A stretch of 36,562 nt of DNA, from the NCBI GenBank assembly GCA_000434215.1, contig HF999738.1, positions 11,174 through 47,735 of the forward strand, read 5' to 3'. A program made the position numbers and the translations under genes. The notes under the pieces are model-generated. The model was given only the letters and a program-made list of their open reading frames with translations, had not been told where the DNA came from and did not search any database. This document shows positions 1 through 36,562 of the stretch, one piece after another; position 1 is the stretch's first letter; each line of letters begins with the position of its first letter. Source of the stretch: Bacteroides sp. CAG:144. Lineage in GTDB: Bacteria > Bacteroidota > Bacteroidia > Bacteroidales > UBA11471.

Positions 1-20
1 ACCGGTGCACTCCTTTTGTA

Positions 21-41
21 AGTCGTTCTTAGAGAACGACT
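21..41 (-). terminator. Hairpin at the miaB stop codon
   Basis: A perfect 9-bp inverted repeat (21-29 with 33-41, loop 30-32) overlaps the miaB stop codon at 42-40 on the minus strand. No clear U-tract follows, so it may protect the mRNA 3' end or be a weak terminator. Just beyond it, still on the minus strand, is AAAAGGAG (about 18-11), which looks like a ribosome-binding site for a gene starting outside the window. Confidence 0.35.
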
Positions 42-1371
42 ATTTCACGATTTCACCCAGCAGGGTGGCCGATGAGGCCTCCGTGATACGTACCGATACG
101 AAATCGCCGGCTTTTACACCTTCGACACGGGGGAATACCACCATTTTGTTTTGTTGGGTACGTCCGCACAACTGTTCACGAGAACGGCGGGAGAAACCTT
201 CGACGAGGACTTCGAACGTGTGCCCGATGTCCCGGCGGTTACTTTCGAGAGAGAGTTCGTTTTGTAGGTCGATCATACGTTGCAGGCGTTCTATTTTCAC
301 CTCTTCGGCGATATTGTCGGGTAAATGCCGGGCTGCGTAAGTACCGGGACGTTCGGAATATTTGAAGAGAAACGAACTGTCGAATTCCACTTCGCGCATG
401 AGGGAAAGCGTCTCGGCAAACTCTTCCTCGCTTTCGGAGTGAAATCCGGCAAACAGATCGCTCGAAATGCCGCAATTGGGCAATATGCGGCGTATGGCGG
501 CGATGCGGTCGAGATACCATTCCCGGGTATATTTTCTATTCATCAGGGAAAGAATGCGGTTATTGCCCGATTGTACCGGCAGATGTATGTGACGGCACAA
601 GTTGGGGTATCGGGCTATGGTGTGCAACGTCTCATCGCTCATGTCTTTGGGGTGAGAGGTTGTGAACCGGATACGCATGTCGGGAGCTGCTTCGGCTACG
701 GTGGCCAGCAACGCGGGAAAATCGATGATTCGTCCGTCTTCTTCGACGAAGTGGTAAGAGTTGACATTCTGACCCAACAGGGTTGCCTCTCTGAATCCTT
801 CGCGGCGCAGTTCCTGCAACTCCTGCAATATGCTTTCGGGTTCGCGACTGCGTTCGCGACCGCGTGTATAAGGAACGATGCAGTATGAGCAGAAATTGTT
901 GCACCCCCGCATGATAGAAATAAATCCCGATATGCGGTTGCCTCCTATACGGGTAGGGAGAACCTGCTTGTATGTCTCGGTGGCGGATAATTCCACGTTG
1001 ATTGCTTTTTCTCCATTTTCTACCGATGCGACCAGATGCGGCAGGTCGAGATAAGCGTCGGGGCCTACCACGAGGTCGGCATGATGCTCGTTGAGCAGAG
1101 TTTCCCGCACCCGTTCGGCCATGCAGCCGAGTACACCGACGATAAGACGTCGGTTTTTACGTCGTAGGGAGTTGAAGTATTGCAGGCGGGAAATAACCCG
1201 TTGTTCGGCATTGTCGCGTATCGAGCAGGTGTTTACGAAAATGGCGTCGGCCTCTTCGATATTTTCGCATATCGAGTAATCGGCCATTTTCATGATGGAG
1301 GCGACGACTTCGCTGTCGGCCATATTCATTTGGCAACCGTATGTTTCGATGAAAAGTTTCTTTTCGTTCAT
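40..1371 (-). CDS. miaB: tRNA-2-methylthio-N6-dimethylallyladenosine synthase MiaB
   Basis: A radical-SAM methylthiotransferase that adds the 2-methylthio group to i6A37 in tRNAs reading UNN codons. It acts in the cytoplasm. The 443-residue product has the usual three-part build. The N-terminal UPF0004 domain carries cluster ligands Cys13, Cys49 and Cys83. The radical-SAM motif is CNNFCSYC, with Cys157, Cys161 and Cys164. A C-terminal TRAM region contains GRTQQNKMVVFP. Length is typical and all six cluster cysteines are present, so the enzyme looks intact. The start at 1371 gives the expected MNEKKLFIETYGCQMN opening. It is transcribed away from the operon at 1675-6072. I see no strong promoter in the AT-rich 130 bp upstream. 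MtaB and RimO are the close relatives, but the motif spacing and C-terminus fit MiaB best. Confidence 0.95.
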   Translation of the reverse strand: MNEKKLFIETYGCQMNMADSEVVASIMKMADYSICENIEEADAIFVNTCSIRDNAEQRVISRLQYFNSLRRKNRRLIVGVLGCMAERVRETLLNEHHADLVVGPDAYLDLPHLVASVENGEKAINVELSATETYKQVLPTRIGGNRISGFISIMRGCNNFCSYCIVPYTRGRERSREPESILQELQELRREGFREATLLGQNVNSYHFVEEDGRIIDFPALLATVAEAAPDMRIRFTTSHPKDMSDETLHTIARYPNLCRHIHLPVQSGNNRILSLMNRKYTREWYLDRIAAIRRILPNCGISSDLFAGFHSESEEEFAETLSLMREVEFDSSFLFKYSERPGTYAARHLPDNIAEEVKIERLQRMIDLQNELSLESNRRDIGHTFEVLVEGFSRRSREQLCGRTQQNKMVVFPRVEGVKAGDFVSVRITEASSATLLGEIVK

Positions 1372-1493
1372 GAGGCGTGTTTGTATGTAGAGCTAATTTT
1401 ATGAAAAAACTTTTATTAGGAGTATATTTATGCGTTTTATCTTTCTTTTTAGATTGTTTTGTGCTTGTTTTATGAAAAAATGCACTAAAAAGA

Positions 1494-1522
1494 TTGTTTG
1501 TAAGAGAAATTTATTATCTTTG
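1494..1522 (+). promoter_or_regulatory. Bacteroidales-type promoter with no gene directly after it
   Basis: A -33 element TTG (1494-1496), an 18-bp spacer and a -7 element TATCTTTG (1515-1522) match the Bacteroides TTTG-N19-TAnnTTTG consensus well. Transcription would begin near 1528. The next thing downstream is the terminator at 1573-1606, not a gene, so the promoter appears to drive a short RNA. Confidence 0.6.
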
Positions 1523-1527
1523 CAATA

Positions 1528-1606
1528 ACTTCATATGAAATTTTTTCATAGTTAAGGTTTAGGTTAAATTCGTTTAGGGTGGTTGTGAAACCGCCCTAAA
1601 TTTTTT
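1528..1606 (+). ncRNA. Candidate small RNA or attenuated leader, about 79 nt
   Basis: The span between the promoter at 1494-1522 and the terminator at 1573-1606 would give an RNA of about 79 nt with two hairpins. The first is a perfect 7-bp stem (1534-1540 with 1544-1550, loop TTT). The second is the terminator stem. The coding operon at 1675 has its own promoter candidate (1621-1651), so this looks like an independent unit. A six-codon ORF (1535-1555, MKFFHS) lies inside the first hairpin, so a leader-peptide attenuator is the alternative. It resembles no RNA family I know. Start and end are inferred from the signals. Confidence 0.45.
1573..1606 (+). terminator. Strong intrinsic terminator, 12-bp stem, GTGA loop, T6
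   Basis: The arms 1573-1584 and 1589-1600 pair over 12 bp with one G-U. They close a GNRA-type GTGA loop (1585-1588) and are followed by six Ts (1601-1606). It faces the plus strand. The neighbouring coding genes lie wholly to either side, so it can only end the short transcript from 1494-1522. Confidence 0.8.
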
Positions 1607-1620
1607 GAGTGTACAGGAAT

Positions 1621-1654
1621 TTTGTTTTTCAAGCGACAATGTGTATTTTTACAC
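1621..1654 (+). promoter_or_regulatory. Promoter candidate for the 1675-6072 operon, with palindrome
   Basis: TTTG (1621-1624), a 19-bp spacer and TATTTTTA (1644-1651) match the Bacteroides promoter except for the last base. The -7 region lies inside a perfect inverted repeat, GTGTA-TTTT-TACAC (1641-1654 including the outer bases), that could serve as an operator. It lies 21 bp ahead of the ATG at 1675, so the 5' leader would be short. Confidence 0.5.
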
Positions 1655-1674
1655 GGACAAAAATACAAAAAGCG

Positions 1675-2208
1675 ATGGATAATCTGTGGGTTTACCTGAT
1701 ACTTATTTTCGGCTATGTCGGTTATTCTTTGGTAAAGAGTGCCCGTAAGCAGCGTGAAGGCGACGGAGAAGAATCCGAAGAGGAACGTTTTTTCTCTGAG
1801 GAACAAGATCTGCGCCGGAATCTCAATGATGTTTTGAAAAGCCGACCGGGGACGATTCCTGCATCTGTTTATGACAGGGGTGCGGCCACCGGTGTATCCC
1901 GGGAGAAAGGATTGAAAAAGGTTCCCGGAGGATTTTCCCGACCTTTTTTGTCGACGGAGTTGGAGGGTGCGGCGAAACCTGCTATCGCGGCGCGGGAATC
2001 TTTTCTGCGCAAAGTAGAGGGCGAAATGCCCGAAGTAGCTTCTATGCGCCGTATCGATGATGCTATCGGCGATCTTCCGGAGAAAGAGTGTGAAAATACT
2101 CCGGCTTTTTCTTCTGCCGTCGGTATGGGTAAATCCCGACCGTTTACTTCGACCGAGGAGTTACGGCGGGCTGTTATCGCTTCGGAAATATTGAATCGGA
2201 AATATTAG
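1675..2208 (+). CDS. Membrane-anchored hypothetical protein
   Basis: A 177-residue protein of unknown function. The ATG at 1675 is preferred over an in-frame GTG at 1609, because the extra residues run back into the terminator and because starting at MDNLWVYLILIFGYVGYSL puts a hydrophobic helix right at the N-terminus. A basic stretch (KSARKQ) follows, then an acidic, poorly structured region (GDGEESEEE). The rest is mostly low-complexity and charged. The C-terminus (ELRRAVIASEILNRKY) is the most protein-like part, and I recall similar endings in hypothetical proteins of other Bacteroidales. The build suggests a bitopic protein with a long cytoplasmic tail ending in a short binding motif. It is first in an operon, 18 bp before the CoA-transferase gene. 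I assign no function. Confidence 0.75.
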   Translation: MDNLWVYLILIFGYVGYSLVKSARKQREGDGEESEEERFFSEEQDLRRNLNDVLKSRPGTIPASVYDRGAATGVSREKGLKKVPGGFSRPFLSTELEGAAKPAIAARESFLRKVEGEMPEVASMRRIDDAIGDLPEKECENTPAFSSAVGMGKSRPFTSTEELRRAVIASEILNRKY

Positions 2209-2226
2209 AATAGAAAAAATACGAAT

Positions 2227-3720
2227 ATGAGTTTTAAAGTTATTTCGGCCGAAGAAGCCGCGTTGCACATTCATGATGACGATAATGTAGGATTCGGCGG
2301 ATTTACGGCTGCCGGAACTCCCAAAGTAGTCCCGCAGGCAATCGCCCGCAGGGCCGAAGAAGAGCACGCAGCCGGCCGTCCTTTCCGTATCGGCGTTTTT
2401 ACCGGAGCCTCGACCAGCGACCGTCTCGATGGCGCTTTGTCCCGTGCTAAGGCGATAAAGTTCCGTACCCCTTATCAATCGTGTCCCGATTCCCGTGCGG
2501 CTATCAATGCCGGCGAGATTACCTATTGCGATGTGCATCTCTCGGAATTGGCGCAAATGTTGCGTTACGGTTTTCTGGGAAAAATCGACGTCGCCGTTAT
2601 CGAAGCGACATCGGTAACCGATGACGGGAAAATCGTATTGGGTCCCGGTGTGGGAATCGCTCCAACCGTATGTCAGTTGGCACGAAAAATCATCATAGAA
2701 GTAAATGCGCATAATCCCAAAGAGTTGGCGGGATTCCATGATATTTATCAGCCGGCCGATCCTCCGCATCGTCGGGAGATACCCATTTATCGTCCATCCG
2801 ACCGTATAGGAGTTCCCTATATTCAGGTCGACCCGGCTAAAATTGTAGGAATTGTAGAAACCAATTTCCCTGATGGAGTGAAAGAGTTTGCCCCCAGCGA
2901 TGAAGTAACGATGAACATAGGACGCAATGTGAGCGACTTTCTTACGTCGCAACTCAAAGCCGGTCTTATTCCGTCTGAATTCCTCCCTATACAGTCAGGG
3001 GTAGGAAACATCGCCAACGCCGTGTTGGGTTTCTTGGGCAGCAATCCCGATATTCCTCCGTTCCAAATGTATACCGAGGTGATACAGGACTCGGTCATCG
3101 GACTTTTGAGGGAAGGTCGTTGTACTTTCGCCAGCGGTTGTTCGTTGACGGTAAGCGATAAAATGATGCAGGAAGTGTATAGCGACCTCGACTTTTTCCG
3201 GGATAAAGTCGTGTTGCGCCCCGGCGAGATAAGCAATCACCCCGAGTTGGTACGCCGTATGGGGCTTATCACGATCAATACGGCACTGGAAGCCGATATT
3301 TTCGGAAATGTGAACAGTACGCATGTAACGGGTACGAAGATGATGAATGGTATCGGCGGTTCGGCCGATTTCACTCGTAACGGATATATTTCGATATTCA
3401 CATGTCCTTCGGTGGCAAAAGGAGGGAAAATCAGCGCTATCGTCCCGATGGTTTCGCATCTCGATCACAGTGAACATTCTGTCAATGTCATTGTTACCGA
3501 GTACGGTGTCGCCGATTTGCGAGGGAAAGATCCCCGTCAGCGTGCCGAGCTTATCATCGAGAATTGCGCACACCCCATGTACCGTCCTCTTTTGCGTGAA
3601 TATCTCTCTTTGGGAGGAAAAGGCCATACTCCGCATTTCCTGAGGGCGGCTTATGCTTTCCATGAAGAGTTTTTGCGGTCGGGCGATATGGCGCAGACAT
3701 CGTTTGCTGCATATAAATAG
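2227..3720 (+). CDS. Acetyl-CoA hydrolase/transferase (succinyl-CoA:acetate CoA-transferase type)
   Basis: A 497-residue class I CoA-transferase of the Cat1/AarC family. These enzymes move CoA between acetate, succinate and related acids in the cytoplasm. In fermenting Bacteroidales this links acetate and succinate production. The family's catalytic glutamate is visible as Glu284 in MYTEVIQDS, matching the Glu that carries the CoA thioester in AarC. The glycine-rich GVGNIANAVLG segment just before it fits the CoA-binding part. The early GFGGFTAAGTPK and the late TEYGVADLRGKDPRQRA motifs are also family hallmarks. Length is normal and nothing is missing. Hydrolase and transferase members cannot be told apart reliably by reading. 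It is the second gene of the operon, 18 bp after the hypothetical gene and 12 bp before tcdA. Confidence 0.92.
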   Translation: MSFKVISAEEAALHIHDDDNVGFGGFTAAGTPKVVPQAIARRAEEEHAAGRPFRIGVFTGASTSDRLDGALSRAKAIKFRTPYQSCPDSRAAINAGEITYCDVHLSELAQMLRYGFLGKIDVAVIEATSVTDDGKIVLGPGVGIAPTVCQLARKIIIEVNAHNPKELAGFHDIYQPADPPHRREIPIYRPSDRIGVPYIQVDPAKIVGIVETNFPDGVKEFAPSDEVTMNIGRNVSDFLTSQLKAGLIPSEFLPIQSGVGNIANAVLGFLGSNPDIPPFQMYTEVIQDSVIGLLREGRCTFASGCSLTVSDKMMQEVYSDLDFFRDKVVLRPGEISNHPELVRRMGLITINTALEADIFGNVNSTHVTGTKMMNGIGGSADFTRNGYISIFTCPSVAKGGKISAIVPMVSHLDHSEHSVNVIVTEYGVADLRGKDPRQRAELIIENCAHPMYRPLLREYLSLGGKGHTPHFLRAAYAFHEEFLRSGDMAQTSFAAYK

Positions 3721-3732
3721 TTTCGTCGGCCG

Positions 3733-4449
3733 ATGGAGGAGTGGTTGTCCCGGACGTCCCTGCTTGTAGGGGAAGAGTCGCTTGCCCGTTTGCAAAAGGC
3801 ACATGTTCTTGTCGTGGGTGTCGGTGGTGTGGGTGCCTATGCCGCCGAGATGATTGTCAGGGCGGGTGTGGGAGAAATCACCTTGCTCGATGCCGATACG
3901 GTCGAAGAGTCGAACCTCAACCGTCAGTTGGTCGCACTTCATTCGTCGTTATTCCGTGCGAAGGTCGATGTTCTTGGGGAGCGGTTGCTCGACATAAATC
4001 CCTGCCTGAAACTGCATACTTGTTGCCGTTACCTCGAAGCCGGAGATGTAGAGGCGTTGCTCGATACGCCCTATGACTTCGTCGTCGATGCCATCGATAC
4101 GTTAGCGCCCAAGACGGCTTTGCTCGTCGCGTGCGTACGTCGTAAAATGCGGGTCATCTCCTCGATGGGAGCCGGTGCGCGTCTCGACCCTGCCGCCGTG
4201 GCGTATGCCGATATTGCCGACACGTATCATTGCGGCCTTGCCCGAGAGGTGCGGCGCCGGTTGCGTGCAGTGGGTATTCGTCGCGGTGTGAGGGTCGTGT
4301 TTTCTACGGAGCAGCCTGTTGTTTCGGCCGTGCATTCGGTCGAGGGCGAGAGAAACAAACGTTCGGTCGTGGGGACGGTATCGTATCTGCCGGCAGTTTT
4401 CGGTTGTTACTTGGCCGCCTATGTGGTACGTAAATTGTCGGAAAAATGA
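3733..4449 (+). CDS. tcdA: tRNA threonylcarbamoyladenosine dehydratase TcdA (ThiF/E1-like)
   Basis: A 238-residue member of the E1-like ThiF superfamily. It is called TcdA (CsdL), which uses ATP to cyclise t6A37 of tRNA to ct6A. The nucleotide-binding loop GVGGVG lies at residues 29-34. It is followed by [15 protein letters not shown], holding the acidic ribose-binding residue and the Asn-Arg-Gln motif (to residue 65). The [15 protein letters not shown] segment and the late [19 protein letters not shown] region match TcdA rather than ThiF or MoeB, and the zinc-binding CxxC pairs of those relatives are missing. Its stop overlaps the next ATG by four bases, so it is translationally coupled to the ABC ATPase. 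The functional link between the two is not obvious. Confidence 0.9.
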
Positions 4450-5114
4450 TAGAGATCAAAAATATACATAAGAGTTTCGGGCATCTCGAAGTTCTGAAAG
4501 GCATAGATGCCACTGTCGACCGGGGAGAAATCGTTTCGGTCGTCGGGGCCAGCGGTGCCGGAAAGACCACTTTGCTGCAAATTGTGGGAACACTCGAAAA
4601 ACCCGATACCGGACAGATTCTTATCGACGGCTGTCCCGTATTTGATTTGCGGGAAAAAGAGTTGTCGGCCTTTCGTAACCGGCATATCGGTTTTGTGTTC
4701 CAGTTCCATCAGTTGTTGCCCGAATTTACAGCGCTTGAAAATGTCATGCTTCCTGCTCTGATTGCCCGGACGAACCGGGCCGAAGCTCGTCGCCAAGCTG
4801 CCGGATTGCTCGATTTTTTAGGACTGAGCGATCGTCTTTCCCATAAACCGGCACAACTTTCCGGGGGAGAAAAGCAGCGTGTTGCCGTGGCCCGGGCGCT
4901 TGTGAACCGACCCGATGTCGTGTTGGCCGACGAACCGTCGGGAAGTCTCGATTCGCAGAATAAGACCGAATTGCACAATCTTTTTTTCGATTTGCGAAAA
5001 GAATTCGGCCATACGTTTGTTATCGTTACCCACGATGAGGCATTGGCTCGTCTTTCCGATCGCATGATCGAGTTGTGCGACGGACGTATTACGGCACAGC
5101 TCAAAAGCAAATAG
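4446..5114 (+). CDS. lolD: ABC transporter ATP-binding protein, LolD type
   Basis: A 222-residue ATPase subunit of the LolD/MacB group, which powers lipoprotein release from the inner membrane. Walker A is GASGAGKT (34-41). The Q-loop lies in [22 protein letters not shown], whose FQFHxLLPEFTAxEN wording is typical of LolD. The signature is LSGGEKQ (138-144), Walker B is VVLADEP (157-163), and the switch histidine is His196 in VTHDEA. All catalytic parts are present. The gene overlaps tcdA by four bases. No LolC/LolE permease is in the window, so partners must be encoded elsewhere, as is common in Bacteroidota. Another small MacB-like exporter ATPase is possible. The next gene encodes a lipoprotein. 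Confidence 0.87.
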
Positions 5115-5119
5115 GCGTG

Positions 5120-5764
5120 ATGAAGCATGTATTGGGCGTTGCAGGGTATATCTTTTTTCTCTTTTTGATGTCGGCTTGCGGTCAAGAGGAAGAAGAAATA
5201 AATCTTACCGATTTCCGTTACGACATAGTTACTTGTCGACACGACGGGGTCGACTTGGTATTCTTGCGCGACGATACCACATTGCTTTATCCGCAAAGTG
5301 CTGTTTCGTCCGACCTTTTGCCTGTCGACCAACGGGCACTTATCGGTTATTCACCGCTCGGGAAAATCGTCGACCGGCAATTGAGTATTGTGTTGCAAAC
5401 CTCTATCAAACCCGTAATGACGGGAGATATTCTATCCTTGTCTCCGGGCGGCGCGCAAGAGTTGGCCGATGACCCGCTTTATCTGACCTCGGTGTGGTGT
5501 AGCGGCGGTTATGTGAATCTGCGATATAAGATCGAGTATCATGATGTTTCCCACATGTTGACGATGATTGCTGTTTTCCCGCAAAACAGTGCCGATACGC
5601 TCGATTTGCAATTGAGGCACGATACGCGCGGTGATGCTCCCGGTTATTACGTGTCGGGGTATGCATCTTTCCGGTTGCCCCGACCGTTGCCTCCTGTCGT
5701 GAGAGTCGGTATCAATACGTCTAATCTTGGAGGTCGGAGACAATTTGTATTTACAGAAAAATAA
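5120..5764 (+). CDS. NigD-like lipoprotein
   Basis: A 214-residue predicted lipoprotein of the NigD-like family, which is common in Bacteroidales and of unknown function. The ATG at 5120 is chosen over an upstream in-frame start inside lolD. From there the protein opens with Lys and a hydrophobic stretch ending in the lipobox LMSAC, with lipidated Cys at residue 16. An acidic stretch (GQEEEE) follows, which in Bacteroidota often marks lipoproteins sent to the cell surface. The rest reads as two beta-rich parts, with the family-like ALIGYSPLG, YVNLRYKIEYHD and LRHDTRGDAPGYYVSGYASFRLP segments. It starts 5 bp after lolD and ends 11 bp before the DUF3467 gene. Family assignment rests on overall pattern. 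Confidence 0.78.
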   Translation: MKHVLGVAGYIFFLFLMSACGQEEEEINLTDFRYDIVTCRHDGVDLVFLRDDTTLLYPQSAVSSDLLPVDQRALIGYSPLGKIVDRQLSIVLQTSIKPVMTGDILSLSPGGAQELADDPLYLTSVWCSGGYVNLRYKIEYHDVSHMLTMIAVFPQNSADTLDLQLRHDTRGDAPGYYVSGYASFRLPRPLPPVVRVGINTSNLGGRRQFVFTEK

Positions 5765-5775
5765 ATCATAATATC

Positions 5776-6072
5776 ATGGAAAAAAAAGAATTACAAATAG
5801 AGCTTACTCCCGAAGTAGCCGAAGGTATTTATGCCAATCTGGCGGTCATAAGCCACTCTTCATCGGAATTCGTGGCCGATTTTATACGGATTCTTCCCGG
5901 TATGCCCAAAGCGCAAGTGAAGTCGCGTATCGTATTGACTCCCGAACATGCCAAACGCTTGCTCTTTGCTCTTGAAGAGAATGTTGTAAAGTATGAGAAA
6001 CAGTTCGGCAAAATCAATATCGGAGAAGGGGCTCCCATGTCGCCCTTTATCGTTCCCGGCGGTGAAGCGTGA
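5776..6072 (+). CDS. DUF3467 domain-containing protein
   Basis: A 98-residue cytoplasmic protein matching DUF3467. The opening ELTPEVAEGIYANLAVISHSSSEFVADF, read in two halves, is the family's characteristic stretch: a beta strand carrying Tyr-Ala-Asn and then the SSSEFVADF turn. It continues into RILPGMPKAQVKSRIVLTPEHAKRLL and a C-terminal helix with EKQFGKI. No enzyme motifs, membrane segments or signal peptide are visible. The molecular role of the family is unknown. It is the last gene of the operon that starts at 1675, 11 bp after the NigD-like gene. A weak terminator and the cysS promoter follow. Confidence 0.88.
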   Translation: MEKKELQIELTPEVAEGIYANLAVISHSSSEFVADFIRILPGMPKAQVKSRIVLTPEHAKRLLFALEENVVKYEKQFGKINIGEGAPMSPFIVPGGEA

Positions 6073-6084
6073 TTTTGGGAATAG

Positions 6085-6120
6085 TCGGGAAACCGTTATG
6101 GAGAGTGTGTCCCGATTTTT
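6085..6120 (+). terminator. Possible intrinsic terminator after the DUF3467 gene
   Basis: TCGGGA (6085-6090) pairs with TCCCGA (6110-6115), and five Ts follow (6116-6120). The 19-nt loop is long and the stem is only 6 bp, so this is weaker than the others here. It sits where the 1675-6072 operon should end, just ahead of the cysS promoter. Confidence 0.45.
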
Positions 6121-6130
6121 CCTGGCGTAC

Positions 6131-6161
6131 TTTGTTTCTTTATAAGGAATTACTACATTTG
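6131..6161 (+). promoter_or_regulatory. cysS promoter, full Bacteroides consensus
   Basis: TTTG (6131-6134), exactly 19 bp, then TACATTTG (6154-6161) is a full match to the Bacteroides primary-sigma promoter. Transcription would start about 6168, leaving a leader of roughly 14 nt before the cysS ATG at 6182. Confidence 0.8.
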
Positions 6162-6181
6162 TATTTCCAAAATATAAAATT

Positions 6182-7657
6182 ATGGAACAAAAACTTTTCA
6201 TTTATAATACACTGGATCGGCGTAAAGAGGAATTCGTACCTATCAATCCTCCCTATGCGGGAATGTATGTGTGCGGTCCTACGGTATATGGCGATGCCCA
6301 TTTGGGTCATGCCCGCCCGGCCATTACATTTGATTTGCTTTTCCGTTACCTGAAACACATCGGTTATAAGGTACGCTATGTGCGCAATATCACCGATGTG
6401 GGACATCTCGAAAACGATGCCGATGAGGGAGAGGATAAGATCGCGAAAAAAGCCCGTCTCGAACAACTCGAACCGATGGAGGTGGTACAGTTTTATCTCA
6501 ACCGCTACCACAAAGCGATGGAGGCGCTCAATGTGTTGCCTCCCAGTATCGAGCCGCATGCTTCGGGGCATATCATCGAACAAATCGAGTATATAAAAAA
6601 GATTCTCGAACACGGCTATGCCTATGTGAGCGAAGGGTCGGTTTACTTTGATGTGGAGAAGTACAACAAAGATCATCACTACGGAAAACTTTCGGGTCGT
6701 AATATCGAAGAATTGTTGGGTACGACTCGTGCGCTCGATGGTCAGTCCGAGAAACGGAATACGTTCGACTTTGCATTGTGGAAAAAAGCGTCGCCCGAGC
6801 ATATCATGCGTTGGCCTTCGCCGTGGAGCGACGGTTTTCCCGGTTGGCATCTCGAATGTTCCACGATGGGAACCAAATATCTGGGTGAGACTTTTGATAT
6901 ACATGGCGGGGGAATGGATTTGCTTTTCCCGCATCATGAGTGCGAAATCGCCCAGTCGGTAGCCGCTCAGGGTCATGAGTCGGTGCATTATTGGATGCAC
7001 AACAACATGATTACCATCAATGGGCAGAAAATGGGTAAATCGTTGGGCAATTTCATAACGCTCGAACAGTTCTTTACCGGCGATCACCCGTTGCTTACGC
7101 AGGCATATTCGCCCATGACGATACGTTTCTTTATTTTGCAGGCGCAGTATCGCAGTACGCTCGACTTTGGCAATGATGCGCTTCAAGCTGCCGAGAAAGC
7201 GTGGCAAAGGCTGGCTGAGGGTTGGCGCAATCTTTCCAAAATCGAGCCGTCCGCCGAGACGACCGTCGAGGTGAAAGGTCTCCGGGAGAAGTGCTACGAG
7301 GCAATGAACGACGATCTCAATACGCCGATTGTCATATCCCACCTTTTCGACGGAGTGCGCGCCATCAATACGATTTTGTCGGGAAATGCGACGATTACAG
7401 CAGCAGACCTTGACGATTTGCGCGATACTTTCTCGACGTTCTTGTTCGATATTCTCGGCCTGCGTCTCGATGAGGCCGAAGCCGGCGGGGCAGCTCTCGA
7501 ACCTTTTGAAAAAGCCGTTGATTTGTTGCTTGATGTCCGCCGGGACGCCAAAGGCAAAAAAGACTGGGCGACCTCTGATTTTATCCGCGACAGACTCGGT
7601 GAGATAGGTTTTGAAATAAAAGATACCAAAGAAGGTACTGAGTGGAAATTGAAATAA
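6182..7657 (+). CDS. cysS: Cysteinyl-tRNA synthetase
   Basis: A 491-residue class I aminoacyl-tRNA synthetase that charges tRNA-Cys in the cytoplasm. The zinc-site Cys31 in YVCGPTVYG is followed by the HIGH-type HLGH motif (40-43). The other zinc ligands are visible in the WHLECS and FPHHECE segments. The KMSKS loop appears as KMGKS (283-287), inside the usual [12 protein letters not shown]. The C-terminal part forms the tRNA-binding DALR-like domain, ending in the conserved [19 protein letters not shown]. Length and motifs are normal. It has its own consensus promoter at 6131-6161 and is followed by a strong terminator at 7677-7720, so it seems to be a single-gene unit. Confidence 0.97.
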
Positions 7658-7676
7658 TCGTTTTTTTAATCTGAGG

Positions 7677-7720
7677 AAACCGGCCGTTACGGGGAGATTC
7701 GATTCCCGAAGGCCGGTTTT
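7677..7720 (+). terminator. cysS intrinsic terminator
   Basis: AAACCGGCC (7677-7685) pairs perfectly with GGCCGGTTT (7711-7719), and a T-rich stretch follows. A small inner hairpin (GGGGA with TCCCG) sits inside the loop. Confidence 0.75.
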
Positions 7721-7735
7721 GTTTATTCTTTTGAT

Positions 7736-8494
7736 ATGGCACGATGGAATCCTTGGCACGGTTGTTCCAAAATAAGCGAGGGGTGTCGTCATTGCTATGT
7801 TTACCGCATTGACGGTCGGTATTCCCGGGACAGTTCGGTGGTATACCGTACCCGGGATTTCGATTTGCCTGTGCGTCGTTGTCGCGACGGTCGTTATAAA
7901 ATTCCGTCCGGAGAGACGGTCTATACCTGTTTTTCGTCCGATTTTCTGCTCGATGCCGCTGATGAGTGGCGCGGTGAAGCGTGGGCGATGATGCGTCTCC
8001 GTTCCGATTTGCATTTTTTCATGATAACCAAACGTATCGACCGGTTGATGTCGGTCGTTCCCGATGATTGGAGAACCGGTTATTCCAATGTAACACTTTG
8101 TTGTACGGTCGAGAATCAGGAACGGGCCGATTATCGCCTGCCGCTGTATTCAAAGGCCCCTATCACCCGGAAAATAATCGTGTGCGAACCACTTCTCGGT
8201 GCGATCGATTTGTCTCCATATCTGTCGGAGTCTATTTCAGAAGTGGTTGTCGGGGGCGAGTCGGGACCCGAAGCTCGTCCTTGTCGTTACGAATGGGTGC
8301 TTGATTTGCGGCGGCAGTGTGTCGAAGCAAGAGTTGCTTTTTCATTCAAACAGACGGGGGCAAACTTTGTCAAGGAAGGGCGTTTATATCGGGTACCCCG
8401 CACGTTGCAGCACGCGCAGGCCTGTAAAGCCGACATTGATTTTTGCCCGCACGGAAAAGGTTTTTCTCTGATACCCCCGACGCTTTTCGGATAA
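7736..8494 (+). CDS. DUF5131 (phage Gp37/Gp68-like) three-Cys-motif protein
   Basis: A 252-residue protein of the DUF5131 family, named after mycobacteriophage Gp37/Gp68. It opens with the family hallmark NPWHGCSKISEGCRHCY. The three cysteines (Cys10, Cys17, Cys20) are spaced C-x6-C-x2-C, which looks like an iron-sulfur or radical-SAM-like site but is not the classic CxxxCxxC. Later family features are FSSDFLLD, the MITKRIDRL helix, a VTLCCTVENQERAD strand, GGESGPEARP and FSFKQTGANF. Its biochemical role is not established. It stands alone between the cysS terminator and the WG-repeat gene. The partner protein often encoded beside such genes (TcmP) is not in the window. The gene is complete and its codon use looks like its neighbours. 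Confidence 0.88.
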   Translation: MARWNPWHGCSKISEGCRHCYVYRIDGRYSRDSSVVYRTRDFDLPVRRCRDGRYKIPSGETVYTCFSSDFLLDAADEWRGEAWAMMRLRSDLHFFMITKRIDRLMSVVPDDWRTGYSNVTLCCTVENQERADYRLPLYSKAPITRKIIVCEPLLGAIDLSPYLSESISEVVVGGESGPEARPCRYEWVLDLRRQCVEARVAFSFKQTGANFVKEGRLYRVPRTLQHAQACKADIDFCPHGKGFSLIPPTLFG

Positions 8495-8499
8495 TCTCC

Positions 8500-8530
8500 T
8501 TGCTTTTTACATTCAGATTTCCTATTTTTA
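8500..8530 (+). promoter_or_regulatory. Weak promoter candidate for the WG-repeat gene
   Basis: TTG (8500-8502), a 20-bp spacer and TATTTTTA (8523-8530) partly match the Bacteroides consensus. It lies just after the DUF5131 stop and 30 bp ahead of the WG-repeat start. Confidence 0.35.
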
Positions 8531-8562
8531 TACCGTATCGAAAAATTAAAAAAATGGGAACT

Positions 8563-9252
8563 ATGAAAAATGCGGCTTTTATCTTATTCTGTTTTTTGTT
8601 TTTATCGGCCTATTCGATAGGCCAAGAATTATATCCTTATCGCGATAGTGGTGGAAAATATGGTTATAAAGAGAAATCGGGAAAGATTATCATTCCCGCC
8701 AACTACGATAGGGCGTGGAATTTTTCCGAAGGTTTGGCGGTCGTGGAAGTCGATGGAAAGAGAGGTTTTATCGATACGACCGGCAAGATGGCGATACCTG
8801 CGGGTTTCGATGTTGCCGGTTCTTTTTCTCAGGGTCTAGCCAGTGTGAAAATAGACGGGAAGTGGGGATTTATCGATAAAAGCGGGGAACTTGTTATTCC
8901 TTGCCGTTTCGATAATGTGTGGTCTTTTTCCCGAGGACAGGCCAAAGTGAAAATCGATGGAAAATACGGTACGATCGATAAGACGGGTCGGTATGTAATC
9001 CCGGTGCGTTTCGATGCCTTATGGTTTTTCTCCGAAGATCTGGGTCGTATTAAGCTGAGCGGAAAGTACGGTTTTATCAATATGAACGGAGACATCGTGA
9101 TCCCTTGCCAATATGATGAAGCATGGGCTTTTGTGGACGGATTGGCCCGTGTGAGATTGAACGGACGTTGGGGATATATCGATAATACCGGAAAGTGGTT
9201 CGAGACCAAAAAAGAGGGAACCTCTTGGATCAATCAACAAGATGTTTATTGA
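8563..9252 (+). CDS. Secreted WG-repeat protein
   Basis: A 229-residue protein made almost wholly of WG repeats after a signal peptide (MKNAAFILFCFLFLSAYSIG, cleavage likely before Gln). ATG 8563 is preferred because it gives a clean signal peptide. ATG 8554 would add three residues, and the longer in-frame reading from 8443 overlaps the DUF5131 gene. Five full repeats of about 34 residues and one partial repeat can be read. Each has the pattern K(Y/W)G(F/Y)ID..GK..IP..(Y/F)D....FS.GLA.V..DG. The fourth repeat is the most divergent (FSEDLGRIKLSG). WG repeats form beta-rich binding scaffolds, and no catalytic residues are visible. The likely place is the periplasm or cell surface. The partner or ligand is unknown. 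Confidence 0.88.
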   Translation: MKNAAFILFCFLFLSAYSIGQELYPYRDSGGKYGYKEKSGKIIIPANYDRAWNFSEGLAVVEVDGKRGFIDTTGKMAIPAGFDVAGSFSQGLASVKIDGKWGFIDKSGELVIPCRFDNVWSFSRGQAKVKIDGKYGTIDKTGRYVIPVRFDALWFFSEDLGRIKLSGKYGFINMNGDIVIPCQYDEAWAFVDGLARVRLNGRWGYIDNTGKWFETKKEGTSWINQQDVY

Positions 9253-9306
9253 CTCTGTTTTTTCGACACAGATTTCTTGGAACAAAAGAGATAAAGCAGA
9301 TTATAA

Positions 9307-9339
9307 AAAAACGCCCTACCTTCTGAGTAGGGCGTTTTT
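9307..9339. terminator. Bidirectional terminator between the WG-repeat gene and hsp20
   Basis: A-run plus ACGCCCTAC (9307-9319) pairs perfectly over 13 bp with GTAGGGCG plus T-run (9327-9339), loop 9320-9326. It has T-runs on the 3' side of both strands and sits between two convergent genes. Confidence 0.85.
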
Positions 9340-9348
9340 GAAATCGGA

Positions 9349-9783
9349 TTATTTAATCTCGATTTGTTTTGTACTTCTTACGGGATTTTCTTTTGGCAAT
9401 TTGGGAAGTTCTATCGTCAGAACACCGTCTTTGACAGCCGCCGATATTTTTTCTTTGTCCACGTTGTCGGGCAAAACCATTGTTTGTTGGAATTTGCTGT
9501 AAGAAAATTCCCGACGCAGGTAATGACCTTTTTTCTTGTTTTCGTCTTTGTTTTCGATTTTCTTCTCCATCGAAATGACCAGATTGTTTTCTTCATCGAG
9601 ATGGACGTTGAAGTCTTCTTTTGTCATACCGGGGGCAGCCACTTCTACGGCGTAACCGTTATCATGTTCGACAACATTGATGGCGGGAGCGGTAGCATTT
9701 GTTTTCTCCATCCATTCGGTATCGAAGAAATCATTGAAAATGTCAGGTAACCAACTTTGGTTTTTTCTCATCATAGGTACCAT
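9349..9783 (-). CDS. Small heat shock protein, Hsp20/IbpA family
   Basis: A 144-residue alpha-crystallin-type chaperone that holds unfolding proteins in the cytoplasm. The N-terminal arm (NQSWLPDIFNDFFDTEWM) leads into the alpha-crystallin domain from about residue 33: PAINVVEHDNGYAVEVAAPGMTKEDF, read in two halves, then the family motif AAVKDGVLTIELPK. The C-terminus (VRSTKQIEIK) has an IxI motif (IEI) that docks into neighbouring subunits. The start is placed at 9783 because a near-perfect ribosome-binding site (GGAAAGGAGAT, about 9801-9791) sits 8 nt upstream. A longer in-frame reading to 9858 has no such site. Upstream lies a sigma-54-type promoter. The gene is monocistronic and ends at a bidirectional terminator. 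Confidence 0.92.
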   Translation of the reverse strand: MVPMMRKNQSWLPDIFNDFFDTEWMEKTNATAPAINVVEHDNGYAVEVAAPGMTKEDFNVHLDEENNLVISMEKKIENKDENKKKGHYLRREFSYSKFQQTMVLPDNVDKEKISAAVKDGVLTIELPKLPKENPVRSTKQIEIK

Positions 9784-9866
9784 AATATAATCTCCTTTCC
9801 AGTATTTGTTTAATTGTCTTTTATATGGATTCCGGCTCTTTTCAGAACCGAAATTCACTGTATGAT

Positions 9867-9884
9867 ATGCAAAGTCTGTGCCAG
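9867..9884 (-). promoter_or_regulatory. Sigma-54 (RpoN) type -24/-12 promoter upstream of hsp20
   Basis: On the minus strand 9884-9867 reads CTGGCACAGACTTTGCAT. This matches TGGCACR-N4-TTGCW, with the GG at 9882-9881 and the GC at 9870-9869, exactly 12 bp apart as sigma-54 requires. Transcription would start near 9857 and leave a leader of about 74 nt before the ATG at 9783. The same bases also hold a poorer Bacteroides -7-like AGACTTTG. I found no other good match to the sigma-54 consensus in the window by eye. Confidence 0.6.
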
Positions 9885-9935
9885 TGTCTATTTAGAACAA
9901 ATTCGGTAATAATGTCTTTATTTTCAATGAGATAA

Positions 9936-9988
9936 TGACAAAATTTCTTTTCGTCTGACAAAATTTCACTGTATTGTGTTACAGACGA
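9936..9988 (-). promoter_or_regulatory. Direct and inverted repeats, candidate activator site for hsp20
   Basis: A 12-bp sequence (TGACAAAATTTC in the plus direction) occurs exactly twice, at 9936-9947 and 9956-9967, offset by 20 bp or two helix turns. Next to it is CTGTA-N6-TACAG (9969-9984), and TCGTCTG (9951-9957) pairs with CAGACGA (9982-9988). Relative to the predicted start at 9857 the direct repeats lie at about -79 to -110, where enhancer-binding activators of sigma-54 promoters usually bind. Confidence 0.4.
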
Positions 9989-10092
9989 TCCTTTATATGA
10001 AATACCTGTTTATTCTATTTATGTATGCGAGAGGTTGTGTACCAAGAGTATGATTTTGGGATAAAGGCGAGGAAGAATCATTGTTGTATATA
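9989..10092. other. Gene-free stretch between the hsp20 control region and the ABM terminator
   Basis: The whole hsp20-ABM gap (9784-10151) is 368 bp. Its left part holds the hsp20 promoter and repeats and its right end the ABM terminator. In this middle part I see only an 18-codon ORF (9997-10053) with no supporting signals. Confidence 0.5.
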
Positions 10093-10135
10093 AAAATAAA
10101 ATAACCCGATAGTCTTGGTTGGCTATCAGGTTATT
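10093..10135 (-). terminator. Intrinsic terminator for the ABM-family gene
   Basis: AATAACC and GATAG (10100-10112) pair with CTATC and GGTTATT (10123-10135), with one C-A mismatch. On the minus strand the hairpin is followed by a U-rich stretch (10099-10093). Confidence 0.65.
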
Positions 10136-10151
10136 TATGAGAATTGGAAAA

Positions 10152-10430
10152 TTAAAATTCGAATTTTTCGAGTTTCATTTTTGCCAATGATTCGATGCGG
10201 GGAACAAGCGTAACGAAATGAGGCGCTTTCATGTGTGCATCAAGGGCTTTTTCATCGCTCCATGTTTCGCAAATCATAAAGATGTTTTTGCGTGTCGCGC
10301 TTTCGAAAATGTCGTAAGCGATGCACCCGTTGTCTTTCAGGGATTGGGCGACCAGTTCTTTGGCAACTTCAATAACTTCGTTACGGTTGCTCTCTTCTAC
10401 TTGGATAAAAACATTCAATCGTATCATCAT
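10152..10430 (-). CDS. Antibiotic biosynthesis monooxygenase (ABM) family protein, YgiN-like
   Basis: A 92-residue ferredoxin-like dimeric alpha/beta-barrel protein. ABM-domain proteins of this size include YgiN-type quinol monooxygenases. The pattern fits the fold: an opening strand (MIRLNVFIQV), a long helix (NRNEVIEVAKELVAQSL), the loop NGCIAYDIFES, and the strand and helix IFMICETWSDEKALDAHMKAPHF. The EtW(s/k)dekalxaHxxxpHF pattern is the family hallmark, with the buried histidines. Two ATGs are adjacent (10430 and 10427), and either could be used. It lies 69 bp after ansA on the same strand, so it may be co-transcribed, and a terminator follows. Substrate is unknown. The small size and lack of cofactor motifs agree with a cofactor-free enzyme or a stress-response protein. 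Confidence 0.85.
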   Translation of the reverse strand: MMIRLNVFIQVEESNRNEVIEVAKELVAQSLKDNGCIAYDIFESATRKNIFMICETWSDEKALDAHMKAPHFVTLVPRIESLAKMKLEKFEF

Positions 10431-10499
10431 AATCGGGTTTAAAAACAGTATAAAGTTTCAATATGGAAGGAAGTCCGCGATTTTGCGCTTTTTCGGAAT

Positions 10500-11579
10500 T
10501 CAGGTGAATGATTCCTGTTGCAGGGGGCGGTCGCTTTCGAGTGTGATTTCACCGGCAAGAGACTGATTCATAAGCCGGCGCACTTCATCGGGTGTCAGAC
10601 CGTGTCCGAGAAGGAACATCAATTTGGTAACGGCGGCTTCGATAGTGCTGTCGTATCCGCTGGTAACACCAGCTTCGAGAAGTTGGCGTCCGTTTTCGTA
10701 TCGTTTCATATCGACCGAACCCGAAGGACACTGGGTGATATTGATGATGACCAGTCCCCGTTGCGTAGCTTCCCGTACGGCTCGTACAAACCATTCCCGT
10801 TGCGGTGCGTTTCCCGTTCCGAAAGTTTTCATGACGACGGCTTTCAATCCTTCCATTTTCAGAACTTCGGTAACGATGTGCTCCTGTATGCCGGGAAAAA
10901 GGGTCAGAACGATTACATTGGTGTCGAAGAGGAAATGCGGCTTCAACGGTTTGATGCTCCGAGGCGGCAGTATACGGCGCGTATAGTAATTGATGTGTAC
11001 GCCTACATCGGCCAAATTGGGATAGTTGTGTGATTTGAAGGCGTTGAAATTCTCGGCATTTACTTTTGTCGTTCGGTTGCCGCGCAACAATCGGTCTTGA
11101 AAGAGAATGCATACTTCGGGTACCATCGGTGTCCCGTCAGGACGTTTGGCGGTTGCGATTTCGATAGCGGTAATAAGATTTTCTTTTCCGTCGGTACGCA
11201 GCACTCCTATGGGTAATTGGCTGCCGGTGAAAATGACCGGTTTGTCGAGATTTTCGAGCGCAAAGCTCATGGCCGAAGCCGTGTAGGACATTGTATCGGA
11301 ACCGTGCAATACGACAAAGCCGTCGTAACGGTCGTAATTGTCATGTATGATGCGAGCTAAATCGACCCAAAGAGAAGGATCCATATCCGATGAGTCGATC
11401 GGCGGCTCGAATTGTACCGAGTCGATACGGCATTGCATCTGTTTCAATTCGGGAATGTGCCGGACAAGATGGTCGAATGTAAAACTTTCCAACGCTCCTG
11501 TTTCGGAGTTGCGTATCATTCCTATCGTACCGCCGGTGTAAATAAGAAGAACAGAAGGATATGTGGTGTCGGTCGTCAT
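10500..11579 (-). CDS. ansA: Type I L-asparaginase
   Basis: A 359-residue cytoplasmic enzyme that hydrolyses L-asparagine to aspartate and ammonia. The two catalytic threonine motifs are visible: IYTGGTIGM (residues 13-21) and LHGSDTMSYTASAM (from residue 91), with the HGSDT signature intact. The later TGSQLP loop and the CILFQDRLLRGNRTTK segment match type I (AnsA) enzymes of Bacteroidota. There is no signal peptide, which also favours the low-affinity cytoplasmic type over the periplasmic type II enzyme. The length suits this group. The start at 11579 fits the usual MxxxxTYPSVLLIYTGGTIG opening. A -7-like TATTTTTG lies 31-38 bp upstream on the minus strand. Confidence 0.94.
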   Translation of the reverse strand: MTTDTTYPSVLLIYTGGTIGMIRNSETGALESFTFDHLVRHIPELKQMQCRIDSVQFEPPIDSSDMDPSLWVDLARIIHDNYDRYDGFVVLHGSDTMSYTASAMSFALENLDKPVIFTGSQLPIGVLRTDGKENLITAIEIATAKRPDGTPMVPEVCILFQDRLLRGNRTTKVNAENFNAFKSHNYPNLADVGVHINYYTRRILPPRSIKPLKPHFLFDTNVIVLTLFPGIQEHIVTEVLKMEGLKAVVMKTFGTGNAPQREWFVRAVREATQRGLVIINITQCPSGSVDMKRYENGRQLLEAGVTSGYDSTIEAAVTKLMFLLGHGLTPDEVRRLMNQSLAGEITLESDRPLQQESFT

Positions 11580-11609
11580 GATGGGAGGTAGTCTTGTTGA
11601 ATATTGTTA

Positions 11610-11617
11610 CAAAAATA
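11610..11617 (-). promoter_or_regulatory. Possible -7 box for ansA
   Basis: The minus strand reads TATTTTTG (11617-11610), a full TAnnTTTG match. I see no convincing -33 element 19 bp upstream, so this is tentative. Confidence 0.3.
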
Positions 11618-11696
11618 TGCAAAAATCCGATATGGACTTATGTGGTTGTTGTCTTTTTGTCAAGAAAATTCAGACGATCTTTTTTTCAAATGTTTC

Positions 11697-14228
11697 CTAT
11701 TTCCACTCGATATGCAGATGGTTGAGTTGTGTTGCTCCGCCGTCGACCGTCCCGGTGTGTTGTATCCCGAAGCCTCCGAAATCGTTCGGTTCTATCTCCG
11801 TTTCCATGTCGACCGATGATTTTACTTCCGGCCGGCTGGGGAGAATGTAATACGAGGCATCGGTGCGGGCTGTGGCATGTAGCTTTTTGCCGGTTGTTTC
11901 AAGTGTGATGTGGCAGGGGGTACGGAAGCACGACGATGTTACGGGTGCACTTATGGGCGTTATTGTTCCATTATCGTATTTGACGAAAAGGAAATCGACG
12001 GCATCGCCGTATTTCGTGGTGCGTATCAATCGCAGGGCATAGCCCGTAAGGGTCGTGTGGTCGAATTTGATGAGTATGTCGAGGTATTGTTGTCGGGCGC
12101 TTGCAAAGCCTTGTCCCGCTGTTTTGGCAGGCGAGGCAGTGATTTCTATTTTCATATCGCCGAAATGTTCTCCTGTCGGGGTATATCGCAGCCGGGCTCC
12201 CACGCGGCTTTGTATGAGACCGGCCTCTTTACGGGCTCCGTTCACTCCCCGGCCGTAATACCAGTGGTCTTGGGTATTATCGATTTTCCAGTCGAAATCG
12301 TAGGTATCTGACGGTTTATATCCGTCGAGCGTCCAGAATCCCGGCAGTAGTCTCGGTTGTTGCACGGTAGGTAGAGTGGAGAAATCGGTGGTAAGCGAGG
12401 AGGGATTGCTCTTTATGTTTTTGGCTTTGATAGGGCCGAAGACGACTCTATATTCTTCCCCCGGATTGCAGCGAATGTTTTTGGGTACAATGGCGGCCAT
12501 CAGGTAGTACCCTTTATCTCCGGCGGAGAGAGGATAGGAAAGTAACGGTGTATTGAGGTTTGATGCGGCCACGGGAATGGCGTTGTTCCCTAATTTGTCG
12601 GAACATCGATACCATGTTATTTCCGATAAATCTTCGAGATCGGAGTCGAGGATATAGTGTAAATACAGAGAACCATCTTTGTAAGAAATTTCGGGTTTCT
12701 CTATGAAATCGGGAGCAGGGAGTGTGCGGGGGCGGGCATAGACGACGGCTGCCGCGCAGAGGCCGTCGGAGTTCGAGGCTTGTACGGCGACTTCTCTCAC
12801 TTCGTTGCGGTCGTGTATCGATTCTACCGCGCAACTGCCACCGTCGGCCGAGGGTGTGATACGGACGTAAGCCGAATCTTCGGACGACAGGCTCCATGAC
12901 AAATTTGAGGTGGCTGTCGGCTTACAACCGTACCGGGTTGTCGTTGCTGTCAGGATAATATTTCCTTTTCCGGTTTCGATGCTTTTTTTAGTAGGGGTTA
13001 TTTCCATTTTTACGGGAAGGGTCGATAAGTTGCGTTGCCGGGATTTTTCGATAGAGAGGATTTGTTCTTTCATGTGGCAAGGATCCCAGTCGTCATCTCC
13101 GCGCAGGAGATTATAAAGGTTGTATATCGTATCGTTTCCCGATACGATGCAATAGGCTTCGAGGAGCGATTTTCCCGTGAGATCGATACTCGTTTCGGGC
13201 GAATTTTGCCCGATATGGTAAGGTTGTCCGTTGAAAGTCATGTCGTAATGGTAGTAACGCTCTTCGCGTTGCGGGAAATCCCTCCAATTGCAGGCTTTGA
13301 CATTTTCTCCGTTTATACGGGTATCGATGGCGGTAACGGCTCCCCTGCCTTTGACGAAATATTGCGTTCCCCGACTCATCGATGTGATGTCGCAATGGAG
13401 GAATACGGCGCCGGTGCGGTCGGTGTGGCCGAAGGGCCGAGGAGCATAAAACGAGAATGTGCAGTCTTTGTACACGCCTGTTCCACAAAGTGCATCATCG
13501 GTGCTCTCGATGTGGCAATCGAGAAAGAGTGCACGTTTGGCGCCTACGAAATTGCACGTGTTGAGACGGCTTATGAAGCGGACATTCCGGCAGAAAACCC
13601 GATCGCTGTTACAGATAGCGAGTTGTGCCTGCACGATGGCGCTACCTCGTTTTTTGCGGCTCAGTTCGGGACGTAAGGGGAAAGAGAGATCGATGTTGCA
13701 GTAGTTTCCCAATGTGAGATTCTCGCAGGTGATGTCGTCGCCGTCGAAGTAAAACAGCGTGAAATTTCCAATAGCCCCCATCGTTTGTCCCCGATTACAA
13801 GCCAGTATGACCTTTGAGGCATCGTCGGTCAATCCTTTGAGAGATAGTCCGGGACAGCGGACGATGAGGCCGTAAGGCGTACCACCTTGTTGCGGCCGGC
13901 GTATTTCGGGGTCGTCGGGATTGTCGATCCAATAGACCCAGGGGGCGAAATAGAGGGTCATGGGTTCTTCTGCACTTCCCGGTGTCAGATGATTTACGGC
14001 CTCGTTCATCGACGTATAGACATACGGGTACGTTCGGGCAATGTTGTCGGGCAACGAACCGTCGATAAAAAATGTCTTAGGCCCGAGTACAATGGTGTCG
14101 CCTTTATATATCAGTGTTTTACCGTCGAATGCGATCGGATTGTTGGGGTCGGTCGACTGGTAATTGATTTGCGCCGGTATCGTTGTCGCGCATAAAGAGA
14201 GGCACAGGAAGAGCAGCATCTTTTTCAT
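11697..14228 (-). CDS. Large secreted pectinesterase-like beta-helix protein with C-terminal lectin-like domain
   Basis: An 843-residue secreted protein. The start is set at 14228, which gives a proper signal peptide (MKKMLLFLCLSLCATTIPA, then Gln). The longer in-frame reading to 14675 runs back through proA and is rejected. Residues of about 40-360 form a right-handed beta-helix like carbohydrate-esterase family 8 pectinesterases: a YTSMNEAVNHL-type start, the DGDDITCENLTLGN turn, the RALFLDCHIESTDDALCGTGVYKDCTF core and further helix coils. An Ig-like stretch follows (around VKMEITPTKKSIETG and the CAAAVVYARP end), then another beta-rich module, and a C-terminal domain of about 190 residues that looks like a jelly-roll carbohydrate-binding fold (DFDWKIDNTQDHWYYGRG to LNHLHIEWK). 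Expected pectinesterase catalytic residues have diverged. No SusC/SusD genes are nearby. Confidence 0.72.
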   Translation of the reverse strand: MKKMLLFLCLSLCATTIPAQINYQSTDPNNPIAFDGKTLIYKGDTIVLGPKTFFIDGSLPDNIARTYPYVYTSMNEAVNHLTPGSAEEPMTLYFAPWVYWIDNPDDPEIRRPQQGGTPYGLIVRCPGLSLKGLTDDASKVILACNRGQTMGAIGNFTLFYFDGDDITCENLTLGNYCNIDLSFPLRPELSRKKRGSAIVQAQLAICNSDRVFCRNVRFISRLNTCNFVGAKRALFLDCHIESTDDALCGTGVYKDCTFSFYAPRPFGHTDRTGAVFLHCDITSMSRGTQYFVKGRGAVTAIDTRINGENVKACNWRDFPQREERYYHYDMTFNGQPYHIGQNSPETSIDLTGKSLLEAYCIVSGNDTIYNLYNLLRGDDDWDPCHMKEQILSIEKSRQRNLSTLPVKMEITPTKKSIETGKGNIILTATTTRYGCKPTATSNLSWSLSSEDSAYVRITPSADGGSCAVESIHDRNEVREVAVQASNSDGLCAAAVVYARPRTLPAPDFIEKPEISYKDGSLYLHYILDSDLEDLSEITWYRCSDKLGNNAIPVAASNLNTPLLSYPLSAGDKGYYLMAAIVPKNIRCNPGEEYRVVFGPIKAKNIKSNPSSLTTDFSTLPTVQQPRLLPGFWTLDGYKPSDTYDFDWKIDNTQDHWYYGRGVNGARKEAGLIQSRVGARLRYTPTGEHFGDMKIEITASPAKTAGQGFASARQQYLDILIKFDHTTLTGYALRLIRTTKYGDAVDFLFVKYDNGTITPISAPVTSSCFRTPCHITLETTGKKLHATARTDASYYILPSRPEVKSSVDMETEIEPNDFGGFGIQHTGTVDGGATQLNHLHIEWK

Positions 14229-14261
14229 GGTTTCGTGATAAGGTATCGATATGAATATATT

Positions 14262-14269
14262 CAAAGATA
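14262..14269 (-). promoter_or_regulatory. -7 box for the pectinesterase-like gene
   Basis: The minus strand reads TATCTTTG (14269-14262), a full -7 match located 34 bp before the ATG at 14228. No clear TTTG sits 19 bp further up. Confidence 0.4.
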
Positions 14270-14318
14270 ATGATAAAAATTTATTTAATTTCTTTCCTTC
14301 GGAAAAAATCGGCAGAAA

Positions 14319-14352
14319 AGCCGGTAATACCGGCTCTTTTTTGCTACATTTG
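14319..14352 (+). promoter_or_regulatory. proA promoter region with a palindrome over the -33 position
   Basis: TACATTTG (14345-14352) is a full -7 match, 19 bp before the proA ATG. Where the -33 element should be lies a perfect 7-bp inverted repeat, AGCCGGT-AAT-ACCGGCT (14319-14335), followed by CTTTTTT. It could be an operator, or a short terminator that stops transcripts coming from the left. Confidence 0.45.
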
Positions 14353-14370
14353 CGCAAAACAGCAATAAAT

Positions 14371-15624
14371 ATGTCAACACTCCTTTCCCGACTTGAACAG
14401 GTGCGGACGGCTTCACGCCGATTGAATTTGCTCGACGAATCGACGGTGAATGCCATATTGCTCGATGTCGCAGCTGCGACAGATGAGCGGGCGGATTTTA
14501 TTTTGTCTGAAAATGCCCGCGATTTGGCGCTTATGGATAAAACCAATCCCAAGTACGATCGTTTGCAGCTTACGCGGAAACGGTTGGCCGACATTGCTTC
14601 GGATATGCGTCGTGTTGCCGGTTTACCTTCTCCTTTGGGGAAGGTATTGAGTGAAACGGTACGTCCGAACGGCATGACGATACGGAAGGTATCCGTTCCG
14701 TTCGGTGTGATAGGTATTATCTATGAGGCGCGTCCCAACGTAACATTCGATGTTTTCTCCCTCTGTTTCAAAGCGGGAAGCGCTTGTGTCCTCAAAGGAG
14801 GAAGCGATGCCCACTATTCCAATATGGCGATCGTGGAAGTTATCAACAGTGTGTTGATAAAGTATAAAATCGATTTGAACACAGTGGTTTTACTTCCCAA
14901 TGACAGGGAAGTTATCAACGAGTTGTTAAACGCTTCGGGTTATGTCGATTTGGTGATTCCCCGGGGAAGCAAAAGCCTTATCGATTTTGTGCGTCAAAAT
15001 GCGAAGGTACCTGTTATCGAGACCGGAGCGGGTGTATGCCATACCTATTTCGACCGTTCGGGCGACATCGAGAAAGGGCGTGCCATCGTGTTCAATGCCA
15101 AGACGAGGCGTGTCTCGGTATGCAATGCTCTCGACTGCCTTATCATGCACCGCAGCCGTCTCTCCGATTTGCCCGACTTGTGTGCACCGCTGGCCGAGAA
15201 AAACGTGGTGCTGTATGCCGACGACTTTGCTTATGCTATACTCGACAGGCGCTATCCGGCCTCTTTGCTGAGACAAGCCGATGCCCATAGTTTCGGGACG
15301 GAGTTTCTCGATTATAAAATGGCGATAAAAACGGTTTCTTCGATCGATGAGGCGCTCGAACATATTGCCCGTTATTCTTCGCAGCACAGCGAGAGCATCG
15401 TAAGCGAAGATGCCGGGGCGTGCGATCGGTTTACTCGGGAGGTCGATGCCGCTTGTGTATATACCAATGTATCGACGGCGTTTACCGACGGCGGACAGTT
15501 CGGGTTCGGAGCGGAGATAGGCATCAGTACGCAAAAGCTGCATGCACGCGGGCCTATGGCTTTGCCCGAGCTTACCAGTTATAAATACATTATCACTGGC
15601 GACGGTCAGGTGCGTAATGGATAA
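14371..15624 (+). CDS. proA: Gamma-glutamyl phosphate reductase
   Basis: A 417-residue NADPH-dependent enzyme for the second step of proline synthesis, making glutamate-5-semialdehyde in the cytoplasm. ATG 14371 is used. The in-frame start at 14251 lies ahead of the promoter and is not credible. Family features in order are the [14 protein letters not shown] helix, [18 protein letters not shown], the cofactor loop [10 protein letters not shown], and [14 protein letters not shown]. Next come [16 protein letters not shown] and the catalytic cysteine in [12 protein letters not shown]. The end ([32 protein letters not shown], read in parts) is the usual C-terminal signature. No proB lies beside it, so the first step is encoded elsewhere. 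Its stop is 25 bp ahead of the transcarbamylase start, so the two are probably co-transcribed. Confidence 0.95.
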
Positions 15625-15649
15625 TAAAACGATAAAAATTTTTCACGAT

Positions 15650-16603
15650 ATGAGACATTTCACTTCTGTAAAAGATTTGGGCGACTTGAATGCCGCCTTG
15701 AAGGAGGCTTTCGCGGTGAAGGCCGACCGTTTTGCCTATCAACATCTGGGCAAAAACAAGACCCTTATCATGATATTTTTCAATTCGAGCCTCCGCACGC
15801 GCCTCAGTACCCAGAAAGCTGCGATGAATTTGGGTATGAACGTTATCGTGCTTGATATAAATCAGGGTGCTTGGAAACTCGAAACCGAACGGGGTGTGAT
15901 TATGGACGGCGATAAAACCGAACATCTTCTCGAAGCCATTCCCGTGATAGGCTGCTATTGCGATGTGATAGGCGTCCGTTCGTTCGCCCGGTTCGAAAAT
16001 AAGGCCGATGATTACGAGGAGAAAATCATTTCACAATTTATCCGTTATTCGGGTCGTCCCGTATTCAGCATGGAGGCGGCTACCCGCCACCCTTTGCAAA
16101 GTTTTGCCGACCTTATCACCATCGAGGAGTATAAAAAGACACCGCGGCCGAAAGTGGTTCTCACATGGGCGCCCCACCCCAAAGCGCTTCCGCAGGCTGT
16201 CGCCAATTCGTTTGCCGAGTGGATGAATGAAACCGATTATGATTTTGTCATCACACACCCCGAAGGTTATGAACTCGATCCCCGTTTCGTGGGCAAAGCC
16301 CGTGTGGAATACGACCAGCGCAAAGCATTCGAGGGAGCCGATTTCATTTATGCCAAAAACTGGTCGGCTTATACCGATCCCAATTATGGCAAGGTAATCA
16401 ATACCGATCGTTCATGGACAGTCGATGCGGAGAAAATGGCACTTACCAATAATGCTTATTTCATGCACTGCCTGCCCGTGCGTCGGAATATGATCGTTAC
16501 CGATGAAGTGATCGAGAGTGCGCAATCGATTGTGATTCCCGAGGCCGCGAATCGGGAGATTTCGGCTCAGGTCGTTTTGAAAAAGATTCTCGAAGACCTT
16601 TGA
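15650..16603 (+). CDS. argF': N-succinylornithine (or N-acetylornithine) carbamoyltransferase
   Basis: A 317-residue transcarbamylase of the ArgF' group for arginine synthesis. Bacteroides uses N-succinylornithine and some other bacteria N-acetylornithine. The carbamoyl-phosphate motif is SSLRTR (46-51) and the catalytic HCLP motif appears in FMHCLPVRRNM. The segments GAWKLE (73-78), EAATRHPLQSFADL and TWAPHPKALPQAVANSF fit this subgroup and not ordinary ornithine transcarbamylase. The start at 15650 matches the remembered B. fragilis enzyme. ATG 15617 would overlap proA and add 11 residues. The residue that sets succinyl versus acetyl specificity (Pro90 in B. fragilis, Glu92 in Xanthomonas) is Thr90 here, in GDKTEHLLEA. 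A small residue is expected to favour succinylornithine. Confidence 0.93.
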   Translation: MRHFTSVKDLGDLNAALKEAFAVKADRFAYQHLGKNKTLIMIFFNSSLRTRLSTQKAAMNLGMNVIVLDINQGAWKLETERGVIMDGDKTEHLLEAIPVIGCYCDVIGVRSFARFENKADDYEEKIISQFIRYSGRPVFSMEAATRHPLQSFADLITIEEYKKTPRPKVVLTWAPHPKALPQAVANSFAEWMNETDYDFVITHPEGYELDPRFVGKARVEYDQRKAFEGADFIYAKNWSAYTDPNYGKVINTDRSWTVDAEKMALTNNAYFMHCLPVRRNMIVTDEVIESAQSIVIPEAANREISAQVVLKKILEDL

Positions 16604-16616
16604 CCGGAAACAGGGC

Positions 16617-16679
16617 TTCGTATTTCGCCGGAAAAGTTTTACCTTTGCCCACCCTTTTTCATCGACAGACAAAAAGGTG
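16617..16679 (+). promoter_or_regulatory. argS: argS promoter with a stem-loop at the transcript start
   Basis: TTCG (16617-16620), 19 bp, then TACCTTTG (16640-16647) is a near-consensus promoter. At the predicted start, CACCCTTTTT (16650-16659) pairs with AAAAAGGTG (16671-16679) with one bulged C, so the mRNA may begin with a stem-loop, which can protect the 5' end. Confidence 0.6.
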
Positions 16680-16696
16680 AAATAAAATACAGAATT

Positions 16697-18493
16697 ATGA
16701 AAATCGAAAATCAAATAGCCCAAGCCGTTACGGCTGCGCTCAAAGCCCTTTACGGTATAGAAGCGGCTCCCGAGACACTGGGTATTCAGAAAACGAAAAA
16801 AGAATTTGAGGGGAATCTTACGCTTGTGGTATTCCCGTTCCTCAAAGCATCACATAAAGCTCCCGAAGCAACTGCGGCCGAGATAGGAGAATATCTGAAA
16901 GGACATAACCCCGAACTTATTTCCGCATTCAACGTCGTAAAAGGGTTCCTCAATTTGGTTGTTTCCCCCTCTTGTTGGGTAGGACAACTCAATGCGATTG
17001 CCGCAACTCCGCATTATGGCATTCGGGAGGTTTCGGCCGATTCTCCGTTGGTAATGATCGAATATTCTTCGCCCAATACCAACAAACCTTTGCATTTAGG
17101 GCATGTGCGTAACAACCTGCTGGGGTACAGTCTTGCCTGCATTATGGCTGCCAACGGTAACCGCGTAGTGAAAACCAACATCGTAAACGACAGAGGGATA
17201 CATATCTGTAAGTCGATGCTTGCATGGGAGAAGTGGGGCGAAGGCGTTACCCCCGAGAAAGCCGGGAAGAAAGGCGATCATCTCATCGGAGATTTTTATG
17301 TACTCTTCGACAAGCATTACAAGCAAGAGATCGCCGAGCTGCAAGCGCAGGGAATGAGCAAAGAAGAGGCCGAGGCTGCCTCTCCTCTTATGGCCGAGGC
17401 TCGTGAAATGTTGCGGAAGTGGGAGGCCGGCGATCCCGACGTGCGTCGCGTATGGGAAATGATGAACAGCTGGGTATATGCTGGTTTCGACGAGACGTAT
17501 CGTCGCATGGGAGTCGATTTCGACAAAATATATTATGAGTCGCAGACCTATCTCGAAGGTAAGGAAAAAGTTCTCGAAGGACTTGAAAAAGGTGTTCTTT
17601 TCCGTAAGGAAGACGGTTCGGTATGGGCCGACTTGTCAGACGAGGGACTCGACCAGAAATTGCTGCTCCGCGCCGACGGAACATCGGTGTATATGACGCA
17701 GGACATCGGAACGGCCAAGTTGCGATTCCGCGATTATCCCATCGACCGTATGATTTATGTTGTGGGCAATGAACAGAATTATCATTTCCAAGTGCTTTCT
17801 ATTCTGCTCGACCGTCTCGGTTTCAAGTGGGGACGAGATTTGGTTCATTTCTCTTACGGTATGGTGGAACTGCCCGAGGGAAAGATGAAGTCGCGTGAAG
17901 GTACGGTTGTAGATGCCGATGATCTTATCGACGAAATGGTGAATACCGCCCGCGAAACATCGGCCGAACTGGGAAAACTCGACGGCTGTACGCCCGAGGA
18001 GGCTCGGGCTGTATCGGAGATGGTAGGATTGGGTGCTCTCAAATATTTCATATTGAAAGTCGATCCCCGCAAGAATATGACATTCAACCCGAAAGAATCG
18101 ATTGATTTCAACGGAAACACCGGACCTTTCATTCAATATACGCATGCCCGTATCTGTTCGGTACTGCGTAAGGCTGCCGATGAGGGTATTGTGCTTCCGG
18201 CCGAAGCATCGACGCATATTGCACTTTCCGACAAGGAGATTTCTCTCGTGCAGAATCTTGCCGCATTCCCCGACGTGGTGGCCGAAGCAGGGAAGCAGTA
18301 CAGTCCGGCCCTTATTGCCAATTATACCTATGATTTGGTAAAAGAGTACAACCAGTTCTATCACGATTTCTCGATATTGCGCGAGGCCGATGCCGATGTG
18401 AAGGCTTTCCGTCTGTTGCTCTCGGCCCATGTCGCCCGCGTGGTGAAGACAGCCATGTCGTTGCTCGGCATACAGGTTCCCGATCGCATGTAG
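16697..18493 (+). CDS. argS: Arginyl-tRNA synthetase
   Basis: A 598-residue class I aminoacyl-tRNA synthetase that charges tRNA-Arg. The N-terminal additional domain (about 1-110) contains the QKTKKEFEGNLTLVVFPF stretch. The HIGH motif appears as HLGHVRNNLLG in SSPNTNKPLHLGH. The MTQDIGTAK, VVGNEQNYHFQVL and HFSYGMVELPEGKMKSREG segments follow, the last standing in for KMSKS as usual in ArgRS. The anticodon-binding DALR domain ends the protein (QFYHDFSILREAD, then SLLGIQVPDRM). Length and motifs are normal. It has its own promoter at 16617-16647 and a strong terminator at 18514-18551. It follows two amino-acid biosynthesis genes, one for arginine, which may be a loose functional grouping. Confidence 0.96.
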   Translation: MKIENQIAQAVTAALKALYGIEAAPETLGIQKTKKEFEGNLTLVVFPFLKASHKAPEATAAEIGEYLKGHNPELISAFNVVKGFLNLVVSPSCWVGQLNAIAATPHYGIREVSADSPLVMIEYSSPNTNKPLHLGHVRNNLLGYSLACIMAANGNRVVKTNIVNDRGIHICKSMLAWEKWGEGVTPEKAGKKGDHLIGDFYVLFDKHYKQEIAELQAQGMSKEEAEAASPLMAEAREMLRKWEAGDPDVRRVWEMMNSWVYAGFDETYRRMGVDFDKIYYESQTYLEGKEKVLEGLEKGVLFRKEDGSVWADLSDEGLDQKLLLRADGTSVYMTQDIGTAKLRFRDYPIDRMIYVVGNEQNYHFQVLSILLDRLGFKWGRDLVHFSYGMVELPEGKMKSREGTVVDADDLIDEMVNTARETSAELGKLDGCTPEEARAVSEMVGLGALKYFILKVDPRKNMTFNPKESIDFNGNTGPFIQYTHARICSVLRKAADEGIVLPAEASTHIALSDKEISLVQNLAAFPDVVAEAGKQYSPALIANYTYDLVKEYNQFYHDFSILREADADVKAFRLLLSAHVARVVKTAMSLLGIQVPDRM

Positions 18494-18513
18494 AATGTTA
18501 TCGGCATATTTCA

Positions 18514-18551
18514 ATGCAAAATAGGCTTGCTATTGCAAGCCTATTTTGCAT
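18514..18551 (+). terminator. argS terminator, 17-bp perfect stem
   Basis: Positions 18514-18530 and 18535-18551 form a perfect 17-bp inverted repeat around a TATT loop. The right arm holds a T4 run that would act as the U-tract. It begins 20 bp after the argS stop. Confidence 0.75.
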
Positions 18552-18709
18552 GGGGAAAGTGCTTTGTATCCGATAAAGATGATATGTGCATTAAACCTTG
18601 TTCCCGTTTTGTCGTCTAATCGAGAAATCGCTTTTGAAAAAGAAGCGAAAAGAAATTCCATTTTTCTTCCTATCTTTATCGCCTCAAAAACAAGAAGCCG
18701 AGAAAACGT

Positions 18710-19264
18710 ATGTTACCCGAGTATAATGAAGAAATTATAGTCGCCCAGTTGCAAGACCCTAGGCGATGTCGGGAGGCTTTCGCTCTTGTCGTGAGGCATT
18801 ACAGCCAATCGCTATACTGGCAGATACGTAAAATGGTCGTTTCGCACGATGATGCCGACGACTTGTTGCAAAATACTTTTTTGAAAGCGTGGTCGAGTAT
18901 CTCTTATTTCCGAGCCGAAGCACGTCTGTCGACGTGGTTGTACCGTATCGCCATAAATGAGACATTGACGTTTTTGGCCAAACAACGTCAGCAAAACAAT
19001 ATTCCCATCGACGGGGAAGACTCTTTTCTGGCAGAGCGGCTCGAAAGCGACGAATGGTTCGACGGCGATGAAATACAGCGATTGTTGCAGGAGGCCATAT
19101 TGCGCTTGCCCGAGAAGCAACGGCTCATCTTCAATATGCACTATTTCGACGAAATGAAGTACGAAGATATTTCCCGTATTCTCGGAACTTCGGTGGGGGC
19201 ATTGAAAGCCTCTTATCATCATGCCGTCAAGAAAATAGAAGAATATTTAACATCGGCCGATTAA
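18710..19264 (+). CDS. RNA polymerase sigma factor, ECF (RpoE-like) type
   Basis: A 184-residue ECF sigma factor. Region 2 (about 25-92) contains DADDLLQNTFLKAWSSISYFRAEARLSTWLYRIA (read in parts), with the DD motif that binds the polymerase clamp. Region 4 (about 125-180) has LPEKQRLIFNMHYFDEMKYEDIS and LGTSVGALKASYHHAVKKI, the helix-turn-helix that reads the -35 element. Region 3 is missing, as in all ECF factors. The start at 18710 is an ATG with no Shine-Dalgarno, as is normal here. A -7-like TATCTTTA lies at 18671-18678 without a clear -33 partner. It is first of three genes, followed by a single-pass membrane protein and a Spy-like periplasmic protein. That layout suggests envelope-stress control. 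The target promoter is unknown. Confidence 0.93.
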   Translation: MLPEYNEEIIVAQLQDPRRCREAFALVVRHYSQSLYWQIRKMVVSHDDADDLLQNTFLKAWSSISYFRAEARLSTWLYRIAINETLTFLAKQRQQNNIPIDGEDSFLAERLESDEWFDGDEIQRLLQEAILRLPEKQRLIFNMHYFDEMKYEDISRILGTSVGALKASYHHAVKKIEEYLTSAD

Positions 19265-19319
19265 ACCTTACAGAAACAAAGCAGTCTAAATATCGAAAAA
19301 TCATTCAAAGGCAAATAGT

Positions 19320-19676
19320 ATGGGAACAAAGAAAGAAATTTGGCAGAGAATCGACCGCCGGACCGGATTTACCGAGCCGACCGGCGATTACTTCGAGCAA
19401 TTTACCTCCCGTATAATGGAACAATTGCCCGAAATGGAACTACCGAAGGCCAAACCCGTTACGCTTTGGTCTCGCCTGCAACCCTGGGTATACATGGCGG
19501 CCATGTTTGTGGGGATAGCCTTGATGGTACGTGTTTTTTCTCCGGGAGAATCGTCCGAGGCCGAAATCGTAGCCGAAGAGCAGCTCAGCAATGAGTATTA
19601 TGACGAACTTATCTGGTCTTCTTGCGTCAATGATTACAGCGTGTATGAGTATCTGGCCGACGCTTACGAATATTAA
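19320..19676 (+). CDS. Single-pass membrane protein, candidate anti-sigma factor
   Basis: A 118-residue protein of unknown function. Residues 1-55 are soluble and should lie in the cytoplasm (GTKKEIWQRIDRRTGFTEP, then EQFTSRIMEQLPEMELPK). A hydrophobic helix follows at about 56-75 (WVYMAAMFVGIALMVRVF). The C-terminal 43 residues would be outside the inner membrane and are acidic and Tyr-rich (NEYYDEL, then NDYSVYEYLADAYEY at the very end). No zinc-binding anti-sigma motif (HxxxCxxC) is visible. Its place, 55 bp after the ECF sigma gene and 10 bp before the Spy-like gene, suggests it holds the sigma factor and senses the periplasm through its tail. That role is inferred from context. It could instead be an unrelated envelope protein. 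Confidence 0.72.
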   Translation: MGTKKEIWQRIDRRTGFTEPTGDYFEQFTSRIMEQLPEMELPKAKPVTLWSRLQPWVYMAAMFVGIALMVRVFSPGESSEAEIVAEEQLSNEYYDELIWSSCVNDYSVYEYLADAYEY

Positions 19677-19686
19677 CTCTGTGGAT

Positions 19687-20325
19687 ATGCGTAATTTTAT
19701 TTTTTCTATTATATTGTTGTGGAGTTTGACGGCATTCTCTCAAGTGGCGATTGCGCAAGAAAAAGTGCTTACGCTTTCAGAGGCTGAGGCTTTGCTCGAA
19801 AAGGCTCAACAAAAATACAGTAAAGCCAAAGATGCTTATCGCAAATCATTGAAAACCGGAGAGGAAACGACAACCCTCAAAGCTCTGCGCTCTGCAAGTC
19901 GGGAAGTAGGGCGTTATCGGTTGGAAATTTTCAAGGTTCACAAGCGCGATTTCTTACGGGAAAGAGCCGAACTTTCCGACGAAGAAGCTGCCGAGTTTTT
20001 CCCGTATTATGAAGAGTTGCAAAATAAGTTATTCCGTATCCACGATGATGCCCAGCGGGAAATAAAGCGGTTATTGCGTTCGAAAGAACCGGTCTCTGAT
20101 GCAGAATATCAGGCTGCCGTAGCAAAAAAAATCGAAGCCGTGCAGGAAGAAGCTCAGGTACAGAAAGAGTATTACGAACGGTTTCTGAAAATATTGCCGG
20201 CCAGGAAAATCGTTTTGATTTTCGATGCCGAAGCCCGGTTCTCACAGGAGATGATGCGTACCAAACCGGGGAAACAAGGAAATAGACAGAACTTATTGCA
20301 GTCTCTCAAAAACGATAAGAAATAG
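19687..20325 (+). CDS. Spy/CpxP-like periplasmic protein
   Basis: A 212-residue secreted, strongly helical, charged protein. The start at 19687 gives a signal peptide (MRNFIFSIILLWSLTAFSQVAIA, split as 20+3 here, cleavage before Gln). A 19591 in-frame start overlaps the upstream gene and is rejected. The mature part begins with heptad-like helices (KVLTLSEAEALLEKAQQKY, then KAKDAYRKSL). A segment with the Spy/CpxP-type order follows: LSDEEAAEFFPYYEELQNKLFRI, EAQVQKEYYERFLKILPARKI and FDAEARFSQEMM. These fit the pattern of an LTxxQ-like repeat with a KxLP turn. Few His, Cys or Met residues occur, so a metal-sensing role is not evident. It may be a chaperone or stress sensor linked to the sigma factor upstream. 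Confidence 0.72.
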   Translation: MRNFIFSIILLWSLTAFSQVAIAQEKVLTLSEAEALLEKAQQKYSKAKDAYRKSLKTGEETTTLKALRSASREVGRYRLEIFKVHKRDFLRERAELSDEEAAEFFPYYEELQNKLFRIHDDAQREIKRLLRSKEPVSDAEYQAAVAKKIEAVQEEAQVQKEYYERFLKILPARKIVLIFDAEARFSQEMMRTKPGKQGNRQNLLQSLKNDKK

Positions 20326-20360
20326 TGTAAATATTTTTCTCCGTTAACTTTGTGTTTTTT

Positions 20361-20387
20361 CCCGGGCTCTTGTCCGGGATTTTTTTG
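20361..20387 (+). terminator. Terminator after the sigma/Spy operon
   Basis: CCCGG (20361-20365) pairs with CCGGG (20374-20378), and a run of Ts follows at 20380-20387. It lies 35 bp past the stop of the Spy-like gene. The adjoining TAACTTTG (20345-20352) resembles a -7 box but has no -33 partner. Confidence 0.65.
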
Positions 20388-20644
20388 TTTCATAATCGGG
20401 GTGATTTACAAGAAAATTTCTGGTTCAGACGGCTTATACGTCGAAAAACTTATCGGACAACCATAAATTTTTGCCGGAAAAACAACGATGTGGCCTGCCG
20501 GGAAAATAGGGCATGTACGGCTTCGACGCAGGCGGAACCGGGAGTTGGCATACGGGGCGTGGTGCGGAGTAGCAGATGCCGAGAGTAATCCTCCGGTAAT
20601 TTGGATAATGTCCGTATATTTGCAGGTTTTTTTTAATTCGTATT
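20388..20644. other. Gene-free stretch with a GC-rich structured segment, before the BASS gene
   Basis: No believable ORF is present. Around 20537-20597 an outer pairing (ACCGG-AG at 20537-20544 with CTCCGGT at 20591-20597, one bulge) encloses an inner one (GGCAT at 20547-20551 with ATGCC at 20576-20580). This suggests a structured RNA or a decayed element. A -7-like TATATTTG (20615-20622) for the BASS gene follows, without a good -33 box. It matches no riboswitch I recognise. Confidence 0.4.
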
Positions 20645-21508
20645 ATGAATACTGTTTGGATTGTACTGCCCATACTCACCCTGTTGATGTTTGAATTGGG
20701 ATTGACGATAAGTCTCGATGATTTCAAGGCTTTCCGTACTCGACCGAAACCTGTCATAGCAGGTATCGTGGGACAAATATTGTTCCTGCCGCTCATTGCT
20801 TTTATCATCTGTTTGATATTTGAGGTTGAGCCTGTGTTTTTCATGGGTATAATGATTATAGCCTGCTCGCCGGGTGGCAGCTCTTCCAATGTCTTCTCGA
20901 TGCTTGCCAAAGGCGATGTGGCACTTTCTGTATCCCTTACGGCGCTAAGCAGCATTATTACCTTGTTTACCATTCCGGTCATATTGGATTTTTCTGCTGC
21001 CTATATCGGTAATTTCCCCGGTCATGAAATAAAACTGCCCGTAGGTAATCTTGTCGTGCAAAACCTGTTGATGATGCTTGTGCCCATTGTCATGGGAATA
21101 GCGGTGAAACGATACTTTCCTGTGTTTGCCGGGAAAATACATAAGGTACTTTCGAAAATCGCATTTCCGGCCCTTATACTGCTTGCTGCCATATTTTTTG
21201 TACAGCACCGTGAAACGATTGTTGCAGAATTCGGGAAATTGGGATTCTGCATCACTGTGTTGATACTTTCTGCTATGGGTGGGGGCGTATTATTGTCCCG
21301 TGTCTTGCACCTGACCCCGAAAGAGAACCGCACGCTGGTTATCGAAATCGGCATGCAGAATGCCGCCCAAGCAATAGCTGTGGCCAGCAGTCCGTTTGTT
21401 TTCAACAACGGGACAATGGCTATCCCGGCCATCATTTATGCCTTGATGATGAATGTGATATTGCTCACTTATATTTCCCTGCCTGCCAGACAGTGTAGCG
21501 GTTGTTGA
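20645..21508 (+). CDS. Bile acid:sodium symporter (BASS) family transporter
   Basis: A 287-residue inner-membrane transporter of the BASS superfamily (ASBT/NTCP, YocS, PanS-like). It has many hydrophobic segments. The crossing-helix motifs of the fold are present: MIIACSPGGSSSNVFSMLAKGD (read as ACSPGGSSSN plus VFSMLAKGD), with sodium-site residues, and EIGMQNAAQAIAVASSPFVF. Members import organic anions or related compounds with sodium, and the substrate here cannot be read from sequence. The C-terminus is short but the transporter core is complete. It has a -7-like box at 20615-20622. It stands alone, facing the convergent acetyltransferase gene 27 bp away. Confidence 0.9.
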   Translation: MNTVWIVLPILTLLMFELGLTISLDDFKAFRTRPKPVIAGIVGQILFLPLIAFIICLIFEVEPVFFMGIMIIACSPGGSSSNVFSMLAKGDVALSVSLTALSSIITLFTIPVILDFSAAYIGNFPGHEIKLPVGNLVVQNLLMMLVPIVMGIAVKRYFPVFAGKIHKVLSKIAFPALILLAAIFFVQHRETIVAEFGKLGFCITVLILSAMGGGVLLSRVLHLTPKENRTLVIEIGMQNAAQAIAVASSPFVFNNGTMAIPAIIYALMMNVILLTYISLPARQCSGC

Positions 21509-21535
21509 TTAAAAAGTCGATAATCTCGAAGATCC

Positions 21536-22066
21536 TTAAATCGGAGCGATACGCTGCAAGATGACGACATCTTCATATCCCTTATCCCGGCAAATCCATT
21601 GAGACAAAAGCCCGCACCGCTCAAATCCGGAACTCTCGAAAAGTCGTAAACTGGCTGCGTTCCTTTCGGCGACATGGGCATAAAGTTGATGCAGATGAAG
21701 GAAATCGAATGCATACCGGCACAATAATTCCAATGCCTCGCTTGCCATACCCTGTTTCCTATACCGAGTATCGACGTAAATTCCTACCGCGGCCCGTCGA
21801 TGGTAAGGGTCGAAATCGAAAAGGTCTACCATACCCGCCACCGATTTATCATTCTGGCATACGATCATAAGCCGTAATTGCCGAGATTGAAAAATATCCT
21901 GCCTTTGGCTCTCTTCGATATAGGTGCGTATCGCATAACGGGAATAAGGTGCCAAAGCACAGCCGTCGCCCCATGCAGAAGGGTCGTTTTCCCAGCGATA
22001 AACGAAGGAAACATCTTCGGGCTCGATGGCTCTCAACAGTAATCGGGTTCCGGATAAAAAGTCCAT
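21536..22066 (-). CDS. GNAT-family N-acetyltransferase, RimJ/RimL-like
   Basis: A 176-residue acetyltransferase. The opening LLRAIEPEDVSFVYRWENDPSAWG matches the RimJ/RimL/SpeG type. The acetyl-CoA pyrophosphate loop appears in AAVGIYVDTRYRKQGMASEALELL, with the R-x-K-Q-G-M-A pattern. The FDFLHLHQLYAHVAERNAASLRLFESSGFER segment, read in parts, is the usual C-terminal strand and helix pair, with AxN as the family signature. Some members of this group acetylate polyamines or ribosomal N-termini, and the substrate here cannot be decided. It is the last gene of the fbp-recR-glycosyltransferase-GNAT run, 12 bp after the glycosyltransferase. I see no strong terminator behind it. Confidence 0.87.
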   Translation of the reverse strand: MDFLSGTRLLLRAIEPEDVSFVYRWENDPSAWGDGCALAPYSRYAIRTYIEESQRQDIFQSRQLRLMIVCQNDKSVAGMVDLFDFDPYHRRAAVGIYVDTRYRKQGMASEALELLCRYAFDFLHLHQLYAHVAERNAASLRLFESSGFERCGLLSQWICRDKGYEDVVILQRIAPI

Positions 22067-22078
22067 AATCGGATATCT

Positions 22079-23239
22079 CTAAGTCAATAACGAATGTGCC
22101 GAAACGATTTTTCCGCTATCGGGCGAATAGATGTAAAAGCATACTTTATCGGGAACGCTCCATCTTTCCATTTGTTCGATGATGCGTCCGTAAGAAAGTG
22201 TTTTTCGGTCGAACACGACATGGCGTATATTTTCTGAACGGAAAAGATGCGGAGCTATATCGCGACCGTCGGGAGTTACAAGGGTCGGGGTGATACCGTA
22301 TTTGTCCAGTATGTTTTTTATCGGGTCAGCTTCACGGCTCCATATATACCATTTCCCGTTGACATCGCATCGTTTTTCTTTTTTGGGAAAAAGGAAACGC
22401 CTCACGGCAGCAGTCGTGGCTCTCATATAGATGGCTGTTTTGATAGACAACAGGGCAAACAGTTTATAGTGAGGATAGTGTTTGCGCAGGAAGATAAACA
22501 TCGCTTGATAGAAGATACGCACATAACGCAATGACTCGGTTTTGGTGCTCTCTCCCTTGTAATGAAGAATACGCAGAGGCAGGTAGTAATTTTTTTCTCC
22601 GGTAAGCGTCATGCGGTACGAGAGGTCTATATCTTCCCCGTACATGAAAAAGTTTTCGTCGAGCAAACCGCACCGATCGAGTGTGGAACGCCTCAACAAC
22701 ATGAATGCCCCAGAGAGTACGTCGACTCGGTGTGTACTGTTCTCGTCGAGAAACCGCAAATGATAACGTCCGAAACGGTGACTGTATGGGAACAGTTTGG
22801 ACAAGCCGAAAATTTTACAGAACGAGACCCACGGTGAAGGAAATCCGCGTTTCGACTCGGGCAGGAACTTTCCGTCTCCGTCGATCATTTTCACGCCCAG
22901 TGCTCCCGCATCATCGTGTTCGTCGAGAAAATGGCAGGCTTCGTCGAGTACCGATTCTCCCACAACCGTATCGGGATTGAGTAACAGTACGTAACGTCCC
23001 GACGACTGGGCGATAGCTTGATTATTGGCTTTGGAAAAACCTACATTTTCGGTGTTATAGATGTATTTTACTTGCGGAAAGCGGGTCGAAATGTAGGCTT
23101 CCGACCCGTCGGTCGAAGCATTGTCCACGACGAATATTTCATGAGAAATACCTTTTACGGCATCGCGTACCGACAGCAGGCACTGTTCCAGAAACCCGCA
23201 TACATTATAATTGACGATGACGATGCTCAGTGTAATCAT
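22079..23239 (-). CDS. Glycosyltransferase family 2 with C-terminal extension
   Basis: A 386-residue GT-A glycosyltransferase. The nucleotide-sugar site begins with LSIVIVNYNVCGFLEQCLLS and EIFVVDNASTDGS. The DxD-type metal site is in LLLNPDTVVG. The acceptor-side ED motif is FMYGEDIDLSYR, followed by HYKGEST. These features fit the rhamnosyltransferase-like GT2 group that builds cell-surface polysaccharides. After about residue 285, a segment of about 100 residues (from KWYIWSREADPIKN) looks like a separate alpha/beta domain. No other polysaccharide genes are nearby, so the glycan target is unknown. It starts 13 bp after recR and is followed by the acetyltransferase gene, probably in one operon with fbp. 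Confidence 0.88.
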   Translation of the reverse strand: MITLSIVIVNYNVCGFLEQCLLSVRDAVKGISHEIFVVDNASTDGSEAYISTRFPQVKYIYNTENVGFSKANNQAIAQSSGRYVLLLNPDTVVGESVLDEACHFLDEHDDAGALGVKMIDGDGKFLPESKRGFPSPWVSFCKIFGLSKLFPYSHRFGRYHLRFLDENSTHRVDVLSGAFMLLRRSTLDRCGLLDENFFMYGEDIDLSYRMTLTGEKNYYLPLRILHYKGESTKTESLRYVRIFYQAMFIFLRKHYPHYKLFALLSIKTAIYMRATTAAVRRFLFPKKEKRCDVNGKWYIWSREADPIKNILDKYGITPTLVTPDGRDIAPHLFRSENIRHVVFDRKTLSYGRIIEQMERWSVPDKVCFYIYSPDSGKIVSAHSLLT

Positions 23240-23252
23240 GGTATTCTCTCTT

Positions 23253-23879
23253 TCAGCTATGGAATGTTTCGTCGAAAGGCAACCGGTTGATGATGGAACG
23301 TCCCAGTGTTACCTCATCGGTATATTCGAGTTCGTCTCCGATAGAGACTCCCCTCGCAAGAATCGAGACCTTGACGTGATAGGGTGCCAACTTGCGGAAT
23401 ATGTAAAAATTGGTCGTGTCGCCTTCCATCGTGGGGCTCAGGGCCAGAATCACCTCTTTTACGTTTCCAGCCGCGACACGTTCCACCAGACTTCCTATTT
23501 CGATGTCCGAAGGGCCTATCCCGTCCATAGGAGAGATAATTCCACCCAAGACATGATACAGCCCCCTGTATTGTCGTGTATTCTCGATAACCATCACTTC
23601 TTTGATGTTTTCGACTACGCAGATGGTTGTCCCGTCGCGTGAAGGATCGGAACAGAGCGCACACGTTTCGGTATCGGAAATATTATGGCATACGTTGCAA
23701 TAATGTACTTCCCGACGCAGCCGAATGACGGCATTGCCGAAACTTTCGGCTACCGATTCGTCTTGACGTAAAAGGTGTAAAACCAACCGCAAAGCGGTCT
23801 TGCGGCCTATGCCCGGCAACTTGGCGAATTCGTTGACTGCATTTTCGAGCAGAGGTGAAGCAAAAGGCTGAAAATCCAT
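23253..23879 (-). CDS. recR: Recombination protein RecR
   Basis: A 208-residue RecR, which with RecO (and RecF where present) helps load RecA at gaps during DNA repair. The helix-hairpin-helix is [17 protein letters not shown] (21-37). The C4 zinc finger has Cys61, Cys64, Cys73 and Cys76. A Toprim domain (about 85-180) opens with [16 protein letters not shown] and continues through [16 protein letters not shown] and [15 protein letters not shown]. The C-terminal [22 protein letters not shown] is the family ending. All parts are present. It lies 15 bp after fbp in the same direction. The pairing with metabolic and glycosyltransferase genes looks like ordinary Bacteroidota gene order without a functional link. 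Confidence 0.96.
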
Positions 23880-23894
23880 CTTTCTTTCCCGTTT

Positions 23895-25880
23895 TTACGA
23901 TTTCTCTTTGATAAATCCGTTGCGATAGGCGACCAACAGTTTGTTCAGATTATAAATTTGCTCTTCGAGTTCTTTACCTATATCAGTATCGCGTACTCGC
24001 ATGCGGCGCTGGTTCAATTCGAGAATGAAATTGGTAGAGATGATGTCGATTCCGTCTTCGATTGCTTTTTGTGTCGATTCGAAAGGTTCGTGCTGAACGA
24101 GTTGCAAACCTCGCGAATGAAAGATAAGCGTATAGCCTGCAATACCCGTTTCGGGTTGATAGGCTTTGGAAAAGCCGCCGTCGATCACCAGCAGTTTTCC
24201 TCCGGCTTTGACCGGATTTTCCCCTTTCAACGTCTTTACAGGAACGTGGCCGTTGATGATGTGTGCGTATTGATCAGTAAGACCGAACTCTCGTAAAATC
24301 ATTTCGCACACCGATTTCTCGTTATAGAGCGTATAGTACGCGCTCTTTTTTTCTTTCCACAAATCCTTGTCTTCGACGAAATAACGTTCGAAGGTTGCCA
24401 TCTTGTCTTTCCCGAACGATGGTGCGTCTTCTCCGCACCAAAGATACCAGATATAATCGAGAGCGTATTTTTTCCCTGTCCCGTCGACGGCGAAATAGGC
24501 GAGGCGTATCAACTGGTCGATTTTATCGAGCAACGCTTTTCCCTTATACGGTTTGCCGTCGATGTAAACTTCTTTAAGTGACCCGTCGTCGTTGAGCGGA
24601 ATGGAAGCATGGTAAAGCAGGTTATTGTTACGCACCAGATACATGCTGCCGTTGGAAAAGAGGCAACGCATGTGTTTCCGCATTTTCTCGCTGTTCACGA
24701 ATGAGTAATGCAGACGTTCTACCAGCTCTTCTTCATCGGGTGTGAGGGCAAACGGGTTGGCCGGGTCTATGGTCGGGAAATTTTTATCCCGCAAGGGATA
24801 TTCTTTCCCGTTGAGTTTCAGCACGCCCCGTTCATAATCGATTTTATCGAGCAACAGACGATCGTCCATTTTGAAGTCGGGGTGTGCCAGAATCAGTTGC
24901 GATTCGAGTTTGAATTGTATAATCGAGATCGCCTTGTGCATTTGAGCCAGCAAGCGGCGGGTTTTGGCCGTAAATTCCCCGTCGAGGCCTTTCGGTACGA
25001 AATAAGTGCAGGGATCGTCTTTATAATGCTCGATGGCGAATGTCGCCAACGGGACGAGGTTGATGCCGTATCCGTCTTCGAGAGTGGCATGGTTGCCGTA
25101 ACGCATCGACATGCGCACGACGTTGGCAATGCAACTGTCGTTTCCCGCAGCCGCTCCCATCCACAAAATATCGTGGTTGCCCCACTGTATGTCGACATTG
25201 TGGTAGGTGCAGAGCTTGTCCATAATGATTTCGGCACCGGGTCCCCGGTCGAAAATATCGCCCACGATATGGAGGGTATCGATTACAAGCCGCTGTATAA
25301 GATTGCAAATGGCGCAGATACACTCGTCGGCCCGACCGGTGGAGATGATAGTGGAAATGATTCCGTTGACATAGGCCTGCTTGTTCGGGTCGATTTGCGA
25401 CTCGTGCAACAACTCTTGCAAGATATACGAAAATTCGGCAGGAAGCGCTTTGCGGACTTTCGATCGGGTATATTTCGACGATACGTTCTGGCACACACGT
25501 ATCAACTGGTGCATGGTAATGCGATACCAGTCGATCATATCTTTTTCTTCTTTCTTGATAAGTTCGAGTTTCTGTTCGGGATAATAGATGAGGGTACACA
25601 ACTCTTTCACTTCGCTTTCGCGCAAAGTCTGTCCGAAAATTTCTTCGACTTTGCGGCGTACCGATCCCGATGCATTTTTCAACACATGGAGGAATGCCTC
25701 GTATTCTCCGTGCAAGTCGGTCAGGAAGTGTTCCGTACCTTTGGGCAGATTGAGAATGGCTTCGAGGTTGATGATCTCGGTGCACGCATCGGATATGGTC
25801 GGGAACTTCGTAGATAACAATTGCAAATATCGCAAGTCGTTATAAACCGACTCCGGTGTGATAGGCGGCCTTTTTTCCAT
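23895..25880 (-). CDS. fbp: Fructose-1,6-bisphosphatase, class III
   Basis: A 661-residue class III FBPase (Firmicutes/Bacteroidota type) for gluconeogenesis, related to metallophosphoesterases. The metal-binding motifs are visible: FLTDLHGEYEAF (Asp55, His57), GDIFDRGPGAE, and WGNHDILWMG, then the histidines in ILAHPDFK and IINGHVPVKTLKGENPVKAGG. The ATG at 25880 (MEKRPPITPESVYND) matches the family. An in-frame extension to 26267 runs antisense into engB and is rejected. A -7-like TATTTTTG sits 21-28 bp upstream on the minus strand (25908-25901). It heads a minus-strand group with recR, the glycosyltransferase and the acetyltransferase. Confidence 0.96.
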   Translation of the reverse strand: MEKRPPITPESVYNDLRYLQLLSTKFPTISDACTEIINLEAILNLPKGTEHFLTDLHGEYEAFLHVLKNASGSVRRKVEEIFGQTLRESEVKELCTLIYYPEQKLELIKKEEKDMIDWYRITMHQLIRVCQNVSSKYTRSKVRKALPAEFSYILQELLHESQIDPNKQAYVNGIISTIISTGRADECICAICNLIQRLVIDTLHIVGDIFDRGPGAEIIMDKLCTYHNVDIQWGNHDILWMGAAAGNDSCIANVVRMSMRYGNHATLEDGYGINLVPLATFAIEHYKDDPCTYFVPKGLDGEFTAKTRRLLAQMHKAISIIQFKLESQLILAHPDFKMDDRLLLDKIDYERGVLKLNGKEYPLRDKNFPTIDPANPFALTPDEEELVERLHYSFVNSEKMRKHMRCLFSNGSMYLVRNNNLLYHASIPLNDDGSLKEVYIDGKPYKGKALLDKIDQLIRLAYFAVDGTGKKYALDYIWYLWCGEDAPSFGKDKMATFERYFVEDKDLWKEKKSAYYTLYNEKSVCEMILREFGLTDQYAHIINGHVPVKTLKGENPVKAGGKLLVIDGGFSKAYQPETGIAGYTLIFHSRGLQLVQHEPFESTQKAIEDGIDIISTNFILELNQRRMRVRDTDIGKELEEQIYNLNKLLVAYRNGFIKEKS

Positions 25881-25900
25881 AGTACTTACGTTTAGAAAGT

Positions 25901-25908
25901 CAAAAATA
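25901..25908 (-). promoter_or_regulatory. fbp: Possible -7 box for fbp
   Basis: The minus strand reads TATTTTTG (25908-25901), a full TAnnTTTG match. No good -33 element was found 19 bp upstream. It is divergent from the engB promoter 36 bp away. Confidence 0.35.
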
Positions 25909-25943
25909 GCACTTTTTTTTATATTATCTATCAAGAAACTTCT

Positions 25944-25951
25944 TATATTTG
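25944..25951 (+). promoter_or_regulatory. engB: Possible -7 box for engB
   Basis: TATATTTG (25944-25951) is a full -7 match, 29 bp before the engB ATG. The -33 region is just a T-run, so the promoter is incomplete by eye. Confidence 0.4.
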
Positions 25952-25980
25952 TCATGTAATCGATAAAGGAAACCCTTCTT

Positions 25981-26595
25981 ATGGAAATAAAAGATGCCCG
26001 ATTTGTCATAAGCAATACCGACGTTGCCAAATGTCCGGCAGGAGACCGGCCCGAATATGCTTTCATCGGCCGTTCCAATGTAGGAAAATCTTCGCTTATC
26101 AATATGCTCACGGGGCGCAAGGGTTTGGCGATGACATCATCTACGCCGGGAAAAACCATGCTTATAAACCACTTCGACGTCGACGGCTCGTGGTATATCG
26201 TCGACTTGCCGGGGTACGGTTTTGCCCGTCGGGGAAAAGAAGGCCGGGAAAACATACGGCGCATCATCGAGCATTATATTCTCGAACGCGAGTCGATGAC
26301 CTCTCTCTTCGTGCTTATCGACAGTCGCCATGAACCGCAGAAAATCGACCTCGAGTTTATGGAGTGGCTCGGCGAGAACGGTGTGCCTTTCGCCATTGTT
26401 TTTACCAAAGCCGACAAATTGGGGGTAACGGTGTTGCGCGACAAAATCGAGGCTTACAAAACCCGTTTGCTCGAAGATTGGGAAGAACTCCCCCCTATCT
26501 TCATAACCTCGTCCGAGACTCGTAAAGGGAAGGAGGAACTACTCGATTACATAGGTTCCCTCAACGAAACGATGAAAAATACTCCGCGGGAATAG
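25981..26595 (+). CDS. engB: Ribosome biogenesis GTPase EngB (YsxC/YihA)
   Basis: A 204-residue essential GTPase acting in large-subunit ribosome assembly. The P-loop is GRSNVGKSS (30-38). The switch I/G2 region is in [15 protein letters not shown]. The G3 motif is DLPGYGFA (75-82), read as DxPG. The G4 motif is TKAD (142-145). [13 protein letters not shown] holds the G5 motif. The N-terminus ([14 protein letters not shown]) and the overall size fit EngB and not Era or Der. It is the first gene of a plus-strand group that continues with DUF4494 (40 bp later), yggS and the DHOD-like gene. It is divergent from fbp. Confidence 0.95.
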
Positions 26596-26635
26596 CTCCG
26601 TAGGAAATATCATAAACAAAAAACTTTCAGAAAAA

Positions 26636-27094
26636 ATGAACTCTTGGTTTGAATGTAAAGTTAAATACGATAAAGAAATAGAAGGCGGAATGCAGAAAAC
26701 CGTCAGCGAACCCTATATGGTCGACGCGCTCTCTTTTACCGAAGCCGAATCGCGCATACTCGAAGAAATGCGCCCGTTTATATCGGGAGAATTTACCGTC
26801 GCCAATATCAAGCGTGTGAAAATCAGTGAGCTTTTTTTCGATGAGTCGGGTGATCGGTGGTACAAATGCAAAGTCAATTTCATCACCCTCGACGAGAAAA
26901 GCGGTGTCGAGAAACGTACCGCTTCTTATATGATGGTGCAGGCTGCCGACTTCAAGACCGCCCTTGAAAATCTATTGAAAGGAATGAAAGGGACAATGGC
27001 CGACTATGAAATCGCTTCGATTACCGAAACACTCATCATGGACGTTTTCCGCTACGATGCCGACTCTGTACCGGCCGCTCCCGGACAGGAATAA
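26636..27094 (+). CDS. DUF4494 domain-containing protein
   Basis: A 152-residue cytoplasmic protein matching DUF4494, a Bacteroidota family of unknown function. The opening MNSWFECKVKYDKEIEGG is the family start. The body reads as two similar halves. In each, a strand pattern (WFECKVKY / WYKCKVNF) is followed by an acidic turn, a short strand (PYMVDALSFTEAESRI / SYMMVQAADFKTALENL) and a helix. An internal duplication is therefore likely. No catalytic motif, signal peptide or membrane segment is visible. It lies between engB and yggS, 13 bp before the chosen yggS start (ATG 27096 would be 1 bp away), so co-expression with them is likely. Confidence 0.86.
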   Translation: MNSWFECKVKYDKEIEGGMQKTVSEPYMVDALSFTEAESRILEEMRPFISGEFTVANIKRVKISELFFDESGDRWYKCKVNFITLDEKSGVEKRTASYMMVQAADFKTALENLLKGMKGTMADYEIASITETLIMDVFRYDADSVPAAPGQE

Positions 27095-27107
27095 AATGGA
27101 GAGAGAA

Positions 27108-27779
27108 ATGAACGATATAGCTCGACATCTGGACACTGTAAAATCGACACTCCCCGCCGGGGTGTCTTTGGTGGCGGTATCGAAATTCCATCCCGCCGAA
27201 GCCCTTCGGGAGGCATACGATGCGGGACAACGTATTTTCGGAGAAAGCCGGGTTCAAGAGCTGGTCGCTAAGCAGACCGTACTCCCCTCCGATATCGAAT
27301 GGCACTTTATCGGCCATTTGCAGACCAATAAAGTGAAGCAGATCGTGCCTTTTATTTCTTTGATACACAGCGCAGACTCTCCTCATCTGTTGGCCGAAGT
27401 CGATCGGTGCGCCGCCCGGTGCAGCCGGGTTGTCGACTGTTTGCTGCAACTGCATATCGCCGAAGAAGAAACCAAATTCGGATTCTCTTTCGACGAGTGC
27501 CGCGACTATCTGGCATCGGGTGTATGGAGCAGTCTTACCCATGTGCGTCTGCGCGGAGTGATGGGTATGGCGACACTCACCGACGATGAAGCCTCCATTC
27601 GCCGGGAATTTGCTTCATTGCAGGCATTTTTTGCCGAAATAAAAAAGAATTATTTCCCTCTTGATAAAAACTTCTCGGAAATCTCTATGGGTATGTCGCA
27701 CGATTACCGGTTGGCACTCGACTATGGGACAACGATGGTGCGTGTGGGAACCCTCATCTTTGGAGAAAGAAATTATTAA
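27108..27779 (+). CDS. yggS: PLP homeostasis protein, YggS/PLPBP family
   Basis: A 223-residue pyridoxal-phosphate-binding protein that helps balance vitamin B6 and amino-acid pools, in the alanine-racemase TIM-barrel fold. The PLP lysine is in LVAVSKFHP. The GQRIFGESRVQEL, WHFIGHLQTNKVK and VRLRGVMGMATL segments follow. The end has SMGMSHDYRLALDYGTTMVRVGT, with the phosphate-binding SMGMS and the conserved Arg-Val-Gly-x3-FG tail. The start is put at 27108, where GGAGAGAG sits just upstream and the length fits relatives. ATG 27096 would add four residues. It follows DUF4494 closely and precedes the DHOD-like gene by 18 bp. Confidence 0.93.
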   Translation: MNDIARHLDTVKSTLPAGVSLVAVSKFHPAEALREAYDAGQRIFGESRVQELVAKQTVLPSDIEWHFIGHLQTNKVKQIVPFISLIHSADSPHLLAEVDRCAARCSRVVDCLLQLHIAEEETKFGFSFDECRDYLASGVWSSLTHVRLRGVMGMATLTDDEASIRREFASLQAFFAEIKKNYFPLDKNFSEISMGMSHDYRLALDYGTTMVRVGTLIFGERNY

Positions 27780-27797
27780 TCATAAAGAACCTATATC

Positions 27798-28784
27798 ATG
27801 TTAAAGACTCAGTATGCAGGATTAGAACTGAAAAATCCTATTATCGCAGCCAGTTCGGGCCTGACCGACAATGTCGAAAAAATCGTCGCTCTCGAAAAAG
27901 CCGGTGTAGGAGCCGTTGTGCTGAAATCGCTCTTTGAAGAGCAGCTCGCCGCCCAAAGCGAACATCTGCTCAACAGTTCCGATAGCGATTATCCCGAGGC
28001 CTACGACTATCTGCAAAATATCGTCAAAGCCCACGAAGTGGAAAAATACCTCACGTTGATACGCGAAGCCCGGAAAGCGGTATCGATACCGGTAATAGCC
28101 AGTATCAACTGTTACGACGACGGCAGCTGGGAGAGTTTCGCCGCCGATCTCGAAAAAGCCGGAGCCAGCGCCATAGAGCTGAACGTGCAAAAAATCAACC
28201 CCACGACCGAGTATCGTCCCGGCACCATCGGGAGACTGCATGTCGAGATTCTGCAAAAAGTAGAAGCTGCCGTACATATTCCCGTAACCGTGAAAATAAG
28301 CCGCAACCTTTCCAATCTTGTTTCGGTCGTAGACCAGTTGCGTGCCGCCGGTGCTGCCGGTGTGGTGCTTTTCAACCGCCCGTGGCAACCCGATATCGAT
28401 ATACATAATCGTCGACTCGTCGCCGGGTCTCCGTTCAGTACCTCGGCCGATTTGAGCGATACTTTGCGTTGGCTGGGTATCGTTTCGGGGCAGGTCAACA
28501 AGTTGCCGTTGGCCGCTTCGACAGGCGTACATACGCCCGAAGACCTTGTAAAAGTCATTTTGGCCGGAGCTTCCGCAGCCGAATTATGTTCGACCCTTTA
28601 TCTCAACGGGGAAACTGTTGTCGGGCAAATGCTCGACTTCCTCACCGGCTGGCTCAAAGAGCAGGGATTCTCTTCTCTTAAAGAGGCTGTCGGCGCACTC
28701 AATTACAAAAATATTCCCGACGTAGCTTACTATGAACGGTTGCAGTTCATACGCCAATACCGGGAAGTCGGCAATAATCGCTGA
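27798..28784 (+). CDS. Dihydroorotate dehydrogenase-like protein
   Basis: A 328-residue FMN-type TIM-barrel protein of the DHOD-like group found widely in Bacteroidota. It matches the class-1 DHOD fold: LKNPIIAASSGLTDNVEKIVALEKAG, then GAVVLKSLFEEQ, ASINCYDDGSWESFA and AIELNVQ for the FMN and substrate side, and LAASTGVHTPEDLVKVILAGA for phosphate binding. True PyrD proteins have a substrate loop with Asn and a catalytic Cys or Ser at set places, and I cannot confirm the full set here, so the pyrimidine role is uncertain. A separate PyrD is likely elsewhere in the genome. It is the last gene of the engB group. A hairpin without a T-run follows at 28814-28839. Confidence 0.84.
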   Translation: MLKTQYAGLELKNPIIAASSGLTDNVEKIVALEKAGVGAVVLKSLFEEQLAAQSEHLLNSSDSDYPEAYDYLQNIVKAHEVEKYLTLIREARKAVSIPVIASINCYDDGSWESFAADLEKAGASAIELNVQKINPTTEYRPGTIGRLHVEILQKVEAAVHIPVTVKISRNLSNLVSVVDQLRAAGAAGVVLFNRPWQPDIDIHNRRLVAGSPFSTSADLSDTLRWLGIVSGQVNKLPLAASTGVHTPEDLVKVILAGASAAELCSTLYLNGETVVGQMLDFLTGWLKEQGFSSLKEAVGALNYKNIPDVAYYERLQFIRQYREVGNNR

Positions 28785-28813
28785 TATTTTTTATCCAACA
28801 TTTCGGAACATCT

Positions 28814-28839
28814 CCCGGCATGAATGTTCTCATGCCGGG
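28814..28839 (+). terminator. 10-bp perfect hairpin between the DHOD-like gene and galM
   Basis: CCCGGCATGA (28814-28823) pairs perfectly with TCATGCCGGG (28830-28839) around a 6-nt loop. No T-tract follows, so it is at best a weak terminator. It may be a processing or stability element of the gal mRNA. It covers a possible galM ATG at 28820, which argues for the later ATG at 28865. Confidence 0.45.
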
Positions 28840-28864
28840 AGTGGCCTGCATAAACAAGTTTTTT

Positions 28865-29953
28865 ATGTCAACCGCAAATCATACCACAAAGACACAGTCG
28901 GGATTACTATTCTCCGACTTCGATACCGTTATCGATGGAAAACAGGTATCGCTCTATCAACTGACCAATCGTAACGGAGCCGAAATATGCATCACCAATT
29001 ATGGCGGAATCGTTGTTTCGCTGCTTGTCCCCGATTCCGACGGAACAATGACCGATGTCGTCCTCGGACACAGCACGATCGACGGGTATCTGCATTCGCC
29101 CGAGAAGTTTCTCGGAGCACTGATAGGCCGTTATGGAAACCGTATAGGTGGCTGTCGATTCAATCTCGACGGCAAATGCCATTCTATCCGTTCAAATAAT
29201 CCCGATTGCGCCCTGCATGGGGGTATCAAAGGATATAATGAAGTCGTATGGGAAGCCAGCCAGATCGATACACAGACACTTCACCTCTCTTATCTCTCGC
29301 CCGACGGGGAAGAGGGATTTCCCGGTAATCTGAAAGTCGAGGTTACTTACGCCCTTACCAACGAAAACGCCATGGAGATACATTACCGGGCAACCACCGA
29401 TAAGGCTACCGTATGCAATCTGACCCACCACTCGTTCTTCAACTTGAACGGCGATGGCGGCGGAGAGGTAACCAACCATATCGTTACCATCGATGCGCCT
29501 TTCTACACGCCGATGGACGACAAGTCGGTTCCCACCGGAGAAATTGCCTCGGTAGCGGGAACACCTATGGATTTCTTACACCCCGTAGCTTTGGGACAGC
29601 GTATCGATGATGACTTCGAACAGTTGCGTTTCGGACGGGGATATGACCATAATTATGTACTGGTAAAAAAATTCCCCGGCGAATACGCATTTGCTGCCGA
29701 AGCATATTCGCCCCGGACGGGAATCGTAATGACCGTATATACCACAGAGCCGGGCGTGCAACTTTATACCGGAAACTGGCTCAACGGGTTTACAGGAAAG
29801 TGTGGGCGTAAGTACAGCGCGCGCACGGCCGTGTGCTTCGAGACCCAACATTTTCCCGACAGCCCCAACAAACCGCATTTCCCTTCGACGGTTTTACGGC
29901 CCGGCGAGACCTATACGCAAACATGCCGCTACCAGTTCTCGGTGCGGAAATAA
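28865..29953 (+). CDS. galM: Galactose mutarotase (aldose 1-epimerase), cytoplasmic
   Basis: A 362-residue mutarotase that interconverts alpha- and beta-galactose before galactokinase. Typical GalM features are CITNYGGIVVSLLVPD, IGRYGNRIGG, CALHGGIKGYNEVVWE (substrate His), NLTHHSFFNLNGDG, GRGYDHNYVL and the catalytic Glu in VCFETQHFPDSPNKP. No signal peptide is visible from 28865, so it acts in the cytoplasm. ATG 28865 is chosen over ATG 28820 because the earlier one lies inside the 28814-28839 hairpin. The galactose permease and galK follow in the same direction, with gaps of 33 and 18 bp. A second, lipoprotein mutarotase at 32783 resembles it closely. Confidence 0.92.
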   Translation: MSTANHTTKTQSGLLFSDFDTVIDGKQVSLYQLTNRNGAEICITNYGGIVVSLLVPDSDGTMTDVVLGHSTIDGYLHSPEKFLGALIGRYGNRIGGCRFNLDGKCHSIRSNNPDCALHGGIKGYNEVVWEASQIDTQTLHLSYLSPDGEEGFPGNLKVEVTYALTNENAMEIHYRATTDKATVCNLTHHSFFNLNGDGGGEVTNHIVTIDAPFYTPMDDKSVPTGEIASVAGTPMDFLHPVALGQRIDDDFEQLRFGRGYDHNYVLVKKFPGEYAFAAEAYSPRTGIVMTVYTTEPGVQLYTGNWLNGFTGKCGRKYSARTAVCFETQHFPDSPNKPHFPSTVLRPGETYTQTCRYQFSVRK

Positions 29954-29986
29954 TTCTCATATCGAAATTTTATAAATCTGTAAACC

Positions 29987-31360
29987 ATGACACAAGAGAA
30001 AAAGAACGGAAATATCGTTGCTATCATCACGATGTTCTTCATTTTTGCGATGATATCTTTCGTAACCAATCTGGCCGCCCCCATCGGCACGATATGGGGA
30101 CATCAGTTCGAGGGCAATAGCGTGCTGGGTATGATGGGAAACATGATGAATTTCCTTGCTTACCTTTTTATGGGTATCCCGGCCGGTAACCTGTTGGTAA
30201 AAATCGGGTATAAAAAAACAGCATTGTGGGCTATGGCCGTAGGCGTTATAGGTCTGGCCGTGCAATACTTGTCGAGTATCGTGGGAACCGATACGGTTCT
30301 TTTCACGATGAACAGTAGTATGGACAAGGACGGCATTGCCGTGCCGGTGGAATTTCCCGTAAGCCTCAACTTCTTTATCTATTTGCTCGGTGCATTCATC
30401 TGCGGGTTCTGCGTGTGTATGTTGAATACGGTCGTGAATCCTATGCTCAATATTTTGGGCGGTGGCGGGAACAAAGGCAACCAGCTGATACAAGCCGGTG
30501 GCGCGCTCAATTCGCTCTCGGCGACTCTCACCCCGTTTTTCGTCGGTGCGCTTATCGGTTCGCTCACCAAGTCGACGACGATGACCGATGTTACTCCTTT
30601 GCTGTGGATAGGTATGGCCGTCTTTGCTGCGGCATTCGTTATCATATCGTTTGTTGCCATACCCGAGCCCCACATGCATAAAGGAGGCAAAAAAGAAACA
30701 TTCGAACACAGTCCGTGGAATTTCCGACATACGGTAATGGGGGTAATCGGTATATTCATATATGTAGGTGTCGAAATCGGTATACCGGGTACTCTTAATT
30801 TCTACCTTGCCGACCAGAGTGCGACCGGAGCGGGTGTCATAGGGGACGCATCGGCCATTGCCGGAGCTATCGTGGCGATCTATTGGTTGCTCATGTTGGT
30901 AGGACGCACGTTGAGCAGCGCCATCAGTGGTAAAGTCTCGACACGGACTCAACTTATCGCTGTGTCGTCGATGGCCATACTGCTCGTAATCCTTGCCATT
31001 TTCATACCCAAAGAATATACGCTGGACATGCCCGGTTACAGTGTCGGGAACGGTATCGTTGTCGCCGAAGTACCGGTCAGTGCGCTGTTCCTTGTTTTGT
31101 GCGGACTTTGTACATCGGTCATGTGGGGAGGAATTTTCAATCTTGCCGTCGAGGGGCTGGGAAAATACACCGCTCAGGCGTCGGGCCTTTTCATGATGAT
31201 GGTTGTCGGCGGCGGTATTTTGCCTCTTATCCAGCAATACATCGCCAAAGTCGGCGGATATATGAACAGCTATTGGCTCATCGTCGTTGCGTTGGTGTAT
31301 CTGCTGTATTACGGACTCTCGGGCTGTAAAAACGTGAACAAGAATATTCCTGTCGATTAA
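29987..31360 (+). CDS. MFS sugar transporter, galactose/glucose type
   Basis: A 457-residue major-facilitator-superfamily permease. The sequence is hydrophobic throughout with many membrane segments, starting with IVAIITMFFIFAMISFVTNL. The loop GIPAGNLLVKIGYKKTALWA contains the MFS signature-like G-x-L-x-x-x-G-x-K/R. The protein fits the glucose/galactose (GGP/FucP-like) branch as seen next to galK in other Bacteroides. It probably imports galactose or another hexose with protons or sodium. It sits between galM and galK with short gaps (33 and 18 bp), which strongly suggests a galactose role. A cytoplasmic loop at about residues 225-245 (PEPHMHKGGKKETFEHSPW) separates two halves. Confidence 0.88.
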   Translation: MTQEKKNGNIVAIITMFFIFAMISFVTNLAAPIGTIWGHQFEGNSVLGMMGNMMNFLAYLFMGIPAGNLLVKIGYKKTALWAMAVGVIGLAVQYLSSIVGTDTVLFTMNSSMDKDGIAVPVEFPVSLNFFIYLLGAFICGFCVCMLNTVVNPMLNILGGGGNKGNQLIQAGGALNSLSATLTPFFVGALIGSLTKSTTMTDVTPLLWIGMAVFAAAFVIISFVAIPEPHMHKGGKKETFEHSPWNFRHTVMGVIGIFIYVGVEIGIPGTLNFYLADQSATGAGVIGDASAIAGAIVAIYWLLMLVGRTLSSAISGKVSTRTQLIAVSSMAILLVILAIFIPKEYTLDMPGYSVGNGIVVAEVPVSALFLVLCGLCTSVMWGGIFNLAVEGLGKYTAQASGLFMMMVVGGGILPLIQQYIAKVGGYMNSYWLIVVALVYLLYYGLSGCKNVNKNIPVD

Positions 31361-31378
31361 TCTTAAAATCTATACTTT

Positions 31379-32524
31379 ATGGACAACACACTTGTAAGAA
31401 ATAGTTTCAAGAAACATTTCGCAACCGAGGGGGAGCTCTATTTCTCTCCCGGTCGCATCAATCTGATCGGAGAACATACCGATTACAACGGAGGTTTTGT
31501 TTTACCCGGTGCTATCGATAAAGGTATTTTGGCCGAAATCAAGCCTAACGGCAAGAATATTGTCCGCGCCTACTCGGTCGATCTCGACGAATATGCCGAA
31601 TTCGGTATGAACGAAGAAGATAAACCGGCACAGAGTTGGGCCTGTTATATCTTCGGTGTCGTGCGGGAAATCACGAAACGCGGCGGTAAAGTCGGAGGTT
31701 TCGATACGGCTTTCTCGGGCGACGTGCCTCTGGGGGCGGGTCTGTCTTCGTCGGCGGCTCTCGAAAGCACTTTCGCGTTTGCATTGAACGACATATTCCG
31801 TTTGGGTATCGATAAGTTCGAACTGGCCAAAATAGGTCAGGCAACCGAACATAACTATTGCGGTGTAAAGTGCGGTATAATGGATCAGTTTGCCTCTGTC
31901 TTCGGGAAATCGGGTCATCTGATTCGTCTCGATTGCCGTTCGCTCGAATACGAGTATATACCTTTCGATCCTGTCGGTTATAAAGTGGTACTCATCGACT
32001 CGGTCGTGAAACACGAGTTGGCATCGTCGGCCTACAACCGTCGCCGTGAATCGTGCGAAGCCGTTGTCGCTGCCATACAGAAACACCATCCCGAAGTATC
32101 GCTTTTGCGAGATGCCGACATGAAAATGCTGGCCGAGGTAAAAGACGAGGTAAGTGCCGAAGATTATATGCGGGCCGAATATGTGATCGAGGAGATTCAA
32201 CGTCTGCTCGATGCGTGCGATGCCTTGCAGAAAGGCGATTACAAAACGGTGGGCGAAAAAATGTACGGTACGCATCACGGTATGAGCAAACTCTATGAAG
32301 TGAGTTGTGAGGAGCTCGACTATCTCAATGATGTAGCCCGCGAATGCGGAGTTACCGGCTCGCGTGTCATGGGAGGGGGCTTCGGCGGCTGCACCATCAA
32401 TCTCGTACCCGAAGAGAAGTATGACCGATTCATCGAAACAGCCGTAAAAGGGTTTACCGAAAAATTCGGAAAAGCTCCGAAAGTTTATCCCGTTACCATT
32501 AGCGACGGAGCGCGTAAACTTTGA
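31379..32524 (+). CDS. galK: Galactokinase
   Basis: A 381-residue GHMP kinase that phosphorylates alpha-galactose to galactose-1-phosphate in the Leloir pathway. The galactokinase signature GRINLIGEHTDYNGG lies at 25-39. The ATP-binding GHMP loop is PLGAGLSSSAALE (117-129). CGIMDQFASVFGK holds the catalytic Asp region. The GGGFGGCTINLV motif closes the active site. Length is normal and all motifs are intact. It ends the galM-permease-galK operon, 19 bp before a perfect palindromic terminator. galT and galE are not in the window, so later steps are encoded elsewhere. Confidence 0.97.
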   Translation: MDNTLVRNSFKKHFATEGELYFSPGRINLIGEHTDYNGGFVLPGAIDKGILAEIKPNGKNIVRAYSVDLDEYAEFGMNEEDKPAQSWACYIFGVVREITKRGGKVGGFDTAFSGDVPLGAGLSSSAALESTFAFALNDIFRLGIDKFELAKIGQATEHNYCGVKCGIMDQFASVFGKSGHLIRLDCRSLEYEYIPFDPVGYKVVLIDSVVKHELASSAYNRRRESCEAVVAAIQKHHPEVSLLRDADMKMLAEVKDEVSAEDYMRAEYVIEEIQRLLDACDALQKGDYKTVGEKMYGTHHGMSKLYEVSCEELDYLNDVARECGVTGSRVMGGGFGGCTINLVPEEKYDRFIETAVKGFTEKFGKAPKVYPVTISDGARKL

Positions 32525-32542
32525 TGTAATCCTTGTTTATAC

Positions 32543-32582
32543 AAAAAGCCCCTCTATCCCAGCTGGGATAGAGGGGCTTTTT
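32543..32582. terminator. gal operon terminator, perfect 40-bp palindrome
   Basis: The 40 bp are fully self-complementary: 32543-32562 pairs with 32563-32582. An A5 run on the left and T5 on the right make it work in both directions. The RNA hairpin would have a short AGCU turn. It separates the galactose genes from the arabinose genes. Confidence 0.85.
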
Positions 32583-32674
32583 ATGTTGATTCGGGAAACA
32601 TCAGGGAAATAGGTAAAGACGATCATCATACAATTTTGCCGAAAAAAGAAGAAAGAAAGGAAAAAGATTCTTTT

Positions 32675-32765
32675 TATGTTGCAAAACATATTGTTTTGAG
32701 AATAAGCAATAAAGATAAGTGTTATTTTTACACCGTTCATAAACCGATATTGTTTAGACATAACA
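32675..32765 (+). promoter_or_regulatory. Three inverted repeats upstream of the lipoprotein mutarotase, candidate operators
   Basis: In the 200-bp leader are three short inverted repeats: TATGTT-GCAA-AACATA (32675-32690), GTGT-N7-ACAC (32719-32733, overlapping a -7-like TATTTTTA at 32723-32730) and TGTT-N7-AACA (32751-32765). Two share TGTT/AACA half-sites. They are plausible binding sites for the AraR-like regulator of this operon, but that is an inference. Confidence 0.35.
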
Positions 32766-32782
32766 TTAATCTTTATATCTAC

Positions 32783-33913
32783 ATGAAAACACACACTTTT
32801 CTTGTTGCGGCACTGACCCTCTTGCTGGGAGCTTGTTCGCAACAGCCGGATAAAACGCTTTCGGGTTTGAATCCGGCGGACTTTGTAACCGTCGTCGATG
32901 GAAAACAGGTTGCTCTTTATACACTGAAAAACGCCTCGGGCATGGAGGTCTGCATTACCAATTTTGGCGGACGTATCGTTTCGATCATGGTTCCCGATCG
33001 TAACGGCGAAATGCGCGATGTCGTTCTGGGATTTGATAACATCGATGATTATGTGAATATTCCTTCGGACTTCGGTGCTTCGGTGGGTCGTTATGCCAAC
33101 CGCATCGACCACGGTCGCCTTGTCATCGACGGCGATACCGTACAACTGCCGCAAAACAATTTCGGGCACTGTCTGCATGGCGGGCCGAAAGGCTGGCAGT
33201 ATAAAGTGTATGAAGCCCGGCAACTCGACGGGAAAACGCTCGAACTTATGATGCACTCGCCCGATGGAGATGAGAATTTCCCGGGAAATGTAGAAGCGAA
33301 AGTTACTTATAATCTTACCGACGACAATGCCATCGTCATCGCTTATGAGGCGACGACCGATGCTCCGACGGTTATCAACATGACCAACCATTCTTATTTC
33401 AATCTGTCGGGAAATCCCCGTCGCCCTATTCTCGACCATCTGCTTACCGTCGATGCCGACAGCTATACGCCGGTAGACAGTACCTACATGACTACCGGAG
33501 AAATCCTGCCGGTGGAGGGCACGCCGATGGATTTCCGTACGGAAACCGCCGTAGGAGCCCGTATGCATGAAAACTTCGAACAGCTGAAAAACGGAAACGG
33601 ATATGACCATAACTGGGTACTCGCTACGGCCGGAGATGTCGACCGCACGGCTGTGCGGCTCGTATCGCCCGAGACGGGTATTTGCCTTTCGGTACGCACT
33701 ACCGAGCCCGGAATACAGATATATTCCGGTAATTTCCTCGACGGTACGATCAAGGGTAAAGGAGAGATTGTCTACAATCCCCGTACCGGCATTTGCCTCG
33801 AATCGCAACATTACCCCGACAGCCCCAACAAACCGCAATGGCCGTCTACCGTACTGCGTCCCGGAGAGACATATCAAAGTGTATGCATCTACGGTTTTTC
33901 CATTGCTGAATAA
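32783..33913 (+). CDS. Aldose 1-epimerase lipoprotein, probable arabinose mutarotase
   Basis: A 376-residue mutarotase with an added lipoprotein signal. ATG 32783 starts MKTHTFLVAALTLLLGAC, with lipobox LGAC and lipidated Cys18. The reading to 32636 has no signal and is rejected. The body is aldose 1-epimerase: CITNFGGRIVSIMVPD, VGRYANRIDHG, HCLHGGPKGWQYKVYEA, NMTNHSYFNLSG, GNGYDHNWVLA and CLESQHYPDSPNKPQ with the catalytic Glu. It resembles the cytoplasmic GalM at 28865 along its length. It probably works in the periplasm. It starts an operon with a sodium:solute symporter, an AraR-like regulator and araD, which argues for arabinose or another pentose as substrate. I recall the same gene order in B. 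thetaiotaomicron. Confidence 0.9.
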   Translation: MKTHTFLVAALTLLLGACSQQPDKTLSGLNPADFVTVVDGKQVALYTLKNASGMEVCITNFGGRIVSIMVPDRNGEMRDVVLGFDNIDDYVNIPSDFGASVGRYANRIDHGRLVIDGDTVQLPQNNFGHCLHGGPKGWQYKVYEARQLDGKTLELMMHSPDGDENFPGNVEAKVTYNLTDDNAIVIAYEATTDAPTVINMTNHSYFNLSGNPRRPILDHLLTVDADSYTPVDSTYMTTGEILPVEGTPMDFRTETAVGARMHENFEQLKNGNGYDHNWVLATAGDVDRTAVRLVSPETGICLSVRTTEPGIQIYSGNFLDGTIKGKGEIVYNPRTGICLESQHYPDSPNKPQWPSTVLRPGETYQSVCIYGFSIAE

Positions 33914-33942
33914 TTTATTTATACACCTTAAAAACTGATATT

Positions 33943-35640
33943 GTGGAAACATTAGACTGGATTGTCATCGGGCTATTCTGTTTGGCCCTTGTGGGTATCA
34001 TCGTATGGGTGATGCGCCAGAAACAAGACGACTCGAAAGATTATTTTTTGGGTGGTCGCGACGCGACATGGATTGCTATCGGAGCGTCGATTTTTGCCTC
34101 GAACATCGGTTCGGAACATCTCATCGGCCTTGCCGGAGCCGGAGCATCGAGCGGTATGGCTATGGCCCATTGGGAAATACAGGGATGGATGATATTGTTG
34201 CTGGGTTGGGTATTTGTCCCTTTCTATTCTCGAAGTATGGTATATACGATGCCCGAGTTTCTCGAGCGCCGTTACAACCCGCAATCACGCACTATTTTGT
34301 CTCTGATTTCTCTCATCAGTTATGTCCTCACCAAAGTGGCCGTAACCGTATATGCCGGAGGATTGGTTTTCCAGCAGGTCTTCGGCATAGATACTTTATG
34401 GGGAATCGACTTCTTCTGGATAGCCGCCATAGGATTGGTTGTCATTACGGCGCTTTACACGATTTTCGGCGGTATGAAATCGGTACTCTACACCTCGGTA
34501 TTGCAAACGCCTATACTTCTTCTCGGATCGCTTATCATCTTGGTTCTCGGATTTAAAGAACTGGGCGGTTGGAATGAGATGATGAGCATTTGCAGCAACG
34601 TAACCGTCAACGATTACGGTGATTCCATGACCGATCTCATACGCGATAACCGGGATCCCAACTTTCCGTGGTTGGGTGCACTTGTCGGTTCTTCGATTAT
34701 CGGTTTCTGGTATTGGTGTACCGACCAGTTTATCGTGCAGCGTGTCCTCTCGGGAAAGAACCAAAAAGAGGCGCGGCGAGGAACGATATTCGGCGCGTAT
34801 CTCAAATTGCTGCCGGTTTTCCTTTTCCTTATTCCGGGCATGATCGCTTTTGCCTTGCACCAAAAATCGCTGGTTGCCGGCGGTGAAGGCTTCCTTCCCA
34901 TGTTGGCCAACGGTATGCACAATGCCGATGCCGCTTTCCCCACTTTGGTATCGAAGCTGTTGCCGGCTGGGGTAAAAGGTATCGTCGTGTGCGGTATACT
35001 TGCCGCCCTTATGAGTTCGCTGGCATCGCTGTTCAATTCATCGGCCATGCTCTTTACCATCGATTTTTATAAACGTTTCCGTCCCGAAACGTCCGAAAAG
35101 AAACTGGTTGTCATCGGTCAGATAGCAACTGCCGTTATTGTATTGCTGGGTATTTTATGGATACCTATCATGCGCAGTGTCGGAGATGTATTGTATGCTT
35201 ATCTGCAAGACGTACAATCGGTACTCGCACCGGGTATAGCCGCGGCTTTCCTGTTGGGTATATGCTGGAAACGCGCGTCGGCCAAAGGTGGTATGTGGGG
35301 GTTGCTTGCAGGTATGGTCATCGGGCTTACCCGTCTCGGAGCCAAAGTCTACTATTCGACCGTAGGAGCCGGAGCCGGCGACAGTCTTTTCAAATATCTT
35401 TTCTATGATCTCAACTGGTTGTTCTTCTGCGGCTGGATGTTCCTTTTCTGTCTCGTCGTGGTCATCGTGGTGAGCTATTGCACCGAAGCGCCTTCGCCCG
35501 AGAAAATCAAGGGATTGGTATTCGGTACTTCCTCGAAAGAACAGCTTGCCGAGACCCATGCCAGTTGGAATGTGTGGGATATTGTGCACACCTGTATCAT
35601 TCTCGCCATTACCGCTGCTTTCTATTGGTATTTTTGGTAA
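33943..35640 (+). CDS. Sodium:solute symporter (SSS family), probable arabinose transporter
   Basis: A 565-residue sodium-coupled transporter of the SSS/SGLT family in the inner membrane. It starts at a GTG (33943), 29 bp after the mutarotase. No better ATG exists, and the next in-frame Met is too far in. Family features are ETLDWIVIGLFCLALVGIIVW at the N-terminus, DYFLGGRDATWIAIGASIFASNIGSEHL (read in parts; the SSS motif), the RRYNPQSRTILSLISLI turn, FWYWCTDQFIVQRVLSGKN and LMSSLASLFNSSAMLFTIDFYK near the sodium site. The hydrophobic pattern fits about 14 helices. Substrate is inferred from the neighbours AraR and AraD. Glucose or galactose would be the main alternatives. Confidence 0.9.
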   Translation: METLDWIVIGLFCLALVGIIVWVMRQKQDDSKDYFLGGRDATWIAIGASIFASNIGSEHLIGLAGAGASSGMAMAHWEIQGWMILLLGWVFVPFYSRSMVYTMPEFLERRYNPQSRTILSLISLISYVLTKVAVTVYAGGLVFQQVFGIDTLWGIDFFWIAAIGLVVITALYTIFGGMKSVLYTSVLQTPILLLGSLIILVLGFKELGGWNEMMSICSNVTVNDYGDSMTDLIRDNRDPNFPWLGALVGSSIIGFWYWCTDQFIVQRVLSGKNQKEARRGTIFGAYLKLLPVFLFLIPGMIAFALHQKSLVAGGEGFLPMLANGMHNADAAFPTLVSKLLPAGVKGIVVCGILAALMSSLASLFNSSAMLFTIDFYKRFRPETSEKKLVVIGQIATAVIVLLGILWIPIMRSVGDVLYAYLQDVQSVLAPGIAAAFLLGICWKRASAKGGMWGLLAGMVIGLTRLGAKVYYSTVGAGAGDSLFKYLFYDLNWLFFCGWMFLFCLVVVIVVSYCTEAPSPEKIKGLVFGTSSKEQLAETHASWNVWDIVHTCIILAITAAFYWYFW

Positions 35641-35648
35641 TTATGTAT

Positions 35649-35682
35649 TCGGAAAGAGACACTCACATGAGTCTCTTTCCGG
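35649..35682. other. 11-bp perfect hairpin between the symporter and araR
   Basis: CGGAAAGAGAC (35650-35660) pairs perfectly with GTCTCTTTCCG (35671-35681), with a G-U pair outside. There is no T-run, so it does not look like a terminator. It may be an mRNA processing site or a regulator site that makes expression of the regulator differ from the transporter. Confidence 0.4.
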
Positions 35683-35698
35683 TCTCTAAAAACAGACT

Positions 35699-36376
35699 AT
35701 GAGTTATTATCTTTCTGAAATCAAACATTATGTCTCTGTCGATTGCGTCATATTCGGTTTCCAGCAAGGCTCTCTCAATCTTTTGCTGCTCAAACGCAAG
35801 ATGGAACCTGCTCAGGGACAATGGTCGCTTATGGGGGGATTCGTCCGCTCCGACGAAAGTGTCGACGATGCAGCCAAGCGGGTGCTGGCCGAACTTACCG
35901 GTCTCGAAAATGTTTACATGGAGCAGGTCCATACTTTCGGAGCCGTAGGGCGGGATCCCGGCGAGCGGGTCATTTCGGTCGTCTATTATGCCCTCATCAA
36001 CATCGACGAATACGACCGTGAAGCCGTGTATCAGCACAATGCTTACTGGGTAAATATCGATGAAGTGCCGCCGCTTATCTTCGACCACGAAGAAATGGTC
36101 GCATTGGCTCGTGAAAGGATGAAGCAGAAAGCCGCACGAGAACCTATCGGTTTCAACCTTCTGCCCAAGTTGTTCACGCTCTCCCGTTTACAAAGTCTTT
36201 ATGAAGCCATCTATGGAGAAGCTATGGACAAACGGAACTTCCGTAAACGGGTTGCCGATATGGATTACATCGAGAAAACCGATAAAATCGACAAAGAATC
36301 GTCGAAACGTGGAGCGGCACTCTATAAATTCAATGCCAACGCTTACAATCGTACCCACACGAAATTTAAACTCTAA
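35699..36376 (+). CDS. araR: AraR-like Nudix-type transcriptional regulator of L-arabinose use
   Basis: A 225-residue NrtR-family regulator: N-terminal Nudix-like sugar-sensing domain (about 10-145) and C-terminal winged helix (about 150-225). The Nudix box begins as expected with GGFVRSDESVDDAAKRV (46-62), G47 and E53 being right, but the catalytic REUxEE pattern reads R61-V62-L63-A64-E65-L66. Two metal-binding glutamates are therefore lost, so it should bind a ligand and not hydrolyse one, as known for AraR of B. thetaiotaomicron. The C-terminal LFTLSRLQSLYEAIYGEAMDKRNFRKRV and KRGAALYKFN segments are the family's DNA-binding part. araD begins 12 bp downstream. Another sugar acid or nucleoside role is possible, but the araD neighbour makes arabinose most likely. 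Confidence 0.88.
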   Translation: MSYYLSEIKHYVSVDCVIFGFQQGSLNLLLLKRKMEPAQGQWSLMGGFVRSDESVDDAAKRVLAELTGLENVYMEQVHTFGAVGRDPGERVISVVYYALINIDEYDREAVYQHNAYWVNIDEVPPLIFDHEEMVALARERMKQKAAREPIGFNLLPKLFTLSRLQSLYEAIYGEAMDKRNFRKRVADMDYIEKTDKIDKESSKRGAALYKFNANAYNRTHTKFKL

Positions 36377-36388
36377 AAACGTACAACT

Positions 36389-36562
36389 ATGTTAGAAGCT
36401 CTGAAAGAAAAAGTTTTTCGCGCCAATCTCGATTTGGTAAAACACGGGTTGGTTATTTTTACCTGGGGGAATGTCTCGGCTATCGATCGGGAAAACAACT
36501 TAGTTGTCATCAAGCCTTCGGGTGTAAGTTACGAGACGATGGTTGCCGCCGATATGGTGGTA
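36389..36562 (+). CDS. araD: L-ribulose-5-phosphate 4-epimerase, partial (cut by the window edge)
   Basis: The first 58 codons of a class II aldolase-family enzyme, cut off at the right edge. It converts L-ribulose-5-phosphate to D-xylulose-5-phosphate in arabinose breakdown. The visible N-terminus has [18 protein letters not shown] and [12 protein letters not shown], the phosphate-binding TWGNVS and KPSGV motifs of AraD. The metal-binding histidines lie beyond the window. It follows araR by 12 bp. The related UlaF/SgbE and fuculose-phosphate aldolase are close alternatives, but TWGNVS with IKPSGVxY favours AraD. Confidence 0.88.

Follow-up and report, generated by a model that had tools for sequence, protein, structure and literature searches.

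In gut-type Bacteroidales, the unusual sigma factor RpoN (sigma-54), acting through a shared, predicted activator-binding site, seems to switch on hsp20 and apparently also several further chaperone genes. We analyzed a stretch of 36,562 nucleotides from Bacteroides sp. CAG:144 (hereafter, the window) together with related loci, and the hsp20 promoter that it carries appears, from sequence comparison, to belong to a sigma-54 regulon of Bacteroidales chaperone genes whose activator site can be defined. Heat-shock control in Bacteroidota, which are major gut bacteria, appears unsettled; to our knowledge, the RpoH and HrcA systems of model bacteria are not the rule in this phylum. As the shared site comes with a candidate activator and with predicted transcription starts, the proposed model is directly testable in a tractable gut commensal. 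If it is confirmed, sigma-54 enhancer control of core chaperones would widen the known uses of sigma-54.

The 144-aa ORF downstream of the promoter encodes an Hsp20 small heat-shock protein (PF00011, E 3.4e-24), which bears out the gene identity proposed in an earlier note on this DNA. A scan of genome contigs yielded 213 relatives, of which the best 80 loci were kept, many of them close kin. Together with the window, these best 80 of 213 make up the 81 hsp20 upstream regions referred to below, and 414 genes from the same loci serve as controls. Automatic choice of start codons failed or put the site in the wrong place in some loci (e.g., L157, L162, L180, L181, L211), so per-gene counts are rough. 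The closest relative, L001, has an Hsp20 that is 88% identical and is syntenic with the window at a DNA identity of 71-80%.

The candidate sigma-54 promoter, TGGCACAGACTTTGCA, has its GG (9882-9881) and GC (9870-9869) 10 nt apart on the minus strand, inside TGGCAC-N5-TTGC (Table 1). The earlier note had described a -24/-12 site with exact GG/GC spacing, and this site is real: TGGCACRN4TTGCW matches the window 16 times at ≤ 2 mismatches (shuffles average 7.5), and the match before hsp20 is the sole one with zero mismatches. Exact elements lie within 250 nt in 15 of 81 hsp20 upstreams and in none of 414 controls; allowing up to two mismatches raises these numbers to 70/81 versus 12/414, so that the element is conserved before the orthologues. 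The earlier note had also called for a comparison of the upstream regions of relatives, and that comparison finds both of its elements conserved, the -24/-12 site at ≤ 1 mismatch in 53/81 (best 80 of 213 plus the window) versus 2/414 controls, and the direct repeat as part of a palindrome. Eleven of the 81 upstreams have no -24/-12 element at ≤ 2 mismatches, which counts against the model. Among the 67 loci with ≤ 2 mismatches, 44 are non-redundant, and in these the GG, the A of CA and the TTG of the -12 element are invariant, a pattern that the selection of loci at ≤ 2 mismatches favours, though does not force. The rpoN gene was found in all ten relatives' genomes searched. The predicted +1 is 75 nt before the hsp20 ATG, and a start at about 9857 gains independent support because a conserved hairpin begins at 9858.

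Table 1. Features of the hsp20 region (positions are those of the window)
Feature	Position	Strand	Basis and remarks
hsp20 CDS	9349..9783	-	144 aa, ATG at 9783-9781; ORF list
Shine-Dalgarno-like AAGGAGA	9791..9797	-	sequence and fold; outside hairpin
5'-terminal RNA hairpin	9825..9858	-	predicted fold, MFE -16.5 kcal/mol, z -6.4 over +1..+40
Predicted transcription start (+1)	9857..9858	-	12 nt downstream of -12 GC; conserved hairpin begins there
Predicted sigma-54 -24/-12 promoter TGGCACAGACTTTGCA	9868..9883	-	exact match, unique in window, conserved
Possible decayed third activator site AGACATTATTACC	9905..9917	-	-34 from T of TGGCAC
Predicted activator site 2 AGAAATTTTGTCA	9936..9948	-	2 mismatches, 20 bp from site 1, centre ~-84
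Predicted activator site 1 TGAAATTTTGTCA	9956..9968	-	1 mismatch to TGACA-N3-TGTCA, centre ~-104

Upstream of the promoter, a 12-bp direct repeat, TGACAAAATTTC, occurs on the plus strand at 9936-9947 and 9956-9967, offset by exactly 20 bp. When the upstream regions are aligned by the -24 element, this repeat proves to be part of two degenerate copies of a 13-bp palindrome, TGACA-N3-TGTCA (TGAAATTTTGTCA and AGAAATTTTGTCA). Relatives carry the palindrome two or three times, 20-22 bp apart. A further stretch of the window, AGACATTATTACC, has 4 mismatches, below the scan cut and too poor to count; its position holds a copy of the palindrome in L001, L002 and many Bacteroides relatives. The copies start at -34, -56 and -76 in many Bacteroides, at about -45, -66 and -87 in L007, L014 and L023, and at -65 and -85 in the window, with positions fixed within groups. 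The 83 pair distances (≤ 2 mismatches, kin loci included) cluster at 20-22 bp (32 pairs) and 41-43 bp (21 pairs), i.e., about two and four turns of DNA.

At ≤ 3 mismatches, 75 upstream regions contain 187 palindrome sites versus 41 expected from shuffles, and the window alone contains 3 versus 0.97 expected (shuffle fraction 0.05). At ≤ 1 mismatch, 24 of 44 non-redundant hsp20 loci that have the promoter carry the palindrome, versus 12/414 controls; among spacers of 0-8, only a spacer of 3 stands out (24 versus at most 3), and none of the other 1024 possible half-sites does as well as TGACA. When hsp20 and control genes are compared over identical 300-nt stretches, the palindrome occurs in 67/81 versus 13/414, and the -24/-12 element and palindrome together (2 mismatches each) in 58/81 versus 1/414. 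The upstream activator sites predicted for this sigma-54 promoter are conserved, phased palindromes, and comparative genomics thereby supports the activator-site reading that the earlier note had given to the direct repeat.

Two other repeats were seen in these regions. Arrays of TTTAAA (≥ 2 copies) are found over the 120 nt upstream of the -24 element in 25/81 hsp20 upstreams versus 11/414 controls (e.g., L020, L047, L049, L052, L056, L062, L074), often where palindromes are few. In 26 of 33 gaps their pitch is 20-21 bp, like that of the palindromes in a different sequence, and this group of hsp20 promoters counts against the palindrome-based explanation. The inverted repeat CTGTA-N6-TACAG, which the earlier note had placed among the activator-site-like elements, is present and exact at 9969-9984, but a functional role for it is unsupported. 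We give it little weight because it turns up at ≤ 1 mismatch in 31 of 100 shuffles and is not found in the 115 nt upstream of the -24/-12 element of L001; it looks like chance.

The same palindrome precedes other chaperone genes of Bacteroidales. Counting it at ≤ 2 mismatches upstream of the best -24/-12-like site, regardless of that site's score, we found it before grpE in 8/9 loci, dnaK in 9/11, groES in 6/10 (one cut off, one a second Cpn10-like gene), clpB-type genes in 4/9 and htpG in 3/9, versus 10 of 411 control upstreams of 350 nt; for htpG, a genome-wide half-site scan added G005 and G006. That scan, for a half-site plus promoter (TGTCA-N20-50-TGGCAY-N5-TTGY), gave 23 matches in seven of ten genomes versus 11 with the pattern reversed, and none in G001, G004 and G010. 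Of these matches, nine are immediately upstream of dnaK (5), hsp20 (2) or htpG (2), and the other 14 are not at chaperone genes (8 inside genes, 6 before another or no clear gene). The closest relative's genome, G001, has three exact TGGCAYRN4TTGCW matches only: one at hsp20, one at lon and a third within the end of a gene. In a phylum-wide sample of groES, just 8 of 30 upstreams have a -24/-12 element at ≤ 2 mismatches and just 2 of 30 have the palindrome at ≤ 1. These groES counts, the three genomes without a scan match and the 14 matches away from chaperone genes weigh against the model. Since dnaK, grpE, groES and a subset of the clpB and htpG genes also have the palindrome near a -24/-12-like site upstream, hsp20 is probably part of a sigma-54 chaperone regulon.

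We rejected clpC and lon as members of the palindrome regulon: the palindrome is upstream of none of nine clpC and none of ten lon genes, despite their -24/-12-like sites. Such sites at ≤ 1 mismatch, free of palindromes, precede 6 of 9 clpC-like genes (L217, L218, L220, L221, L222, L223); for lon they occur at ≤ 1 mismatch in L192 and L195, and lon sites were seen in G001 and G009. Another activator perhaps serves these clpC-like and lon sites.

A search for sigma-54 activators in ten relatives' genomes identified one family common to all ten, of about 390-440 residues (the G003 copy is cut by a contig end). Its AAA+ sigma-54 domain begins about 15 residues from the N terminus (L090: PF00158, E 2.6e-66), with 40-43 residues ahead of Walker A in nine of ten Bacteroidales loci, the tenth being unparsed, and a Fis-type HTH forms the C terminus (PF02954 in 4/4 proteins scanned). 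Pfam recognised no receiver or other sensor domain in the same 4/4. Like PspF, the family has a GAFTGA-type loop in the sigma-54 interaction domain: GSFTGA in L090 and, over 40 loci, GAFTGA in 25, GSFTGA in 8, GAYTGA in 3 and GSYTGA in 2, with 2 unparsed. The gene sits in a cluster with lptE, secG and a gene for an unassigned protein. Beyond this cluster, groES-groEL come next in G005 and a Clp ATPase gene in G010; in G012, G031, G035 and G039, groES is on the same strand, 1.8-3.0 kb downstream. Over 50 genomes, the activator is near groES in 5 and near a Clp ATPase gene in 1, contig breaks not being allowed for. We consider the sensor-less AAA+/Fis protein of the lptE-secG cluster to be the most likely activator of those found, judging by its distribution and neighbourhood.

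Autoregulation of this protein was rejected, as the 300 nt upstream of 7/7 of its genes contain neither a -24/-12 element (≤ 2 mismatches) nor a palindrome (≤ 1). A phylum-wide co-occurrence of the activator with the groES promoter (8/16 versus 0/14, Fisher P 0.003; 12/16 versus 0/14 with a looser cut) was withdrawn in both forms because "absent" meant an alignment ending early, because the cut was picked after both tables had been seen, and because sensor-less homologues with a like HTH also occur in several of the "absent" genomes.

Conserved alignment columns run on past +1 in the hsp20 relatives, where a hairpin with a conserved GYGAAC is predicted at the very start of the mRNA. Over +1..+40, the mean z in 40 non-redundant loci is -2.06, with 19/40 at ≤ -2, versus -0.42 and 9/80 in control leaders, and pairing begins at +1 or +2 in 23/40 loci. 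A MAFFT alignment of 28 hairpins was structurally inconsistent, so covariation was counted on 15 sequences of one layout, picked after the folds had been viewed and not including the window. In this set 94.8% of cells pair and 14 are changed on both sides, values of which neither is reached in any of 500 shuffles; two of the five measures are unremarkable (double-change pairs, 72/500 shuffles; further pair types, 36/500). The covarying inverted repeat could be a DNA operator instead of RNA; its G-U pairs favour RNA without proving it.

A different account of these observations is that the -24/-12 element goes unused, being kept for another reason, and that the primary sigma factor drives hsp20 from elsewhere. 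A local scan found a sigma-70-like pair, TAGACA-17-TATCAT, overlapping the -24/-12 site, as one of 7 such pairs versus 3.7 expected, although a consensus match alone does not amount to function. Bacteroidota, however, use a primary-sigma consensus of TTTG...TAnnTTTG, unlike the E. coli boxes, according to the sections of PMC7366714 consulted. Scanned as TTTG, 15-21 nt and TAnnTTTG, the exact form occurs in 0/81 hsp20 upstreams versus 37/414 controls, and the form with 1 mismatch in 10/81 versus 119/414. Conservation moreover tracks the GG/GC core, and the hairpin begins at the +1 predicted from it. We rejected a primary-sigma promoter for hsp20 on these counts and give this account very little credence; comparative genomics supports the earlier note's proposal that RpoN acts here instead of the primary sigma factor. 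Regulation might also be mainly post-transcriptional, with the 5' hairpin as an RNA thermometer and the promoter incidental. Hsp20 genes of other bacteria use RNA thermometers, and the hairpin here is conserved and covarying. Against this, about 28 nt separate the hairpin from the Shine-Dalgarno region further downstream, which the predicted folds leave unpaired; structure is not in excess over the final 40 nt ahead of the ATG (mean z +0.32, 0/40 at ≤ -2); and of 17 weak Rfam matches over 1.5 kb, none reached the gathering score of its family. Neither the sequestered ribosome-binding site nor the curated-family match of a ROSE- or fourU-type thermometer is present, and we rejected that function as highly improbable. 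With the ribosome-binding region outside the hairpin, 5'-end protection is the better guess, and the hairpin probably protects the end of the mRNA.

A more serious contender keeps the sigma-54 promoter but has the palindromes bound by some other protein, either an AAA+ protein with a receiver domain or a factor outside the AAA+ class. The nine genomes other than G001 each have at least 3 strong activator matches, several of which start like response regulators; sensor-less relatives are also found where groES has no -24/-12 site; and it is distribution and neighbourhood only that link the sensor-less family to the palindromes. That family is nevertheless the one present in 10/10 genomes, lies near groES or a Clp ATPase gene in 6/50, and is the sole strong activator match in G001, an assembly that must be incomplete, since it has no GroES, GrpE or HSP90 matches, so that "only activator" is unproved there. 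We regard binding by another protein as possible but rather doubtful.

The model we prefer, and hold to be highly probable as a whole, joins a sigma-54 hsp20 promoter, an AAA+ activator on a palindrome array, a chaperone regulon, a sensor-less activator and a 5' hairpin. The sigma-54 RNA polymerase would transcribe hsp20 from 9883-9868 with a start at about 9857. An AAA+ activator would bind the phased TGACA-N3-TGTCA array, of which the window has two usable copies, and remodel the closed complex. As the palindrome is common to dnaK, grpE, groES and some clpB and htpG genes, hsp20 would be one member of the regulon. The sequences themselves show the promoter, the site array, the array before other chaperone genes and the hairpin covariation; dependence on RpoN in cells, the identity of the activator, the signal and the role of the hairpin are inferred. 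The activator would be the sensor-less AAA+/Fis protein of the lptE-secG cluster, and the mRNA would begin with a conserved hairpin that guards its 5' end. An activator without a receiver domain is probably controlled in trans; our preferred guess as to the signal is that chaperones would hold it and that it would be freed when unfolded protein accumulates. The earlier note had suggested that, through RpoN, protein-folding stress is tied to some nutrient or envelope signal, for which we find no support: the palindrome precedes chaperone genes, and the candidate activator has no Pfam-recognised sensor. Given the palindrome before dnaK, grpE and groES and a sensor-less activator, RpoN is more simply read as the route of the chaperone (heat-shock) response itself. 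A more speculative extension, which we put forward tentatively and would not bet on, is that sigma-54 serves the entire cytosolic heat-shock response of Bacteroidales, with one chaperone-restrained, sensor-less activator on TGACA-N3-TGTCA arrays upstream of hsp20, dnaK, grpE, groES, clpB and htpG and with 5' hairpins stabilising the mRNAs. If true, this would be a heat-shock circuit in which an ATP-driven enhancer switch replaces RpoH or HrcA.

Several known systems resemble parts of this arrangement. E. coli ibpB is likewise a small heat-shock gene, with a reported sigma-54 promoter beside sigma-32; sigma-32 dominates there, whereas here the sigma-54 site is the promoter that is conserved and similar sites precede several chaperone genes. 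The phage-shock system has, in PspF, a sensor-less AAA+/HTH activator of a sigma-54 stress regulon with paired upstream sites, features that the candidate would share, but the targets here would be cytosolic chaperones and the gene lies beside lptE and secG, in some genomes also near groES or clp. RpoH, HrcA/CIRCE and RNA thermometers provide coordinate control of the same genes (hsp20, dnaK, grpE, groES, clpB, htpG); they differ in sigma factor and site, and the hairpin here leaves the ribosome-binding site uncovered.

The general idea of sigma-54 control of chaperones is already in print. In the sections consulted, PMC12316311 (2025) reports COG-level enrichment of predicted sigma-54 promoters in Bacteroidota before IbpA (COG0071), GroEL/ES and GrpE, and also before DnaJ, DnaK, Hsp90 and three ATP-dependent protease COGs. 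Those sections also describe B. thetaiotaomicron grpE and groES as sigma-54-dependent, citing a reference (number 80) that by its title concerns Blattabacterium nutrition; unlike the present analysis, they name no activator site, activator or RNA hairpin for chaperone genes. The consulted text of PMC3372290 reports that activators without enhancer-binding domains are present in many Bacteroidetes and does not mention heat shock, GroES, GrpE or DnaK, and the consulted main text of PMC7366714 and PMC10994844 does not mention RpoN. In literature coverage that mostly excluded subscription journals, neither the palindrome nor the activator assignment nor the hairpin turned up, and we found no experimental account of Bacteroidota heat-shock control.

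Further sites of similar kind were seen in passing. In G002, a good -24/-12 element at L116:1480-1900 lies downstream of a carbamoyltransferase-like gene and has palindromes close by; no ORF of ≥ 90 aa follows on the same strand, and the product is possibly a small RNA or small peptide. At L306 (G003:C1:29909-29951), a half-site and -24/-12 element lie directly before the gene for a 97-aa predicted membrane protein, a possible further regulon member. The predicted sigma-54 transcripts of groES (L158, L161, L163) and dnaK (L228, L229, L232) likewise appear, by inspection of their leaders, to fold into short hairpins at about +1 to +3 that differ in sequence from the hsp20 hairpin.
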